In this document: positions 1-64,000 of the stretch, in pieces | Layout: each line of letters starts with the position of its first letter | Position numbering within the stretch: position 1 is the first letter of the stretch | DNA from: a bacterium | GTDB lineage: Bacteria; Planctomycetota; Planctomycetia; Planctomycetales; Planctomycetaceae | Length of the DNA: 64,000 bases | Assembly (NCBI GenBank): GCA_016125225.1 | Contig: WGME01000003.1 | Span: 992,001-1,056,000, forward strand | Direction of reading: 5' to 3' | Translations under genes and position numbers: made by a program | The notes under the pieces: generated by a model | Database searches by the model: none | What the model was told of the DNA's origin: nothing | What the model saw: the letters and a program-made list of their open reading frames with translations, nothing else

Positions 1-1485
1 CTACGGAAACCCAATCTCTGGGCTTGGGGAGTCGTTGTTGCCTTGGCATCGACGTCTTGGGCTGAATCGCCCGATTTTGTCTCAGACGAAGAATCGCTCG
101 ATCATCTGGTCGCTGCCTATGAACCGGCCCCGGTTCCCTCGGCGTCAGAGATGCCCCCGGAGCCGAGTGATGTCGCCGATTTGGCTCAGGACCGCCGCAT
201 TTATGAATTGGAAATGCGGTTCCAGCAGTTGCAGCAGCGGCTGGATATGGCCCCAGAACTCAACACACGTCCTCGTTCATCGGATGTTGCCCACGTCGCT
301 TCGGCTCCGAAGACGACGTACCCCACAGTGAAAATCACCGGCTTCTTCCAGGCCGACGCGGGTTTCTTTGCTCAGGATACTGCCAGCAATGCTCAGTTCG
401 GGAACATTCCGGACGATCGTGGTTTCCGTCGAGCTCGCCTGGCAGCGACAGGGGATATCGCCAGCAATGCCAGCTATCTCATTGAAATGGATTTCGCATT
501 TCCCGGACGTCCCTCGTTCATGGATGTTTGGGTCGATGTGCACGATATCCCCTGGCTGGGTAATGTTCGCGTCGGCCAATGGCGGCAACCCTTCGGCCTG
601 GATGAACTGACCAGTGTTCGGGAATTGACGTTTTTCGAACGTCCCACCATGTTCGCCTTCGCCCCGTTCCGTCAGACCGGGATTGGATTCCATAACAGTA
701 ATGAAGACGAAACGGTCACTTGGGCGGCATCTGTCTATGGCTTTCCGACCGATGCCTTTGGTGACAGCTTGGGTGACTCCGGCTATGGAACCGCAGAACG
801 TGTGACGGCTTTGCTGATAGGCGAATGCGAGGGCCACCGCATTCTGCATGTCGGTTTCGATCATGCCTTGACGATTCCCAACTCCAGCGGATTCACGTAC
901 CGCAACGTGCCGGAATATGGCGGACCCTTTGGGTCGCCCGGCACCACACCAGGGACCGTGGGGGATGTTCCGTTCTTCATCAACTCGGGTGTCCTCAACT
1001 TCGATACGTCAAACCTGCTGAATGTCGAATTGGCCGGCGTGTACGACTCGTTCCATTGGCAATCGGAAGCCCGTTACGCCGTGGTGGATATCGCCGGTGA
1101 CACGGTGACCTTGCCCGCCTATTACTTTCAAGCGGGTTACATCCTCACGGGTGAAGTTCGTCCCTATAACAAGGCCAATGCGGTCCTGGGACGCATCAAA
1201 CCACGCAATCCGTTTGCATGGGGATGTGGCTGGGGGGCATGGGAAATTGCGGCACGGTACTCCTATATTGACTTGAACCCTATCGCCCCCTATTCCGCAG
1301 GGGGTGGCGGTCTGCTTCCGGGACAACCTCCTGGTGGTGCCTTGAATGATATGACGTTAGGGCTGAACTGGTATCTGCATGCCAACCTTAAGGTACAGTT
1401 CCAATATGTGCGGGCCATGCTCAACAACTCGGTTGCCAGCAGCACCACGGACATTGTTGGCTTCCGGACGCAGTTGGACTTCTAA
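1..1485 (+). CDS. OprP/OprO-type outer-membrane porin, 5' end outside window
   Basis: The reading frame is open from base 1 and its start lies upstream. The first visible residues are the end of a signal peptide: a hydrophobic run, then a probable cleavage after ...STSWA (about base 63). A short coiled-coil stretch follows (EMRFQQLQQRLD, about bases 208-250), a layout common in planctomycete phosphate-selective porin-like proteins. The rest is rich in alternating beta-strand patterns, and the stretch VRVGQWRQPFGLDE at about 560-605 is typical of OprP/OprO porins. It ends in an aromatic residue (QLDF), as expected of an outer-membrane barrel. By family it should form an anion- or phosphate-permeable channel. 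The substrate cannot be read from sequence. It converges on the next gene with 11 bases between stops. It is far from the pst genes of this window, so no operon link is implied. Confidence 0.85.
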   Translation, partial: LRKPNLWAWGVVVALASTSWAESPDFVSDEESLDHLVAAYEPAPVPSASEMPPEPSDVADLAQDRRIYELEMRFQQLQQRLDMAPELNTRPRSSDVAHVASAPKTTYPTVKITGFFQADAGFFAQDTASNAQFGNIPDDRGFRRARLAATGDIASNASYLIEMDFAFPGRPSFMDVWVDVHDIPWLGNVRVGQWRQPFGLDELTSVRELTFFERPTMFAFAPFRQTGIGFHNSNEDETVTWAASVYGFPTDAFGDSLGDSGYGTAERVTALLIGECEGHRILHVGFDHALTIPNSSGFTYRNVPEYGGPFGSPGTTPGTVGDVPFFINSGVLNFDTSNLLNVELAGVYDSFHWQSEARYAVVDIAGDTVTLPAYYFQAGYILTGEVRPYNKANAVLGRIKPRNPFAWGCGWGAWEIAARYSYIDLNPIAPYSAGGGGLLPGQPPGGALNDMTLGLNWYLHANLKVQFQYVRAMLNNSVASSTTDIVGFRTQLDF

Positions 1486-1496
1486 CCACCGCAGGA

Positions 1497-2303
1497 TCAA
1501 CGAACTGACGGTGGGAAATCACGGGGCGAAAGGATCTGTGATCGCCACGTCTCGGGTGCGGATTTGTTGAGCCACCGGTGGATACCGTGCTGGTTCCACA
1601 AGGCCACTAGGTCCGGCGTGACCCAGCCAGTGACACCGACCAGTTCCGCGTTGGGACAGATTTGAGACCACTGTTCGACGCGGGCCATCGTTTCCTCGGT
1701 CCAGGGTTCGATGTCGATCAGGATGGCATCGGCCCCGGGTTCCGGGGAATCCAGGCAACGGACACCGGCCGTCTCCAGTTCGGTGACCAGGCAATTCCGC
1801 AGGGCCATGTCGGGGAGATCCAACGCAATCCTCTTCCCGGTCAAATCCACTAGCGGCTGATGCGACACCGTCCAACGCCAGACCTCATCGACAGCGGCGG
1901 TCCATGAGCAAGCGGGAACAGCAGTTCCCTTAAGAGACTGCAATTCCAACTCCAGGCGATGACGGGCCTGGTCGACAGCCACACGGAACCGGGCCAGTGC
2001 TGGACCACGTGTCCGGCCGTCGGCGGCACACCAGGCACTGGCGATGCATACCGCGCGTGACAGGGGAAACCGGGCCAGCAGTGCGTGCCATTGAGCGGTC
2101 GAGAACTCATCCGAATAACATTGCCAGACCACCAGCAGATCGGGGTGTTCGATGTCGGAATCAGCGGTCAGTTCCGCTGGCCACTTCGGCAGCCATTCGC
2201 GCTGCTGGAAAGCCGGGCAAGCTTCCAGCCAATCCGCAATCGCCCGGAATTCGGGATGATGCCGCGCGCCGATTTCGAGGAGACTCCATCTTCCAAGACT
2301 CAT
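1497..2303 (-). CDS. Unknown protein with a receiver-like C-terminal half
   Basis: A 268-residue protein of no family I can name. Its ATG overlaps the stop of the upstream AddB-like gene by four bases (ATGA, 2300-2303), so the two are probably translationally coupled. The C-terminal half (about residues 150-260) has the rhythm of a response-regulator receiver: a first strand (RIALDLPD), a helix, an acidic strand end (AILIDIEPW) where the phospho-acceptor would be, a strand LVGVTGW, and a lysine near the end (RWLNKSAPE). The usual acidic pair after strand 1 is not conserved, so phosphorylation is doubtful. The N-terminal half has hydrophobic strands (DLLVVWQCYSDEFS). No signal peptide or membrane segment is visible, so it is probably cytoplasmic. 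Coupling to a nuclease gene suggests a DNA-related or regulatory role, but this is inference only. Confidence 0.75.
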   Translation of the reverse strand: MSLGRWSLLEIGARHHPEFRAIADWLEACPAFQQREWLPKWPAELTADSDIEHPDLLVVWQCYSDEFSTAQWHALLARFPLSRAVCIASAWCAADGRTRGPALARFRVAVDQARHRLELELQSLKGTAVPACSWTAAVDEVWRWTVSHQPLVDLTGKRIALDLPDMALRNCLVTELETAGVRCLDSPEPGADAILIDIEPWTEETMARVEQWSQICPNAELVGVTGWVTPDLVALWNQHGIHRWLNKSAPETWRSQILSPRDFPPSVR

Positions 2304-5300
2304 GATGGATCTCCGCCTGTTGATTTTTTGGAGGCACGGCGGCGGGGAGATTTGACGGGCTTCTCAGCGGATTCCGGCCGTAACTCGCTCGCTGTGGCTG
2401 ACTCGGCGGCAAAGTTGCGTCGCAGTTTGACTCGCTTCTCGGCAATGGGGCGGATTTGATTCACGCGACAGACGGTATGAAACGCACAATGTCCAGTGCA
2501 GTCCTTATCGGCGTTGTCGACTACAAATTCACCGGCACGCATGCCCGCCACCAGTTGCGGAATCGTTTCATCAACGATCTGCTCCAACGCCAGCCAGACC
2601 GATTCTTCGATCAATTGAAATTTTGCGTTGGCCCGCCCCGGCAACGCCGAGCGGAAGCCCCGTTCCTTGAGGTACCAGTAACCGGGCTGAAATGGTAAGG
2701 CCTGGGCTGGAACGATGCCTAACCGCCGGGCCGCGACGGCATACAAGACCAGTTGCAGACGTCTTCCGGCTTGCAGGTCATCCTCTTTGAGGCCGATTTG
2801 TCGACCGGTTTTGTAATCGATGATCGTAAAGACGGGTTGTCCGGAATGCTTTCCGAGATCAAGCCGGTCGATGCGCCCGCGCAACAACACTCGCCGGTTC
2901 CCCTCACCGATAGTCAGGGGCGGATGAGCCGGTGCTGCGGCGTGGTCTTGTCCGGGGAGCGATCCAAACGGGATTTCCGGAATGGTGGACCAGGCCGCCG
3001 TGACGTCCCAGCTCTCCGTGAGTTGATCGACATAGGTCTGCAACTGCTGGGCATATTCTTCCGACCATTCGCCGAGCAATTGCGATTCGATCCGCAGCAA
3101 GGCGTCGTCGAGTTCCGACTGACTCGGTTCCAGTTCCAACTGTTGACGCACGAGTTCAGTAAACCGTTGCGTTAATTCCGTCGCGACAAAATCGGGCCGG
3201 AACTGATCAACCAGGCGCGATAAGACGTCGTGCACAATCACGCCGCGCCGCAGATGGTTGGTGCCACTTTCAATGGCGGGAACAGGTTCGACATTCAGTA
3301 CGTGTTCCAGCCAGAAGCGGAAGGGACACGTGGCATAGGCTTCCAGTTCCGTCGCACTGAACTGGTGCTCAAAATGAAACTGTCTGGACAGGGACGTCAG
3401 GTTCCCCGCCGACTGCAGGCGTCCTTCGTAATGGGTGAAGCCCGAGGTCGCAAAACGGTGCTCGGCCATTTCGGCAGCTGCCCAGAGTTGACCCGTCAAA
3501 GCTGGCCGATCGAATGTACTCGACAAGGTCCGCAGCCAACCAGCTTCCCCATGCAAAGCCTGATGGATGGCCAGCAAGCGGGCATCGGCGGGGGTGACTG
3601 CCGTTTCTGCCGTCGGAACAGGATCGAGCTGTCCTGCATGATGCACTGGCAACACTTCTTCCGTCCACAATAGCTGTAAGGCCGCCAGATAGGGGCTGGG
3701 AAATTGCGGTTGCCCTCGTGCATCGACGGCGGGGTACGTGCAAACCAACTGGCGCGTGGCCGTGGTGACCAACGTGGCAAAGAACTGTAACTCTTCCTGC
3801 TGGCGCTGCAACGCATGCCGCAAGGGGATGCCAAGATTCACGAAGTGCCGGCGTTCGGCGTCGGTAAAGAGGCAATCGTCCAGATGGCGACGCGGAAAGC
3901 TATCTTCGGTCAGGCTGACCAGGAAGAGGTGAGGCGTTTCAAGGTGCCGGAGTTGTTCCAGGGAGAGCAGGCGAATGGCTCCCGCAGGTTCTGGCGACGG
4001 GTCCAAGCGTTCCTGCAACAGGTAATCTCGCAGTTCGGGTACCAGATCTTCCACGGACCAGCGCGCGGGAGTGGGCCAGGCTTGCAACTCTGCAGCCGCG
4101 GCGTCGCGCAGTCGGCGCTGCCAGTTCTCCCAGATCTCTGTCAGTCTGGCCCGTTGCGGGTCATCTGCGGATGATGAAGTCACCAATCCGAGTTGCAGCA
4201 GCGTTTCATTAAGGATCGCAATCCAGTCCGGCAGCGTATGACTGCGGTGGAATGACTCGGTGAGACGGTGATACCACGACAGGCAGCGGCGTGCCGCCTG
4301 ATACTGTTCCGGCGTGACGGTTTGTTCGGCAGGCAGGTCGGGATCATCGTCATCGATGGACCGGGGATGAGCCGTGAATCTTGATGCGGCCCGCTCTACT
4401 GCCGTCACGATCTCGTGGCGTCCTTCCGATAGCCGCAGACCACGCAGCACGCAATCGGTGGCACGAACATCATGCCGGAAATCGCCGGGGTACTGCTGCG
4501 GTTGGACAATCGAAGACCCCAGCACGGCCGTCAACCGGTCGAATCGCCAGTTTTCCAGTTCGTTCTGCAGTACCGCCAGCAATAATTTGATGAGGCTGGT
4601 TTCACGTAACGGCTGTCCCAATTCACACCAGACGGGCAAGCCGGCTTCCGTTAACTCGGCCTCCCAGCGTCGGCCCTGTTCGTTGAACTGGCGGAGACCA
4701 ATCGCAATCTCCTGCGGGCGAACTCCCTGCTTCAGGAGTTGCTTAATCCGCAATGCCACCGCATGGATCTCGCTTTCATTCCCCAGACAAGCGACCAGTT
4801 CCAAACCGGCTGCATGGCTCTGTCGCTCGGTGATTCGCGGATTCTTGAACAGCGATCGGCACAAGATCTGTCGTGCGGGGGGACCCAACGGAATGGGAGC
4901 CACCGATTCCGTTTTCAATCGCGGCAGCATGTTCCGCAAAGTCGATTCAGCGACCTGTGACTTGGCGAAAACATCGGGGCGATCGTCATCCGCACCGCCC
5001 GGGAGTGTGACCACCAGCGAAGGAGACCGCTCGGCCAGCATCTGCAGAATTTCGTATTGGGTACGTGTCAGGTCGGCAAAACCACTGACGCCGACCCAAC
5101 TCCAGGACTGCAGACCCGGTGCGGAGCTGTTCGCCAACTCGGTGCGCGCAAGCCAGTATAAGCCCTCGGCATCGTACCAGTTGTGCTGCAGGAGCAGGTC
5201 CTGATATCGCTGATAGATCAAACCGAGTTCACGATCGCGCTGCGTGACTTGCGGAGACTGTTCGGCGATCTCGCGGAACTGTTCCGGCCAGATTTCATCG

Positions 5301-5713
5301 CGCTTCACTTCCGAAATGAATCCCGAGACCACATCCAGAAAGCCGGTGGTCTGTGCGACCGAGCCAAAGTGAACCAACTCTTTGGCATTCCACAGTTCGG
5401 TGGTAATCCGTCGCAACAAGAGGCGGCGTACGGTGGACGAAATCTTCGTCGCCGGATGCCCCGCCACGCGCAGGATCTGCTCGGCAAAGTCATCGAACGT
5501 GGTGAGCGGGGGAGACAGGCAAACGGAGGGTTCGCTGCAGGCCAGTTGTCTCGACCATTGCCGGCGAGCGCGAACGGTGGGAACTATCCAGAGGAGTTGC
5601 CCGAGACTTGTTTGTGAACGTTCCTGCTGCAAGGCCTGGCAACAGCGTTCCATCACAGCGCGGTGCAGGGCGGCAGCATCGGGACTGAGGAGTAATTCGT
5701 GTCGGGCATCCAT
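2300..5713 (-). CDS. AddB-like PD-(D/E)XK nuclease / inactive-helicase protein
   Basis: A 1,137-residue protein resembling AddB, the nuclease subunit of the AddAB double-strand-break resection enzyme. The N-terminus has the helicase-like fold without a Walker A lysine: LLWIVPTVRARRQW occupies the place of the GKT loop. The C-terminal RecB-type nuclease domain shows GRIDRLDL (about residue 947) and DYKTG (about 964), the PD-(D/E)XK active-site acids and lysine. Cysteines at about 794 (ATCPFRFWLEHVL) and at 1072, 1076 and 1082 (C-x3-C-x5-C) match the four ligands of the AddB iron-sulphur cluster. Length fits AddB (about 1,150). The last 50 residues are basic and low-complexity. It lies between a TPR gene (51 bases upstream) and the overlapping 268-residue gene. 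No AddA or UvrD-type helicase gene is adjacent; the partner must be elsewhere or absent. Confidence 0.85.
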   Translation of the reverse strand: MDARHELLLSPDAAALHRAVMERCCQALQQERSQTSLGQLLWIVPTVRARRQWSRQLACSEPSVCLSPPLTTFDDFAEQILRVAGHPATKISSTVRRLLLRRITTELWNAKELVHFGSVAQTTGFLDVVSGFISEVKRDEIWPEQFREIAEQSPQVTQRDRELGLIYQRYQDLLLQHNWYDAEGLYWLARTELANSSAPGLQSWSWVGVSGFADLTRTQYEILQMLAERSPSLVVTLPGGADDDRPDVFAKSQVAESTLRNMLPRLKTESVAPIPLGPPARQILCRSLFKNPRITERQSHAAGLELVACLGNESEIHAVALRIKQLLKQGVRPQEIAIGLRQFNEQGRRWEAELTEAGLPVWCELGQPLRETSLIKLLLAVLQNELENWRFDRLTAVLGSSIVQPQQYPGDFRHDVRATDCVLRGLRLSEGRHEIVTAVERAASRFTAHPRSIDDDDPDLPAEQTVTPEQYQAARRCLSWYHRLTESFHRSHTLPDWIAILNETLLQLGLVTSSSADDPQRARLTEIWENWQRRLRDAAAAELQAWPTPARWSVEDLVPELRDYLLQERLDPSPEPAGAIRLLSLEQLRHLETPHLFLVSLTEDSFPRRHLDDCLFTDAERRHFVNLGIPLRHALQRQQEELQFFATLVTTATRQLVCTYPAVDARGQPQFPSPYLAALQLLWTEEVLPVHHAGQLDPVPTAETAVTPADARLLAIHQALHGEAGWLRTLSSTFDRPALTGQLWAAAEMAEHRFATSGFTHYEGRLQSAGNLTSLSRQFHFEHQFSATELEAYATCPFRFWLEHVLNVEPVPAIESGTNHLRRGVIVHDVLSRLVDQFRPDFVATELTQRFTELVRQQLELEPSQSELDDALLRIESQLLGEWSEEYAQQLQTYVDQLTESWDVTAAWSTIPEIPFGSLPGQDHAAAPAHPPLTIGEGNRRVLLRGRIDRLDLGKHSGQPVFTIIDYKTGRQIGLKEDDLQAGRRLQLVLYAVAARRLGIVPAQALPFQPGYWYLKERGFRSALPGRANAKFQLIEESVWLALEQIVDETIPQLVAGMRAGEFVVDNADKDCTGHCAFHTVCRVNQIRPIAEKRVKLRRNFAAESATASELRPESAEKPVKSPRRRASKKSTGGDPS

Positions 5714-5764
5714 CGCCGGGGTATCCTCTCCGCCCGGCAGTGTAACCGATTCCGTCGCGGGTTC

Positions 5765-6181
5765 TCACCCCTTGGGAGGAATCGGGCGTTTCATCGGCGT
5801 TTGCACCTGGAAAATCGGCGTGACGAGGATCTTCAAAACGGCAGCCGAAGGGACGTCGGGTGTCTGAGCGGCGGCTTCAGCCTTGGCAGCCAGATCCAGG
5901 TCGCCCTGACGACGGTAACATTCGCTCAGTCCCAGCAGCGCCCGCTGGTTGAAGGGCTGCGGAAAGAGTTCCGCCGCACGATTCAATGCCGGAATCGCTT
6001 CGTCAAACCGCTCGGCCTGTTGTAAGGCTTCGCCCCGCAAGAGAGCCGCGATGGCTTCAAACGGACCGGGGTTCGCCACGGTCTCGATTTCCGCCAAGGC
6101 TCGTGCGGGCAGCCCGATTTCCAGATAGCCCTCGGCGCAAGCCAGCCGACGGACAATTCGTTGTGAGTCGCGAGGAGTCAT
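5765..6181 (-). CDS. Small TPR-repeat protein
   Basis: A 138-residue protein built almost wholly of tetratricopeptide-like helix pairs, for example AEGYLEIGLPARALAEIE (about 16-33), AALLRGEALQQAERFDEAI (about 45-63) and LLGLSECYRRQGDLDLAAKAE (about 82-102). TPRs act as protein-binding scaffolds; no partner can be named. There is no signal peptide, so it is probably cytoplasmic. The ATG at 6181 is preceded by GGAAGG at 8 bases (plus-strand CCTTCC at about 6191-6196), a good ribosome site that fixes the start. It is the first gene of a minus-strand set followed by the AddB-like nuclease and the 268-residue protein, so it may be co-expressed with them. Confidence 0.75.
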   Translation of the reverse strand: MTPRDSQRIVRRLACAEGYLEIGLPARALAEIETVANPGPFEAIAALLRGEALQQAERFDEAIPALNRAAELFPQPFNQRALLGLSECYRRQGDLDLAAKAEAAAQTPDVPSAAVLKILVTPIFQVQTPMKRPIPPKG

Positions 6182-6640
6182 GTTGGTTGCCTTCCCAAAT
6201 CGGTGAGAATCAGGAGTTGCGTCACCGGGAAAAATGAAGAGCAGGTTTTGTGCCAGAGGTTAGTGCGGAAGACATATTCGCGTAACTCGCCCCTCAAACA
6301 GCAGTTAGAACTTTCTGGCAGTATCAGTCCGGATGGGTGTTATTGTCATAATGACATTTGTGTCTTCAATAGGTTCACAAATTGCCGTGAGGGGGCAGAT
6401 TTCCCTCCCCGCAGCGGGTGTGCCTTGGCCCGATCCATTCCCGACCAGAATTCGGGCAGCCTGCCTGTTAAACCGGCGGATTCGGGCTGCCTGGCTGGCG
6501 GGTCTGCACCGAACGAAATCGCCCGCAGGACTTGCGATGCGTCGCAGTTGTTCGAGAATAGCGGCCGTCATTCCGATTCTGCGTGAATTCCCCAGGGAAC
6601 AGGGCGAGACAGCCGCTGCACTCAGGGTTTTGGCCAACAC
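6182..6640. other. Divergent intergenic region, 459 bases
   Basis: No convincing gene. ORFs here overlap each other on both strands and show no family resemblance. It must hold the promoters of the TPR-nuclease set (leftward) and the glycosyltransferase pair (rightward), but I could not assign clear -35/-10 boxes. A 13-base palindrome, TGTCATAATGACA (6344-6356), lies near the middle in an AT-rich patch and could be an operator. Confidence 0.6.
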
Positions 6641-7828
6641 TTGTCTCGACTGGGACCGTACTACGGTTATCACTTCAGGCATGGTCTTGTCGCAGAGTCG
6701 GGCACGATTCCAGGGGCTATTACGATTGAAATTCTGCTGTTTGTTCTCGGCTGCCTGCTCTCGGCGTTCTGGGTTTCGTTTCTGGGCGGATTCGCGATGC
6801 GCTGGCTGGCCCCGCGTTGGGGTTTGATTGATCACCCGGCCGCGCGCAAAGTCCATGTCACTCCAACCCCCTTGGGCGGGGGCATCGCCATCTGGTGTGG
6901 CGTGGTGGTTCCGCTCGTGGTCATGACGGCATTGCTGTGGGGCATGCCGCAGACCGTTGCGGCCTGGTTGCCCGGTTCTCTGATGAACTATCTTCCCGGG
7001 GCGATGGAACGGTTACCGCAACTCTGGGCCGTCATCGGGGCCGCATCGGTCCTGGCATGCCTGGGACTGTGCGACGACTTCCGTCCCATCGCCTGGCAAC
7101 CCCGTCTGGCCGTGCAGATTTTGAGTGCAACCCTCGTGGTCTGCTGCGGTGTGCGGGCCAGTTTCTTCGTGGAGAGTGCCCTGATCGGCGGTGTCGTCAC
7201 GGTGGCCTGGTTCGTGGTTCTGGTGAACTCTTTCAACTTTCTTGACAACATGGACGGTCTGTCCGGCGGTATTGCTCTGATCGTCAGCTGCATTTTCGCA
7301 GTCATGATGCTGGGAGCCCCCGGTGAACCCCGCTGGTTGGTTGCGGGTTTCTTCCTGTTGCTCGCCGGTGCGCTATTGGGATTTCTGCTGCATAACTGGT
7401 CACCCGCTCGCATTTTCATGGGAGACTCCGGCAGCTATTTCATTGGCTTTTCCATCGCCGCGATGACCGTGCTCGGCACGTTTTATTCGCCCGAAGTCGG
7501 CCATCAGCACGTGATACTCGCTCCGTTGTGCGTACTTGCGGTGCCCCTGTACGACATTTGCTCGGTAGTCTGGATTCGATTGCGCGAAGGTCGTAGCCCA
7601 TTTCAACCCGATAAACGACATTTCTCGCATCGGCTGGTCGCCATGGGATTTCATAAGGTGACCGCAGTATTGACGGTGCATCTGGCGACATTCACCACTG
7701 GCCTGGGTGGTCTGGCCCTCTATGTCGTTCCGAGTTGGACGGCCGCCATGATTCCGGTGGCGATGGTCGTTTGTGTGATTCTGATGATCGCCATTCTGGA
7801 ACAATCGCCCGGACCGGGGGCACCGTAA
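6641..7828 (+). CDS. MraY/WecA-family undecaprenyl-phosphate sugar-1-phosphate transferase
   Basis: An integral membrane enzyme (395 residues from TTG 6641) that by family moves a sugar-1-phosphate from a UDP-sugar to undecaprenyl phosphate, the first step of a surface glycan. Diagnostic motifs are present: HPAARKVHVTPTPLGGG near residue 65, NFLDNMDGLSGG (about 198-209), FMGDSGSYF (about 258), and PFQPDKRHFSHRL (about 325), the HxH-type loop typical of WecA/TagO rather than MraY. About ten or eleven hydrophobic helices are visible. The start is uncertain. TTG 6641 is the only standard start near the N-terminus, but homologous sequence seems to begin near TIEILLF (about 6721), where AGGGG (about 6711-6715) sits upstream of possible ATT starts. 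Its stop overlaps the ATG of the ligase-type gene by one base (TAATG), so the pair is an operon. Confidence 0.9.
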   Translation: MSRLGPYYGYHFRHGLVAESGTIPGAITIEILLFVLGCLLSAFWVSFLGGFAMRWLAPRWGLIDHPAARKVHVTPTPLGGGIAIWCGVVVPLVVMTALLWGMPQTVAAWLPGSLMNYLPGAMERLPQLWAVIGAASVLACLGLCDDFRPIAWQPRLAVQILSATLVVCCGVRASFFVESALIGGVVTVAWFVVLVNSFNFLDNMDGLSGGIALIVSCIFAVMMLGAPGEPRWLVAGFFLLLAGALLGFLLHNWSPARIFMGDSGSYFIGFSIAAMTVLGTFYSPEVGHQHVILAPLCVLAVPLYDICSVVWIRLREGRSPFQPDKRHFSHRLVAMGFHKVTAVLTVHLATFTTGLGGLALYVVPSWTAAMIPVAMVVCVILMIAILEQSPGPGAP

Positions 7829-10167
7829 TGCATCGGTCGGCGACTACCACGGCATCGTCCATGGTCGACAGCGATGGTTCAGTCCCTGCCTGGGTGCTGG
7901 GTGTGGCGGTGGGTCTGCTGGTCACCATCTGGTTGATTCCCCCCGAAGCCGCTATGGACGGGGAAACGAGTTGGCGGGCCATCGCCTGGCTGGTGCTGGC
8001 TAGTCTCTTCGCGGGTCAGCAGACCTTGCGTCGCACTGTCATTGATGTATCGGCCCCACGTGGGAACTGGTTCGACCTGGCGATCGGTCTGGTGATTGCC
8101 GGGCAATTGCTCGGCGCCATGCAGGTCTGGCTGATCGGCGGGCAGAAGCGTTCGGCTGCGAACTTGGCCATCGAATGGCTGGGGTTAGCGGCCGCGTGGT
8201 GGGTGCTGCGACGCATCGGGCATCACCCCGATTTTCGCCGGGCAATCGCACCGCTGATGATCAGCGCCGCCTCGGCCGCCGCAGTGTTGGGGCTTTGGCA
8301 GCACTATGTCGCCTTGCCAGAAATGGCCCGTGAATTCGGTCCCAAGATCGCCGAAGTCCGCGCGGCGATGGCTGAGGGCATCGGGACACCTGCCTTTCGG
8401 GAACTGGCAGCCGCTGGCATTCCCACCGCCGAACCAGGGCTCGGCATGTTTGAACGGCGGCTCTTGTCCAGCCAGGAACCGTTTGCCCTGTTTGGTCTGG
8501 CGAATACACTGGCTGGTCTGCTGGCTTCCGCCATGCTGTGGCTATTCTGTGGGTTGATGCCGGCACAACGGAGTGATTGGCGGTGGAAGTCCCATGCCCC
8601 CTCGTTACTGCTCCTGTTGTTGATGGCCTGGTGTCTGATTCTGACCAAAAGTCGCACTGCCTTGATTGGTGTGGTGCTGGGGATGGTCTGCTGGTCGACA
8701 CTGCGACTGCTGGGGCCATTGTCGGCCCGTTCGTTCTCACGGTGGGGCTTGTCGTTGGTCGGGTTATGTGTCGCGGTCGTCTTGTTGCCGTGGCTCCTCA
8801 CTAAAATTGGCGTGTGGGATGGGCAGGTGCTGTCGGAAGCACCAAAGTCGCTCACTTACCGCTTGCAATACTGGTCCGCGACCATGCAACTGATCCGGGA
8901 GCATCCCTGGCTCGGGGTGGGCTTGGGGCAATTTCGTCAACATTATCTCCGCGTCAAATGGCCCGCCGCGAGTGAAGAAATCTCCGATCCGCATAACCTG
9001 TGGTGCGATGCCTGGGTGAATGGGGGCTGCGTATCGGTACTGGGACTGTTGCTGGCGTGTCTGGCAACGCTTTTCTGTGTTCGTTGGCTCAGCAGTTCTG
9101 CCGCTTTCAATCCTGAAGTCTCAGGAGCAGAAAAACCTGTAGAACGTTCCAACGCCTCGACCGGAACTATCGTAGTCGTCGGTGGGATGCTGGCAACTCC
9201 GTTGTGGTTGTTCGTACAAGCCTATGGCGGGGCCTGGGATGATCGTTTGCTCGCGATGGGAGTCTTGATCCCTGTCTTCTTCTGGATTCTGAGCCGTAGC
9301 CCGGTATTGGAGATGCCGCCTGCGACACAGGGCTGGTGTGCCGTTTGGGCCTTGGTGCCGTTGTTCGTTCATTTGCATGGAGCCGGGGGATTTGAAATGT
9401 CCGGCGTGGGTCTGTGGGCAGAATTGTTGCTGGTCGTGGCAATGTCCGCAGGGGCCACGATTCCTCCGGGGGCGAGCCAGGTTGTGCCCGAAACGCCTGC
9501 ATCGACTAATCCCTGGCCTGACTGTGTGGCCGCATGTGGCATGTTGGGTGTGACTTCGGCGGTCATTGTGGGGCTCTGGCTGCCCGATGTTCGCTGCCGC
9601 CAGGCGCTCGATGAAACCTTTACGTTGAGTAGCCGACAGCCGGAATCAGCGAAATCGGCATTGCTACGGGCCGCCGCCGCAGATGACTGGAACCCTACGC
9701 CGTGGGGGCAACTCGGCGATCTGGCCCGTCAGTCGGCATTGCAGCAACAGTCGGCACGTGAACCGCAAGCCCGCGTACTGGACGAGTTGCATCAGGCCGA
9801 CGAATTCTTTCAGGCCCTGCAACGGCGCGATCCGTATAATCCCCACGGTTGGGTGAATCGGGCAGAAATCGCAGCCTTGGCTCACTCTGTCAGTCATAAT
9901 CCGCACGATTTGTCAGCCGCCGTCGATGCCTGGGCACAAGCCGTTGCGATGTACCCGACCAATGCGGCATACTTGACGCAGTGGGCCTTCGCTGCCGAAA
10001 AGGCGGGGGCAACCGAAACCGCGTTGGCTGCCGCACAACGGGCGCTGCAACAAGACCAGTTGAACCATGATTTATGGCACTTGGAACGCTGGCTGCCGGA
10101 AATCGAACATGATCGACTGGAATCACTGGTGCGACGTCACGAAGGCGGTCACCCTCCAGAGAATTGA
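7828..10167 (+). CDS. O-antigen ligase (Wzy_C/WaaL)-type membrane protein with TPR tail
   Basis: ATG 7828 overlaps the stop of the transferase gene (TAATG). The frame is open further upstream to 7735, but that part lies inside the neighbour. The product (779 residues) has a dozen or so hydrophobic helices over residues 20-560. A periplasmic loop carries SLTYRLQYWSATMQLIREHPWLGVGLGQF (spanning about 340-370) followed by DPHNLW, the hallmark of the Wzy_C/O-antigen ligase family, where the arginine and histidine act in glycan transfer or polymerisation. The last 170 residues are helical TPR-like repeats (for example NPHGWVNRAEIAAL and AYLTQWAFAAEKAGATETALAAAQRAL), a fusion common in planctomycete and verrucomicrobial members. 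With the WecA-like enzyme it probably builds or attaches a surface polysaccharide. Polymerase versus ligase cannot be told apart from sequence. Confidence 0.85.
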   Translation: MHRSATTTASSMVDSDGSVPAWVLGVAVGLLVTIWLIPPEAAMDGETSWRAIAWLVLASLFAGQQTLRRTVIDVSAPRGNWFDLAIGLVIAGQLLGAMQVWLIGGQKRSAANLAIEWLGLAAAWWVLRRIGHHPDFRRAIAPLMISAASAAAVLGLWQHYVALPEMAREFGPKIAEVRAAMAEGIGTPAFRELAAAGIPTAEPGLGMFERRLLSSQEPFALFGLANTLAGLLASAMLWLFCGLMPAQRSDWRWKSHAPSLLLLLLMAWCLILTKSRTALIGVVLGMVCWSTLRLLGPLSARSFSRWGLSLVGLCVAVVLLPWLLTKIGVWDGQVLSEAPKSLTYRLQYWSATMQLIREHPWLGVGLGQFRQHYLRVKWPAASEEISDPHNLWCDAWVNGGCVSVLGLLLACLATLFCVRWLSSSAAFNPEVSGAEKPVERSNASTGTIVVVGGMLATPLWLFVQAYGGAWDDRLLAMGVLIPVFFWILSRSPVLEMPPATQGWCAVWALVPLFVHLHGAGGFEMSGVGLWAELLLVVAMSAGATIPPGASQVVPETPASTNPWPDCVAACGMLGVTSAVIVGLWLPDVRCRQALDETFTLSSRQPESAKSALLRAAAADDWNPTPWGQLGDLARQSALQQQSAREPQARVLDELHQADEFFQALQRRDPYNPHGWVNRAEIAALAHSVSHNPHDLSAAVDAWAQAVAMYPTNAAYLTQWAFAAEKAGATETALAAAQRALQQDQLNHDLWHLERWLPEIEHDRLESLVRRHEGGHPPEN

Positions 10168-10293
10168 ACAAGTCAGAATGCCGGAATGGTTCACGCGATA
10201 TTCACCAGATCAGTGGCCTGAAGACTGTCTGGCGGACTAAACTGATGTTTTCTCAACCCCGATGGGGGTGTTGTTACTACCAGGGCTGATGCA

Positions 10294-11427
10294 ATGCGAC
10301 CAACAGGAGTGATACTGGCTGTTGTCTTTGGGTTTCTGGCGCTCGCCGTCACCGTGTGGATTGGCCGTTACGACGCCAAGCCACCGATGATCGCGGCGAA
10401 ACCGGCCGACCCCTACGAAGATTTGCCCGTGAACGAAAACGGACCGCATCCCAATGCTGTCGCCGAAGTTTCCGAATTCAACTTTGGCACCATGGCCGTC
10501 GGCAATTCCGGCGAGCACGTCTTCACCATCAAGAACGAAGGGGAAGGCGACCTGATGCTGAAGAAGGGCAGCTCCACTTGCTCCTGCACCGTGGGCGAAC
10601 TCTCGAACGATTCCAAGATCGCTCCGGGAGAATCGGTCGAGGTAAAGCTTAACTGGAAGATTAAGGCAATGACCGAAGTCTTCCGTCATTCAGCTTCCGT
10701 ACTCACCAATGACCCGGAGCATCGGGAAATTCAATTCGTCGTCACCGGCAAAGTTGATGAACCGTTGAAACTCAAACCGGCGACATGGGAAGTCGGTGAG
10801 CTTTCAACCGATGTGGCCGTGATGAAGGGCACCATTTTCTCTCCCGTCGATGATCAGTTCGACATTAAGAACATCGTCATGAAGGCCGACTGGGTGAAGA
10901 TTGAAAGCACGCCGATGACGGAAGAGGAATTGAAAGAGTATTCCGCCAAATCGGGCTACATTCTGACGGGGACCATCAGCCCCACGATGCCGATTGGCCC
11001 TTTCTTTACCGATGTGGCCGTGGAAACCACGCATCCTCTCGGTGGTACCTTGAACTTTCGCATCAACGGTATGCGTCCTGGTCCTTTGGAGATGTTCGGC
11101 CCCAGCTTCCGACCTGAAGCCAACGCGCTGATTTTGGGGGAATTCGCCGCCAAGGACGGTAAGTCGGCCACGATTTCGGTCTTCGCCCGCGACCTTGAGA
11201 CCGACCTGGAGTTGGAAGGGGCAGAAACCGAACACAATTCGGTGAAGGTCGAACTGGTGAAGGATGAACGCCTCACCGGCAAAGCCAAGCGCTACCTCTT
11301 GAAGATTGAAATTCCTCCCGGCGAACCGCAAGATCGCATGCGCAAGAAGTCCGAGAAGATCAATCTCAAATTCAATCATCCCGAAGCCAAGGAAGTTCGC
11401 CTGATTGTCGAATTTCTTGCCGTCTGA
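10294..11427 (+). CDS. DUF1573 domain exported protein
   Basis: A 377-residue protein with an N-terminal hydrophobic helix (VILAVVFGFLALAVTVWIG, residues 5-23), either an uncleaved signal anchor or a signal peptide. DUF1573 follows at about 60-150: FNFGTMAVGNSGEHVFTIKN, a Cys-containing turn STCSCTVGEL, then IAPGESVEVKLNW, the pattern of an Ig-like beta-sandwich. A second similar beta-rich half follows. The role of the family is unknown; members are envelope proteins in Bacteroidetes and PVC bacteria. The gene lies 47 bases before the tetrahaem lipoprotein gene on the same strand, and the two are probably co-transcribed. ATG 10294 has AGGG at suitable spacing; a 126-base gap separates it from the ligase-type gene. 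Confidence 0.85.
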   Translation: MRPTGVILAVVFGFLALAVTVWIGRYDAKPPMIAAKPADPYEDLPVNENGPHPNAVAEVSEFNFGTMAVGNSGEHVFTIKNEGEGDLMLKKGSSTCSCTVGELSNDSKIAPGESVEVKLNWKIKAMTEVFRHSASVLTNDPEHREIQFVVTGKVDEPLKLKPATWEVGELSTDVAVMKGTIFSPVDDQFDIKNIVMKADWVKIESTPMTEEELKEYSAKSGYILTGTISPTMPIGPFFTDVAVETTHPLGGTLNFRINGMRPGPLEMFGPSFRPEANALILGEFAAKDGKSATISVFARDLETDLELEGAETEHNSVKVELVKDERLTGKAKRYLLKIEIPPGEPQDRMRKKSEKINLKFNHPEAKEVRLIVEFLAV

Positions 11428-11474
11428 GCAGGCTTCGGAAGCATGGCCAAGACGGCCACAGAAGGATCGTTGTG

Positions 11475-13067
11475 ATGACGAATGCTGCACGGACGCCGCT
11501 CTCAAGGTCTCTTGGACGCCCGCATCGGACATCTTCTCGGATCGGTGTTGGTCTCCTGATCGCTGCGAGTGTCTTGAACTACGGATGCGGCTCGAATTCC
11601 GGTTCCGGCACATCCAGTTCAAAAGAGGCACCACCTGCAGAAGAAGTCTATGTTCGCCCCTTGTTGAAAGACTGGGAACCACCCGCCGTGGCCTTGGCAC
11701 TGTCGGGGGAACTGCATGGCTACCTGGAACCGTGCGGGTGTTCTCTCACGCAGTCGGGCGGGCTGGAACGCCGCGGCGATCTGTTTCGACAGCTTTCCGA
11801 AAAGGGATGGAACGTTGTTCCGCTCGATGCCGGTGATTTGCTTAAGCGTTCCCGTCGACAGGATCAGATCAAGTTTGAAGCCATTCTCGGGGGCTTGAAG
11901 CAACTCGGGTACTCGACGATTGGCACAGGGGAAAGCGAACTGCGACTTTCTGCCGATTACCTTGTCAGCCAGTTTGCGGGCGAGGGAATTCCACTCGCGG
12001 GGATGTTAACCAGCGCGAATGTCACCCTGTTTGATGCGCCGGATCTCGGCGTGCCCGTTCCCTGGCGCGTGATCCAAGCCGGTGACATGAAAGTCGGTGT
12101 GATTGCCCTTCTGGGAAAAAGTGCCGCCGACGAAGTCGCGCCCGAGGGGGTGGAAAACTTCATCACCATTCAACCGGCTGTCGACGCGCTGCGGGCCACG
12201 CTGCCGGTGGTCCAGGCCGAAAAGCCCGACGTGTTGCTGGTCATGTCAAATGGAAGCCTCGATGAAGCCCAGGCGTTAGCCAAGGAATTCCCCGAACTAC
12301 CACTGATCCTGGCGGGTGGCGGACCCGAAGACCCCGGCGACCAACCGAAAAAGATCGGCAACACGCTCATCCTGGAAACGGGGCACAAAGGGAAGTACGT
12401 CGGCATTCTGGGCTATTATCCCGGAGATGCTGACCCCTATCGTTGGGAACTCGTGAATCTCGACAATCGCCGTTTTCATGGCGACGAGCCCATGCATCAG
12501 GTGATGAAATCGTATCAACAGCAACTCCAGGAACTCGAACTGGCCAAGTCTCCTGAACTGGTCATCAGCCATCCTTCGGGGACCACGTTTGTCGGGGCGA
12601 AAACCTGTGGCGAATGCCACGCCAAGGCCTATTCCAAGTGGAAAGGGACGAAGCACGCCGCCGCGTTCGAAAGTCTCGCTCGTGGTCGCAAAGGGCAGGA
12701 AGCGAACTGGGTCTCGCGGATCTATGACCCCGAATGCCTGTGCTGCCACGTGACAGGCTGGGACCCGCGCGAAGTCCGCCGATTTGATTCCGGATACATC
12801 GATCAGGAAACCACCGCCCATCTGGCTGGTCAGCAGTGCGAAAACTGTCACGGCCCGGGCCAGGCTCACATCGATCTGGAACGGCAGTACCGCCAGGACC
12901 TGAAAAGTGTGACACAGGAATCGCTGACAGCCGCCCGTACCGCACTCAAGCTCAACTACAAGGAAGCCGAGTTGAAGGTCTGCTCGAAGTGCCACGACGA
13001 TGAAAACAGTCCCGGTTTCAAATTTGAAAAGTACTGGGACGAAGTGAAACACCCCTGGAAAGATTGA
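11475..13067 (+). CDS. Lipoprotein: degenerate 5'-nucleotidase-like domain plus tetrahaem cytochrome c
   Basis: ATG 11475 sits 8 bases after GAAGGA; an adjacent GTG at 11472 is possible. The N-terminus has a lipobox (LNYGC, Cys about residue 37), so the protein is probably lipid-anchored. Residues about 70-330 follow the 5'-nucleotidase/metallophosphoesterase outline (GELHGYLEP, SGGLERR, LDAGDLL, GYSTIGTGESE, LAGGGPED). However, the metal ligands of NDxHG, GNHE and GGHxH are mostly replaced (GELHG, GESE, GGGPED), so phosphoesterase activity is unlikely. The C-terminal part has four CxxCH haem-c sites at residues 378 (CGECH), 421 (CLCCH), 455 (CENCH) and 503 (CSKCH), in a spacing like cytochrome c554-type multihaem proteins. 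By family it would transfer electrons in the periplasm or envelope. Neighbours: DUF1573 upstream, DUF971 18 bases downstream. Confidence 0.85.
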   Translation: MTNAARTPLSRSLGRPHRTSSRIGVGLLIAASVLNYGCGSNSGSGTSSSKEAPPAEEVYVRPLLKDWEPPAVALALSGELHGYLEPCGCSLTQSGGLERRGDLFRQLSEKGWNVVPLDAGDLLKRSRRQDQIKFEAILGGLKQLGYSTIGTGESELRLSADYLVSQFAGEGIPLAGMLTSANVTLFDAPDLGVPVPWRVIQAGDMKVGVIALLGKSAADEVAPEGVENFITIQPAVDALRATLPVVQAEKPDVLLVMSNGSLDEAQALAKEFPELPLILAGGGPEDPGDQPKKIGNTLILETGHKGKYVGILGYYPGDADPYRWELVNLDNRRFHGDEPMHQVMKSYQQQLQELELAKSPELVISHPSGTTFVGAKTCGECHAKAYSKWKGTKHAAAFESLARGRKGQEANWVSRIYDPECLCCHVTGWDPREVRRFDSGYIDQETTAHLAGQQCENCHGPGQAHIDLERQYRQDLKSVTQESLTAARTALKLNYKEAELKVCSKCHDDENSPGFKFEKYWDEVKHPWKD

Positions 13068-13085
13068 CCCGGAGACCTGTGAACC

Positions 13086-13391
13086 ATGACCACCTTGGCT
13101 CCGCAAACCATCCGGGTTGTTAAAGAACAACAGACGCTCGAAATCGTCTGGCCCGATGTGGGGACCTTGCCGATTCCGTTCTTCGAACTGCGCTGCGGTT
13201 GCCCGTGTGCTGTCTGTGTCGACGAAATTACCGGACGGCCTTTGTTGAAGCGCGACACCGTTCCCGCCGACATTCATCCGCGCGGCATCGGCTTTGTTGG
13301 CAACTATGCCATTCGAGTCGACTGGAGTGACGGACACTCCACCGGCATTTTTACCTGGGAGCGACTGCGCGAACTGGGACAACCCCAATGA
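13086..13391 (+). CDS. DUF971 domain protein
   Basis: A 101-residue protein that is essentially one DUF971 domain (also the N-terminal domain of gamma-butyrobetaine hydroxylases). Visible marks are RCGCPCAVCVDEITG (about 36-50), with the C-x-C-x2-C cysteine group, then RGIGFVGNYAIRVDWSDGHSTGIF and WERLREL at the end. The domain is found near iron-sulphur and Mrp-type proteins and probably binds a metal, but no reaction is established for the stand-alone form. It starts 18 bases after the tetrahaem cytochrome gene and its stop overlaps the next ATG (ATGA, 13388-13391), so it is in the same transcript. Confidence 0.88.
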   Translation: MTTLAPQTIRVVKEQQTLEIVWPDVGTLPIPFFELRCGCPCAVCVDEITGRPLLKRDTVPADIHPRGIGFVGNYAIRVDWSDGHSTGIFTWERLRELGQPQ

Positions 13392-13978
13392 CGGCCGTGA
13401 CTCCCTATGAAGTGGAAATCAAGTATCGTGTCGGCAACGCTGCGGAGTTGCGGCAAGCCCTCTCGTCGCTGGGTGTCGAACTGGGCCCCGTCGAGTTACA
13501 GGTCGACCAGTTTTATCAGCATCCTTCGCGAAATTTTGTCCAAACCGATGAAGCCCTGCGGCTGCGGACCATCGGTGATCAGACCGTGCTGACCTACAAA
13601 GGTCCGGTGGTCGATCGGCGCACGAAAACGCGACAGGAACTGGAAGTCCTCTTGGAGCCGGGCCACGCTTCGGCAGTGACGATGTCGCTGATCTTAACGC
13701 AACTGGGCTTTCCGGCGGTTCGTGAAGTCCGTAAGGAACGTCGCTCTGGTTCGTTGAACTGGCAAGATCACCAGGTGATCTGCTGCTGGGATGAAGTGCC
13801 GGGCATCGGGACGTTCGTCGAATTTGAAATCGTCACTGATGGCCACGGCCGAACCGCGGCACAGGACATCATTCTCTCGCTCGCGGCCCATTGCGGACTG
13901 ACGGTGCAGGAACAGCGTTCGTATCTGCAGATGAACCTGGACCGTGACCGGGAATTCACCAGCGTCGAACCGGGTTAA
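13388..13978 (+). CDS. cyaB: CYTH domain protein, class IV adenylate cyclase / triphosphatase type
   Basis: A 196-residue CYTH (triphosphate tunnel) protein. The signature ExExK is at residues 8-12 (EVEIK), followed by Arg-containing strands that line the tunnel: EALRLRTIGDQTVLTYKGP (about 55-73) and TRQELEVLL (about 80-88). The C-terminal half has VREVRKERRSGSLN and FVEFEIV. Length matches CyaB-like class IV adenylate cyclases and short-chain inorganic triphosphatases; sequence alone does not decide between cAMP synthesis and triphosphate hydrolysis. The protein is cytoplasmic. Its ATG overlaps the DUF971 stop. Its stop overlaps by four bases the stop of the convergent small membrane protein gene. 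Confidence 0.88.
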   Translation: MTAVTPYEVEIKYRVGNAAELRQALSSLGVELGPVELQVDQFYQHPSRNFVQTDEALRLRTIGDQTVLTYKGPVVDRRTKTRQELEVLLEPGHASAVTMSLILTQLGFPAVREVRKERRSGSLNWQDHQVICCWDEVPGIGTFVEFEIVTDGHGRTAAQDIILSLAAHCGLTVQEQRSYLQMNLDRDREFTSVEPG

Positions 13979-14178
13979 ATCCCCAGAGAGAAGAACCAGA
14001 GCACGGCAAAGACTACGGCCATGAACCCGATGATCTGGGCAAAGAGTTTGGTCGCACGAATCAGAATCTTCTCCGGCAGTTCATAGCGACTGGCGCTATA
14101 GACCAGACTGATGACCGCCGCAAGGGGCAGCAGATAGAAGCTGACATGCAAGTCGGCGGCAGCAAGCAAAACCGGCAT
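13975..14178 (-). CDS. Small two-helix membrane protein
   Basis: A 67-residue protein with two clear membrane helices: VSFYLLPLAAVISLVYSAS (about 12-30) and LFAQIIGFMAVVFAVLWFFSL (about 45-65), joined by a basic loop (RYELPEKILIRATK). No family is recognised. It lies 41 bases downstream of the DUF6677-like gene on the same strand, so it is probably its operon partner. High hydrophobicity, a clean start and operon position support it being real despite its size. It overlaps the end of the convergent CYTH gene by four bases. Confidence 0.65.
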   Translation of the reverse strand: MPVLLAAADLHVSFYLLPLAAVISLVYSASRYELPEKILIRATKLFAQIIGFMAVVFAVLWFFSLGI

Positions 14179-14219
14179 TGATGAATTCCTGCGGCCTAGT
14201 CATCCGGCCGATGAGTCAA

Positions 14220-15128
14220 CTATCGAATCGTCTGCGGTGGGGTTGCCGACGGAGTTTCTGCGGTCGCTTTCGTGGCTGGTGCGGTTACCGCTTCGGTTTC
14301 GCTAGCGGTGGGCGGCAGCTCATCACCAAATCCGTAAGCCGGGCCTTCAATCGCATCCCAGACGGCGAGAACATTCAGCAGTCCCGCGATCATCGTGAAG
14401 GCGATCGCCAGATCATAAAACTTGCCCAAACGACCATGCAGATCTTGTAACTGTCCCGGCTCCGGCGGGGCACAATAACCATCGACGATGGGACGCGGAA
14501 TGTAACCCCGCAGAACTTGCGATTCATGCGGGTGTTGATTCGCCGTGCGGGCCACTGCACAAATGAGTGTGCGTTGAAAGCCAGCACTAACGGGGCGTTC
14601 CAGCCGAAATCCTCCATTCAGTTCCAGTTCGATCGGTTCCCCATCCAGCGTGCCGGTAAATTTGCCATGAGTTTCGGGGAAGCTGCCATCGAGATCGGTG
14701 ACCAGTTCAATCTGACCAACCAGTTCATTTGTTTCCGAACGGTCGGCCGGACCTTTCGTGATCAATTTTCCCTGAAAGGGAGCGGTGAGTGGAGCGGATA
14801 GCTGGTCCAGATCGCGATTTTGCAGACTCTTGGCCCGCCTGGTCTGATAGACCGCTGGCAACGCCGGAAGCCCGACGCAGACCTGGGCCAGATAATTCAA
14901 GCTGATACCGAAGCGGTTGTTCGGCAGGTGGTAAACTACGGCGCCTTCTCCCAGCTTCATCCCGCCGAAAAACGTGCCTAGGATGCAGACGAAATAGATG
15001 AGCCCCTTGAACCAGCGTCCCTGGTAAAAGTGGCCGGCGCCGGGAATCAGATACGCGAGCACGCCGCTGACAACCGCATTCTTTTCTTCCCAGGGTTTGC
15101 GGTGTACGGGCGAGCTCTCAACGGTCAT
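14220..15128 (-). CDS. DUF6677-like membrane protein with TM2-type N-terminus
   Basis: Start chosen at ATG 15128, which has GGAAGG 9 bases upstream; ATG 15176 and GTG 15188 are alternatives. The N-terminus (about residues 15-60) has the TM2-like pattern VSGVLAYLIPGAGHFYQGRWFKG followed by a hydrophobic helix, LIYFVCILGTFFGGM. A soluble middle part follows (about 95-215). A C-terminal helix pair sits near FYDLAIAFTMIAGLLNVLAVWDAIEG, and an acidic/Ala-Thr-Pro-rich tail ends the protein. The whole resembles a planctomycete family I know as DUF6677; no function is established. It is encoded with the small membrane protein at 13975-14178. Confidence 0.75.
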   Translation of the reverse strand: MTVESSPVHRKPWEEKNAVVSGVLAYLIPGAGHFYQGRWFKGLIYFVCILGTFFGGMKLGEGAVVYHLPNNRFGISLNYLAQVCVGLPALPAVYQTRRAKSLQNRDLDQLSAPLTAPFQGKLITKGPADRSETNELVGQIELVTDLDGSFPETHGKFTGTLDGEPIELELNGGFRLERPVSAGFQRTLICAVARTANQHPHESQVLRGYIPRPIVDGYCAPPEPGQLQDLHGRLGKFYDLAIAFTMIAGLLNVLAVWDAIEGPAYGFGDELPPTASETEAVTAPATKATAETPSATPPQTIR

Positions 15129-15348
15129 TCCAGCGGGCCTTCCATCTCGGTGCGACAATGATTGAGGTTGAAGCATCCTCACTTCCACCCCAACCAGCAG
15201 AGTTTAACAGAAGACCCCGGCAGGCCACCAGCCGGAAACCTCGCCTGATCTTTATCTTAGAGCAGGTGTTTTCCGCTCAACGTGGCAGTTGTTAGGCCTG
15301 CGATCTCTCCAAATCGCAGGCAATTCTGACGGATTTCTCCAGGGTGAT

Positions 15349-17007
15349 TTAAGGTACGACTTGCGTCCTTGCCGGGATGACGGGGGCCAGAATGCGGGAC
15401 GCTGCCCCGGAATGGAGTTGCAGTCGGTTCGTTGCGACCTGTGTTGATGCGGGGGCATCGATAGTCAACGGAGCTCCGGTGTTGGGATTCGGTTCAAAGA
15501 ACGGGGCACCGGTACTGGCGACGGTGACCCGAATCCGATGCCCGCGATTGAAACACTGGCTCAGCCAACCGACATCAAAAGTAACCGGCACAACCTCGCC
15601 TGGCGTGAGAAAGACTTCCTTGTCATAGCCTTCGCGATAACGCACCCGGCGGACGTAGTCCATGATCAGAATCGAGCGGCCGTCGGGATAGACATCACAG
15701 ATCCGCACGATCAGATCGGTGTCCGGGGCGTCCGATGACAGGAACATTTCCGCCGTCACCTTGCCGGTCCACTCAACGGGAGTCGTGAGTTCCTCGGTGG
15801 TAAAGGTGAGCACATTCGGTTGAGATTCAAAGTCGCGGGCATCACGAGCCCCAGGGAAGGCCCGCCCCGGAATCGACGCGGGTTGCTGGGGATCAGCCTT
15901 GTAGACCAGTTCGCCAGTAGAGGCTTTCGACGGCGTTCCTGTGAGCTGTCGATCGACCTGCAGATAATAGGGGGTCGACAACGTTTCTTTCAGGGGCCAA
16001 TCGGCAGCGGTGCGCCATTCATTGCCGGGGGCATCAGCTTCACCGACCGCTCCCATCACGTAATACCGCACGGTGGGATCGCGTTCGACACCGTTGTCGA
16101 TTCCTTTGAGATAGTGATCGAACCAGCGGATCATGTGGTCATCGAGCGGGAAGCGGGCATTTTCCGGATAGGTCAGCTCGCCGGTGACATTGACGTTCTT
16201 CACGCGACCATGCAGCCAGGGACCACACAGCAACTGCTGCTGCCCGCGTGATTGGGGACCGCCGCGGTGTTGTCGCCCAATGTAGCTGTCGATGGAACCG
16301 ACGCACATGAAGTCGTACCAGCTACCGATGGTAAAGCAGGGAACGTTCATTTTGTCGAAATGTTGCGAGCAGTCTTCGGCGGCCCAGTAGGCATCGAACG
16401 TGGGATGCCGGAACCATTCCTCCAGCAACGGGGTATTGTGCTCAGGGACACGGCAGACTTTGGACATCTCCTTGAAGCGTTCAGGACGAGTGGTCCCACC
16501 GATGCGATAACCTTCATGATAGAGGCTCAAGCCCGTATCGATCATGTATTGCGCGGTGAGGTGCGGCGGGGCTGCAACGGCGAGGAAGTTCTGTGCGAAC
16601 CCAGCCTGCGAACTGCCAAACGTGCCCACTTTTCCCGTGGACCAGGGCTGCACGGCGAGCCATTCCACCAGATCGTAACCGTCCTGCAGTTCGCCCCAAC
16701 CCAAGGCCCGGTAACCCTGCCAGATTCCCTCCGATTCCTGCGAGCCGCGGAAGTTCGCCAAGACCACGACATAGCCCTGCTGCGCTAACCGAGTGAACTG
16801 ATCGCGAACGCTGGACGTGTTGCCATTGGCATAGCGTTGTTCGAGCAACACGGGCCACTGGCCCTCACCTGCCGGGCGATACAAGTATGCCGAGAGACGC
16901 ACGCCATCGCGCATGGGGATCATCAGGTGCTCTTCAAGAATTTCCGTTGCATGCAACGCGGTCGAGTACAGGCAGACTAGGCCAATCGACAAAATCCAGC
17001 GAGTCAT
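15349..17007 (-). CDS. Secreted CocE/NonD-family alpha/beta hydrolase
   Basis: From ATG 17007 the product is 552 residues with a signal peptide (RWILSIGLVCLYSTALHA). A TTG at 17049 would add 14 basic residues and hide the signal, so it is less likely. The family comprises X-Pro dipeptidyl-peptidase/cocaine-esterase-like serine hydrolases. Visible elements are the opening IPMRDGVRLSAYLYRP, the oxyanion-side RGSQESEG, the nucleophile elbow GTFGSSQAG (about residues 130-138), the acid region DTDLIVRICDVYPDG and the late His in NRGHRIRVTV, followed by the C-terminal jelly-roll of this family. It should cleave ester or amide bonds in the periplasm or outside the cell; the substrate is unknown. It is divergent from the symporter gene, with a long inverted repeat in between. 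Confidence 0.85.
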   Translation of the reverse strand: MTRWILSIGLVCLYSTALHATEILEEHLMIPMRDGVRLSAYLYRPAGEGQWPVLLEQRYANGNTSSVRDQFTRLAQQGYVVVLANFRGSQESEGIWQGYRALGWGELQDGYDLVEWLAVQPWSTGKVGTFGSSQAGFAQNFLAVAAPPHLTAQYMIDTGLSLYHEGYRIGGTTRPERFKEMSKVCRVPEHNTPLLEEWFRHPTFDAYWAAEDCSQHFDKMNVPCFTIGSWYDFMCVGSIDSYIGRQHRGGPQSRGQQQLLCGPWLHGRVKNVNVTGELTYPENARFPLDDHMIRWFDHYLKGIDNGVERDPTVRYYVMGAVGEADAPGNEWRTAADWPLKETLSTPYYLQVDRQLTGTPSKASTGELVYKADPQQPASIPGRAFPGARDARDFESQPNVLTFTTEELTTPVEWTGKVTAEMFLSSDAPDTDLIVRICDVYPDGRSILIMDYVRRVRYREGYDKEVFLTPGEVVPVTFDVGWLSQCFNRGHRIRVTVASTGAPFFEPNPNTGAPLTIDAPASTQVATNRLQLHSGAASRILAPVIPARTQVVP

Positions 17008-17104
17008 GAGGCCAGCTTTCCGTCGGGGAGTGAATCGCGCGCGATGCAATCATAACGTGCCCTGACACAGGCGTCTTCAATCGCTGCGGTATCAGGGCAA
17101 AAAT

Positions 17105-17146
17105 CTCTCTTTCAGTACTCAACTCAGAATGTTTTTTGAAAGAGAG
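17105..17146 (-). promoter_or_regulatory. Inverted repeat with T-run in the CocE gene leader
   Basis: Perfect 10-base arms CTCTCTTTCA (17105-17114) and TGAAAGAGAG (17137-17146) with a 22-base loop. Read on the minus strand the stem is followed by ATTTTTG, so in the leader of the CocE-type gene (start 17007) it resembles a weak terminator or attenuator. Read on the plus strand it lies about 60 bases before the symporter start and could be an operator. A second pair, GCCCTGA (17059-17065) / TCAGGGC (17092-17098), lies next to it. Confidence 0.4.
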
Positions 17147-17207
17147 TGTGGATATTATTTGCCGCCATTGCTCGCGTGTTTGGCCGTTCCCACACGGAGA
17201 GTGGTGC

Positions 17208-18695
17208 ATGCTCGTTGCCTGTGTGCTGGTCTACATGGTCGCCACGATTGCTACCGGCTTGTATGCCGCACGCATGGTGCATGGGTCGAAAGACTTCATG
17301 GTGGCGGGTCGGTCTTTGCCCTTGTACATGAACTTTGCGTGCGTGTTTGCCACGTGGTTTGGTGCGGAAACCGTACTGTCCGTCTCTTCGAAGTTTGCTC
17401 ACGAGGGCTTGGGATTTGTCTCAGGTGATCCGTTCGGGGCTTCCTTCTGTCTTGTGTTGGTCGCCTTTTTTTTTGCCCGCACGTTCTACCGCATGGAATT
17501 ACTGACCATCGGCGACTACTACCACAAGCGGTATGGCAAAACCGTCGAGATGATCACGTCATTGGGAATCGCGAGTTCCTATCTTGGCTGGACGAGTGCC
17601 CAACTCTCAGCACTCGGATTAACCATTCATGTGCTGTTTGAAGGCGTGAGTTTGAATCAGGCCATCGTCATTGGGGCGTGCATCGTTACGGTCTATACCT
17701 TGTTTGGCGGGATGTGGTCGATCGCATTGACCGATGTGATTCAGACGGCCGCCATTGTTTTAGGTCTCACATTGGTGGCCATCCTGCTGGCGAATAAAGC
17801 GGGTGGGTTTGATGCCGTGATGGCCCATGCGCACCAAGCAGGAAAACTTCATCCGCTGCCGCATGTCACCACGTCGGCCTGGATGATCTTCGTGGGCGAG
17901 TTCATCACCATGTCGTTGGGGTCGATTCCCCAGCAGGATGTGTTTCAGCGGGTGACCAGTGCCCGGAACGAACGAACGGCTGTGATCGGCACCTTTGCCG
18001 GAGGGCTCTTCTATTTCTTCTTCTCGTTCGTACCGATGTTCATTGCCTATTCCGCCGTGGTGATTGATCCGAAGTTCGCTGCCCTGTTTGAGTCGGAAGA
18101 TACTCGGCTGGTCCAACGGATTCTGCCCGATCTGATTCTGCATTCCACACCGATCTGGTGTCAGGTGCTGTTCTTCGGCGCGCTATTGTCAGCCATCTTG
18201 TCGACCGCTAGCGGAACATTATTGGCACCGGCGAGCATGCTGTCCGAGAACGTGCTGCGGCCTTTCACGCGGCATCTGAAAGATCGTCAGTTGCTGTGGT
18301 TGCTGCGGGCGATTCTGGTCGCGGTTGCCATTACGGCGACATCGATTTCCGTGAGCAGCAACAGCACGATGTATGAGATGGTCGAGGCAGGTTACAGCGT
18401 CACCTTGGTGATCGCGTTCGTGCCGTTGGCCTGCGGTATCTATTGGAAACGCTCATCGACACAGGGTGCGATCGTATCGATGTTGGTCGCCGTCCCCATC
18501 TGGCTGGGCGCGAAGTACTACTGGTTGCCGGATGAACCCACGGGCTTCTGGGACAGTGTGCCGCCGCAGTTGTATGGACTGGCGGCATCGTTGTTCGGCA
18601 TGGTGGCAGGTTCGCTGCTGCCGCCGATCATTCGACATGCACCGGGCCAGATCGATGACGCTGATGTGCTGCGTCGTCCGGCGATGGGCCACTGA
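17208..18695 (+). CDS. Sodium:solute symporter (SSS family)
   Basis: Start set at ATG 17208, where GGAGAG lies 6 bases upstream; the in-frame TTG 17136 would add a Cys/His-rich stretch unlike the family. The 495-residue product has about 13 membrane helices. The N-terminus reads VYMVATIATGLYAARMVHGSKDFMVAGRSLPLYM, and GDYYHKRYGK after helix 3 is a strong SSS mark. The central part has FGGMWSIALTDVIQ and SLGSIPQQDVFQRV, typical of the sodium/substrate region. It should import an organic solute with sodium; the substrate is unknown. It is divergent from the CocE-type hydrolase gene, which might release the solute, but this is speculation. Confidence 0.87.
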   Translation: MLVACVLVYMVATIATGLYAARMVHGSKDFMVAGRSLPLYMNFACVFATWFGAETVLSVSSKFAHEGLGFVSGDPFGASFCLVLVAFFFARTFYRMELLTIGDYYHKRYGKTVEMITSLGIASSYLGWTSAQLSALGLTIHVLFEGVSLNQAIVIGACIVTVYTLFGGMWSIALTDVIQTAAIVLGLTLVAILLANKAGGFDAVMAHAHQAGKLHPLPHVTTSAWMIFVGEFITMSLGSIPQQDVFQRVTSARNERTAVIGTFAGGLFYFFFSFVPMFIAYSAVVIDPKFAALFESEDTRLVQRILPDLILHSTPIWCQVLFFGALLSAILSTASGTLLAPASMLSENVLRPFTRHLKDRQLLWLLRAILVAVAITATSISVSSNSTMYEMVEAGYSVTLVIAFVPLACGIYWKRSSTQGAIVSMLVAVPIWLGAKYYWLPDEPTGFWDSVPPQLYGLAASLFGMVAGSLLPPIIRHAPGQIDDADVLRRPAMGH

Positions 18696-18738
18696 TTTTT
18701 TGCTGAATCATCTCGCCGACGCGTCAGCGATCGGACAC

Positions 18739-19815
18739 TCAGGCAGCCCGGCGGCGAGCAGACGCATGTCGGACCACATTGGCTCCGACGGCTCCCGTGG
18801 GCGTGCCTTCCCATTGATGATTCGCAATCGATGTCAGCACCTGATCGGCGGCTTCCATCGCTGCCAAAGCCTGTACCCCATCGACGATGGGTGCCCGGCC
18901 TGATTGCACACAGGCGAGGAACGCGGTCAATTCAGCCGTCAAAGCGTCGCCAGAGGGCACGGGCAAATCTTGCACTTCGATCAGCTTGCCAAAGACGTCG
19001 GCCTTGAGGGCTTCCAGATTGGCATCGGGGCGACGCGCCTGTTCAATCGGAGAATCACCGAACATCAGCGAAACCGAAGGGGCATAGCGCTGCACAGTGC
19101 GCTGTTGAAGGTCGATGTTGACGCAGCCAGACGCCGTCCAGATCTGGGCACTCCGTTGAACCGTCGGGCTGATCCGGCTGGCAACCAGATCGGCAATACA
19201 GCCATTCGCAAAATGCAGCCGTGCCTGCGCGGCATCTTCGTGTTGTCCCATCACCGTCACGCCGAAGGCTTCCACATGCCGGATCGGGCAGCGGTTCAGC
19301 GACAGAACGAGATCGAGATCGTGAATCATCAAGTCATGGACGACACCGATGTCAGTCGACCGATAAGTAAATCCGCTCGTCCGTTCCATGCGGATGTACT
19401 TGGGCGATGAGCACCAGGAAAGAGCCGTCTGCCAGGCGGGATTGAACCGCTCGATGTGACCGACTTGCAACAGCGTGCGATGCCGATCGGCCAGATCAAC
19501 GATGGCTCGCGCGGCATCAACACAATGGGCCAATGGCTTTTCGATCATCACCGGGATGCCGGCCCGCAGGAAATCGGCGGCGACCGAAAGATGAGCGACC
19601 GTGGGAACCACAATCGAAACTGCGTCGACATCGGGAAGCATCTGGCGATAGTCGGCGACCCAGCGGGCGGAATGTTTGGCGGCGACTTCGCGGCCACGTT
19701 CCGCATGAGAATCAGCCACGGCTACTAGTTCCACGCCGGGCATTTCACTCAGAATGCGAGCATGGTGACGTCCCAGGGCTCCGACACCTACGACTCCGAA
19801 TCGCACTGAACTCAT
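18739..19815 (-). CDS. Gfo/Idh/MocA-family NAD(P)-dependent oxidoreductase, possibly GnnA-like
   Basis: A 358-residue oxidoreductase. The Rossmann start is FGVVGVGALGRHHARIL (residues 6-22), with an acidic strand end VAVADSH. The EKP motif is IEKPLA (about 93-98), and GHIERFNPA and STDIGVVHDLMIHDLDLVLSL contain the usual catalytic Lys/Asp/His region. Members oxidise or reduce a sugar or sugar nucleotide with NAD(P). Its ATG overlaps the lpxA stop by four bases (19812-19815). In bacteria making lipid A with 2,3-diamino sugars, GnnA, a member of this superfamily encoded next to lpxA, oxidises UDP-GlcNAc at C3. The position suggests that role, but no GnnB aminotransferase is in the window and other sugar dehydrogenase roles are possible. 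Confidence 0.85.
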   Translation of the reverse strand: MSSVRFGVVGVGALGRHHARILSEMPGVELVAVADSHAERGREVAAKHSARWVADYRQMLPDVDAVSIVVPTVAHLSVAADFLRAGIPVMIEKPLAHCVDAARAIVDLADRHRTLLQVGHIERFNPAWQTALSWCSSPKYIRMERTSGFTYRSTDIGVVHDLMIHDLDLVLSLNRCPIRHVEAFGVTVMGQHEDAAQARLHFANGCIADLVASRISPTVQRSAQIWTASGCVNIDLQQRTVQRYAPSVSLMFGDSPIEQARRPDANLEALKADVFGKLIEVQDLPVPSGDALTAELTAFLACVQSGRAPIVDGVQALAAMEAADQVLTSIANHQWEGTPTGAVGANVVRHASARRRAA

Positions 19816-20666
19816 GCCGCCCTCCGCTGGCTGACAGAACTCGAATCTGTCTGTGGTTGATTCCGAATGGCTTCCCGAGCGCGACCACTTTTTCCTTGAG
19901 CAGACCGTTCGACAAAATCGAGCAGCAACATCAGTTCTGACGGCAACTCGCTCGTTTGCTGCTCAAAATGCTGACGCACGACTGCATGCGACTTGTGTTC
20001 GCGGTACAGCAGTTTGAAGGCCTGCTTGATCTGCTGAATCGAGCTTTCGGCGAATCCACGGCGACGCATGCCGACCAGATTCACTGTCATGATTTCTGGA
20101 TTGTCGCTACCCGCCGCAAGCATGAATGGTGCGATATCCTGCGGGACACGGCAACCCCCGCTGACAAAGGCCGAAGTGCCAATCGTCGCGAAGTGATGTA
20201 CCACCGAATTGCCGGAAACGATGGCAAAATCGTGGACATGCACATGACCACCCAGCAGCACGCCGTTGCACAGAATCGTGTTGTTGAAGACGTGGCAGTT
20301 GTGGGCCACATGGGCATTGGCCATCAGGAAATTCCGGTGACCGATGCGGGTCACGCCGTCTTCCTTATCTGCCCCACGATTGACCGTGACGCCTTCGCGG
20401 AAAGTGTTTTCGTCGCCGATTTCGACCCGCGTGGGGCCGTCTTTGTAACCAATGTCCTGGGGTTCGGCACCGATCACTGCCCCCGGCCAGAAACGGTTTC
20501 GGGTACCGACGGTGGTATGCCCCTGAATTGACACGTGCGAATCGAGCAGGCAGCCATCCCCGATCACCACATGCGGTCCGACAACGCAAAACGGTCCGAT
20601 GGTCACATCGCTTCCAAGTTCCGCACGAGGAGAAACATCAGCGAGAGGGGAGATGCTCACTGTCAT
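19812..20666 (-). CDS. lpxA: Acyl-ACP--UDP-sugar O/N-acyltransferase LpxA
   Basis: First enzyme of lipid A synthesis: it acylates the 3-position of UDP-GlcNAc (or of a 3-amino analogue). Start set at ATG 20666, giving MTVSISPLADVSPRA, which aligns with the known N-terminus of LpxA; a TTG at 20699 is less likely. Residues 8-180 are left-handed beta-helix hexapeptide repeats (IGPFCVVGPHVVIGDG and so on). The catalytic histidine is H122 in NAHVAHNCHV (E. coli H125). The C-terminal helical domain starts near MRRRGFAESSIQQIKQAFKLLYR. At 284 residues it is about 20 longer than E. coli LpxA because of a Ser/Gln/Arg-rich tail. It follows lpxC by 69 bases and overlaps the oxidoreductase gene. Confidence 0.93.
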   Translation of the reverse strand: MTVSISPLADVSPRAELGSDVTIGPFCVVGPHVVIGDGCLLDSHVSIQGHTTVGTRNRFWPGAVIGAEPQDIGYKDGPTRVEIGDENTFREGVTVNRGADKEDGVTRIGHRNFLMANAHVAHNCHVFNNTILCNGVLLGGHVHVHDFAIVSGNSVVHHFATIGTSAFVSGGCRVPQDIAPFMLAAGSDNPEIMTVNLVGMRRRGFAESSIQQIKQAFKLLYREHKSHAVVRQHFEQQTSELPSELMLLLDFVERSAQGKSGRAREAIRNQPQTDSSSVSQRRAA

Positions 20667-20735
20667 GGAAGAACTCGCGTTACTCACAACGGGTTTCAAA
20701 GGGATGTTTCGTAACCAGGGAAGCGGATTCCGTCT

Positions 20736-21647
20736 CTATGCGGCATGGCAGGTCGCCCAATCGGTCGGGCCGGTCTGGATCAGACCCTGCTCGGCAATCT
20801 GACGACAGATTTCGTGATTGAAGCGATGACCCGATCGGAAGGCTCGGAAGTGTCCGTGGATGTCACACCCGAGCAGGGCGAAATCACCCACGCAATCGAG
20901 AATTTTGTGTCGCACGCATTCATCAACCGCACGCAGTTCGTTATCGATGATGCCGTCGTTGCCGAAGATCAGCAAATCTCGTGGCTTCACTCGTGTGCCA
21001 TAGCCTTGGGCTTTCAGAGCTTCGGCCTCGGCTTCCAGCACGAAGGTGCGAGCGAACGCAAAATTGGTGATGAATGTTTCCGGCGTGAATTCAAAGGTGA
21101 GCATCTGGGGGCGGATGGGTGAGCGGGGGCCGTAGTCCAATTCGTAGGTAATGACGAGGGATCGTCGCAGAATGGGACCAGCGGAGAGTTCACTACCTGT
21201 CCCGGCAGCATCACCCACTTTGGCTTCCCCACGCACTGTCAGAATGGAACGCGGGCTGGTTTGTTCGCAGATATCGGCTTCGAGCAAAGCCTGAAGAAAA
21301 TGCAGGCTGCTGCCATCACCTCCGGGTGGTTCCGGCGCGTTCAATTGAATGAGACAGTTATCAATCTGCAGGCCAGCGAGGGCGGCCATGGCATGTTCCA
21401 CCATTTCCACCGTGGCAGCTCCATTGGAAATGGCGGTGCGACGTTGACGGGGAACAACAGAGTCCAGAGTCGCGGGGATCGGTGCCGTGCCCGGCAGATC
21501 GACCCGCTGGAAAGCAATTCCGGCATTCTCATCGGCGGGATGAAACGTCATGGTGATATCAGCCCCGGTCAGGAAGCCAAAACCACGCACCACGGCCGAT
21601 CGAGCGAGTGTTCTTTGCCCACGGAATTGCATAGCCCGGAAATCCAT
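20736..21647 (-). CDS. lpxC: UDP-3-O-acyl-N-acetylglucosamine deacetylase LpxC
   Basis: The zinc amidase of lipid A synthesis, which removes the acetyl group from UDP-3-O-acyl-GlcNAc. At 303 residues it has the usual LpxC length without a FabZ fusion. Key residues are visible: E84 and H85 in EMVEHAMAAL (catalytic base and zinc ligand), H247 and D251 in VRHKILDCVGDFALLG (zinc ligands), and H274 in RSGHRFNHEI (general acid). The first residues QFRGQRTLARSAVVRGFGFLTG match the family start. It lies between ompH (98 bases upstream) and lpxA (69 bases downstream) and is probably in one transcript. LpxD, LpxB and FabZ are not in the window. Confidence 0.95.
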   Translation of the reverse strand: MDFRAMQFRGQRTLARSAVVRGFGFLTGADITMTFHPADENAGIAFQRVDLPGTAPIPATLDSVVPRQRRTAISNGAATVEMVEHAMAALAGLQIDNCLIQLNAPEPPGGDGSSLHFLQALLEADICEQTSPRSILTVRGEAKVGDAAGTGSELSAGPILRRSLVITYELDYGPRSPIRPQMLTFEFTPETFITNFAFARTFVLEAEAEALKAQGYGTRVKPRDLLIFGNDGIIDNELRAVDECVRHKILDCVGDFALLGCDIHGHFRAFRSGHRFNHEICRQIAEQGLIQTGPTDWATCHAA

Positions 21648-21745
21648 GCAGGATGGACAAGTAAAGAAAACAGGAAGATATGCAAGGTGACCCCGGCGTC
21701 AAGTTAGCCGGGGTCACGCCTCACAATAGGTCGACCAATAATCGA

Positions 21746-22393
21746 CTAGTTACGCGGGGCCGTGGGCTTGCCCGCGGTGGCTCCGAACTTCTTATTCAGA
21801 TAGTCGGTGACCGACAGGGTGATGTCGTCTTCCGCACGATGGAAGACCACCTGACGGTTCATGCCTTCGATGAGCTTCTGTGCATTGTCGGTGTCGAGTT
21901 CTTCGCTGTTGAAGCGAATGACCAGCGTGTAGTTGTAGTAGTTCGCATACTTGGCAACGGCATCGGCCACGTCCATGTAAACCGTGTGGTAGATCTGCGA
22001 TTCTTCCTTGAGGAAGTCACGCTGAGCAGCACGACGGAAAGCTTCGAATTCAGCGGACGCCTTGGCGAGCTGCTGTTCAGCCGCGTTGAAGTCGTCGCTG
22101 TTTTCCTTGAAATTCTTCATTTTCGCCTGCAATTCCTGCAGGGCGGTGGCTCGTTGCTTGGCTTCGTCTTCGCTGACCTGGATCTTGGCCTTCAGGTCTT
22201 CACGCAGCATCGAGAACTTGGAGTAGTTCTTGAAGACATGGGCCATGTCGATCAGGGCCACCTTGTGGGGGGCGCTGGACGACTTCGCGGGAGCAGCGGC
22301 TCCGCCGGTCGCGGCACCCTGCTGGCTCCAGGCCACACCCAGGCACGACAGAACGGCGGCAACCGCCAACGCGGACAGAATTGACTTCTTCAC
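21746..22393 (-). CDS. ompH: OmpH/Skp-family periplasmic chaperone
   Basis: Start set at GTG 22393, which has AAGGAG about 10 bases upstream and begins directly with a signal peptide (KKSILSALAVAAVLSCLGVAWS). ATG 22456 would put 21 polar residues before the signal, which is unlikely. The mature protein has a short beta part (KVALIDMAHVFKNYSKFS), then long charged helices (about residues 60-150) forming the Skp tentacles, then a closing segment with VAKYANYYNYTLVIRF. Skp carries unfolded outer-membrane proteins through the periplasm. Next to lpxC-lpxA it forms the envelope operon seen in many Gram-negatives, though bamA and lpxD are missing here. Confidence 0.88.
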   Translation of the reverse strand: MKKSILSALAVAAVLSCLGVAWSQQGAATGGAAAPAKSSSAPHKVALIDMAHVFKNYSKFSMLREDLKAKIQVSEDEAKQRATALQELQAKMKNFKENSDDFNAAEQQLAKASAEFEAFRRAAQRDFLKEESQIYHTVYMDVADAVAKYANYYNYTLVIRFNSEELDTDNAQKLIEGMNRQVVFHRAEDDITLSVTDYLNKKFGATAGKPTAPRN

Positions 22394-22538
22394 GGCTAAT
22401 GCACTCCTTTGCGTGGCCGAGCTGTTGAGAGGGCTCACAGGGTTCTCGATGGGCATTCACGCGGCAGCATCCAGCCTTCGCGGGAACGGTCACCTGGGTG
22501 AACCGTACAGTGTTCACTTTCGGCGACACAGCGCCCGT

Positions 22539-22566
22539 ATTCTGCACACCTCGCGAAATGCGTCAA
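22539..22566 (-). promoter_or_regulatory. Candidate sigma70-type promoter of the ompH-lpxC-lpxA operon
   Basis: Minus strand: -35 TTGACG (22561-22566), 16-base spacer, -10 CAGAAT (22539-22544). Matches are 5/6 and 4/6 to consensus. It would start transcription about 140 bases before the GTG of ompH. Confidence 0.4.
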
Positions 22567-22625
22567 GATGAGGCCGGAAACCGGTGACAGGTTCTGTTAA
22601 GGATCGAGTCGGATGCCCTCGACTC

Positions 22626-22640
22626 CGGCAAGACTTGCCG
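22626..22640. repeat. Short palindrome, CGGCAAG-type
   Basis: CGGCAAG-A-CTTGCCG, seven-base arms with one base between. The flanks (CTCGA before, CTGTTTCG after) resemble those of a second palindrome at 39002-39018, so the two may be copies of a small dispersed intergenic element. Confidence 0.4.
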
Positions 22641-22725
22641 CTGTTTCGCAGTGACAGAATCACTTAGCGGATAATCAGTTGAGATTCATTTTCCTGCCGA
22701 TGGAGAAATCTGCGTCAGTTCACTT

Positions 22726-22754
22726 TTGACGCAGGCTCTCTAAAGTGATACACT
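22726..22754 (+). promoter_or_regulatory. Candidate sigma70-type promoter of the Ser/Thr kinase gene
   Basis: -35 TTGACG (22726-22731), exact 17-base spacer, -10 TACACT (22749-22754). The match is good at the most conserved positions. The leader to ATG 22845 would be about 84 bases. Confidence 0.5.
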
Positions 22755-22844
22755 CCTTGCAGTTATGCGGAGTTCTTTCAGGCAGTCCGGTCGCGTCTGC
22801 CATTCCCTTCGTCTCATGTTACTTTCCGGCTGGCGAGGTGTCGC

Positions 22845-25800
22845 ATGTCGACCGACGCAGAGACTCGCGCTGTGGACAAGGGTGCGGACAGCAAAACTCG
22901 CGCTGCGGACGAATGGCCAACCAAGGTCGGTAAATACGATCTGATCAAAAAACTCGGTGCCGGGGGTATGGGCACCGTCTTTCTGGCGCAGGACACACAA
23001 CTCCGCCGGAAGGTTGCCATCAAACTTCTTCCCCAGGAAAAAGCCGCTAACCCGATTCTCGTTCGCCGTTTCCAGGCGGAAGCCCAGGCGGCCGCACAAC
23101 TCCGGCACGATAACATCGTCGCCGTCTATGACAGTGGCGAAGCCGATGGGTATCTGTATATCGCCATGGAATATGTCGAGGGGCAGGACCTGTACGAGAT
23201 GGTTCAGCGCCGTGGCAACATTCCGGTCAAGCGGTCGATCGAAATCATCAAGCAAGTCGCTTCCGCACTGCAGCATGCGCATGAACATAAGATCGTTCAT
23301 CGTGATATCAAGCCCTCAAACCTGCTGATTCGTCGCCTCGATAAGGCGGTCAAACTCACCGATCTGGGTTTGGCCCGTTCGGTGGATGATACCATCGAAA
23401 CTGGGATCACTCGGGCCGGTACGACGGTGGGGACCGTCGATTACATGGCTCCGGAGCAGGCCCGGAGCAGTAAAGCGGCCGATATCCGCAGCGATCTGTA
23501 TTCGCTGGGCTGCACTTGGTATCACATGCTCACGGGCAGCCCGCCCTATCCTGAAGGGAGCCTGACCAACAAGCTGCAGGCGCACGCCATCAAGCCGCTG
23601 CCCGACCCACGCACGGTGAATCCCAATGTGACCGAAGGCTTGGTCGCGGTCATTCAGCGTCTGATGGCCAAAAAACCCGACGATCGCTATCAGACTCCGG
23701 CGGAGTTGTTGAGCGATCTCGAAACCAGCGCGCTGACACGGGCCGCGTTTTCCCAGGAAATTCTCAACGCCATCGAGGATGAGAACGAACCGGCCGTCGC
23801 CGAAGCTCCCACCGATACACCAAGTCAACGCTCTGGTCGTAGCGAACGGAAACCTCGGCGAGATCAGGTGGAACTGCCTGACGATGTCATCGAGACCGAA
23901 GAAGCGACCACAGAAGCCACGAGCGAAAAGTCAACACCCGCTAAAGGCAAACGTGGGGCCGCGAGCCTGCCCCCACCCATGCGGCGGAAAGTCGTCGATC
24001 TGCCTGAGGAACGTCCGCCGAGCCAGCTCACCGAGCGTCTGAAAATGATCGCCGTCATTGTGGGGGTCATCGCCGCCATTGGGGGACTGGGCTGGTTGAT
24101 TTCTGGATTGGGGGGGGCTTTTGACTCCAACGGCGGAGTCGTGGTGGTCCCCGTGCCGAATGAAGCAGGTCAACCCGCCGCGGCCAATGCGGTCGTGCCG
24201 GCCGCCGCGGGTGTCGTTCCGGGCGCACCGGGTGCGGCTCCCATGTCGCCGCAGGCAGCCCCGATGATCGCTGCGACCACTCAGGGGACTCAGGGAGGAG
24301 ACGCTTCCAACGCACCTGGTACCCCTTCGATCGCAGGCACCACCAACGCTAATCCCGCCACCGCGACGAACACAGGGGCTGGTGCCCCAGGGACTGCGAC
24401 TATACCGGCACAAGCCATCGCCACGATCCGACCGCAGAACCCCGATCAGAAACCGACCGAAGCGAAGCACAATCCGCCATCCCTGAGCGGTGGTCATTTC
24501 ACCGTGGGGCCGGGGACACCATCGGGCTCGCAGTTTCAGACGTTGAACGACGCGCTCTTGAAGCTGCCGGCCGAAGGGGGCGTCATTCGTTTGACAGGCA
24601 CTGGTCCGTTTCCGTTGTCACTGACCGTACCTTTGAAGCTGAAACGCCTAATGCTGTTGGGTGACCCCAAGGCCTTGTCAATGGTCGTGATTTCTACCGA
24701 CCCCGCAGGGCAGGTGGGACGTTTGAATATCGATGGTGACCTGGAACTCGATCATGTCCATTTCGTGCTTGATAGTGAGACCCATCCCGTCAATGCCCCG
24801 ACTTCGCTCGTGCAGGTTCGCAATGGTTCCCTGCTGATGCAGGATTGCAGCCTGACTGTTCTGGGACAAAAGGCGAACACCCTCGCGGCGATCTCCCTCG
24901 AAAGCCCTCAGCAACCACAAGAAGCGGCGATTTTCCGCACGGTGATTCGTGGCAACATCGCTACCGCCATCGATCTACACAGCACTGCATTGCACGCCTC
25001 GATTACTGATTCGCTCTTGATCAGCGGCAAAGGCTCGTCGGTGCGGTTTGATGCAGGCTCAGCAGTCGTCCCCACGGGCGAAACCAGCCGCTGGCTGCGA
25101 GCCTTTGGTTCGACATTCTGCAGCCAAACCCACCTGTTCGATTTCTCCGACGAGGCCGAACGCCCGCAGCATCCGCTCACTTCAGTTGTCCTACGGGACG
25201 TTGTGGGTTGTACAGCGTCGGCTTCCGAGGCAAGCTTGCTCGATGTCACCGACTGGCTGCAACCGGCAGTCCGCGAGTCCATGACCTGGACCAATCTCAA
25301 CTCGACATTCTTGGGTTTCGCGGATCTGATCAACTTTGGCAGCAAGTCGACATCACGCTTTCAATCCGCCGATGCCTGGCGGCAGTTCTGGCGGCAGAAG
25401 GCGGAACCCCAGGAGTTTCTGACGACAGCCTGGCCGGACGGCTTAGCAGCACCGGGACTGGCAGCGGCAACGGCATTTGATCGCGACAGCTTGCCATCTG
25501 ATGTACGGAATCTGGCGTCCAGTTCGGTGCTGCCGGGCGTTTCAGCGGGTTGGTTAGAACTTCCCGAAGCTTTGAATCCAGACCGACTGACGGCGATGGC
25601 CAGTCGCACATTGCCCCCTCAGCCTCGCTGGACCGTACCCAAAGAAGGACCGTTACGGTTCGACATTCGCAAGCAGGATCTCGGACAACTCCTGGCGGCT
25701 AATGACTGGCCCGATGGGGCAGTGATTGAAGCGGCTGGCTTCGGATTGTGTACGACCTCGCCGGTGGTGATCAAAGGAAAGAAGGTCAAGCTGATCTTCC

Positions 25801-26825
25801 GGCAGGCCGAAGGGGGTCCCTTGCGTCTGGCTCCCAAGGATATCTCCAAAGAGGGCACCGCCGTTTTTGAAGTTCGCGATGGTCTGCTGGAGATTGAAGG
25901 GCTCAAGTGGGAACAACCCGATCCCCGGCCACGCCATCCGGCTTATGTCATTTCCGCTGTGAATGCCGGCGTGATCCTGCGCAACTCCGATTTCCGCGCC
26001 CCGGATAACGCCGCGACTCCTTTCGCCGGATTTCTCCGTCTGGAGACGCGGTCGGATGCTTCCCCGCAACAAGCCTATCTGGCGGTCGCAAACAGCGTAT
26101 TGATCGGTCCGGGGCGGCTAATCCATGCCGAAGTGGGCAGCGGACGATTGTTTGTTCGGAACAGCGTGCTGGCAGCGCAGGGGACTGCCGTAGATATCCA
26201 ACTCGGTGATCGGCGTCCCGATCTCTCGTTCACCGTGGATGTGGCTGATTCCACGTTAACGGCGACCACAGAGATCTTCAAAGTGCAGACTGCTGGATCA
26301 GCTCCGGCCGGGGCAGTGCCATCACGATGGTATCTCGACCGGAATGCCTTCGTGCCGCCTGGTCCCTGGAAAGTCTACGCCGCCGCCGACCCGGTGATCG
26401 TGCGGTGTGCTCTGCCTCTGGTCGACCAAGGGCGGCTCAGTTGGTGGGGCCAGAGTAATGGTATCGCGAAACAGTATCGTACCTGGCTGACCGTCGAGGG
26501 TTCCGCTCCTTTGCGGACGATACGCACCTCTGAGGAATGGAATGAAATCTGGGGACCCGGACACGAGCAGCGTCTCCTAACCGGGGCAGATGGCGTGGTG
26601 CTGTCGGGACCCTATCCCGGCCGTGTACCGGGCGTGTCCCCGGAAATCTTTACCTTGCTTCCCAGCAGCAAATCCGGGAACTGGGCCGATGGCCGCGCGA
26701 TTGGGGCCGATGTCGCTCGATTGGCCACCATCGGGCCAAAGGAACTGCCGAAAGCTCCCGCACCGACACCCTCTGGGAAAAAGCCGGGGACCAAAGCTCC
26801 CACACCGCTCCTCCCGGGCTTCTGA
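22845..26825 (+). CDS. Transmembrane Ser/Thr protein kinase with beta-helix-like outer domain
   Basis: A 1,326-residue receptor-like kinase. GAGG lies 6 bases before ATG 22845. The Hanks-type kinase domain spans about 29-300: glycine loop LGAGGMGTVFLA, lysine in VAIKLL, catalytic HRDIKPSN (about 152), DLG in place of DFG (about 172), and APEQ in YMAPEQARS. A charged Ser/Pro linker follows, then one membrane helix (MIAVIVGVIAAIGGLGWLISGLG, about 401-423). An Ala/Pro/Thr-rich stalk runs to about 540. The remaining 780 residues are outside the cytoplasm and show pectate-lyase-like right-handed beta-helix spacing (FQTLNDALLKLPAEGGVIRL, GDLELDHVHFVLD, GSLLMQDCSLTV). The catalytic residues are complete, so it should be active. 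The ligand is unknown. It converges on the FHA-histidine kinase gene. Confidence 0.88.
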   Translation: MSTDAETRAVDKGADSKTRAADEWPTKVGKYDLIKKLGAGGMGTVFLAQDTQLRRKVAIKLLPQEKAANPILVRRFQAEAQAAAQLRHDNIVAVYDSGEADGYLYIAMEYVEGQDLYEMVQRRGNIPVKRSIEIIKQVASALQHAHEHKIVHRDIKPSNLLIRRLDKAVKLTDLGLARSVDDTIETGITRAGTTVGTVDYMAPEQARSSKAADIRSDLYSLGCTWYHMLTGSPPYPEGSLTNKLQAHAIKPLPDPRTVNPNVTEGLVAVIQRLMAKKPDDRYQTPAELLSDLETSALTRAAFSQEILNAIEDENEPAVAEAPTDTPSQRSGRSERKPRRDQVELPDDVIETEEATTEATSEKSTPAKGKRGAASLPPPMRRKVVDLPEERPPSQLTERLKMIAVIVGVIAAIGGLGWLISGLGGAFDSNGGVVVVPVPNEAGQPAAANAVVPAAAGVVPGAPGAAPMSPQAAPMIAATTQGTQGGDASNAPGTPSIAGTTNANPATATNTGAGAPGTATIPAQAIATIRPQNPDQKPTEAKHNPPSLSGGHFTVGPGTPSGSQFQTLNDALLKLPAEGGVIRLTGTGPFPLSLTVPLKLKRLMLLGDPKALSMVVISTDPAGQVGRLNIDGDLELDHVHFVLDSETHPVNAPTSLVQVRNGSLLMQDCSLTVLGQKANTLAAISLESPQQPQEAAIFRTVIRGNIATAIDLHSTALHASITDSLLISGKGSSVRFDAGSAVVPTGETSRWLRAFGSTFCSQTHLFDFSDEAERPQHPLTSVVLRDVVGCTASASEASLLDVTDWLQPAVRESMTWTNLNSTFLGFADLINFGSKSTSRFQSADAWRQFWRQKAEPQEFLTTAWPDGLAAPGLAAATAFDRDSLPSDVRNLASSSVLPGVSAGWLELPEALNPDRLTAMASRTLPPQPRWTVPKEGPLRFDIRKQDLGQLLAANDWPDGAVIEAAGFGLCTTSPVVIKGKKVKLIFRQAEGGPLRLAPKDISKEGTAVFEVRDGLLEIEGLKWEQPDPRPRHPAYVISAVNAGVILRNSDFRAPDNAATPFAGFLRLETRSDASPQQAYLAVANSVLIGPGRLIHAEVGSGRLFVRNSVLAAQGTAVDIQLGDRRPDLSFTVDVADSTLTATTEIFKVQTAGSAPAGAVPSRWYLDRNAFVPPGPWKVYAAADPVIVRCALPLVDQGRLSWWGQSNGIAKQYRTWLTVEGSAPLRTIRTSEEWNEIWGPGHEQRLLTGADGVVLSGPYPGRVPGVSPEIFTLLPSSKSGNWADGRAIGADVARLATIGPKELPKAPAPTPSGKKPGTKAPTPLLPGF

Positions 26826-26857
26826 CACTTGATGCTTTATTCCGTGTGACGCAGCCC

Positions 26858-28540
26858 TCACCCGATTGTGCGAGTGCCGAGGTGCTGATCGTCGTCGATG
26901 CGGGCAAAAGTGAGGGTGAACCGGCTGCCTTCACCCAGTTTGCTCGTCACCGTGATGTCTCCGCCGTGCTCGCGCACAATCTTCTGGCTGACGGCGAGTC
27001 CTAATCCGGTGCCCCGTGCCCCCTTTGTCGATTCAAAGATGTTGAAGATTCGGGGGAGCTGGTCATCCGCGATGCCGGGGCCATTGTCCGAGACGGTGAC
27101 CCACAGGGTTTCCTGCACAGGATCGCTACCGGTTTCGATGATCACAGTCGCGTGATCGGCCCCTTCGACGGCATCGATGGCGTTGGTCACGATGTTGAGC
27201 ACGGCCCGATGAATGCCTTCCGGGTCGAAGGTGCTGTCGGGCATCTGCCCATCGGGTTGAAAACGGATGTCGACATGGCATTCCAGGCAACGGGCCTGCA
27301 TCAGCTCGAAGACTTCCTGCACGGTCGTATTCAGGTTGCCACGTTGCAACGCGGGTTTGCGTTCTTTGCTGAAGGTGAGCATGTCCATCACCAGGTGATA
27401 GATTTTCCCCTGGTTCTTCTCGACGATGTTCCAGCCTTTGCGGACCAGTTCATCGCTGTGGTCTTTCAAACCCAGATCGATCAGATAACTCCCGCCACGC
27501 ACGCCCTGCAGAATGTTCTTGATGTGGTGACTGAGCGTGGCAATGGTTTGGCCCATCGCCGCCAGTCGTTCCGCCTTCACGAAGGCTTCCTGATACCGAT
27601 TGTTCTCGATGGCCAATGCCGCCTGACGGCCGATGGCGAGCAGTAACCTCAACTGATCATCGCGAAACTGTGGAGCCGCACCGCCCGCGAGCGTCTGTTC
27701 CAATGGTGTGGTGATATCGACATAAATGGCCCCAAGTAGATCGTGCCGTCCCTGCATGGGGACACACATCGCTTCGCGGATGCCCGCCTGCACGATGCTT
27801 TGTGCGGTATCAAAACGGCGATCATGCTGGGCATCGGTGGTTTGCACCCCCTGACACGAATTCAGCACGAAATCGACGATCGAGCGCGACACCGGCATTT
27901 TCGTACGAGTATCTGACGATAACGTGCTCACCGCCAGCGGCCGGATTTCCCGGGTTTGCCCATCCACGGCGAGCACGCAACCCCGTTCGGCCCCCACGGC
28001 TTCCACGGTCAAATCGAGAATCCGCTGCAACAATTGATCGATCGGCACGGAAGGCCGTACGGTTTCTTCCGCAATCCGATACAGAGCCTGCAAGTTGACC
28101 TGCAATTGCCCGGCCGTTTGCGGCAGATTGATGACCGACTGAGCCGCGGCATCGGAAGGAACCTGCGAGATAATGCTGGATCGGTTGGACGGATCGTGCT
28201 GGCCGACCAGTCGGACCCGTTCGGCAGCCGTGGGCAATCCGGCAGCCGCCTCTTCCGAAAACAGCAGCATCGTGCGACCAATCTGAATCTGGTCGCCATT
28301 GGAAAGCGGCTTCGAACGGATCAACTGTCCGTTGACATAGGTGCCATTGGAACTATTGCGGTCGGTCAATACGTATTGATCACGAACACGTTGAATGGAG
28401 GCATGAGTTCGCGACGCTTCCGTATCGAGGATACGGATTTCGTTGTGCATACTGCGGCCGAGTTGCACCTGCCGGTCACCCAGTTCAAACCGGGCTCCAG
28501 GCTCTACACCTTGTACGACCAGTAACGATGCCCGCGCCAC
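26858..28540 (-). CDS. FHA-GAF sensor histidine kinase
   Basis: A 560-residue soluble kinase. Residues 1-105 form an FHA domain (VQLGRSMHNEIRI, ASRTHASI, DRNSSNGTYVNG), which binds phosphothreonine. A GAF domain follows at about 165-320 (GAERGCVLAV, CVPMQGRHDLLGAIYVD). A histidine-acceptor helix has LSHHIKNILQGV (His at about 340). The ATPase domain shows N box LNIVTNAIDA, G1 DNGPGIADDQ, an F box near RIFNIFESTKG and G2 GTGLGLAVSQKIV. There is no membrane helix, so it is cytoplasmic. The FHA domain may link it to Ser/Thr kinases such as the convergent one at 22845, an inference from domain logic. The receiver-like gene 136 bases upstream on the same strand is a possible partner. Confidence 0.88.
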   Translation of the reverse strand: MARASLLVVQGVEPGARFELGDRQVQLGRSMHNEIRILDTEASRTHASIQRVRDQYVLTDRNSSNGTYVNGQLIRSKPLSNGDQIQIGRTMLLFSEEAAAGLPTAAERVRLVGQHDPSNRSSIISQVPSDAAAQSVINLPQTAGQLQVNLQALYRIAEETVRPSVPIDQLLQRILDLTVEAVGAERGCVLAVDGQTREIRPLAVSTLSSDTRTKMPVSRSIVDFVLNSCQGVQTTDAQHDRRFDTAQSIVQAGIREAMCVPMQGRHDLLGAIYVDITTPLEQTLAGGAAPQFRDDQLRLLLAIGRQAALAIENNRYQEAFVKAERLAAMGQTIATLSHHIKNILQGVRGGSYLIDLGLKDHSDELVRKGWNIVEKNQGKIYHLVMDMLTFSKERKPALQRGNLNTTVQEVFELMQARCLECHVDIRFQPDGQMPDSTFDPEGIHRAVLNIVTNAIDAVEGADHATVIIETGSDPVQETLWVTVSDNGPGIADDQLPRIFNIFESTKGARGTGLGLAVSQKIVREHGGDITVTSKLGEGSRFTLTFARIDDDQHLGTRTIG

Positions 28541-28676
28541 GCCGCCGCCTTTCGACGATCGGGGGACAGCCCCGCGATCAGGCCTGTACTATAGCAGCAG
28601 GCGGGGACTGCGGAGAACTGTTCGGTAAAAAGACCAGACGCCGCGCGACTTGAGCCATTCGCCGCAACCAGCGGCC

Positions 28677-29096
28677 TCAGCGGGGATTGCGTGCCGAATC
28701 GGCCAGCAGTTCTTCCACCGCCTGAACCAGTTCCGGATACTGAAACGGCTTTTGCAGGAACCGGGTTTGGCTATCGGCGACCATCACACGGTCGGACCCG
28801 ATGCGAATTTGACGGGCATGCCCCAAGGCCTCGGAACCGAGAACCGCCGCATTGGCAGGATCGTCCATATCGAGAACCACGACATCCGCATCGGCTGGCC
28901 GTGAATTGGTTTGTGCGAAAACCTGTCGCCGAGTGCGCTGTACAATGGCACCACGCGGTTCCAGCACAGCCTGCAAAACGTCCGCCGTATCCGACGAACC
29001 GTCGATGACCAGAACATGGCAAGAGGTCGTCACAACGGCCTTCCCTGGACCAGAAGTACCCCATGGCTCATTGCCATGCTGGCCGCACCGAGTCAT
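28677..29096 (-). CDS. Receiver-like protein, partly degenerate
   Basis: A 139-residue protein whose residues about 26-135 follow a CheY-like receiver: strand 1 VLVIDGSSD (acid pair reduced to D-G), VVVLDMDDP with a candidate phospho-acceptor Asp, and FLQKPFQYPELVQAVEELL with the conserved Lys-Pro. The middle helices are shortened and the switch Thr/Ser is unclear, so it may be a weakly active or non-phosphorylated receiver. The start is uncertain: ATG 29096 gives a 20-residue polar N-terminus, and a GTG just before TTSCHVLVID would give a compact domain. It lies upstream of the FHA-GAF histidine kinase on the same strand, which suggests a functional pair. Confidence 0.65.
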   Translation of the reverse strand: MTRCGQHGNEPWGTSGPGKAVVTTSCHVLVIDGSSDTADVLQAVLEPRGAIVQRTRRQVFAQTNSRPADADVVVLDMDDPANAAVLGSEALGHARQIRIGSDRVMVADSQTRFLQKPFQYPELVQAVEELLADSARNPR

Positions 29097-29204
29097 CCAT
29101 GACTGTTGCGGACCGGGACTGTAGTGGGCCGTCGCGATTCTGTCAAAAGCAATTTCTGCCGCAGGCTGGTCTGTTGTAAAGACCAGCCGTGATTGCGGTT
29201 AGCA

Positions 29205-30704
29205 TTATTCCGGCAGCGGTTTCCCCTTGGTTTCCGGCAGGAATGGCAGCACGACCAGTCCCAGCAGGAAGACGGTACACATGGTCATACCCGTGTACCG
29301 GTTCGCATTGGGGCCTTCGTACATTTTGTCCAGAAACACCTTCACCAACGGTCCCGCCGCCGCGATAAACCGGCCGACGTTGTAGCAGAAACTGGTCCCA
29401 GTCGACCGCAAGCGGGTGGGGAACAACTCCGGGAAGTAAATGGCGTATCCCGCAAAGAGAGAGAGCTGGCAGAAGCCCATCAAGGGCACGTACACAAAGA
29501 TCTGCCAAAGTTCGCTCAACGTCCAGAATACAAGGATGGTTGTGAAATAGGCCGATAGCAAGGCAATCACGAAGGTGGGCTTGCGGCCAATTTTTTGTGA
29601 GAGAGCCCCGAAGCCGAACATCCCCAGGAAGGCACCGAAGTTGATCATCAATGACGTGTAGCTCTGCCAGCGTGTCAGCCGACCTTTGATGCGGTCATCA
29701 ACCAGTTTCTTGAGAGTCTCCTGTTCTTCAGACAATGAAACCTGTGCCGTCGGGTCGGCCAGCAGAGCTTGAATGGGAGCGGTGTCGATTCCCGGTTGTT
29801 CTGCGGCCAGTTCCGCGAGAACTTCCTTTTGCACCGCCGGTTCCTGGACCTTGCGAATCAGGTCGGGTGTGTAAAAGCCCACGGACCACAAACCGATGAC
29901 ACCAGAACAACCCAGCAGCAAACCCAGTAAGGCATGCTTGCGGAGATGCGGGGTCGACAGCAACTCACCATAGGAGCCGAGCTGCTTATTCACAGTCCCT
30001 TCATGGCTCGCCTTCTGCCATTGTTCGGGTTCTTTCAGATTGCGACGAATCACGAGAGCGAGCAGGGCCGGGGCTGCACCAATCAGAAACATAATCCGCC
30101 AGGGGCTCCAGGAAAGTCCCTCTTCGGCGGCTAACCCCAGACCCAGGTTAATCAATGCCGCGCTGACATTGCCAATGGCCGACAAGGCTTGCAGAAGACC
30201 CAAGGTGTAGGGCCGGGCACGAGATGGCATCACCTCGGCCACCAACGCCACGCCGACTGCAAATTCCCCACCGACACCAAGACCCGTGAGGAATCGATAG
30301 AAAGCAAAATCCCAAGGTCCCATCGCAAAGGAACTCAGCCCGGTGAATGCCGAGTAGATGAGAATCGTCAGCATCATGGTCTTGGCACGACCGATTCGAT
30401 CGCCCAGCATTCCAAAGATGAGTCCGCCACAAGCCCAACCCGCAATGAAGATGGATGTCGCGACATCGCCGTAGAACTTACGGAGATCATTCAAGGCTTT
30501 CGCATCGCTGGCTTGTTCGGGCGAGACCAGGTCAATCATCGCTGCGGGACGGGCGAGGATGAACAACTGCTGATCGAGGCAGTCGAACAGCCAGCCGAGG
30601 GCGGCGACCACTAGCACAAACCAGTGATAGCGATTCAGGGACTTCCACCATGGCCCGGTGGCATTGGAATCGTCTGGACCCGAAAACTGTTCCAATTCGT
30701 GCAT
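29205..30704 (-). CDS. MFS transporter (aromatic acid/sugar-type), minus-strand copy
   Basis: Start set at ATG 30704 (MHELEQFSG). The open frame reaches 31034, but those 110 residues are polar, unlike any MFS N-terminus, and lie over the leader hairpin. The product is 499 residues with about 12 helices. The first helix is YHWFVLVVAALGWLFDCLDQQLFILA, and MFS motif A is GMLGDRIGRAKTMML after helix 2. A large loop between helices 6 and 7 holds an insert (about 300-365, rich in Glu and Gln) not typical of the family. The C-terminus, FLPETKGKPLPE, nearly matches that of the divergent copy. It should be a proton-coupled solute transporter; the substrate is unknown. Confidence 0.87.
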   Translation of the reverse strand: MHELEQFSGPDDSNATGPWWKSLNRYHWFVLVVAALGWLFDCLDQQLFILARPAAMIDLVSPEQASDAKALNDLRKFYGDVATSIFIAGWACGGLIFGMLGDRIGRAKTMMLTILIYSAFTGLSSFAMGPWDFAFYRFLTGLGVGGEFAVGVALVAEVMPSRARPYTLGLLQALSAIGNVSAALINLGLGLAAEEGLSWSPWRIMFLIGAAPALLALVIRRNLKEPEQWQKASHEGTVNKQLGSYGELLSTPHLRKHALLGLLLGCSGVIGLWSVGFYTPDLIRKVQEPAVQKEVLAELAAEQPGIDTAPIQALLADPTAQVSLSEEQETLKKLVDDRIKGRLTRWQSYTSLMINFGAFLGMFGFGALSQKIGRKPTFVIALLSAYFTTILVFWTLSELWQIFVYVPLMGFCQLSLFAGYAIYFPELFPTRLRSTGTSFCYNVGRFIAAAGPLVKVFLDKMYEGPNANRYTGMTMCTVFLLGLVVLPFLPETKGKPLPE

Positions 30705-30734
30705 GACCAATTCGCTCCGGTGCGGAGTCGCAAC

Positions 30735-30769
30735 AAAAGAACCCAGGGTCGACACGCTCCCTGGGCTTC
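30735..30769 (-). terminator. Terminator-like hairpin in the MFS leader, possible attenuator
   Basis: Read on the minus strand: GAAGCCCAGGG (30769-30759), a 10-base loop, then CCCTGGGTTC (30748-30739), followed by TTTT (30738-30735). The stem has ten pairs with one bulged G. It lies between the candidate promoter at 30806-30834 and ATG 30704, so transcription of the MFS gene would have to pass it. Its arms resemble the true terminator at 32585-32614. Confidence 0.5.
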
Positions 30770-30805
30770 CGTGCGCTCCATTTTCGCATCCAATGAGATC
30801 GCACC

Positions 30806-30834
30806 AATACAACCGAATCGGCAACGTATCGCAA
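30806..30834 (-). promoter_or_regulatory. Candidate promoter of the minus-strand MFS gene
   Basis: Minus strand: -35 TTGCGA (30829-30834), 17-base spacer, -10 TGTATT (30806-30811), each 4/6 to consensus. Transcription would start near 30799, upstream of the hairpin. A palindrome, CCCGCAT-GTT-ATGCGGG (30843-30859), lies just upstream and could be an operator. Confidence 0.35.
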
Positions 30835-31001
30835 GCGATGGGCCCGCATGTTATGCGGGATTTCGTGGGATTTTTCTGATCAATCTCGCCCGTTTTCTGC
30901 GTGGAGAATTGCGTTGACAGGCGTACCAGCCGACAATTCCCCCTGCGATCTGCCCGCCAGCCCTCCGGGTTTCGTTCCCTCCCATCAACTAGGTTTGCGT
31001 G

Positions 31002-32561
31002 ATGACTGCCATCGAACCCGCTAACACCCAACACAAGACCAGTTCGAATCAGGGGGCCTGGATGGCCTTGCTCGCCGCACTTCTGGGCTGGATGTTCGAC
31101 GGCGCCGAGATGGGCGTTTTCTCAATGGTGGGCAATGCCGCCATTCAGGACCTGCTGGAGGAACTTGGCAAACAGGATCAAGCCGGTCGCTGGTTCGGCA
31201 TTATCATCGCCACCTTCCTGGTCGGAGCTGCGACGGGGGGCGTGGTCTTCGGTTGGTTGGGTGACCGCATCGGCCGTGTACGGGCCATGGCATTGAGTGT
31301 CGCGGTTTATGCCCTATTCACGGGTTTCTGCGGCCTCGCACAGAACGTCGAGCAACTGGCGATCCTGCGGTTTATCGCCTCTTTGGGCATGGGGGGCGAA
31401 TGGTCGCTGGGTGTGGCCCTCGTAATGGAAGTCTGGCCGAATAAATCGCGGGCCTTCATGGCGGGCCTCATCGGTGCTGCGGCGAACGTGGGATACCTGC
31501 TGGTCGGTGTCGTGGGTCTGGTTCTCGATAAACTGCTGGAGCAACAGATTCCTGACGCTTTGACCGCCGTCGGTTTTTCGGCTGAGACCGTCACCATGTT
31601 GACCGCTCACAAAGGCTGGCGGCTGATGATGATGCTTGGCACCACACCCGCGCTCCTGACGTTTGTCATTCGGCTGTTCGTACCGGAATCGGAGAAGTGG
31701 GAAGAAGAACACAAAACCGGTTCGACTTCCAACTGGGTGGCGGCGGACTTGATGGGGGTGCTGATCGGAGCCGTGGGACCCACCATGATCATCATCGCCT
31801 GGGCTTATGATTCCCTCTCATTCTTTGGTACGACGATCTCTTTGCCGATGTGGTTAAAGCTGGTGATCACAGTTGTTGGGATGGTGATTGCCGTCTTTGG
31901 TTACACGTACCCCGTGGTTCGCTACCTGCAGCGGAGCGTGGCCTCCATGGGGGCGGCCAACACCCTGCAATCCAAGCAGATTATTCGTTTGATGCTGCTG
32001 GGAGCCTGCCTGAGTGGTGTGGCATTGCTGGGCACCTGGGGGTCCACGCAATGGGCCGCGAAATGGGCCGGTGAGATGACGAAGAATGAACTTCAGTCTC
32101 GCGAATGGACGCAGATCTGGCTGGCCTTGGGAGCCTGCACCGGCACCATCCTGGCTGCGATGATGGGAGACTGGTTTGGCCGCCGGTTGTCGTACTTCTT
32201 GCTGTGCGTCTTGGCGCTCGGGTCAGCGGAACTGCTGTATGCCTTCAATTCCAGCTACAACACCATGTTCCTCGCCTGCACCTTCCTCGCGGGGACTTTC
32301 ACGGCATCGTTTTATGGCTGGCTGCCCCTCTATCTGCCGGAACTCTTTCCGACTCGTGTAAGAGCCACCGGCCAGGGTTTCAGTTTCAACTTCGGCCGAA
32401 TTCTCGCTGCCGTCGGCTCGCTCCAGACAGGTGTGCTGCTCGACAAGGTCTTTCATGGTGAACTGCCGAAGGCGGGCATGCTGATGAGCCTGATTTACGT
32501 CCTCGGCATGATTGTCATCTGGTTCTGTCCCGAAACCCGCGGCAAACCGCTGCCGGAGTGA
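31002..32561 (+). CDS. MFS transporter, plus-strand copy
   Basis: A 519-residue MFS protein from ATG 31002 (an adjacent in-frame GTG lies at 30999). About 12 helices are visible. The first is GAWMALLAALLGWMFDGAEMGVFSMVG, motif A is GWLGDRIGRVRAMAL, and the sixth-helix region has LGMGGEWSLGVALVMEVWP. The end FCPETRGKPLPE nearly matches the divergent neighbour, and the first-helix, motif-A and FPTRVRATG segments are alike in both, so the two are paralogues. By resemblance both belong to the sugar/aromatic-acid:H+ symporter group. The substrate is unknown. It converges on the DUF1501 gene across a terminator. Confidence 0.87.
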   Translation: MTAIEPANTQHKTSSNQGAWMALLAALLGWMFDGAEMGVFSMVGNAAIQDLLEELGKQDQAGRWFGIIIATFLVGAATGGVVFGWLGDRIGRVRAMALSVAVYALFTGFCGLAQNVEQLAILRFIASLGMGGEWSLGVALVMEVWPNKSRAFMAGLIGAAANVGYLLVGVVGLVLDKLLEQQIPDALTAVGFSAETVTMLTAHKGWRLMMMLGTTPALLTFVIRLFVPESEKWEEEHKTGSTSNWVAADLMGVLIGAVGPTMIIIAWAYDSLSFFGTTISLPMWLKLVITVVGMVIAVFGYTYPVVRYLQRSVASMGAANTLQSKQIIRLMLLGACLSGVALLGTWGSTQWAAKWAGEMTKNELQSREWTQIWLALGACTGTILAAMMGDWFGRRLSYFLLCVLALGSAELLYAFNSSYNTMFLACTFLAGTFTASFYGWLPLYLPELFPTRVRATGQGFSFNFGRILAAVGSLQTGVLLDKVFHGELPKAGMLMSLIYVLGMIVIWFCPETRGKPLPE

Positions 32562-32580
32562 CCGATAACAGTAATTCACG

Positions 32581-32614
32581 AAAAGAAGCCCAGGAATCGC
32601 AATCCCTGGGCTTC
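32581..32614 (-). terminator. Intrinsic terminator between convergent MFS and DUF1501 genes
   Basis: Perfect arms GAAGCCCAGG (32585-32594) and CCTGGGCTTC (32605-32614) with a 10-base loop. On the minus strand the stem is followed by TTTTCG, fitting termination of the DUF1501 gene that stops at 32655. The stem could also slow plus-strand transcription from the MFS gene, though that side has only a weak T-run (AAATGTTTC). Confidence 0.75.
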
Positions 32615-32654
32615 AAATGTTTCGTCAACGAAGATCTTTCGGTGATGATGATGA

Positions 32655-34118
32655 TTAGCTCAGAATGCCCATCACGGCGTCGGCATTCACCATCTCACGT
32701 GGTTGGTTGAGATGGTTGTAGATTGTTTTGCGGGGATTCATTCCCACGCTGTGATAAATCGTGGCGAGCAACTCGATCGGATGGACCGGGTTTTCCACGG
32801 GGGCCGAACCGGTTTGGTCCGACTTGCCGTAGACAAAGCCCCGCTTGACTCCTGTACCGGCGATCAGGCCGGTGTAGCAGTACGGCCAGTGATCCCGGCC
32901 GTCGTCGGAGTTGCCGTTACCGGAGGTGCTGACACCACGCTTCGGGCTGCGGCCGAACTCACCGACCGCGAGGACCAGCGTTTCCGACAGCAGACCACGT
33001 TCATCAAGATCGGCGAGCAGTCCCGAAAGACCCGCATCGAGCAGCGGGGCCGATTGGTCCTTCATGCGCTTGGAGAGCCCGGTATGCACATCCCACGAGT
33101 GGTTGTCGGAATTGGCAACTTTGGGCCAGTTCACCTGCACCACGCGGGTTCCGGCTTCAATCAAACGGCGGGCAAGCAGGCAGCTTTGACCGAACGTGTT
33201 GCGACCATATTTATCACGTGTTTCCGCTGACTCCGCCTCCAGATTGAAGGCTTCACGAGCCTTGCCGGAGAGGACCAGTGACAATGCCTTGTCGTAGTAT
33301 TCGTCGAGAGCGTACTTGCTCACGGCCCGATCGAGTTCGTTCAGGCTGGCATTCACGGTATCCCGCAGTTGGGCCCGACGGGCCAGCCGATCCTGCGGCA
33401 CTTCCGGTCGCAGTTGCAGGTCATCGACCCGAATGCGGTCCATCTTCGCCATGTCGAGATCGTCGCCGGTCGGGTACAGCGTGTACGGATCATAGGCTTT
33501 CCCCATAAAACCGGCGGTACCACCCTTGCCGATGACACCGCTTTCCTGCAACGGGCGGGGCATCATCACGTAGGGCAGCATCGGCACTTCGGGCGGCTTC
33601 GCCTTGATGATGTGGCAACCGTAGTTCGGGAAGTCCTTGGGGCTCGGCGGCTCCAACTGACCCGACGGGCTGACCTTGTCGGCCGTGTAACCGGTCATCA
33701 TCTGATAGATGGCGGCTGTGTGGTTGAACAACCCGTTCGGCGTATAACTGACCGCTCGCAACAACGTGGAGCGGTGAATTTCTTTAGACAGTTTCGGCAG
33801 CAATTCGGTGAACTGCACGCCGGGCAACACGGTGTCGATGGGGTTGAAGACGCTCTTCACATTGTCTGGAACATCGGTCTTCGGGTCCCACAGGTCGAGA
33901 TGGCTCGGTCCCCCTTGCAGGTAGACCAGAATCACATGCTTGGCTTTGCCGAACCCAGGGCCACCATAGCGGGCCTCTTCGTTCGCATGGGCCTTTTCGC
34001 TACGCAGCAGAGCAGGGAGCGATAACCCCATCAGCGAGGTGCCGCCGATTTGCAGGAGTTCGCGACGACTGTATCCGTCACAGGTGTCTTTGCCATATCC
34101 GCCGGGGATCACGAGCAT
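32655..34118 (-). CDS. DUF1501 protein with twin-arginine leader
   Basis: Start set at ATG 34118 ([12 protein letters not shown]); a farther start at 34169 would add 17 residues. The 487-residue product has a Tat-type signal [22 protein letters not shown] (about 17-38). The body is the DUF1501 fold, related to alkaline-phosphatase/sulfatase-like proteins: [55 protein letters not shown] and [21 protein letters not shown]. Such proteins are abundant in planctomycetes and usually sit beside DUF1553/PVC-cytochrome proteins in presumed polysaccharide-degradation sets; the reaction is unknown. It is divergent from the SGNH gene, which precedes the PVC dehydrogenase gene. Confidence 0.92.
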
Positions 34119-34211
34119 GCGACTGTCTCCTGGCTGCAGGAACTCACGAACGAATGGGGAACGCAGCACGCCCCCGAAATGGAGATCGACCGGAACCGAT
34201 CAATTCTTCTC

Positions 34212-34241
34212 AATATATCGTTCGGCACTCACAAATGTCAA
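34212..34241 (-). promoter_or_regulatory. Promoter of the DUF1501 gene
   Basis: Minus strand: -35 TTGACA (34236-34241, perfect), 18-base spacer, -10 TATATT (34212-34217). Transcription would start near 34205, giving an 87-base leader to ATG 34118. It is the best sigma70-like promoter I found in the window. Confidence 0.6.
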
Positions 34242-34395
34242 TCAGTCGATACGTCCCGAAGGAGAATTCGCAAGTGCCGATGCCTGAGAGAATTCCGTCG
34301 TGCTGCCGGTTGACATTCGCCGCCGGGAATCGCACCCTGAAGAGACCGAATCTCCCGGAATCTTGTCTTCATTCTCGCAGTAAGGACGTTTCACG

Positions 34396-35313
34396 ATGCG
34401 TGCTCGTGATGCGATCTGTTGGCTTAGTCTCGTTTTCGTTGGCTCGGCATCGGCTGCAGTCTTCGCCGCTGATGATTCCGCCCCGGACGTCGCCCCCACG
34501 ACTTTTGAACTGCGGGACGGCGACCGCGTGGTCCTGCTTGGCGGAACCTTCATCGAGCGGGAAGGCCAGTACGGCTATATCGAGACGGCACTCACTGCTG
34601 CCTATCCCTACCAGCAGATCACCTTCCGCAATCTCGGCTGGAGCGGCGATACCGTCTGGGCGGAATCGCGTGGCGTGTTCGATCCCCCCGCGGTCGGCTA
34701 TCAGCGAATGGTCGATCTCGTCACGGAATTGAAACCGACGGTGATCATTCTGGCCTACGGGCAGAATGAGGCTTTCGCCGGGGATGCGGGGTTGGAAAAA
34801 TTTCGGCAGCAGTACCGGAAATTGTGTGATGATTTGTCGCCCACTCAAGCCCGACTGGTCTTCGTGACACCGTACCTCTTCGAGAAGGCTGATCCGCCGT
34901 TGCCCGATGCGAGCCGGTGGAATCCCGCCCTACAGAGCTATGCCCAGGCGATTCGTGAATTGGCCGCCGAGCGTCATGGATCTGTGGTGGATTTGACCGC
35001 AGCCTTGGCAGATGTCACCGGCCGCACCGAAAATGGGATTCATCTGACATCCCAGGGATATCAGCGAGCGGCACTCGCTTTTTCCGACGCCGTGGGCGTT
35101 TCTCAGCCTGTGCCGGGAACGGGGGAACTGCAGCAGAAAATCGTCGAGAAGAACACGTTGTTCTTTCATCGCTGGCGGCCACAGAACATCACGTATCTCT
35201 TCCTGTTCCGCAAACATGAACAGGGCAACAACGCGGTCGACATTCCGATGTTCGACGAATTGACGGCGGAAGCCGATCAGGAAATTGCCAAGTTACGCCA
35301 ATCGCTGCCTTAG
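34396..35313 (+). CDS. SGNH/GDSL-fold exported protein with altered active site
   Basis: A 305-residue protein with a signal peptide (RARDAICWLSLVFVGSASAAVFA). AAGGA lies 10 bases before ATG 34396. The SGNH fold is recognisable: GDRVVLLGGTFIEREGQYGYIE (block I), FRNLGWSGDTV (block II), VIILAYGQNEAF (block III, with GQNE for GxND) and NGIHLTSQGYQRAAL (block V). The nucleophile motif GDS is replaced by GGT, and the Asp three residues before the block-V His is Asn, so classical esterase activity is doubtful. A C-terminal segment (FFHRWRPQNITYLFLFRKHEQGNN) is typical of planctomycete members next to PVC-type cytochromes. It lies 83 bases before the dehydrogenase gene and is probably co-transcribed. 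Confidence 0.82.
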   Translation: MRARDAICWLSLVFVGSASAAVFAADDSAPDVAPTTFELRDGDRVVLLGGTFIEREGQYGYIETALTAAYPYQQITFRNLGWSGDTVWAESRGVFDPPAVGYQRMVDLVTELKPTVIILAYGQNEAFAGDAGLEKFRQQYRKLCDDLSPTQARLVFVTPYLFEKADPPLPDASRWNPALQSYAQAIRELAAERHGSVVDLTAALADVTGRTENGIHLTSQGYQRAALAFSDAVGVSQPVPGTGELQQKIVEKNTLFFHRWRPQNITYLFLFRKHEQGNNAVDIPMFDELTAEADQEIAKLRQSLP

Positions 35314-35396
35314 CCAAGCGCTGGACGGATCGAATCGCTCGACGTTGTCTCGCGGCTAAATTGATCACAATAATTTTACACCCTGCGGGTTCACCC

Positions 35397-38300
35397 ATGT
35401 TTCAGCGCTCTGCTCTCTTTGTGATGTGCCTGTTCGCACCGATTGCGGCTTACGCTCAGCGCGATCTCACCGATATCCCGGTGCCCGATCCGATGGAAGA
35501 GCTGAAAACCTTCGTGGTGGCCAAGGGTTTCGAGGTCAACCTGTTTGCGGCTGATCCACAGATTCACAAGCCGATTCAGATCAACTTCGATCCGCAGGGG
35601 CGGCTATGGGTCGCGGCTTCAGAGGTCTATCCACAGATTGCTCCCGGCCAGATTGCCAATGACAAGATTCTGATTCTAGAAGATACGGATGGGGACGGCA
35701 TTTCTGACAAGACGACGGTTTTTGCTGATGGGTTGTTGATCCCCACCGCTGTCATCCCCGGTGATGGCGGGGCGTATGTTGCCAACAGCACGGAACTGTT
35801 GCATCTCACCGATACCGATGGCGATGGGAAAGCCGATCAATCGCGGATCGTCCTGTCCGGTTTCGGGACCGAAGACACGCACCACATTCTGCACACCTTC
35901 CGCTGGGGGCCGGAATGTCTGTTCTACATGAACCAGTCGATCTACATTCATAGCCATGTTGAAACACCCTATGGGGTCAAGCGGCTGAATGCCGGGGGCA
36001 TCTGGCGATTCCGCCCGGAAACGCTGCAGCTCGATGTCCTGGCCCGTGGTTGGGTCAACACCTGGGGACATGCGTTCGACAAGTGGGGCCAATCGTTCGT
36101 CACCGACGGAGCGGGCGGCGAAGGGATCAACTATCTGGTTCCCGGCGCGGCCTATCCGACGGCCTATGGCGTCAATGAAATTCTGCACGGTCTCAACCCC
36201 GGCAGTCCGAAGTACTGCGGATTGGAAATCGTCGATGGACGACACCTTCCGGAAGATTGGCAGGGAAGTTTGATCACACACGATTTCCGCGGCCACCGTG
36301 TCTGCCGGTTTGTCGTCAGTGATGAAGGGTCGGGATTCAGTTCGCAACAGATGCCGGATGTTATCAGTACCAATCACGTGGCGTTCCGGCCGATCGATGT
36401 GAAGCAGGGGCTGGACGGAGCGATCTACATCGCCGACTGGTACAACCCGATCATTCAACACGGCGAAGTCGATTTCCGCGATCCGCGCCGCGATCACACG
36501 CACGGCCGCATCTGGCGTGTCACTGCCAAGGGCCGACCGCTGGTGCCGCAGGTCAAGCTGGTGGACATGCCGGTCCGTTATCTGCTGAATGAGCTGAATT
36601 CGCCGGAAATGAATACGCGAACGCAGGCCAAGCGAGTCCTGAAAGAACGTGGTGCCGACGTGGTGCTGCCGGAATTGGCCAGTTGGGTGCGACACCTCGA
36701 TATCGAACGCGCAGACTATGAGCCCCGCTTGCTAGAAGCCTTGTGGATGTATCAGGCATTCGATACGGTCAACCTGCAGGTGTTGACGGAGTTGCTTGCC
36801 GCCGGAAGCCCGCAGATCCGTGCTGCCGCTGTTCGCGTCGTGCCGCATTGGGCCGATCGCATCGACCAACCGGAAGAACTCCTCGCCAAAGCGGTGCATG
36901 ACGAGTATCCCCGCGTGCGATTGGAAGCAGTGCGGGCGTTAGCGGCGATTCCCACTGTGCGCTCGGCGGAACTGGCACTCGCGGTGATCGATCATCCGCT
37001 GGATGGGTTTCTGGCGTATGCCACCCGACAAACCTGTCGTGAGATGAAACCGATCTGGCTGCCCGCCGTGATCCACCGACAGTTCAACACGGAGGGGCAT
37101 CTGGCCCGGTTAATCTTCGCCATTGAAGCGGCGGAGGCCACGGAGTCGATTCCGCTGCTCGTCGAATCCCTGCAGTCCGGCGAACTCTCCGCCGAAGAAC
37201 GGCCACGGCTATTGCAGCTCATTGGAGCATTGGGCGCACCGAAACATCTGCGGCTGGTGTTCGACTTGTCTGTCGCGGAGAAAACCTCTCCCGAAGAAGC
37301 GAACCACCTGTTGCAAGCCTTGATCGATGCCAAGCAACGCAGAAATGTGCAACCGGCCGGCGATTTGAACGCCTTGTCTCGCTGGTTCCAAGGGGACTCG
37401 ACGACACTCAAGGTGCAGGCCATCACAGCCGCCGGGCTTTGGAAGATTGAATCGCTCAAATCCCCCCTGATCGAACTGGCCAGCCGGAAAGATGGACCAC
37501 CGGAAGTCTCATTGGCTGCGATTCAAAGTCTGTCGATGTTCGGCGATGCGGCTGCCATTGCCGCATTGACTCAGATTGCAAGAGAGTCGGACTCGGAACC
37601 GATTCGCGGTCGGGCATTGATGGAACTGGTCAATCTGGCCCCGGCGAAGGCGGCGGAGTCTTCGATTCGCTGGTGGCAGAATTCTCACGACACCGGTGCT
37701 CAGCTGCAGGTCATGCAGGCCTTTCTTCAGAAGAAGGGAGCTGCCGATGTTCTGGCCGCGGCACTCGATGGCCAGAAGATTCCGGAAGACGTCGCCAAAA
37801 TTGGATTGCGGGCGGTGACCGGTTCAGGACGTCCCGAACCGGCACTTTCTGCGGCATTGACCAAAGCTGGGGGCATTACTAACGAACCGAAAATGCTGAC
37901 CCCGGAAGAGATGCAGGCCTTGGTTGCCGTGGTCAAAGAGCAGGGCAACCCCGCGCATGGAGAGGCGATTTTCCGGCGGGCTGATCTGTCATGCTTCAAA
38001 TGCCATGCGATTGGCGGCGCCGGGGGCAAGGTGGGTCCCGACCTCATCAGTATCGGGGCGAGTGCCCAAGTTGACTACCTCATTGACTCGCTGTTGCTGC
38101 CGAATAAGAACGTCAAGGAGGGCTATCAGACCGCCGTGGTCCTCACCGACGAGGGCAAAGTGTTGACCGGGGTCAAGGTGCGGCAATCCGATACGGCACT
38201 CATCATTCGTGATGCGGAAGATAAGGAACTATCAATCCCGTTGAACACGATTGAAGAAGTCAACAACGGCTCCACACTCATGCCGGTCGGGTTAACGGAA

Positions 38301-38831
38301 AAACTGACCCGTGCGGAACTGATCGACCTTGTGCGATTTCTCTCGGAACTCGGTAAGCCCGGTCCCTATGCCGTAGGAACACAACCCGTGGCGCGGCAGT
38401 GGGTGGGTCTGCTGCCAACGGATGATTCCTATCGCCGGTTAACACGGACGAGCGATGCCCAGTTGATGGCGGACGATACCAGCCTGACCTGGGCTCTGCA
38501 GTATGCCACGGTGAGTGGGGAGTTGCCTCTTTCAGGTCTGCCCACTTTCGGCACCAAGGTGAAACTGGTGCAATCGAACCGTTACGTCAGTTTTGTACGG
38601 ACGTTCCTGCAGACGACTATGGCCGGAGAAACTGTCCTCCAGTGGAATGATGTGACCGGGTTACAGATCTGGATTGACGGTCAACCGGCAAATCCTGCGA
38701 CCCCCATGAAGCTGGAATTGCCCGAAGGTCGACACAGTCTTTCAGTAGCGATCGATCTGAACGTCCGGCAGACTCCGCTGAAATTGGAATTGCTGCCGTC
38801 GACTAGTGGTGCCAAATTTGTGGCACCGTAA
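35397..38831 (+). CDS. PVC-type haem-binding membrane-bound dehydrogenase with HEAT repeats
   Basis: From ATG 35397 the product is 1,144 residues with a signal peptide (FQRSALFVMCLFAPIAAYAQ); an upstream in-frame ATG at 35361 would add 12 residues. Residues about 25-400 form the N-terminal PVC dehydrogenase domain, a beta-propeller rich in Asp turns (FDPQGRLWVAASE, DTDGDGISDKTTVFADGL, LDGAIYIADWYNP). About 400-830 are helical HEAT-like repeats. About 845-980 form the PVC haem domain, with CFKCH at residue 866, GPDLISIGA and VLTDEGKVLTGVKVR. About 150 further residues form a beta-rich C-terminal domain. By family it oxidises a sugar or glycan-derived substrate in the periplasm and passes electrons to the haem; the substrate is unknown. 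It pairs with the SGNH and divergent DUF1501 genes. Confidence 0.92.
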   Translation: MFQRSALFVMCLFAPIAAYAQRDLTDIPVPDPMEELKTFVVAKGFEVNLFAADPQIHKPIQINFDPQGRLWVAASEVYPQIAPGQIANDKILILEDTDGDGISDKTTVFADGLLIPTAVIPGDGGAYVANSTELLHLTDTDGDGKADQSRIVLSGFGTEDTHHILHTFRWGPECLFYMNQSIYIHSHVETPYGVKRLNAGGIWRFRPETLQLDVLARGWVNTWGHAFDKWGQSFVTDGAGGEGINYLVPGAAYPTAYGVNEILHGLNPGSPKYCGLEIVDGRHLPEDWQGSLITHDFRGHRVCRFVVSDEGSGFSSQQMPDVISTNHVAFRPIDVKQGLDGAIYIADWYNPIIQHGEVDFRDPRRDHTHGRIWRVTAKGRPLVPQVKLVDMPVRYLLNELNSPEMNTRTQAKRVLKERGADVVLPELASWVRHLDIERADYEPRLLEALWMYQAFDTVNLQVLTELLAAGSPQIRAAAVRVVPHWADRIDQPEELLAKAVHDEYPRVRLEAVRALAAIPTVRSAELALAVIDHPLDGFLAYATRQTCREMKPIWLPAVIHRQFNTEGHLARLIFAIEAAEATESIPLLVESLQSGELSAEERPRLLQLIGALGAPKHLRLVFDLSVAEKTSPEEANHLLQALIDAKQRRNVQPAGDLNALSRWFQGDSTTLKVQAITAAGLWKIESLKSPLIELASRKDGPPEVSLAAIQSLSMFGDAAAIAALTQIARESDSEPIRGRALMELVNLAPAKAAESSIRWWQNSHDTGAQLQVMQAFLQKKGAADVLAAALDGQKIPEDVAKIGLRAVTGSGRPEPALSAALTKAGGITNEPKMLTPEEMQALVAVVKEQGNPAHGEAIFRRADLSCFKCHAIGGAGGKVGPDLISIGASAQVDYLIDSLLLPNKNVKEGYQTAVVLTDEGKVLTGVKVRQSDTALIIRDAEDKELSIPLNTIEEVNNGSTLMPVGLTEKLTRAELIDLVRFLSELGKPGPYAVGTQPVARQWVGLLPTDDSYRRLTRTSDAQLMADDTSLTWALQYATVSGELPLSGLPTFGTKVKLVQSNRYVSFVRTFLQTTMAGETVLQWNDVTGLQIWIDGQPANPATPMKLELPEGRHSLSVAIDLNVRQTPLKLELLPSTSGAKFVAP

Positions 38832-39277
38832 GCGCTACTCCGCCCATCTTCGCAATGTCAGTTGAGGCCCCTGATCACCCCTTAGGTGGTTGAGTCGGGG
38901 ACGTCCTGACCAATTCTCCCGGTACGTCGTGTCTGAACGGCGGGCGACGACACGTTGCCAACTCTCGCCCCAAGCTTGTGCTTCCTGCCGCTGCGCTCGA
39001 GCCGGCAAACTTTGCCGGTGTTCGACAGGCTATCCCGCCTCGTTTTCATAACCCACTTATCGCAAAGAGGGTTATGACATTTCAGGGTTTTGTTCAACTT
39101 TAGCGGATGTAACGGGACTACCGCTTTTACCGTCTGTTTGACTCAACTCCGACCGCCGCAAAATCCGAATACTCCTGATAACCGTACTTGGCGGAATTTC
39201 CGCTACGTCCGGTAATGTCGGTCGCGACGCATGAATTGACGGGCGATGGTCCCCACAGCAGGACGCTGGAGCATCCG
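38832..39277. other. Intergenic region with inverted repeats, 446 bases
   Basis: No gene I can support; a minus-strand 71-codon ORF (38882-39097) has no recognisable feature. Two stem-loops are visible: CCGGCAAA-C-TTTGCCGG (39002-39018) and TCATAACCC / GGGTTATGA (39046-39054 and 39069-39077, 14-base loop). The promoter of the giant beta-helix gene should lie here. TTGACT at 39138-39143 is the best -35, without a good -10. Confidence 0.55.
39002..39018. repeat. Short palindrome, second CGGCAA-type copy
   Basis: CCGGCAAA-C-TTTGCCGG, eight-base arms with one base between. It is flanked by CTCGAG before and TGTTCG after, much like the palindrome at 22626-22640. Both sit in intergenic DNA. Confidence 0.4.
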
Positions 39278-42200
39278 ATGAAACGTACGGCAAAGCGGTG
39301 TCTATATCTCCTGATGATCTGCACAACAGTCGCAGGCATGGTACAGGCACAGGACGAAAGCAGCGGTACAGCACGCGTCAGCGATGCCCCGGGGCCGCTG
39401 CCGACAGAAGCCGCGCCGGTCTATAACGCACCGGCTGGTCCGCCGAATGGTTTCTTTAATATGACGCCCGTGGAAACGTGGTTCGCTCCACGCTTCTACG
39501 TCGATTCCCGTGCCGGTGTCTTGTACGGCTATCAAGAGTCGTTCACGAACCTAGGTGGATTCGTGCCGTACTTCTTCGAAGAAAACGCGATGTTGTACGC
39601 CGATGCCCGCGGCATGCTCGGCTATGACGGACGCGGTGGTGCCAACCTCGGTTTAGGCTGGCGCTACTACATGCCAGAGCTGGATCGTTTTATCGGTGCC
39701 AACCTCTGGTACGACTTCGATGCGAGCCATACCCGTTCATACAACCAGGTCGGTGTCGGCTTTGAGTCGATCGGCCGGTATTTCGACCTGTTCCTCAACG
39801 GCTATATCCCCGTCGGTGGCGATCAGAACATCCTGTCGACGGCGTTGGTTGGTCAAGGTCAGTTCTCTGGCAACATGCTGTTGCTGGATCGTTATAACGA
39901 AGTGGAATCGGCCTACACGGGCTTTGACGCCCAGATCGGCGGCCCGATGCCCATTTTTGGGCGCTATGGATTGCAGGGATACACCGGCTTCTACTTCTTC
40001 ACCAACAGCAACGCGGGTGACTTCACCGGCGTGAGTGGCCGTCTGGCTTGGCAGGTGAATGAAGACTGGAACATCGCCGTCAACTTCAGCGATGACCATA
40101 CGTTCGGTACGAATACGCAGATGCAGATCAGCATGACTCTGCCTGATGGCAAGCCCAGCCGCTGGTTGCGTCCGTTGTCGGTGCGGGAACGCATGATGAA
40201 GTCGACACAGCGTAACTACCGTGTGACAGTCGAACACGACATCCAGGTGGTGCAGGAAGCGGCGATCAATCCCAAAGACGGCAACCCGTACTTCATCGTG
40301 CATGTTGATCCCAATGTCGCGGGTAACGGCGTGAATGCTGGCAGCGGCACCGTTGAGGATCCGTACAACCAGTTGACGCAGTTTGACCAACTGGCCTTCA
40401 CCGACAAGTCCGCTGTTGACATCATCTTCGTCAAGCCTCGGACCGATGGCAGCTCGATCAATCTTGACGACGGTGTGACGCTACTGACCGGCCAAAGACT
40501 GTTGAGCAACAGTGTGGCCCATACGTTCGAAGTGGCACAGAACCCAGGCGTTCTCTATCCGTTGGGTGATGTTGTGCCAGGACAGGCACTTCCCGTGTTG
40601 AGTAACACCACAGGCGGAAATGTGGTGACCTTCGCCGACGGCGCCGTGATGATCGAAGTCTCGGGCTTCACCATCAACGGCAGTGCCACAGGCAGCGGGA
40701 TCGTGGGGACCAATAACTCCATGATCAACATCAACAACAACGTGATCCAGAATGGTCGCAACGGTATTGCCTTGACCAACCTGACCGGCTTCGGTTCGGC
40801 GATGGATGCCAGCTACATCACAAACAACATCATCCGCAATAACACGCTGGACGGCATCAACATCTCGAACAGCGGTGTGGGGCCGTTGGATCTCGTGATC
40901 GCCAACAATGCACCGACTGCTATCGATTACGACGGCATCCTCGATACCGACACCGATGGTGACGGCGTCAACGATACGAGTGCCCCGGACAGCCTCGATG
41001 GTGACGGCGACTTCTCGAACGATGGGATTCTCGCCAACGGTGACGATGGCATCGATATCAATCTTGATGCTGGCAGCCGCATGAACCTCCTGCTCACTCA
41101 GAACCGCATCGGTGGCCAGATTGTTGATGACACCGCCATGACCACGACCAACGCTGGCAACGGTGGCAATGGCGTCGAAATCGATCTGACGGCCAACAGC
41201 TCGTTATATGCTCGCATCAGCGGCAACACACCGGGCACTTCCCCAGTCAACTACGGCATCTCGAACAACGGAGGAGACGGTGTTCGTATCTCTGCAGACA
41301 ACAGTACTATTGATATGCTGAATCAAGTGGCCGACACGGGCATCACGGCTCTCCAAACCATGGGCGGCGGGTTCCTGGATAACACGATCTCTGGCAATGC
41401 GGGGAACGGTGTAACGATCCTCGGTAGCAATTCCGACATCTCGGCCGGCTTCTTTGGCAACTCGATTGGTGCTCCGGAAGTCTTGGATGACGTGGGCAAT
41501 GACTTGACAGATACCACGCTGGGGAACGGTGGAATCGGCATCGCCATCGCGATGAACAACGGTAACGGCCTGTTCGCGATCGGAGCCGCCGATATCCCAG
41601 CCACCCCCACAACTCCGGAAGTTATCAACGGCAACGACCTCAGCTATAACGATGTCGGTGGTATCGAGCTGTTAGGTAGCGGCAACGCTCTTATCTCGTA
41701 CAACATCGAGAACAACCGCATCCGCAATGTGCAGAGCAACAACATTGCAGCTCCAATGGCACAAGCGACCTTTAGCTTCAATGGGATTAGCGGAACTGAC
41801 CCATTCACGATTACCAACCAATCTGATACCGGTATCGATATCAGTCAGGTGACCTGGAATCTGAATGGTACACCCTCATTCTTCGATTCTGACAATGCGG
41901 CCTTGAATACTTTCATCGGTCTGCCTCTAAACAATTATCTGGGAGCCCTTATCCCGGTTGCACCCACCGATATCACCACTGGTTTAGCAACTGTTAACAA
42001 TGTTGGCATCATTCAGGGGTCGAATCCGCTGCTCGTGGCGGCGACAAACGTTCCGGTTGGGCCACAGGTCATTGTAGATAACAGCCAAGTGCTGAATCTC
42101 AGCTTTAATGACTTTAATCCGACGGAATCCTTTGGCGCCACGACTATTCTCAGCCAGAATACTGCTCCTCTCGTGAACGATTCGCCCTTCAGCTCTGCGG

Positions 42201-45200
42201 CAACAGCCGGGTCGACGGTGCAGGTTACCTTCTCGAATGGCTTGTCGACTCTCTTCCGCCTCGATCTCGATTCGCCGACAGGTGTGGGTGTGAGCGGCAT
42301 GGGCCAGGCCTTCGGCCAGGTGACTCCCGGCTTTGGTACCGGTAATGACGGCATCCATGTGGCGGCCTCGGGGAATGCCACGTTTAATCAGGCCGTTATT
42401 CAGAACAACTCCGTCCGTGGTTACGGCGGCTACGGCATCAATGTCGAAGCAACGGGATTGTCAGACATTCCCAATCTGGTGGTGCTGAATAACACGCTGG
42501 AATTCAATGGCACCGGGACCGTGGACGGAGTCCCAGTGCAAACCGGCGGGGGTTTGAATATCAGCCGCGATGGTAGTGCCGCTATTACCGCTCTCGTCCA
42601 AGGCAACAGCATCAGTAACAACTTCACCAACGGCTTTGACATCAATACCGCTGGAACGGCTGTCGGTCTCACCGATATCACCTTGTTACAGAACACCATC
42701 AGCAACAACAATGGTGACGGTGTGAATGTCCTCGCGACCGAGAACTCCCGGTTGAACCTGACCAGTCAGGAAAACACCGTAACGTTCAACAACGAAAACA
42801 ACTGGAACATCCGCACGACGGATGACGTGATCTTCAACTTCACCATGTTGGATGATACGGCGAACAATGCCTTAGGTAACGCCGCCAATGGTAGCGGTAA
42901 TGGTGTCGTGTTGAATCTGGGTGGTACCAGTGTGAACAACATTCAGATCTCTGGAACCAGCACGAACGCGAGCATGTTCGCCTTGAACACCGGTTCGGGC
43001 TTCGCGCTCAGTGCCGTTGAGAATGCCCTTGTGAACGTTAACATTCAGGACAGCCTGTTTGATACCAACAGCACCGACGGTTTGAACTTCAGCCGAGAAG
43101 GAGCCTCGCTGATCCTGGCTCAACTCGACAACCTGACTGTGACCAACAACCTCGACGACGGTATCCAGTTCTACGCGTCGGGTTCGGATCGTAGTGATCC
43201 CAACACACCGCTGTTCAATGGCACTCAGTCTCCAGCCAACCGGCTTGTCGTGACAAATACGCTGATTGCGGACAACGGCCTGATTGGTGCGGAGAATGGT
43301 GGTAACGGCCTGGAGTTTGCCACGTTTGCTGATGCTGACTTTGTGTCGGTCGTACGTAGTTCAATTATCTCAGGCAGTGCCACGGACGGGGCGCGCATCT
43401 TCTCGACGGGCATCAGCAGTTACGGCCTTGCGAACGATCGCTCGACATTTGATAACGTGATGATCACCGATAACGGCCGTGACGGCATCAAGCTCTTCGC
43501 GATGGGAGCGTTTGAGTCTACCCCGGAGATGTTTGTCGAAGTGAATAGCGATACCGGAGTGACGCTCATCTCCGATAACGGCGACGACGGAATTCAAGCC
43601 TCGGTGCCCTACGGAAGCATTGATCTAAACGTCATCGGGACCGCTGGTTCTGACTATACGACCATCATCCAGCATAACGGTCTGGTCTCCAACACAGATG
43701 GGCATGGTATCGAGTTTAACGTGGCTGATACGGCAATCGATGGTGATGACGCTGGCGATACTGGAACCGCCAATAACGGTGAACGGACGGACGGCGATGC
43801 GGATGGTGCCGCCAATGAAATTCTTAATTTCTACTTCGCGAATGGTTTCGAATTTACCGGAACGAATGGCTACAACGGATTCGGAACTCTCAATATTCAG
43901 GAGACATTGATTGGGGATGGGAACCGGAACGACTCACTTGACCTCGGTAATGCCGGTGATGGTGTGCACGTGTTTAATTCCAATGTCTGGAATCTGGTGG
44001 GTGGTGGTAACGACAACATCGGCATCGGTGGAACTCTCACATTCGCAGGTCCCTTGGTAGATGCCCAAGGGAACCCGCTGGTGGCCCCTGGAGCCGTTAA
44101 TGACCATGATGTGAACCGAGACTTGATCGTAGATGGAGCATTCGGAGCAGGAAATATTTCGCGTGACTTCATCGTAGATCAGGCTGGTGTGATGGTCCTG
44201 AATATTGACAATTCATCCTTGAGTGGGAACGGCCGCGACGGGTTGAACATTATCAGTGATGGTAACAACGGCACGTTCGATCCGGGTAACCTGGTCTCAG
44301 CGGTAGTCACAGACAGTCTGATTGCGGACAATGGTCGGCATGGCGTAAACATTGACCTCGAAGGTAAGCATGGTGCTTATGATGTAAGTTTCGGCCCAGG
44401 TGGAACCTATACCGTCAGCCAAGCCAACCTGTTCATTTTCGACAACAATACTATTGAACGCAATAACAACTACGGCTTCCGCTATCAGGCGAACGCGGGA
44501 ATTCAGGCACGCCCCAACTTCAGTCAGAATGCGGATACATTCTTCTGGGGGCAGCAGTTCCAAGATGGGGTGCAACCGACGAACCCGACTCAACCTTTCG
44601 ATCCAGCGTTTATCGCAAACAATACTATTCTTAGCTCGATCTTTAATACGACCACGTTCCTGGTTGCAGGGAGCTTAGATAGTGAATACTACAGTATCGC
44701 GACAGACCTGAACTCGCGGTTGGTGTTCAATAACAATACTGTACAGTTCAATGGGCAACCTAACCAGCTCTTCAATGAGGGCGGTGACGGAATGTTCATT
44801 CGCGTGAGCACAGATTCTTATTTGTCAGCGGACATCGGTGGCGCGGCAGGAAGTGGTAATGGTAACACATTCACTGGGAATGCGATTTCCGACTTGAGGT
44901 TCGAGTCGTTCACCGCCACCTGGGTGAATGGTTTGACATCTCCAGTCCCCGACCCTGCGACGGCTGGGGCCACCACAACGCCGGATCAACTGTACCTTGA
45001 TGATACTGCACAATTGACCCTGCGGTTTAACAATAATATTGGTCGTGAACTGGCGGCAGATGCGATTATCGTCGGCGGTGCTCAGACAGTTGGTCAGCGG
45101 ACTGCCGCCTATGCTCTTAATGGCACCCGATTTATTGATCGAACTGCAAACGGTCTGCGACAGACGCAGATGTTCCAGGTTGATGACTATCTCAACCTGA

Positions 45201-45352
45201 ACACAAACAATTCGTTCAGTGGTGTGGATCTCGTTAGTGAGTTTCTTGGAAGTGGCGGTTGGTACGGTGTCACGGGAGCTGATCCCGCATTTCCGAACCC
45301 GATTTTCCCGCAGAATGCGGTGGAAAGCTTCGGGAATCCATTCTTCCCGTAA
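39278..45352 (+). CDS. Giant inverse-autotransporter-like protein with beta-helix passenger
   Basis: Start set at ATG 39278, 7 bases after GGAG, which opens a signal peptide (KRTAKRCLYLLMICTTVAGMVQA); the frame reaches 39188 upstream. The product is 2,024 residues. Residues about 55-300 look like an N-terminal outer-membrane barrel of inverse-autotransporter (intimin/invasin) type: GGANLGLGWRYYMPELD, GANLWYDFDASHTRSYNQVGVG, GLQGYTGFYFF, then RERMMKSTQRNYRVTVEHDI. The rest is a passenger of right-handed beta-helix turns rich in Asn, Gly and Asp (ISNNNGDGVNV, ITDNGRDGIKLF, IADNGRHGVNI). Asp-rich calcium-type turns lie at about 555-580 and 1485-1510. A different beta-sandwich-like segment interrupts the helix at about 830-1015. 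A surface adhesin or S-layer-like role is inferred. It ends before a strong terminator and appears monocistronic. Confidence 0.8.
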   Translation: MKRTAKRCLYLLMICTTVAGMVQAQDESSGTARVSDAPGPLPTEAAPVYNAPAGPPNGFFNMTPVETWFAPRFYVDSRAGVLYGYQESFTNLGGFVPYFFEENAMLYADARGMLGYDGRGGANLGLGWRYYMPELDRFIGANLWYDFDASHTRSYNQVGVGFESIGRYFDLFLNGYIPVGGDQNILSTALVGQGQFSGNMLLLDRYNEVESAYTGFDAQIGGPMPIFGRYGLQGYTGFYFFTNSNAGDFTGVSGRLAWQVNEDWNIAVNFSDDHTFGTNTQMQISMTLPDGKPSRWLRPLSVRERMMKSTQRNYRVTVEHDIQVVQEAAINPKDGNPYFIVHVDPNVAGNGVNAGSGTVEDPYNQLTQFDQLAFTDKSAVDIIFVKPRTDGSSINLDDGVTLLTGQRLLSNSVAHTFEVAQNPGVLYPLGDVVPGQALPVLSNTTGGNVVTFADGAVMIEVSGFTINGSATGSGIVGTNNSMININNNVIQNGRNGIALTNLTGFGSAMDASYITNNIIRNNTLDGINISNSGVGPLDLVIANNAPTAIDYDGILDTDTDGDGVNDTSAPDSLDGDGDFSNDGILANGDDGIDINLDAGSRMNLLLTQNRIGGQIVDDTAMTTTNAGNGGNGVEIDLTANSSLYARISGNTPGTSPVNYGISNNGGDGVRISADNSTIDMLNQVADTGITALQTMGGGFLDNTISGNAGNGVTILGSNSDISAGFFGNSIGAPEVLDDVGNDLTDTTLGNGGIGIAIAMNNGNGLFAIGAADIPATPTTPEVINGNDLSYNDVGGIELLGSGNALISYNIENNRIRNVQSNNIAAPMAQATFSFNGISGTDPFTITNQSDTGIDISQVTWNLNGTPSFFDSDNAALNTFIGLPLNNYLGALIPVAPTDITTGLATVNNVGIIQGSNPLLVAATNVPVGPQVIVDNSQVLNLSFNDFNPTESFGATTILSQNTAPLVNDSPFSSAATAGSTVQVTFSNGLSTLFRLDLDSPTGVGVSGMGQAFGQVTPGFGTGNDGIHVAASGNATFNQAVIQNNSVRGYGGYGINVEATGLSDIPNLVVLNNTLEFNGTGTVDGVPVQTGGGLNISRDGSAAITALVQGNSISNNFTNGFDINTAGTAVGLTDITLLQNTISNNNGDGVNVLATENSRLNLTSQENTVTFNNENNWNIRTTDDVIFNFTMLDDTANNALGNAANGSGNGVVLNLGGTSVNNIQISGTSTNASMFALNTGSGFALSAVENALVNVNIQDSLFDTNSTDGLNFSREGASLILAQLDNLTVTNNLDDGIQFYASGSDRSDPNTPLFNGTQSPANRLVVTNTLIADNGLIGAENGGNGLEFATFADADFVSVVRSSIISGSATDGARIFSTGISSYGLANDRSTFDNVMITDNGRDGIKLFAMGAFESTPEMFVEVNSDTGVTLISDNGDDGIQASVPYGSIDLNVIGTAGSDYTTIIQHNGLVSNTDGHGIEFNVADTAIDGDDAGDTGTANNGERTDGDADGAANEILNFYFANGFEFTGTNGYNGFGTLNIQETLIGDGNRNDSLDLGNAGDGVHVFNSNVWNLVGGGNDNIGIGGTLTFAGPLVDAQGNPLVAPGAVNDHDVNRDLIVDGAFGAGNISRDFIVDQAGVMVLNIDNSSLSGNGRDGLNIISDGNNGTFDPGNLVSAVVTDSLIADNGRHGVNIDLEGKHGAYDVSFGPGGTYTVSQANLFIFDNNTIERNNNYGFRYQANAGIQARPNFSQNADTFFWGQQFQDGVQPTNPTQPFDPAFIANNTILSSIFNTTTFLVAGSLDSEYYSIATDLNSRLVFNNNTVQFNGQPNQLFNEGGDGMFIRVSTDSYLSADIGGAAGSGNGNTFTGNAISDLRFESFTATWVNGLTSPVPDPATAGATTTPDQLYLDDTAQLTLRFNNNIGRELAADAIIVGGAQTVGQRTAAYALNGTRFIDRTANGLRQTQMFQVDDYLNLNTNNSFSGVDLVSEFLGSGGWYGVTGADPAFPNPIFPQNAVESFGNPFFP

Positions 45353-45391
45353 TCTAGACTGCTGAGTCGCTTACGCAACTCTAGGATCAAC

Positions 45392-45434
45392 AGAAGCCCC
45401 GAGACTATATGGTCGCGGGGCTTCTGGCTTTTTC
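45392..45434 (+). terminator. Intrinsic terminator of the giant beta-helix gene
   Basis: Perfect 10-base arms AGAAGCCCCG (45392-45401) and CGGGGCTTCT (45416-45425) with a 14-base loop, followed by GGCTTTTTC. It lies 39 bases after the stop at 45352. Confidence 0.85.
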
Positions 45435-45612
45435 TGCGCCCTCAATAGTTAATTTCACTTGCGGGAGTATCCGGCTGGCACCAGAGAGCTAATTGCTTCC
45501 CACCCACAGACGCTGTCAAACCTTGCCGGTTGGCTAACCCATAGGGGTTCTTCCGAAAATTCGGGCGAGTGGCTCTGCTCTCTGACGATGATCTTTCGCA
45601 GGGGGCATGATG

Positions 45613-46071
45613 ATGCGGACTTATGGCGTGATGATTGGGATTTGTGCGTTCGCGATGAGCGGATGTGCTGTTTATGACCCGACACATGTCTGGCGATATC
45701 ACGCCGACTTCAACACCGAACGGCAATTGTCGGCTCAATGGGTCGACTACACACATCAACCGCCAAAGCATGTCCGCATGCGGATGACCAAGTGGGCTTA
45801 CAACGTTGGCCCGTCCCCCATGAAAAGCGAAATCACGATTCCCACGGAAAGCCCGACGTTGCCCATCACCCCGTTACCAGTGGGTGTCGAGCCAAGCTAT
45901 CGGCCGGACATGTTGGAAGAAGCGGAACCGCCCGCGTTTCCCACGTTTGAATCTCTCAAGCCGCCTAAAGCGAACGGCTCGCAGCCTTCGTATCTCGAAC
46001 CCTATGGGCCCTCTGCCGCGGCTCCGTCTTCGCAGGTTACGCCATCATCGTGGGTGTTTTCTGGTCGTTGA
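45613..46071 (+). CDS. Small lipoprotein, unknown function
   Basis: There are three ATG codons in a row (45607, 45610, 45613). AGGGGG (45600-45605) is 7 bases before the third, which I take as the start. The 152-residue product has a lipoprotein signal with lipobox AMSGC (Cys at about 18). The mature part is polar and Pro-rich, with no domain I recognise: [28 protein letters not shown], then a Pro/Ser/Thr tail. It should be anchored in the inner or outer membrane. The gene lies between the terminator of the giant protein and a convergent RND permease gene, overlapping the 3' end of the latter by 35 bases. Confidence 0.7.
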
Positions 46072-49000
46072 AACGTGAATCAGAAGATGGCTCTATCCGG
46101 TCTTCCTCGGGAACGACGGGAAGACCCAACCAGGTGATGACGTCTGTGAAGATCATATTCAGTGAGGGTGCGATGATCAGGGTTTGCACCGTCGAAAACA
46201 GCAATCCGAACGAAATGGTAATGGCCATCGGAATCAGGAATTTGGCCTGAAAACTGGTTTCAAACAGCATCGGCAACATCCCGGCAATCGTCGTTTCGCT
46301 GGTGAGAAAAATGGCCCGCAATCGCGTCTTGGAGCCTTCCAGATTGGCTTCAAACGGGTCGATCCCTTCACGAATGCGCACGTTGACATAGTTGATCAGC
46401 ACGATCGCATCGTTCACCACAATCCCCGTCAATGCGACGAAGCCAATGCCGGAGATAATCGTCATCGGGTAGCCTGTCACCCAATGTCCCAGAGTGGCCC
46501 CCATCAACCCGAAGGGAATGGCGAGCATCACGACCACGGGTTGGTAATAGGACCGAAAGACCGAGGCGACGATGGCATAAATGATGAGCAGGGCCAGAGG
46601 CATGGCGAGTCTCAGGCTGTCCATCGATTTGGCCTGGTCTTCTGCGACCCCTTGAAAACGAAGTTCCACATCGGGATACAGCCCCTGCAGGTCGGTATCG
46701 AAGTACGATTTCAACCCTTGACGAATGACTTCGCCGTCGGCACCTTCCAGCACATCGGCCAGCACGCGGACACACCGCATCTGGTGGCTGCGATGCAACG
46801 TGCCATAGCTTTCTGTTTCCTGTAGCGACGCCAAAGCCGAGAGTGGTGCCCAGCCCCGTTGATTGGGCGGACCAATCGGTACCCACATCGATTCCAGATC
46901 GTAGACACTGCTGCGATACGATTCGGGATAGCGGACCATGATTTTGACGTCTTCGCGGTTGCGGGTGATCCGCCGAGCTTCGCGACCATACATTGCCGAG
47001 CGGACAAACTCACCGAGCTGGCCTACGGTGACGCCAGTGGGACGTGCGGTTTCATACAGAGTGAGCTGTACTTCACGCTTGCCACGATCAAAGTCGTCGT
47101 CGATATCGACCGTCCCGGAGAAAGAGGCAAGTTTCTGCTTCAGTGCCTGGGCCACGGCAACGATATCGTCAAAGCGAGGCCCATTGACTACGACCTCGAC
47201 ATCTTTGCCTGCGGGACCACCAGAGAGTGCGGTCCAGGTCACCGAATTGACTCCGGCCAACTTGTCGGACACCTGGCGGAGTTCGACAAGAATCTGTTCG
47301 CTGGTTCGTTCATGATTCTGTTCGCGCAGGTCCGCGGCTTTCAGCTCGATGATCAGTTGCCCGAGATGTGACGCGGCAGAGACCGAATCGGCACCCGCTG
47401 GTCCGACCGAGAATCGCACGGCGACATGCATTTGCACGTTCACAATTTCCGGCAGCTCACGCGCGGCCGTGGTCAAGGCAATCAGCCTCTCGCGAGTTTG
47501 GTCGGCTGGCGTTCCGATCGGCATTTCCAGGTCGGCAATGATCGATTCGCTATCCATCTTCTGGATGAATTCAGTTTTGACGACGCCGCCCATCCAGATG
47601 CCGAACGTTAATAGCAGGCACATGATCGATATCGCAATCGTGACATACCGCCAACGCAGCGCTAACGCGAGAAGCTGTTCATATAGCGACACTGCCGTGC
47701 TATGCGAAAAAGTCTCTATGACCCGTGCCGACCACCGATTCCACTTGGCACGGAGACCAAAAGCCGCGGCCGTCTCCCGTGCCTGCAACCGTTCTCTTGG
47801 CGGGAGGTGCTTCAAGTGGGCCGGGAGAATGATGATGGCTTCCACGAGGGAAACCGAAAGCGCGGAGATAATGACGAGAGGCAACTGACTGAAAAAATCG
47901 CCAATCTGCCCCTTCATGAACAACAAGGGAGTGAATGCCCCAATGGTGGTCGAGACCGAGGCGATCACCGGCCACATGACTTCTTCGGCACCCACGATTG
48001 CTGCTCGCGTGGGGGGCATGCCTTCCTGGATATGTCGATAGATATTTTCGCCAATCACTATGGCATCGTCGACGACAATCCCCAGCACGATGATCAAGCC
48101 GAAGATCGAAATGAGATTCAATGAGACGCCGAGCAGCCACATCACAATGAAACTGCCCAGGAAAGACGTCAAAATGCCGAAGGCGGTCCAGAGCGCCAGC
48201 CGCCAGTCGAGAAACAGTAACAGCGAGATGATGACCAGCATCAATCCCTGGCTGCCATTCCGCATCATCAGATCGAGGCGTCCTTCCAGATACCGCGCCA
48301 GATCAGTATGCAGGGCCACATCATAATTGTGTGCGAAGGGGGTGCGGTAACTGTCGAGGTAGACCTGCTGCGGGTCGGGTTGGCCGCTGACTTTGATAAC
48401 CAGTCGCAACAATCCGTTGCCGATTAAAGCAAAGGGTCTCCAATACCAGGGGTGGGCGGCCGCTGCCGTCCAACCGGTGAAGTCTTCATCCAGATGCTGT
48501 TTGCCACGGATGTAGGCCTTCACAGTTTGCGAGATCTGCAACACATCCTGATTACCGATTTTGTAGACCAGAATGTTGACGGCCCGCTGACCATTGAAGT
48601 AACTCTCTGCGTCGCTATCGATGAACTGATCGCGAATCGTTGCGACATCTGCCAGCCGGATCTGCGTTCCATCGGGACGGCTGCGCAGAACCAGGTTTTC
48701 GAGATCGATGCCGCGAGTTTCTTCGCCCAAGGTTCTGACGGCAATATTGCTGCGGTTTCCCTTGAGTTGCCCCCCGGAGATATCCAGATTGGTTGAGCGG
48801 ATGGCCTCCGCGACTTCAGCGAAAGTGACATCGAACTCGCGTAGGCGTTCAGGGCGAACTTCCACGCTAATTTCGTCATCGCGGACACCGCCCATTTCGA
48901 CTTCAGTGATGCCTGGCAGTCGCAGCAGGTCATCACGCAGATTGCGAGCCGACTGTTTCAATGCGGCTTCATCGGCTTCGCCATACAACGCAATTCCGAT

Positions 49001-49411
49001 GACCGGCAACTTGGGCAACAGCTTGCGGACGGTGATGGCTTCAATTTCGTCCGGCAGATCCTGAATGGCGTCGACTTCCGCCTTGATCTCCTGTAGGACC
49101 GAGTCCGCGTCTTCCACCTCGTTCCGTAATGTCAGCAGGGTGACGGTGCCCCCTTCGCTGATGGTGGAATCGATCTTCTCCACACCATCCACATCTCGAA
49201 CGGCCTCTTCGATTTTGATCGTGATGGCTTTTTCGATTTCCTCCGGTTGCACGCCGGGATAGATCACCGAGACGATGATTTTGTCGGGCTGACTTTCAGG
49301 GAACATTTCGCGGGTCAGCGTGGTCGCGAACATGACCCCACCGACGAGAATGACCAGCATGAGCACGTTCACGAGCACTTCGTTGTGCACACTGAACCGA
49401 GGCAGAGACAT
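46037..49411 (-). CDS. RND-family efflux permease
   Basis: Start set at ATG 49411 ([15 protein letters not shown]); a TTG at 49423 has its possible ribosome site too close. At 1,124 residues it is about 80 longer than AcrB-type permeases. The architecture is two repeats of one helix, a large periplasmic domain and five helices. The first helix is [19 protein letters not shown]. The paired acids of helix 4 are in [17 protein letters not shown] and the second-repeat counterpart is [15 protein letters not shown]. The proton-relay Asp-Asp is therefore intact. The class (drug, metal or lipid) is uncertain. No membrane-fusion protein or TolC-type gene is adjacent. It is 44 bases downstream of the PAS-GAF-receiver regulator on the same strand, so the regulator may be co-expressed with it. 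Confidence 0.92.
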
Positions 49412-49455
49412 GGGAGCTCGCAATCCTGGAGTAAGCCGAGAAACCTTACCGATTG

Positions 49456-51171
49456 CTAGCTGGCCGACTCCGTCGGGGTGCTGACAGCCGTCTCGAGTTC
49501 CTTCAGCAACTGATCGAGGCGGAACGGCTTGTAAAGGACCGATTTCAACCCCATTTGCCGCGCTTTCACAATCGAATGCGAAGGATCATAACCAAATCCC
49601 GTCATCAGAATGACTGGCAGATGGGCATTCACCTCGCGGATTTTCACGAAGCAATCATAGCCGGTCATATCGGGCAGACGAATGTCAGCGATAACGGCAT
49701 CGTAGTGAAACGTCCGTACCATCAATAAGGCTTCTTCGCCATGGTGGGCGGTTTCCACTTCGCAGCCGAATCGGCCCAACAATTCGTGGGCAGCAATGCG
49801 AACGGACTCGTCGTTATCAACCACCAAGACTCGCTTTTGCCGCAGCTTTGGACGCTGCGGTCTCAACGTGACGGGCGGGTTTGCGACATTCGGTGCCATG
49901 GATTCGCCGACGCGATGCACCAGTTGTCGCACGCTGCGCGTGTGCTTGAGGATTTTCTGCAGCCGTTCACAGACTGTCGGATCGTGACCGATGTAGCGTT
50001 CAAGAATCCAGGCGGTGTTATTCAGGATTTCGTCGACGGGCTGAGCCATTTCCCGCAGAATCAAGTCGGCACTTTCGGTGGCCGTCGACATTTTCTCTGC
50101 GACCAGTAGTTCCAGGGTGTTCAGCGCAATCGCGACTTCACGGCAAAAGAGTTCCAGGAACTGTTGATCGTTGTGGCTGAAGGCCCGCGTTTGTTTAGCC
50201 TCGACATTGAATGTGCCAAGGATTTCGTCGTGAATGAACAAAGGGACTGTTAATGAACTGCGAGCGTTGGCAGCGCCGGGCAGGTAAATGGGATCGCGGG
50301 CCGTATCTTCACAGATGTAACTTTCGCCGGTGGCTGCAACGAAACCGGTCACTCCATTGCCTTGACGCTCTGCAAACAACCGCCGACGTGAGGCCTCTTC
50401 AGTCATGCCGAGGTGCAGCAGCAATTCCAGTTCGTTGGTCCGTCGGTCTAAGAGACGAATCTCGACGGTCTCAAATTCGAGCACGTCTTTGGTGAACTGA
50501 ATGATCTTTTCTTTCAACAGCTCGATGCGATCTTTGACATTCAGCTCGACCAGATCTTCCGCGGTGAGTTCCCCGAGTTCGAGACCGGCCTGATAGATCG
50601 CGGCGAGTTTCTGGCGAGCCAGCATGTCGGCTGACACATCCCGCACGGTGACGACGGCGAGGTCTGCAAAAAAGTTTTCCCCAGAGAGGACGGGAGCCCC
50701 CACGATTTCAAAATAGGTTTTCTCCCCGGTGCTGAAGGTGGTCGCACAGCCGAGTTCGCCGTCCGCCTCGAAAGGAGAAAACGCGGGCCCCACTACATCG
50801 GGCGAGCCAAAGGCATCCAGGAAATAGGAACCGAGTTCGGGGCTGTTCCCCAGCAAAGCCGGTAAGCGCGCGTTGTACCAGCGCACTTTCAATTCGCGAT
50901 CGATGACGGCGACCCCTTGCGGCAGGTGACGCAAGATTCCTTCGAATTGCAATAGTTGAGGCAGCGACTGTGTCTGCGTGCCGCAGAGAACAACGCAACG
51001 AAAATCATCGGGTGTTGATTCCGGCCAGCGAGGCGGGGCTGGCAACCGCACCACTTCAAACTTTGGTTCCAAGCTGGTCTGCAACTCACTGGGCAGAGCA
51101 TTGGGCTCGTCGGAACCAAGGAGTAGAATGCGGGGAAGATTCGACACCGATGTCACATCCTGATGAATCAT
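49456..51171 (-). CDS. PAS-GAF-receiver signalling protein
   Basis: Start set at ATG 51171 ([23 protein letters not shown]); the frame runs on to 51375, but that part is Arg/Lys/Cys-rich and upstream of the promoter. The 571-residue protein has a short N-terminal alpha/beta segment, a PAS domain (about 80-195: [22 protein letters not shown]), a GAF domain (about 213-355: [37 protein letters not shown]), a helical linker resembling a worn histidine-kinase dimerisation helix without ATPase, and a C-terminal receiver (about 450-571: [30 protein letters not shown]) with its phospho-acceptor Asp and Lys. It has no DNA-binding domain, so it probably acts by protein contact. It lies upstream of the RND permease gene. 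Confidence 0.86.
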
Positions 51172-52867
51172 GCTGCCACACTCGGAATTATATGTCGTTA
51201 CGACTTCGACAGGCAAATGGGCCTTGGACAAACTCCGCGAAAACTCCAAACCAGCGGGTTGCGTTCGTGAACAACCCGTGTCTTTTGACTTTGGCAGCAG
51301 GCGTTTTTGCCATGCGTTCAGCGGTCGACGCCGCTGGCAACGGTTGCCTTGGCTAACGATCGTGCTGGTCTTCACCTTGTCTGAAGTAGCAAAGCCTTCT
51401 TCGGTGATTGCCTACGATATCATTCATCGCCCCATTCGCGTTGTCACACTGGTGACGGGGGAGCAATTTGCGGCCGAGTGGTCTTCCGGTGATTCGCAAG
51501 AACTCCTTTTTGGGTATCCAGGGCGAAGCAGCATTCCAATCCGTCGTGAGTTCGTGCGGTCGATTGCGAACCCAGCGGGTGTGGTGGATGTGCGCGAAGG
51601 CCACAATTTCGAGGTGTCACCGGCTCATCCGTGGTTAGAAAATCTCGCTCGTCCTTTCTCGTCCGGCGTGCTGGAAATCTGGCCCGAACGGGAGAGTGCA
51701 GGGCCGCGTTCGATGTCCTTGACACTCTCACTGATTAGTGCGGATCGCACGCCGCATGAGTGGGAAGTGATTGCTGCAGATGAAACCATCACGTCAGCGT
51801 CAGCCCCTCTGGAAACGACTTTTCGACAGCCGCTCGGCACTGCAGATTGGGGAAAAGAGCCTCTGCAATTCGTTTGGGACCAGCAGGACTGGTCGCTGTT
51901 GTTGGGGGACTCGCTGTTGGCTCGTGGCCATCGTCCCCACGTAGAGGTAACGGGAGTCTCTCTGAAGACCAGTCTCCCAACCACCATCAATTCGCTGATC
52001 CTGCGGGAAATGGGTCAGGAAACAGGGGCCGTACCACCGGCAGACAATGCGCAAGACATCCTGCAATTGACCGATGGCAGCCTTCTCTTTGGCAGTTTTG
52101 ACGAGTATCAATCAGCGGGCATTCGCTGGCAGAGTACCGAGGGAACTCGCATCACGGTGCCCTGGTCGGAATTTGTGGCGATCCACTTCCGAAGGCGAGG
52201 TTTGAGTCATGGAGCCCAGGTGGTCGGTCGAACGACCATGGGCAGAATCAGCGAAATCCAACGTCCCACACGGACGATTCCCATTCCCTTGCCGGCTCAA
52301 TACTTTCTGGCCGCCGAACATACGGAGAATGACTGGCAGCATCCCCTGTTTCGATCAGATCTCTCGTTCCATGATGGATTCTCCCGCATCCGACCACGCT
52401 GGAGTGGTTCGCTCACCTGGCTCTGTCCCGAACCGGTTCACCTGGGGGATGAGCATGAAACCCACTGGCCGCAGCCGGAACCTTTGAAGCACCCCTTGTT
52501 CGGCGAATGGGAACTGACGCAACTTCCCCAGGGAAATGGTTGGATCGCGGCGGATTTCAGCGAACTGGAACCGAGCGGCGACGGCACGCCCCCCGATCAA
52601 CCGTTTCTCCTGGAACTCCAACGCGGGGAACTGGTGACATCGTTGTGGGTGAATGGGCAGTGGGTGGCTGATTGGAACCGGCTGCTGTCGTGGAAGCCCC
52701 CTGTCGATACGCCTGAACGTCTGCGAATCCCTGTTCCCGACAGTTATCTGAAGATCGGCGTCAATCGTTGGGAGATTCGACAGATGCCGTTGCAGACCAC
52801 GGCACAACGCGATGACTGCCTGATGCAACGTCTGAGTTGGGAAGTCGTCGTACCCGACCGGCAATAA
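51170..52867 (+). CDS. Unknown exported protein, beta-rich
   Basis: No family recognised. The longest frame begins at ATG 51170, which shares the palindrome CATG with the divergent ATG at 51171. This start is suspect because it lies inside the neighbour's promoter. TTG 51224 or GTG 51278 would give a basic N-terminus (RRFCHAFSGRRRW) before a hydrophobic signal-like run (LPWLTIVLVFTLSEV). The body (up to 565 residues) is rich in beta strands with two similar stretches, VVTLVTGEQFAAEWSSGD and ILQLTDGSLLFGSFDEYQ, each followed by a segment about protein or glycan-like turns. The last 120 residues (GNGWIAADFSELEP, LLELQRGELVTSLWVNGQWV) resemble a galactose-binding-like sandwich. It is probably periplasmic. 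It precedes xerD by 106 bases on the same strand. Confidence 0.7.
   Translation: MLPHSELYVVTTSTGKWALDKLRENSKPAGCVREQPVSFDFGSRRFCHAFSGRRRWQRLPWLTIVLVFTLSEVAKPSSVIAYDIIHRPIRVVTLVTGEQFAAEWSSGDSQELLFGYPGRSSIPIRREFVRSIANPAGVVDVREGHNFEVSPAHPWLENLARPFSSGVLEIWPERESAGPRSMSLTLSLISADRTPHEWEVIAADETITSASAPLETTFRQPLGTADWGKEPLQFVWDQQDWSLLLGDSLLARGHRPHVEVTGVSLKTSLPTTINSLILREMGQETGAVPPADNAQDILQLTDGSLLFGSFDEYQSAGIRWQSTEGTRITVPWSEFVAIHFRRRGLSHGAQVVGRTTMGRISEIQRPTRTIPIPLPAQYFLAAEHTENDWQHPLFRSDLSFHDGFSRIRPRWSGSLTWLCPEPVHLGDEHETHWPQPEPLKHPLFGEWELTQLPQGNGWIAADFSELEPSGDGTPPDQPFLLELQRGELVTSLWVNGQWVADWNRLLSWKPPVDTPERLRIPVPDSYLKIGVNRWEIRQMPLQTTAQRDDCLMQRLSWEVVVPDRQ
51187..51216 (-). promoter_or_regulatory. Promoter of the PAS-GAF-receiver gene
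   Basis: Minus strand: -10 TATAAT (51187-51192, perfect), 18-base spacer, -35 TTGCCT (51211-51216). Transcription would begin near 51180, only about 9 bases before ATG 51171, so the mRNA would be almost leaderless. Confidence 0.5.
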
Positions 52868-52973
52868 TGGTTCTGCCAAATGGGTCGGCTAATCGAATTT
52901 GGCTCATGCTTGGGGAAAAACGAGCCGAAGGCAGAGTGATGTCCTCCGGGATGGCCCGGCCAGGGAGCATTGC

Positions 52974-53921
52974 ATGCCGCCCAGAAAACGACCATCGGCA
53001 ACCAGTTCGATCGGAGCCACACCCACGTGGCAACCGGGAGCATTTCTCGCGGGATTTTCTCGTTACCTGCAAGCGGAATGTGGCCTCGCGGAGAATACTG
53101 TCACCGCCTATGGTCGCGATCTGCAGCGCTTCAGCGAGTGGTACAATCTACACGGCCCCAGCACGTTCCGCGAACTGAAAATCGAGCTGTTCACCCGGTA
53201 TCTTGAACATCTGCATGCGGCGGGACTGGCGGCCTCATCGATGGCGCGGCACCTGGTTTCGATCAAGATGTACTTCCGCTATCTGATGCTGGAGGGCCTG
53301 GTTGCCGAGAGTGTTGTCGATTTGGTCAATTCCCCCAAACTCTGGCAACACCTCCCCAAAGTGCTCAGTCCGGATATGGTCGATCGCCTGCTGGCAGCCC
53401 CGTCCCGTAATGATCGTTGGCCGCTCCGTGATCGGGCCTTGCTGGCCTTGTTATACGCTACTGGTTGCCGGGCTTCGGAGGTTTGCCGTCTGACCGTGCG
53501 TGATGTCCAACTGGAAGCCGGTTATTGCCGATGCCTCGGGAAGGGGAACAAAGAACGCATTGTCTCGCTCAATCCGGTGGCGGTGGCTGCGGTTTCGGCC
53601 TACTTGGAGCACGAACGACCGCAACTGATTGGGCTATCCGACCCCGATCGCCTGTTGGTTTCCCGGCGAGGCACCCCTCTCTCGCGGATCACCGTCTGGA
53701 AGTTGATTAAGCGGTATGCGGCGCGGATTGGTGCCAGTGACGGAGTCAGCCCGCACACGCTGCGACACAGCTTCGCCACACACATGTTGGCGGGTGGGGC
53801 CGAGATTCGGGCGTTGCAGGAATTGCTGGGTCATGCCAGCGTCCAAACGACGCAAATCTATACCCACGTGGATCATAGCCGCATCAAAGCCGTTCACGAG
53901 CGGTGCCATCCCCGTGGTTGA
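52974..53921 (+). CDS. xerD: Tyrosine recombinase, XerD-type
   Basis: Start set at ATG 52974, which has GGGAG 6 bases upstream; an in-frame start at 52899 lacks support. The 315-residue protein is a tyrosine site-specific recombinase of normal XerC/XerD length. The N-terminal SAM-like core-binding domain is GFSRYLQAECGLAENTVTAYGRDL. The catalytic residues are complete: Arg in TGCRASEVCRL (about 165), Lys in GKGNKERIV, HxxR in PHTLRHSFATHML, His in LLGHASVQTTQ and Tyr in IYTHVD. By family it resolves chromosome dimers at dif with a XerC partner. No dif-like site or mobile-element signs are nearby, so it is probably the housekeeping enzyme. XerD rather than XerC is my best reading of the N-terminus. 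Confidence 0.9.
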   Translation: MPPRKRPSATSSIGATPTWQPGAFLAGFSRYLQAECGLAENTVTAYGRDLQRFSEWYNLHGPSTFRELKIELFTRYLEHLHAAGLAASSMARHLVSIKMYFRYLMLEGLVAESVVDLVNSPKLWQHLPKVLSPDMVDRLLAAPSRNDRWPLRDRALLALLYATGCRASEVCRLTVRDVQLEAGYCRCLGKGNKERIVSLNPVAVAAVSAYLEHERPQLIGLSDPDRLLVSRRGTPLSRITVWKLIKRYAARIGASDGVSPHTLRHSFATHMLAGGAEIRALQELLGHASVQTTQIYTHVDHSRIKAVHERCHPRG

Positions 53922-54170
53922 GCCGCACCCGTCTGGCAAATCTCAGCTCCCGAACTTCTGGCGGGCAGGGGAAGAGACGTATATCGAGGTTTCGGGTGGG
54001 TTCACCATTGTGAATTTGTTCGCTAATCATTCACAGACTTAGATTTGCGATCAGGAGCGAAGTTCGATCTTCGCCAAATCTTCATGATCGCTGCGTCGAT
54101 TTCTTAACAATTCGCCAGTACCATGCCTGCAGTTTGATGCCACTGAGAATCTGAACGCTCTGGGGAGTTT

Positions 54171-55181
54171 ATGGGCATGTTGTTTTCATCGAACGCTCGC
54201 GGTGCTGGTCGCTGGGCGCTGAGCGTCTGTGTCTTGGCCTTGGGTTTCACTGGGTGCGAAAAGGTCGATAGCAATTCCGCTCCGTCAGGTTCGACCACGG
54301 AAGCGGGAAGCTCGGAAACGATGGACGCAACCCCGTCCACGATCGTCATCGATGGTTCCAGCACCGTTTATCCCATCTCGCAAGCCATTGCTGAAGTCTT
54401 TCACGAACAGCATGAGCATGTCGAAATCACCGTGACCCAGTCGGGCACTGGTGGCGGTATGAAAAAGTTCGTGGTGAACGAACTCGATATCTGTGACGCC
54501 TCACGTCCGATCAAGCAGGAAGAAATCGACAAGTGTGCCGAGCACGGCATCGAGTTTCTGGAACTCGAAGTGGCGATCGACGGCCTGTCGGTCGTGGTTA
54601 ATCCGCAGAATGACTGGGTCGAATGCATCACGATCGCAGAACTGAAGAAGATCTGGGCACCTGACTCCAAGGTCACGAAGTGGAGCGAAGTGAATCCTGC
54701 CTGGCCGGATGAACCCATCGCGTTGTACGGAGCCGATACCGATTCAGGCACCTTCGAATACTTCACCGAAGTGGTGAACGGCAAGGCCAAGGCCAGCCGT
54801 ACCGAGTACACCTACAATTCGGACGACAACCTGCTGGTGCAGGGCGTCGCTGACGGAAAGTACTCGCTGGGGTACTTCGGCTACGGTTATTACGCCGAAA
54901 ACAAGGACAAGCTCAAAGCCTTGTCGATCAAGAAAGATGATAGCAGTGAGTGTGTGGCTCCGACACCGGAAACCATCGAAATGGGCACCTATGCTCCCAT
55001 GGCTCGTCCGTTGTTCATCTACATCAACAAAGCGGCTCTCAAGCGATCGGAAGTGGCCGATTTCGCCAAGTTCTATCTAACCGAAGAAGGCCAGAAGCTG
55101 GTGACCGACCAGGCCTTTGTTCGTTTGCCTGCCGACAAACTTGCCGCCATGCAGGAACGTTTGGCCGAGGCTCTGAAGTAA
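54171..55181 (+). CDS. pstS: Phosphate ABC transporter substrate-binding lipoprotein PstS
   Basis: A 336-residue phosphate-binding protein. The signal ends in a lipobox (LGFTGC, Cys about 26), so it is a lipoprotein. The mature domain begins IVIDGSSTVYPISQAIAEVF and contains VTVTQSGTGGG-like EITVTQSGTGGGMKKF, CDASRPIKQEE and ALYGADTDSGTFEYF, the phosphate-contacting loops of PstS. GGGGAG (54162-54167) is only 3 bases before ATG 54171 but 9 before the second ATG at 54177, which may be the real start (two residues shorter). It is the first gene of the pst-phoU-phoB block and is followed by a strong hairpin before pstC. A palindrome, TTCACCATTGTGAA, lies at 54001-54014 upstream. Confidence 0.94.
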   Translation: MGMLFSSNARGAGRWALSVCVLALGFTGCEKVDSNSAPSGSTTEAGSSETMDATPSTIVIDGSSTVYPISQAIAEVFHEQHEHVEITVTQSGTGGGMKKFVVNELDICDASRPIKQEEIDKCAEHGIEFLELEVAIDGLSVVVNPQNDWVECITIAELKKIWAPDSKVTKWSEVNPAWPDEPIALYGADTDSGTFEYFTEVVNGKAKASRTEYTYNSDDNLLVQGVADGKYSLGYFGYGYYAENKDKLKALSIKKDDSSECVAPTPETIEMGTYAPMARPLFIYINKAALKRSEVADFAKFYLTEEGQKLVTDQAFVRLPADKLAAMQERLAEALK

Positions 55182-55197
55182 TCAACATGGAAGTACG

Positions 55198-55236
55198 GTT
55201 CGCTGGCGGATGAGCAGTAACATTCGTCAGCGAAAC
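55198..55236 (+). promoter_or_regulatory. Intercistronic hairpin between pstS and pstC
   Basis: Arms 55198-55210 (GTTCGCTGGCGGA) and 55223-55236 (TTCGTCAGCGAAAC) pair over 13 positions, including two G-U pairs and one bulge, with a 12-base loop. There is no T-run, so it is more likely an mRNA-stability or processing element protecting pstS than a full terminator. Confidence 0.55.
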
Positions 55237-55273
55237 GTCTGTTCCAGCAGTCACCGCCGGAAATTCTGTTCGG

Positions 55274-56272
55274 ATGATTCCGACCTCATCCCCGCCCGAT
55301 GCGATAGACGCGACCACTGTGAAGACAGGTGGCTCTTTGCGTCATACGGCTTCGTGGTTGCGTGTGAAAGAGGCCATCATCCGCTGGCTGCTCTTCGGCT
55401 GTGCATTGATTTCGGTAATCACGACGGCATCCATTATTTTTGTCCTGCTGTATGAAGCCGTGCTTCCCTTCCCGGGGCACAAGCCGTTCTTTGCGGAAGT
55501 CTCTCTCTGGGACTTTCTGACTGAGACTCGCTGGACACCACAATTTGCGGATAAGCACTTCGGTATTATGCCGTTGTTGTGTGATACCCTGTTGGTCACC
55601 GGGATATCCGGCATAGTGGGCTTACCCATCGGTCTGATGAGCGCGGTCTACCTCAGCGAATATGCATCACCACTGCGACGGAACATTCTCAAGCCGATTC
55701 TGGAATTGCTGGCAGGTATTCCGACTGTCGTTTATGGATACTTTGGGCTGAATGTGATCACGCCGTTTGTCTTGCGGCCCATTCTGCAGTCAGGTCTGGG
55801 GTTAGATGTCCAGATTTTTAATGCATTGAGTGGCGGCATCGTCGTCGGCCTGATGATTCTCCCTTTGGTGACGTCGCTGAGCGAAGATGTCCTTCGCGCG
55901 GTTCCTAAAAGCCTGCGCGAAGCGGGCTATGCCTTGGGTGCCACGAAGTTCGATGTCTCAGCGAAAATCGTTGTGCCCTCGGCCCTCTCCGGGATTCTTG
56001 CGTCGTTCCTCTTGGCCTTATCGCGAGCGATTGGTGAAACCATGGCCGTGACCATCGCTTGCGGTCAGCGACCAATTTTGACGTTGAACCCGCTGGTGCA
56101 GATCCAGACCATGACCAGCTACGTTGTCAACGTGATGAAGGGGGACACACCAGCCGGAACGATTGAATACAACAGTCTCTACGCGGTGGCCCTGGTTCTC
56201 TTTCTCATTACGTTATCAATGAACATCGTCTCGCAGTTCATTCTCCGCCGCTACCGTGAGGTGTACCATTAG
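55274..56272 (+). CDS. pstC: Phosphate ABC transporter permease PstC
   Basis: A 332-residue membrane permease with about six helices, one half of the phosphate channel. The first helix follows a polar N-terminus ([31 protein letters not shown]). The transporter-type loop [35 protein letters not shown] (spanning about 215-250) contains the EAA-like coupling helix that meets PstB. The tail has [16 protein letters not shown], usual in PstC. It is separated from pstS by 92 bases holding a hairpin and overlaps pstA by 17 bases, so pstC and pstA are translated together. Confidence 0.94.
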
Positions 56273-57260
56273 CACCTTGCACGATGAATACGCGCGGCAG
56301 CTCGAACGGCGGCACCGGGCCGGTACTTTCTTTGCCGGATTCTGCAGCATATCGACGTGGTCGAGTGTGCTGGTGCTCGCCGTCTTACTGGGAGCCGTTT
56401 CCTGGCAGGCCGGTGATACGATCTCGTGGAGGTTCCTCACCAGTTACGACTCTCGCAACGCCGAAAATGCCGGGGTACTGGCGGGCTTGCTCGGTAGCAT
56501 CTGGTTGATTGGTTTGACGGCGCTGTTCTGTGTGCCGATCGGTGTCGGGGCGGCGATCTATCTGGAAGAGTATGCCAAGCCCACCTGGTTCACCCGCATG
56601 ATCCAGTTGAATATCTCCAACCTCGCGGGTGTGCCATCCATCGTTTATGGAATCCTGGGGTTCACGGCCTTTGTGCGAATGTTCGGCATCGCCAAAGAGG
56701 CGTACCGTTTGAATTTAGGGTTTACCACGGTCAACTTCACCCTGCCGTTTGGCCGTTCGCTGCTCGCAGGGGCGTTGACGATGACACTGCTGAGTCTGCC
56801 GGTGGTCATCATCGCGGCCCAGGAAGCCCTGCGTGCGGTTCCCCCTTCGATTCGCCATGCGGCCTATGCCTTGGGGGCCACCCGGTGGCAAACGATTCGG
56901 CATCAGGTGTTGCCAGCGGCGTTGCCGGGAATTCTAACGGGAGTGATTCTCGCGATGTCCCGAGCCTTGGGTGAGACAGCCCCGCTGGCGGTGGTTGGCG
57001 CTGCGACATATATCACGTTCGCGCCGGGGAAGATCGATAGCCTCGCCGATCTCGCTGCTAATCCGGGGGGCCTCCTGCAGGCTCCGTTTGATGGCTTCAC
57101 GGTCTTGCCGATGCAGATTTATAACTGGGTGATGTTGCCCCGAGCGGGATTTCGCCAGGTGACGGCGGCTGGTATTGTGGTGTTGTTGCTGGTCCTGTTT
57201 CTGATGAACGGCATCGCGATTTTTATTCGTCAGCGTTTTCAACAAAAAATTCGCTGGTAA
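56256..57260 (+). CDS. pstA: Phosphate ABC transporter permease PstA
   Basis: A 334-residue permease from GTG 56256, overlapping pstC by 17 bases; a TTG at 56277 is another possible start. Six helices are expected. [37 protein letters not shown] (about residues 95-130) and [35 protein letters not shown] (about 195-230) are typical of PstA, the latter being the coupling loop to PstB. Late in the protein [15 protein letters not shown] and LPMQIYNWV also fit. It is followed by pstB after 13 bases. Confidence 0.94.
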
Positions 57261-57273
57261 CACGGGCGTTCAC

Positions 57274-58113
57274 ATGACCAATTCAATGCAAGCCGCCACG
57301 GGGTCTCTGGTGCCACAAATCACAGTCAGTGCCGCGGGAAGTGCGCACAAAGAACCGGGACGCATCAAGTTTGAAACCCGAAATATGGGCTTCTTCTACG
57401 GTGTGCATCAGGCACTCACCGACATCAACCTAAAAATTCCCGAACGTTCGGTGACCGCATTTATCGGCCCTTCCGGGTGTGGCAAAAGCACTTATCTGCG
57501 GTCTCTCAATCGCATGAACGATATCATCGAAGGCACACGCGTCATCGGCGATGTTCTCCTCGATGGTGAGAATATCTACGACTCTGATGTCGATGTGGTG
57601 GCACTCCGCAAGCGGGTCGGCATGGTCTTTCAGAAGTCGACACCGTTTCCGAAATCGATCTACGATAACATTGCCTTCGGCCCACGCATCGCCGGACGAA
57701 CGAACAAAGAGGAATTGGATTCACTGGTGGAGCGTTGCCTGAAGCAGGCGGCATTGTGGAACGAAGTCAAAGATCGGTTACGCGATTCGGCGATGGCACT
57801 TTCTGGTGGCCAACAGCAACGGCTCTGTATTGCCCGCGCGCTGGCGACCAACCCAGAAGTGCTGCTGATGGACGAACCGGCCTCCGCTCTCGATCCGGCC
57901 TCCACCGCACGCATTGAAGATCTGGTCTTTGAACTCAAGCAGAATTACACCATTGTCATTGTGACGCACAACATGCAGCAGGCAGCGCGGGTCAGTGAAA
58001 TCACCGCGTTCTTTTGTCTGGGACAACTGGTCGAAGTGGGTCGCACCAAGCAGATGTTTACCAACCCCACCCAAAAACAAACCGAGGACTATATCACCGG
58101 CCGATTCGGCTGA
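57274..58113 (+). CDS. pstB: Phosphate ABC transporter ATPase PstB
   Basis: A 279-residue ATPase that powers phosphate import. Walker A is GPSGCGKST (about 65-73), the Q loop lies in [24 protein letters not shown], the signature is [15 protein letters not shown], Walker B with the catalytic Glu is [13 protein letters not shown], and the H loop is [14 protein letters not shown]. The end [16 protein letters not shown] is the usual PstB C-terminus. A 30-residue polar N-terminal extension precedes the domain. It lies 13 bases after pstA and 46 before phoU. Confidence 0.96.
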
Positions 58114-58159
58114 GCCGCTTCGGTCTTTAAGGCTCCGGTCTCCAGGAAGGTAGCTGATT

Positions 58160-58849
58160 ATGTCGATTCACCTTGTACGCGATCTTGATTCCCTGCATCG
58201 TCTGGTGCTGACGATGTGCGCGCGGGTGGAAGACATGATTCATGCCGCCGTGAGTACGTTGCATCGCCCCGACTACGATCGTGCCCGCGATATCGTGGCG
58301 CAGGATGATGAAATCGACCAGCTTGATGTGGAAATCGAAGAAGAGTGCCTGAAGCTGTTGGCCCTGCATCAACCGGTCGCCATTGATCTCCGCCGGATTA
58401 CCACGGTGATGAAAATCAGTGCCGAACTGGAACGCGTGGCTGATCTGGGTGTCAGCATCGCCCAGCGGGCACTCGGCATCATTTCCTCGCCAGAATTGTC
58501 GATCCCCGTGACATTGCAGGAGATGTCTCGGCGGGCGCTCGACATGCTGCATCAAAGCATCGATGCCTATGTGCATCTCGATGTGCGTCAGGCGCGTGTG
58601 GTCTGCCAGCAGGATGAAGGTGTCGATGCCTTGAATCGCGAAATCATTCAGGAACTGACGGTCCTGATGAAAAACCGGCCGGATCTGGTTGACCCTGCGA
58701 TCCATTTATTCTCAGCAGCACGTCAGGTCGAACGCATCGCTGATCATGCGACCAATATCGCGGAAGATGTGGTTTACCTCGTGCAAGGAGAAATTATCCG
58801 CCATCGCAACCGAATTCATGATGAATTAACACCAGCGGCTTCAGAATAG
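58160..58849 (+). CDS. phoU: Phosphate signalling protein PhoU
   Basis: A 229-residue all-helical protein of two three-helix repeats. Metal-binding ExxxD motifs are at about residues 91-101 (SAELERVADLG) and 192-202 (RQVERIADHAT). The start LVRDLDSLHRLVLTMCARVEDMIHAAV is typical. PhoU couples the Pst transporter to the phosphate-sensing kinase and limits phosphate uptake when phosphate is plentiful. Its position directly after pstB matches most bacteria. Confidence 0.94.
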   Translation: MSIHLVRDLDSLHRLVLTMCARVEDMIHAAVSTLHRPDYDRARDIVAQDDEIDQLDVEIEEECLKLLALHQPVAIDLRRITTVMKISAELERVADLGVSIAQRALGIISSPELSIPVTLQEMSRRALDMLHQSIDAYVHLDVRQARVVCQQDEGVDALNREIIQELTVLMKNRPDLVDPAIHLFSAARQVERIADHATNIAEDVVYLVQGEIIRHRNRIHDELTPAASE

Positions 58850-59058
58850 TCGAGACCTCGTTATCATTTCAGAGCATCAAAAGTTCCGGGTGACGAAGGG
58901 CTGTGATGAGCCCAATGGTGTCAGGAACGGCGGCTGACAGAGCAGAGCCACTGCTCCGTTGGCGGGCTAAGAGCCACGGAATGAAGTCTCAAGATCGATG
59001 CCCTCGGTCACAGAAGCGGTTTTTGTGATTCCGGGCAGGACCTTACTGCTGGACTGTC

Positions 59059-59772
59059 ATGCCTAAGCCTCGCATTCTGATTATTGAAGACGAGCGTGCC
59101 CTGGCCGATGTGCTCACGTATAACCTCGACAAGGAAGGCTTCGAGGTAAGTTGGGCGGCCGATGGCCAGGATGGCGTTCGCAAGGCCCAGGCCTCTCCAC
59201 CGGAAATCATTGTTCTCGATTTAATGCTGCCAATCATCGAGGGCTATGAGGTCTGCCGCATTCTGCGCAGCGACCCTAAAACTCAGAACATTCGCATTCT
59301 GATGTTGACCGCGCGCAGTGAGGAAGTGGACGAAATCGTGGGCTTCAACATGGGAGCCGATGATTACGTCACGAAACCTTTCAAGATCAAGCCGCTGATC
59401 CATCGCATCAAGGCACTGCTGAGGCGGAATGCCTCGGGAGAACAACCTCGTGATGTGATTCAGGCTCATGGCATTGAAATCGATCGGGTGAACCATCTGG
59501 CCCGGGCCGATGGTGACGATCTGCACCTGACGCCCACGGAATTCCGCCTGCTCTGGACGTTGGCCCGTCAACCGGGGCGGCCGTTTGGTCGCAATGAACT
59601 GATGGATCGATGTCGCGGAGAAGATGCGAATGCACTAGAGCGCACCATTGATGTGCATGTGCGATCGTTACGACAGAAACTTGGTTTCCGTGGCGATCTG
59701 ATCGAAACGGTACGCGGCGTTGGCTACCGGTTTCGTGCCGAGTCGCCAGAGATGTCTGAACCGCTGGCATAG
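59059..59772 (+). CDS. phoB: PhoB-type response regulator
   Basis: A 237-residue OmpR/PhoB-family regulator. The receiver shows IIEDERAL with the acid pair, phospho-acceptor Asp near residue 54 in IIVLDLMLP, Thr in LMLTARSE, and Lys in YVTKPFKIKP. The winged-helix DNA-binding domain covers about 135-232: LTPTEFRLLWTLARQPGRPFGRNELMD and ERTIDVHVRSLRQKLG. Position after phoU supports PhoB, the activator of phosphate-starvation genes. A 209-base gap before it may hold its own promoter. No phoR kinase follows, so its kinase is encoded elsewhere. Confidence 0.9.
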   Translation: MPKPRILIIEDERALADVLTYNLDKEGFEVSWAADGQDGVRKAQASPPEIIVLDLMLPIIEGYEVCRILRSDPKTQNIRILMLTARSEEVDEIVGFNMGADDYVTKPFKIKPLIHRIKALLRRNASGEQPRDVIQAHGIEIDRVNHLARADGDDLHLTPTEFRLLWTLARQPGRPFGRNELMDRCRGEDANALERTIDVHVRSLRQKLGFRGDLIETVRGVGYRFRAESPEMSEPLA

Positions 59773-59830
59773 CGACTGTGGACAAACCCCGCTTACTGAC
59801 GGGGTTGTGGCAGGATCGTACCCGAGTGGA

Positions 59831-60700
59831 TCAACCGGCACGGCTCTGAAAGTCTTCGTCTTCCGGTAAGCGTGCTTTGCTGAGTAGCTTCCGCAATGAA
59901 TCTTCGAACGCGCCTAACTTTCTGGTCGGGGCTACTGCTGAGTCGAGTGTCCTACTTGCAGCGATTTCAGGAGAGGTAGCAACGTTCGCGAACGGGTCCG
60001 TCTCCGGATGCGTGTGATTGTCACCCCCTGTTGCCAAGTCCAATTGCTGGCAGATCGCACTCCAACCGTCACCGCGCAGGGGGATTTCACCGGCCGGACC
60101 AGCGAATGCCGATCGATAACTGGGGGCCAGCAAAGCGTCGGCCCAGGCACTGTTCGGTGACATGACCGTGTCTTCGCCATAATCCCAGGCTCGCCGAGGA
60201 TCGTAGGCATACGCGCTATACCCTGATGTGACAATCCACGGACCAATCAGCAGGTCGGTCCAGCGTTCACAGCGACGGCGGTAGATTTCGAGTGCGGACT
60301 GATGCTCGCCGCCTTGCAGCAAGAGATCGTTCACACGCCCCCGGGGATAGGCGATGTGCTGAATGACATGATCCAGGATAGGTCGTGGTGATGGTTGGGG
60401 AGATTGGGACGTCCGGGAACAGAGAACGGTTCCATAGACCCGCATCACCAGATCGGTGGTCAGAACCTGATAGGCCGTCTGGGTCCAATCGTCCCCAACC
60501 TCAGAGAATAAACAACGCTCGGGATCGGGCAACTGCCGCCACCATCCTCGCGAGAGGGCTCGGGCACTGCTCCACAATTCAAGGAGCGATGGATTGCTGC
60601 ACAGCGAAATGCAGACCGTGGAAGGAATGCCCGACTGCGACAGTTTCCAGGCAGATGATAGTAAGTCTTGAACGCATTTCACGGCCGGTGATCCGTCCAT
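59831..60700 (-). CDS. Unknown protein, 289 residues
   Basis: No family recognised. The ATG at 60700 opens a Cys/Ser-rich N-terminus (VQDLLSSAWKLSQSGIPSTVCISLCSNPSLLELW) followed by mixed helical segments with many Trp, Tyr and Arg residues (RCERWTDLLIGPWIVTSGYSAYAYDPRRAW). The last 90 residues are acidic and low-complexity, with a final helix (AFEDSLRKLLSKARL). No signal peptide or membrane helix is seen, so it is probably cytoplasmic. Codon use looks like the neighbours and there are no overlaps with better genes, which supports it being real. It is convergent with phoB; no operon partner on its strand. Confidence 0.6.
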   Translation of the reverse strand: MDGSPAVKCVQDLLSSAWKLSQSGIPSTVCISLCSNPSLLELWSSARALSRGWWRQLPDPERCLFSEVGDDWTQTAYQVLTTDLVMRVYGTVLCSRTSQSPQPSPRPILDHVIQHIAYPRGRVNDLLLQGGEHQSALEIYRRRCERWTDLLIGPWIVTSGYSAYAYDPRRAWDYGEDTVMSPNSAWADALLAPSYRSAFAGPAGEIPLRGDGWSAICQQLDLATGGDNHTHPETDPFANVATSPEIAASRTLDSAVAPTRKLGAFEDSLRKLLSKARLPEDEDFQSRAG

Positions 60701-60920
60701 CCGAAAAGTTGAGCGGCACTCACGTCAGCGCGAACCGTTTCGTTGCCGTGGGCAATACGGCTCGCGTTGCCATTCGCAACGCAACAATTGCGCCCTGCGT
60801 CCTGTGACCGGCCCAATGCCTTATCTGGCTAGCAGGATGTCACGCGGATGATACATCAGGTCCGTAATCCCTGACGATTCCTGAATCAAGACGTGCCGTC
60901 ATGTTGTTTTTTAGCAACTG

Positions 60921-61628
60921 CTACGACTTCAAAGGTTGATGTTTTCGCTCATCCGCCTTGAGTTCGCGGAACTGGATGTTGCGGATTCCGGAGACTGTCG
61001 AAAAGCAGGAAATGCCCAAGGGCTTGGACAAGGCCACCGCAGGATGAACCGACAACTTGCGATCCTTAAGGTTCAAATCGACGGCGGGTTTATTGTCGAT
61101 CCAGGCCTGGATGAAGTCTTCGCCGACTCGAAGACGAATCTTGTACCACTTCTTGGCATCAAAGTTCTGGAAGGTCGCCGTTTCGTTTTCGGTGGCGTAC
61201 AAGCCATCAACCGAAGAGAGTCCCACGACACCGCCGCCCCAACCACCGACGACAAAGCTGCAATACTCATCCTTCGCAGGAAAAACGATACCACAGAAGA
61301 AATCGCTTCCATCGATCCTCTGGGCTTCCAGTTCCAATTCGTAATTGATCTTAGGTAAGGGAGTTCCCTCCCAATGGATGCCGGTCAATTCGGCTCCCTG
61401 CTGCATGACGATTGTGCCGTCCGTGACTTCGACTTCCCCTTCGCCCCCAAAACCAGTGATCGCCCAGTTCTTCAAGGTCTTGCCATCGAACAGCGATCGC
61501 CACTCCGTGGGCTGAGGTTTTGCCGGAGTGGCAGCGTCCTCGGCCAGTGCGTAACCACCACTCAGTAAGATCAGGCTGGCACAGGCCCATGCGAGTTCCC
61601 GGAGACCTGAGGAGAGGGACATCATCAT
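60921..61628 (-). CDS. DUF1080 (3-keto-disaccharide hydrolase-like) exported protein
   Basis: A 235-residue secreted protein. The signal peptide ends near SGGYALA. The DUF1080 domain, a concanavalin-like beta-sandwich, opens with EWRSLFDGKTLKNWAITGFG (about residues 42-61) and continues with IVMQQGAELTGIHW, YELELEAQRIDGSDFFCGIVFP, KKWYKIRLRV and IQAWIDNKPAVDLNL, all usual for the family. Such proteins are numerous in planctomycetes and some bind or cleave oxidised disaccharides; the activity of this one is unknown. It has several ATGs at the start (61628, 61625, 61622) with AAGGA upstream. It is a single gene, with no operon partner. Confidence 0.9.
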   Translation of the reverse strand: MMMSLSSGLRELAWACASLILLSGGYALAEDAATPAKPQPTEWRSLFDGKTLKNWAITGFGGEGEVEVTDGTIVMQQGAELTGIHWEGTPLPKINYELELEAQRIDGSDFFCGIVFPAKDEYCSFVVGGWGGGVVGLSSVDGLYATENETATFQNFDAKKWYKIRLRVGEDFIQAWIDNKPAVDLNLKDRKLSVHPAVALSKPLGISCFSTVSGIRNIQFRELKADERKHQPLKS

Positions 61629-61940
61629 GGCAAATCATCCTTGGGAACAGGGGACAAATCGAACAGAGCTGATGGGGACTATTTTTCCGGAAGGGCCGGC
61701 AAATTGCGAGCAGACAACACGCGTTTTCTGCGGATCTCCGAAGAGCCCCTGGGAAGCCCAGTCAGTTGAGATCCTTTTGTAACAGCTTTACCGCTTAGTT
61801 GACTGCTGTACAAAATCTTCCATTTCCGAACCACGCAGATCTATGATTCCTACTGTAAAAACTCAACAGGGAGGCGAAACCTGAGCTAATTTGGAGTGTA
61901 GAGGGGAACATGAAGTTTCTATTTGTAAGGGCCACGGCAA
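61629..61940. other. Divergent intergenic region, 312 bases
   Basis: Lies between the DUF1080 gene and the GGDEF gene and should hold both promoters. It contains an inverted repeat, TTTTGTAACAGC (61775-61786) / GCTGTACAAAA (61805-61815), with one unpaired base, a possible operator. The start of the leader ORF at 61910 also falls here. I found no confident -35/-10 pair. Confidence 0.55.
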
Positions 61941-62059
61941 ATGCCGGGAATTACCACATCCATATCTGCACTGGCGGAGACTTCCGTTGCGAATGGCTAT
62001 GCCATGGCCTTGGCACTGGTCGTCTTATTGCAGTACGTGCATTCCGTGACTCGCCGTAA
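61910..62059 (+). CDS. Possible 49-codon leader ORF overlapping the GGDEF gene
   Basis: ATG 61910 has a strong ribosome site (GAGGGG, 61901-61906). The frame runs 49 codons to TAA at 62057-62059, overlapping the first 119 bases of the GGDEF gene in another frame. The GGDEF ATG at 61941 has no clear ribosome site, so this ORF could carry ribosomes past or onto it. The peptide has no recognisable features, and the overlap means it may be chance. Confidence 0.25.
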   Translation: MKFLFVRATANAGNYHIHICTGGDFRCEWLCHGLGTGRLIAVRAFRDSP

Positions 62060-63653
62060 GTCCACGATCCATACCGCCGCGAAATTCCGCCGGGAAGTGG
62101 ATGATCTCTCGATTGAAGTTCTGCAATTAAGTCGTGAACGGGGACTGCAACGGCTGGAAAATCAGATTCTGCGTGAAGTGCTGCTGTTGGGAGATTGTCA
62201 GAAAGCCATCGGTCATTTGCTGCGGCGATTCATCGTCAATCCGGATGATGCTTTTGGGCTGTTCATGCCTTTGGACCCCGCGAGTGACATGCCACGGCAG
62301 AGCCGCGGTTTGAGTGAGGACAGTATCAAGAATCTGGTGCTGAACCATCAAACGTTGCAGAAGCTGCGTGAAGAGAACGCGATCGTTTGGCCCAGTCCGA
62401 ACATGGTGAATTGCCCGATTTTCCCTATGCTTTCTCCCGTGGATCGCCGCAAAGCCCGGCATTTGTTTCTGGTGGGCATCGGCGACGATCAGGGGTTGCT
62501 TGGCATTCTGGTTGCCACGAGTCTGCTGCCGATCGCGGGGCTACATACCGAACAGATTGAGTTGACCACGCGGTTGATGTCGAGCATTGCCCCGAGTTTG
62601 CGGCAGACGCTGGAGATGGAACGACAATCGGTGCAGTTACGTTGTACACGAGAGATGCTCGAACTGCGTTCGATCAGTGATGGAAAATTTGTCCAACCAA
62701 CATTGATGCTCGACAAGTTTCTATCACGACTGTCGCAAATGGTCGATGCCGAGCGAACGGCATTGTACATCGCCTCGGGCGAGGGGGTGGCCGAACTGAC
62801 GCTGTCGTTGCGAACGGGAGTGCAGTTGCAGGCAGGGGTCGCACAACGCTGGCATCAGCATGAAGATGTGTTGTCACGCGTTGGTTGTCAGCTTGATCAG
62901 GTGACCATCTGGGATACCAGCCAGCTTTGTCGGCAGGGGATTGATACCCTCATCGGCTCTGCGATCGTCTTGCCTTTGAATGATGGCAACAAGCAGTACG
63001 GAGTGGCCGTACTGACCCGAAGGAATCCCGCGGGTTATTCCGCGTCTCAACGCCAGTTGCTGATGTGGGCCAGCGAAACACTGTGCCACTCGCTCGAACG
63101 GGCGTTGAACTATGTGGCCATTGAGAAAGAAGCCAAGCTGGACGGCCTGACCGGGTTGGCGAATCGGCGCACGTTCGATTCTCAATTGAACGGTGCCATC
63201 AGCGATTTGCGTGATGGCATCTCACAGGAATGTTCGCTGCTGCTGCTGGACCTAGATCGCTTCAAGTCTGTGAATGATGTCTATGGTCATCAGGTGGGGG
63301 ATGCCGTCATTAAAGATGTGGCCGCGAAGATTCGCGACCAAGTGGAGCGGATGCGGTCTCAAGATCGTGGCTTACCGGCTCGTTACGGCGGCGAAGAAAT
63401 GGCATTGTTGCTGCCAGGGATGGGGATCAACGGGGCCTCGCGCATTGCAGAAAGCCTTCGAGCATCGATTGAACGCCATACTGTGAAATATCTGGAGACG
63501 ACATTACAGGTGACGGTGAGCATTGGGGTCGCAGCTTGCCCGATCCATGCCACAACGGGAGAGTCACTCGTTCAAGCCGCCGATGAAGCCTTGTATCGAG
63601 CGAAGGCGAATGGCCGGAACCAGGTGCAGTGTGCGTCAGCGAACCTCGCGTGA
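61941..63653 (+). CDS. GGDEF-domain diguanylate cyclase with GAF-like region
   Basis: A 570-residue protein. A membrane helix near the N-terminus (GYAMALALVVLLQYVHSV, about 19-36) is followed by a coiled-coil-prone segment. Two sensor-like alpha/beta regions (about 75-240 and 255-390) have GAF-like patterns (LMLDKFLSRLSQMVDAERTALYIASG). The C-terminal GGDEF domain (about 395-565) opens DGLTGLANRRTFDSQL and has DLDRFKSVNDVYGHQVGDAV. The active motif is GGEEM, so the enzyme should make cyclic di-GMP, though Met replaces the usual Phe. The inhibitory RxxD site upstream is absent (QDRG), so product inhibition is unlikely. ATG 61941 lacks a clear ribosome site; an in-frame stop at 61926 excludes a longer form. 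Confidence 0.88.
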   Translation: MPGITTSISALAETSVANGYAMALALVVLLQYVHSVTRRKSTIHTAAKFRREVDDLSIEVLQLSRERGLQRLENQILREVLLLGDCQKAIGHLLRRFIVNPDDAFGLFMPLDPASDMPRQSRGLSEDSIKNLVLNHQTLQKLREENAIVWPSPNMVNCPIFPMLSPVDRRKARHLFLVGIGDDQGLLGILVATSLLPIAGLHTEQIELTTRLMSSIAPSLRQTLEMERQSVQLRCTREMLELRSISDGKFVQPTLMLDKFLSRLSQMVDAERTALYIASGEGVAELTLSLRTGVQLQAGVAQRWHQHEDVLSRVGCQLDQVTIWDTSQLCRQGIDTLIGSAIVLPLNDGNKQYGVAVLTRRNPAGYSASQRQLLMWASETLCHSLERALNYVAIEKEAKLDGLTGLANRRTFDSQLNGAISDLRDGISQECSLLLLDLDRFKSVNDVYGHQVGDAVIKDVAAKIRDQVERMRSQDRGLPARYGGEEMALLLPGMGINGASRIAESLRASIERHTVKYLETTLQVTVSIGVAACPIHATTGESLVQAADEALYRAKANGRNQVQCASANLA

Positions 63654-63692
63654 TATCGGATCATGTGGGGCTGTCTGGAAACAGCCACTGGG

Positions 63693-64000
63693 TCAGTAAT
63701 CCAGACTGGCTCCCCCTTCGGCCTCAATGGCCTGACCAGTAATGAAGCTGGAATCTTCGGTCGCCAGGAAGAGGGCGATCGTGCCAATCTCTTCTGGTTG
63801 TCCCATGCGGCCGAACACCTGCAGTTGAGCCACCCGTTCGAGTGCCGACTCGGGATCATCGAGCGTCGCGGCCCATTCCCGCATCAAAGGGGTATCGATA
63901 TTGCTGGGGAGAATGGCGTTCACACGAATGCCTGCCGGTCCCAGTTCAATCGCTAGAGATTTCGTGAAGCCAACCTGGGCCGCTTTTGTCGAGGCATAGG
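63693..64000 (-). CDS. Short-chain dehydrogenase/reductase, N-terminal part outside window
   Basis: Only the C-terminal 102 or so residues are visible; the gene begins beyond base 64000. The conserved active-site motif YASTKAA (Tyr-x3-Lys) is at the right edge (about 63978-63999). It is followed by SLAIELGPAGIRVNAILPSNIDTPLM, then GRMGQPEEIGTIALFLATEDSSFITGQ and the family end AEGGASLDY. This is a classical SDR oxidoreductase using NAD(P). The substrate is unknown. The gene converges on the GGDEF gene with 39 bases between the stops. Confidence 0.9.
   Translation of the reverse strand, partial: YASTKAAQVGFTKSLAIELGPAGIRVNAILPSNIDTPLMREWAATLDDPESALERVAQLQVFGRMGQPEEIGTIALFLATEDSSFITGQAIEAEGGASLDY

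Follow-up and report, generated by a model that had tools for sequence, protein, structure and literature searches.

The window, i.e., the whole stretch of 64,000 nucleotides analyzed here, comes from a member of the Planctomycetaceae and harbors an intact open reading frame encoding a protein of 530 amino acids (P0001), for which a GTG at 11472 offers an alternative start. Following a signal sequence, the protein comprises a domain of the 5'-nucleotidase/SoxB fold, with a Cys-Gly-Cys motif in its former metal loop, and a tetraheme domain of the cytochrome c554 type; the features of the locus are collected in Table 1. The first-pass annotation of this DNA described the protein as a lipoprotein. 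A lipobox-like end of the signal sequence is indeed present, but it is atypical at position −3, and such a site was found, with a loose pattern, in only 32 of the 82 scored homologs. The lipid anchor appears to vary across the family and to be no constant feature of it; P0001 itself is a secreted protein and probably lipid-anchored.

Table 1. Features of the P0001 locus (positions in the window).
Feature	Position	Strand	Remark
Glycosyl transferase family 4 (WecA-like) gene	6641..7828	+	neighbor in 30/95 loci
O-antigen ligase-like (Wzy_C) gene	7735..10167	+	neighbor in 39/95 loci
DUF1573 protein, N-terminal helix and beta-rich Ig-like domains (predicted)	10294..11427	+	upstream neighbor, proposed partner
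C96-S-C98 of the DUF1573 protein	10579..10587	+	first position Sec (UGC) in some planctomycete paralogs
P0001 at full length (530 aa): CGC-bearing pseudo-metallophosphoesterase domain and tetraheme cytochrome c554-type domain	11475..13067	+	
Signal sequence, lipobox-like end VLNYGC38	11475..11588	+	N at −3 atypical
5'-nucleotidase/SoxB-fold domain, residues about 70–358	11682..12548	+	
GELHG (78–82), altered NDxHG metal motif	11706..11720	+	69-row alignment
C87-G-C89, proposed redox dithiol	11733..11741	+	second position Sec in some relatives
GESE (152–155), altered GNHE motif	11928..11939	+	69-row alignment
GGGPED (about 281–286), altered GGHxH motif	12315..12332	+	69-row alignment
Cytochrome c554-type domain, residues about 371–526	12585..13052	+	H394, H465, H526 candidate distal ligands
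Heme site 1, CGECH (378–382)	12606..12620	+	
Heme site 2, CLCCH (421–425)	12735..12749	+	
Heme site 3, CENCH (455–459)	12837..12851	+	
Heme site 4, CSKCH (503–507)	12981..12995	+	
GBBH-like_N gene	13086..13391		closely downstream
CYTH gene	13388..13978		closely downstream; four-base overlap with the GBBH-like_N gene

According to the AlphaFold model of P0001 (mean pLDDT 90.4, pTM 0.85; input alignment of 69 sequences), the N-terminal domain is a metallophosphoesterase fold. Its best structural match is 2z1a (Z 29.1, rmsd 2.9, 284 residues aligned), the SoxB structures give Z of about 27, and the 5'-nucleotidases equal SoxB or surpass it as a fold match. The 5'-nucleotidase outline formerly read from the sequence is thus borne out by the model, and an unrelated fold was not seen. 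In the Pfam scan of P0001, the metallophosphoesterase model was absent from the matches, and so was the 5'-nucleotidase C-terminal domain. P0001 shares its N-terminal fold with SoxB (2wdc, 4uwq) and the 5'-nucleotidases (UshA, 2z1a, CD73), but their metal ligands are not kept in it, and its C-terminal part is a cytochrome.

The altered metal motifs named in the first-pass annotation were located in the protein, and its suspicion that the metal site is gone agrees with the alignment of 69 homologs. Columns 79, 81, 121, and 259, together with the GNHE and GGHxH motifs, are what we take to be the classical ligand positions, with roles as in UshA. Column 79 is occupied by E in 26, Q in 12, and D in 9 of the 69 homologs; H is present at column 81 in 23/69 and at column 259 in 30/69; column 121 holds D in 11/69 and G in 33/69, and the GNHE and GGHxH motifs are not kept. 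In contrast, four proteins of the nucleotidase type that lack CxxCH and came out of the same phylum search (L025, L026, L030, L031) retain NDxHG, GD, GNH[ED], and GGHxH; their corresponding loop has no CxC, though L025 and L031 have one elsewhere. Since the ligand columns vary while these heme-less controls keep their motifs, the known metal site is apparently not under selection in this family. Inspection of the individual ligands showed that E79, H81, and D121, mostly replaced in the homologs, are still present in P0001, which nevertheless lacks the two-metal ligand set of 5'-nucleotidase/UshA. In view of the ligand columns of the 69 homologs and the four intact controls without CxxCH, an active nucleotidase was rejected.

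The motif overlooked in the first-pass annotation is C87-G-C89, with C87 standing five residues past the glycine that ends the altered NDxHG motif. C-x-C or C-x-U occurs in 80/80 related loci, viz. PCGC in 71, PCGU in four, VCGC in two, and ACGC, SCGC, and PCNC in one each. These loci were collected by patterns of the cytochrome half, with a mild bias from a query alignment built from PCGC proteins; the 69-row alignment was pre-filtered for CGC, so its 69/69 at C87 and C89 is by selection, and 80/80 is the unfiltered figure. In the four PCGU loci, the second position is selenocysteine (Sec), encoded by an in-frame TGA; three of them are titled Krumholzibacteria (L130, L132, L135), and the fourth (L145) clusters with these in the tree. 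Furthermore, tandem planctomycete loci (L016, L017, L020, L021) combine an upstream CGU copy with a downstream CGC copy, both bearing four heme sites; the TGA at the motif was read in 4 of ten tandem genomes (G015, G083, G163, G117).

A SelA match was found in all ten chosen genomes having a TGA-bearing copy and in none of the four chosen genomes of Planctomycetaceae, including that of P0001 itself (G000), where codon 89 encodes Cys and not Sec. Elsewhere in the family, the TGA reported for G212 is an ordinary stop, and two draft contigs carry an internal TAA (G216) and a TGA inside the fourth heme motif (G209). A structural disulfide is rarely swapped for selenocysteine, and Cys/Sec exchange usually marks redox catalysis. 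The presence of CxC in all 80 loci, taken together with the Cys/Sec exchange in relatives, points to redox chemistry in the loop of the former active site. R99, R100, and K133 are also near-invariant among the homologs. At four loci (L169, L172, L173, L174), the pairs of Sec and Cys copies lie directly 3' of an ECF sigma factor-like ORF and a small cysteine-bearing protein, as judged by reading the sequence.

The cytochrome half matches Pfam Cytochrome_C554 (PF13435) at residues 377–460 with 57.5 bits, well above the cut-off of 20.8. All four CxxCH sites proposed earlier are present, and every C and H of these sites is unchanged in 69/69 aligned homologs. Equally invariant (69/69) are H394, H465, and H526, candidate distal ligands that would serve three of the four hemes. 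Cytochrome c554 has one five-coordinate heme, i.e., a heme without a fixed distal ligand, and this pattern is compatible with the three fixed extra histidines of P0001. The similarity to c554 (1bvb, PF13435), in the CxxCH pattern as well as in sequence, extends over residues 371–509; c554 is, however, a free protein, whereas its counterpart in P0001 is fused to a phosphoesterase fold. In two relatives (L010 and L013, with frames of 945 and 848 aa, respectively), TPR repeats are fused C-terminally of the cytochrome domain.

The protein type is common in planctomycetes. A search for the fusion, as advised in the first-pass annotation, gave matches with E values of 1e-20 or lower in 57 of the 61 Planctomycetaceae genomes, mostly one per genome; 56 of these are close homologs (P0001 included, the others being 39–59% identical to it), and the 57th, in G209, is distant at 31%. 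In the phylum search, the figure of 138/199 genomes is an upper bound, taking in cytochrome-only and nucleotidase-type matches. In a quick tree with weak deep forks, P0001 groups with other Planctomycetaceae-type proteins. Two loci titled Candidatus Kuenenia stuttgartiensis (L096, L104) group with Pirellulales-type planctomycetes, and these record names look doubtful.

Among the named families, the best NCBIfam match of P0001 is NF041198, the UshA-like (seleno)protein, whose model covers both halves of P0001 (model positions 27–264 and 353–519 of 519). P0001 scores 215.2 bits vs. the cut-off of 275; four relatives exceed the cut-off (L122 with 282.7, L016 with 303.8, L130 with 275.7, and L010 with 303.6 bits), and L137 and L138 are below it. 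P0001 has the same two domains as this family, and it also possesses the C-x-U/C motif, as PCGC; the selenoprotein has Sec at this point (PCGU, as in relatives), and P0001 has Cys. At a score below the cut-off, P0001 is thus a cysteine-form relative and not a filed member of NF041198, and since the model spans both domains, the fusion architecture is already that of a named family. Overall, P0001 represents a widely distributed variant of the cysteine form, close to a family already listed among the selenoproteins.

The “UshA-like” selenoprotein with its CxU motif appears in published listings (PMC9312934, PMC13188914, PMC2398784), and an ocean survey lists 76 Sec and 92 Cys forms of it. The passages of these three papers in which the family is listed make no mention of a heme domain, gene neighbors, or a function. 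A separate selenoprotein entry, Cytochrome_C554, is given in the list of PMC9312934 and called ExtKL in that of PMC13188914. Among the titles and abstracts searched, covering few subscription papers, none dealt with the heme fusion, the role of the heme domain, or a link to DUF1573, and no assigned function was found in this literature for the UshA-like or DUF1573 selenoprotein families. The earlier interpretation thus stands in part: P0001 is indeed a little-described protein with a probable role in electron transfer, and a purely binding or sensing role has less support. The architecture is not new, being spanned by NF041198 and included in a selenoprotein review.

The gene neighborhood is conserved as well. 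Across 95 loci, the commonest neighbor is a DUF1573 gene, at 54/95 by greedy gene calls, which missed some DUF1573 genes masked by antisense ORFs. A six-frame recount placed DUF1573 at most 3 kb upstream in 62 of the 86 loci having at least 1.5 kb of sequence and found no upstream match in the other 24 (L157 and L158, duplicates of L070 and L119, are still counted within both the 95 and the 86). DUF1573 also adjoins distant members in Scalindua, Brocadiaceae, and one contig titled Armatimonadetes. The aligned DUF1573 neighbors, 58 in number, include 55 with CxC, one with CxxC (L093), and two partial frames without that region; the upstream DUF1573 match of L110 has neither CxC nor CxxC. The upstream neighbor of P0001, a separate protein, belongs to this family (PF07610) and has CSC at the motif. 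In the structure search with this neighbor, the 50 matches listed comprised Ig-like, cadherin, and ciliary central-apparatus chains, with no lead to a carrier protein.

DUF1573 is itself among the selenoprotein families, with the motif UGC, in the lists of PMC9312934 and PMC13188914. In the tandem-group planctomycetes, U-G-C was found at the motif in 6 of the 8 TGA-bearing DUF1573 copies retrieved, the other two being without a pattern match; in the tandem Sec genomes, DUF1573 is not adjacent to the UshA-like pair. At four loci (L179, L180, L182, L183), DUF1573 copies stand side by side, U-G-C occurring in one and C-G-C in the other; this resembles the Sec/Cys pairing seen for the UshA-like gene.

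On the downstream side, GBBH-like_N is the +1 neighbor in 9 of the 51 scanned cases, and a thioredoxin-family domain was found in 6 of the 51. Judged by CxxC, the thioredoxin-family +1 neighbors belong to L125, L128, L131, L138, L141, and L144, three of them scanned singly; the five such loci present in the tree form one clade. A thioredoxin-like tail is fused to the protein in L137 and, by sequence reading only, in L142. In L138, L144, L141, L128, and L125, the gene directly upstream of the CxC gene encodes a protein containing four consecutive cysteines (GCCCCGG); this protein is found in the clade with the downstream thioredoxin gene, and in L138, the sole one scanned, it has a DUF4159 match.

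The reading preferred here, to which we give about an even chance, is that P0001 transfers electrons outside the cytoplasm, a CGC dithiol/disulfide in its old metal loop being coupled to four hemes, with the DUF1573 protein as the likely partner. The metallophosphoesterase fold would have lost its two-metal center and would now carry a redox-active Cys-Gly-Cys in the loop after the first strand. The four hemes of the c554-type domain would accept or donate electrons singly, and the two-electron thiol/disulfide chemistry of CGC would thereby be coupled to the cytochrome chain. The natural partner would most likely be the upstream DUF1573 protein with its own CxC, which a thioredoxin-like protein may replace in some other members. 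Against the dithiol part of this reading, metal binding by CxC could equally be the case; against the partnership, the conservation of DUF1573 may just reflect stable gene order, and the WecA-like and Wzy_C neighbors are uninformative about thiols. The 24 loci with no upstream DUF1573 match, the two matches devoid of CxC (L093, L110), and the separate location of DUF1573 in the tandem Sec genomes likewise count against it.

Several alternatives have to be weighed. SoxB acts on SoxYZ, and in a comparable chemistry the domain would handle an oxidized sulfur group that the Ig-like DUF1573 protein bears on one of its cysteines, while the hemes take the electrons. In line with this, SoxB is the best for P0001 of the NCBIfam phosphoesterase models except UshA-like (E 3e-9 vs. 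1.6e-4 for UshA) and outscores the nucleotidase models in 6/6 relatives scanned; the SoxB structures match the model of P0001, and the DUF1573 protein is predicted to be beta-rich and Ig-like. Still, the score with the SoxB model TIGR04486 (35.7 bits vs. the cut-off of 550) is so low that SoxB membership is ruled out, the SoxB metal site is lost, and 5'-nucleotidases fit the fold equally or better. In addition, a SoxY match was found in 0/31 family genomes, though no control genome gave a match either. On balance, SoxB-like chemistry seems rather unlikely.

The proposal of the first-pass annotation, a dead enzyme domain that binds or senses a ligand and modulates the cytochrome, would make the CxC structural. 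It is consistent with the lost metal ligands and with the ECF sigma factor-like ORF and small CxxC protein read upstream of some tandem loci; nevertheless, the ubiquity of CxC and the Cys/Sec exchange favor redox chemistry over a structural disulfide, and this makes the proposal improbable in our view. A further option is a novel metal site within the pseudo-active site, built from CxC and residues close to it and holding, e.g., copper or zinc. Soft metals can be ligated by CxC motifs, and the near-invariant R99, R100, and K133 make a liganded pocket plausible, but the inspected old ligand columns offer no further invariant Cys, His, Asp, or Glu, and redox chemistry fits the Cys/Sec exchange better, so we regard such a site as distinctly improbable. 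That the phosphoesterase is still active with substituted ligands, the hemes serving another purpose, is very improbable: E79, H81, and D121 of P0001 could hold one metal, yet they are replaced in most homologs, while CxC is found in 80/80 loci.

Returning to the dithiol-to-heme reading, the direction of electron flow is a matter of guesswork; we lean slightly towards thiol oxidation with electrons passing to the cytochromes, given that searches of the genome of P0001 for DsbA, DsbB, and VKOR found none of the three. Among the 31 family genomes, VKOR was found in 10 and DsbB in 3, and the DsbA result (0/1) refers to this one genome. DsbB or VKOR is present in 9 of the 27 genomes with an orthologue of P0001 vs. 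3 of the 4 that lack a close orthologue (G205, G209, G211, G213); this difference is not significant (Fisher one-sided p about 0.15, calculated by hand), and the complementarity across genomes is suggestive only. A bolder and rather doubtful extension is that DUF1573 (CxC/UxC) and the PCGC/PCGU-tetraheme protein make up an unrecognized extracytoplasmic two-protein dithiol-to-heme relay replacing DsbA/DsbB or VKOR where these are absent. Such a relay, with representatives in Planctomycetota and one or more Armatimonadetes genomes, would pass thiol electrons straight into c-type cytochromes.

These findings bear on disulfide formation, if any, in a planctomycete without a match to DsbA, DsbB, or VKOR. 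More broadly, two catalogued selenoprotein families, UshA-like and DUF1573, have conserved neighboring genes, and one of them bears hemes. This provides a testable hypothesis for both, i.e., that thiol/selenol chemistry may be directly coupled to multiheme cytochromes outside the cytoplasm.
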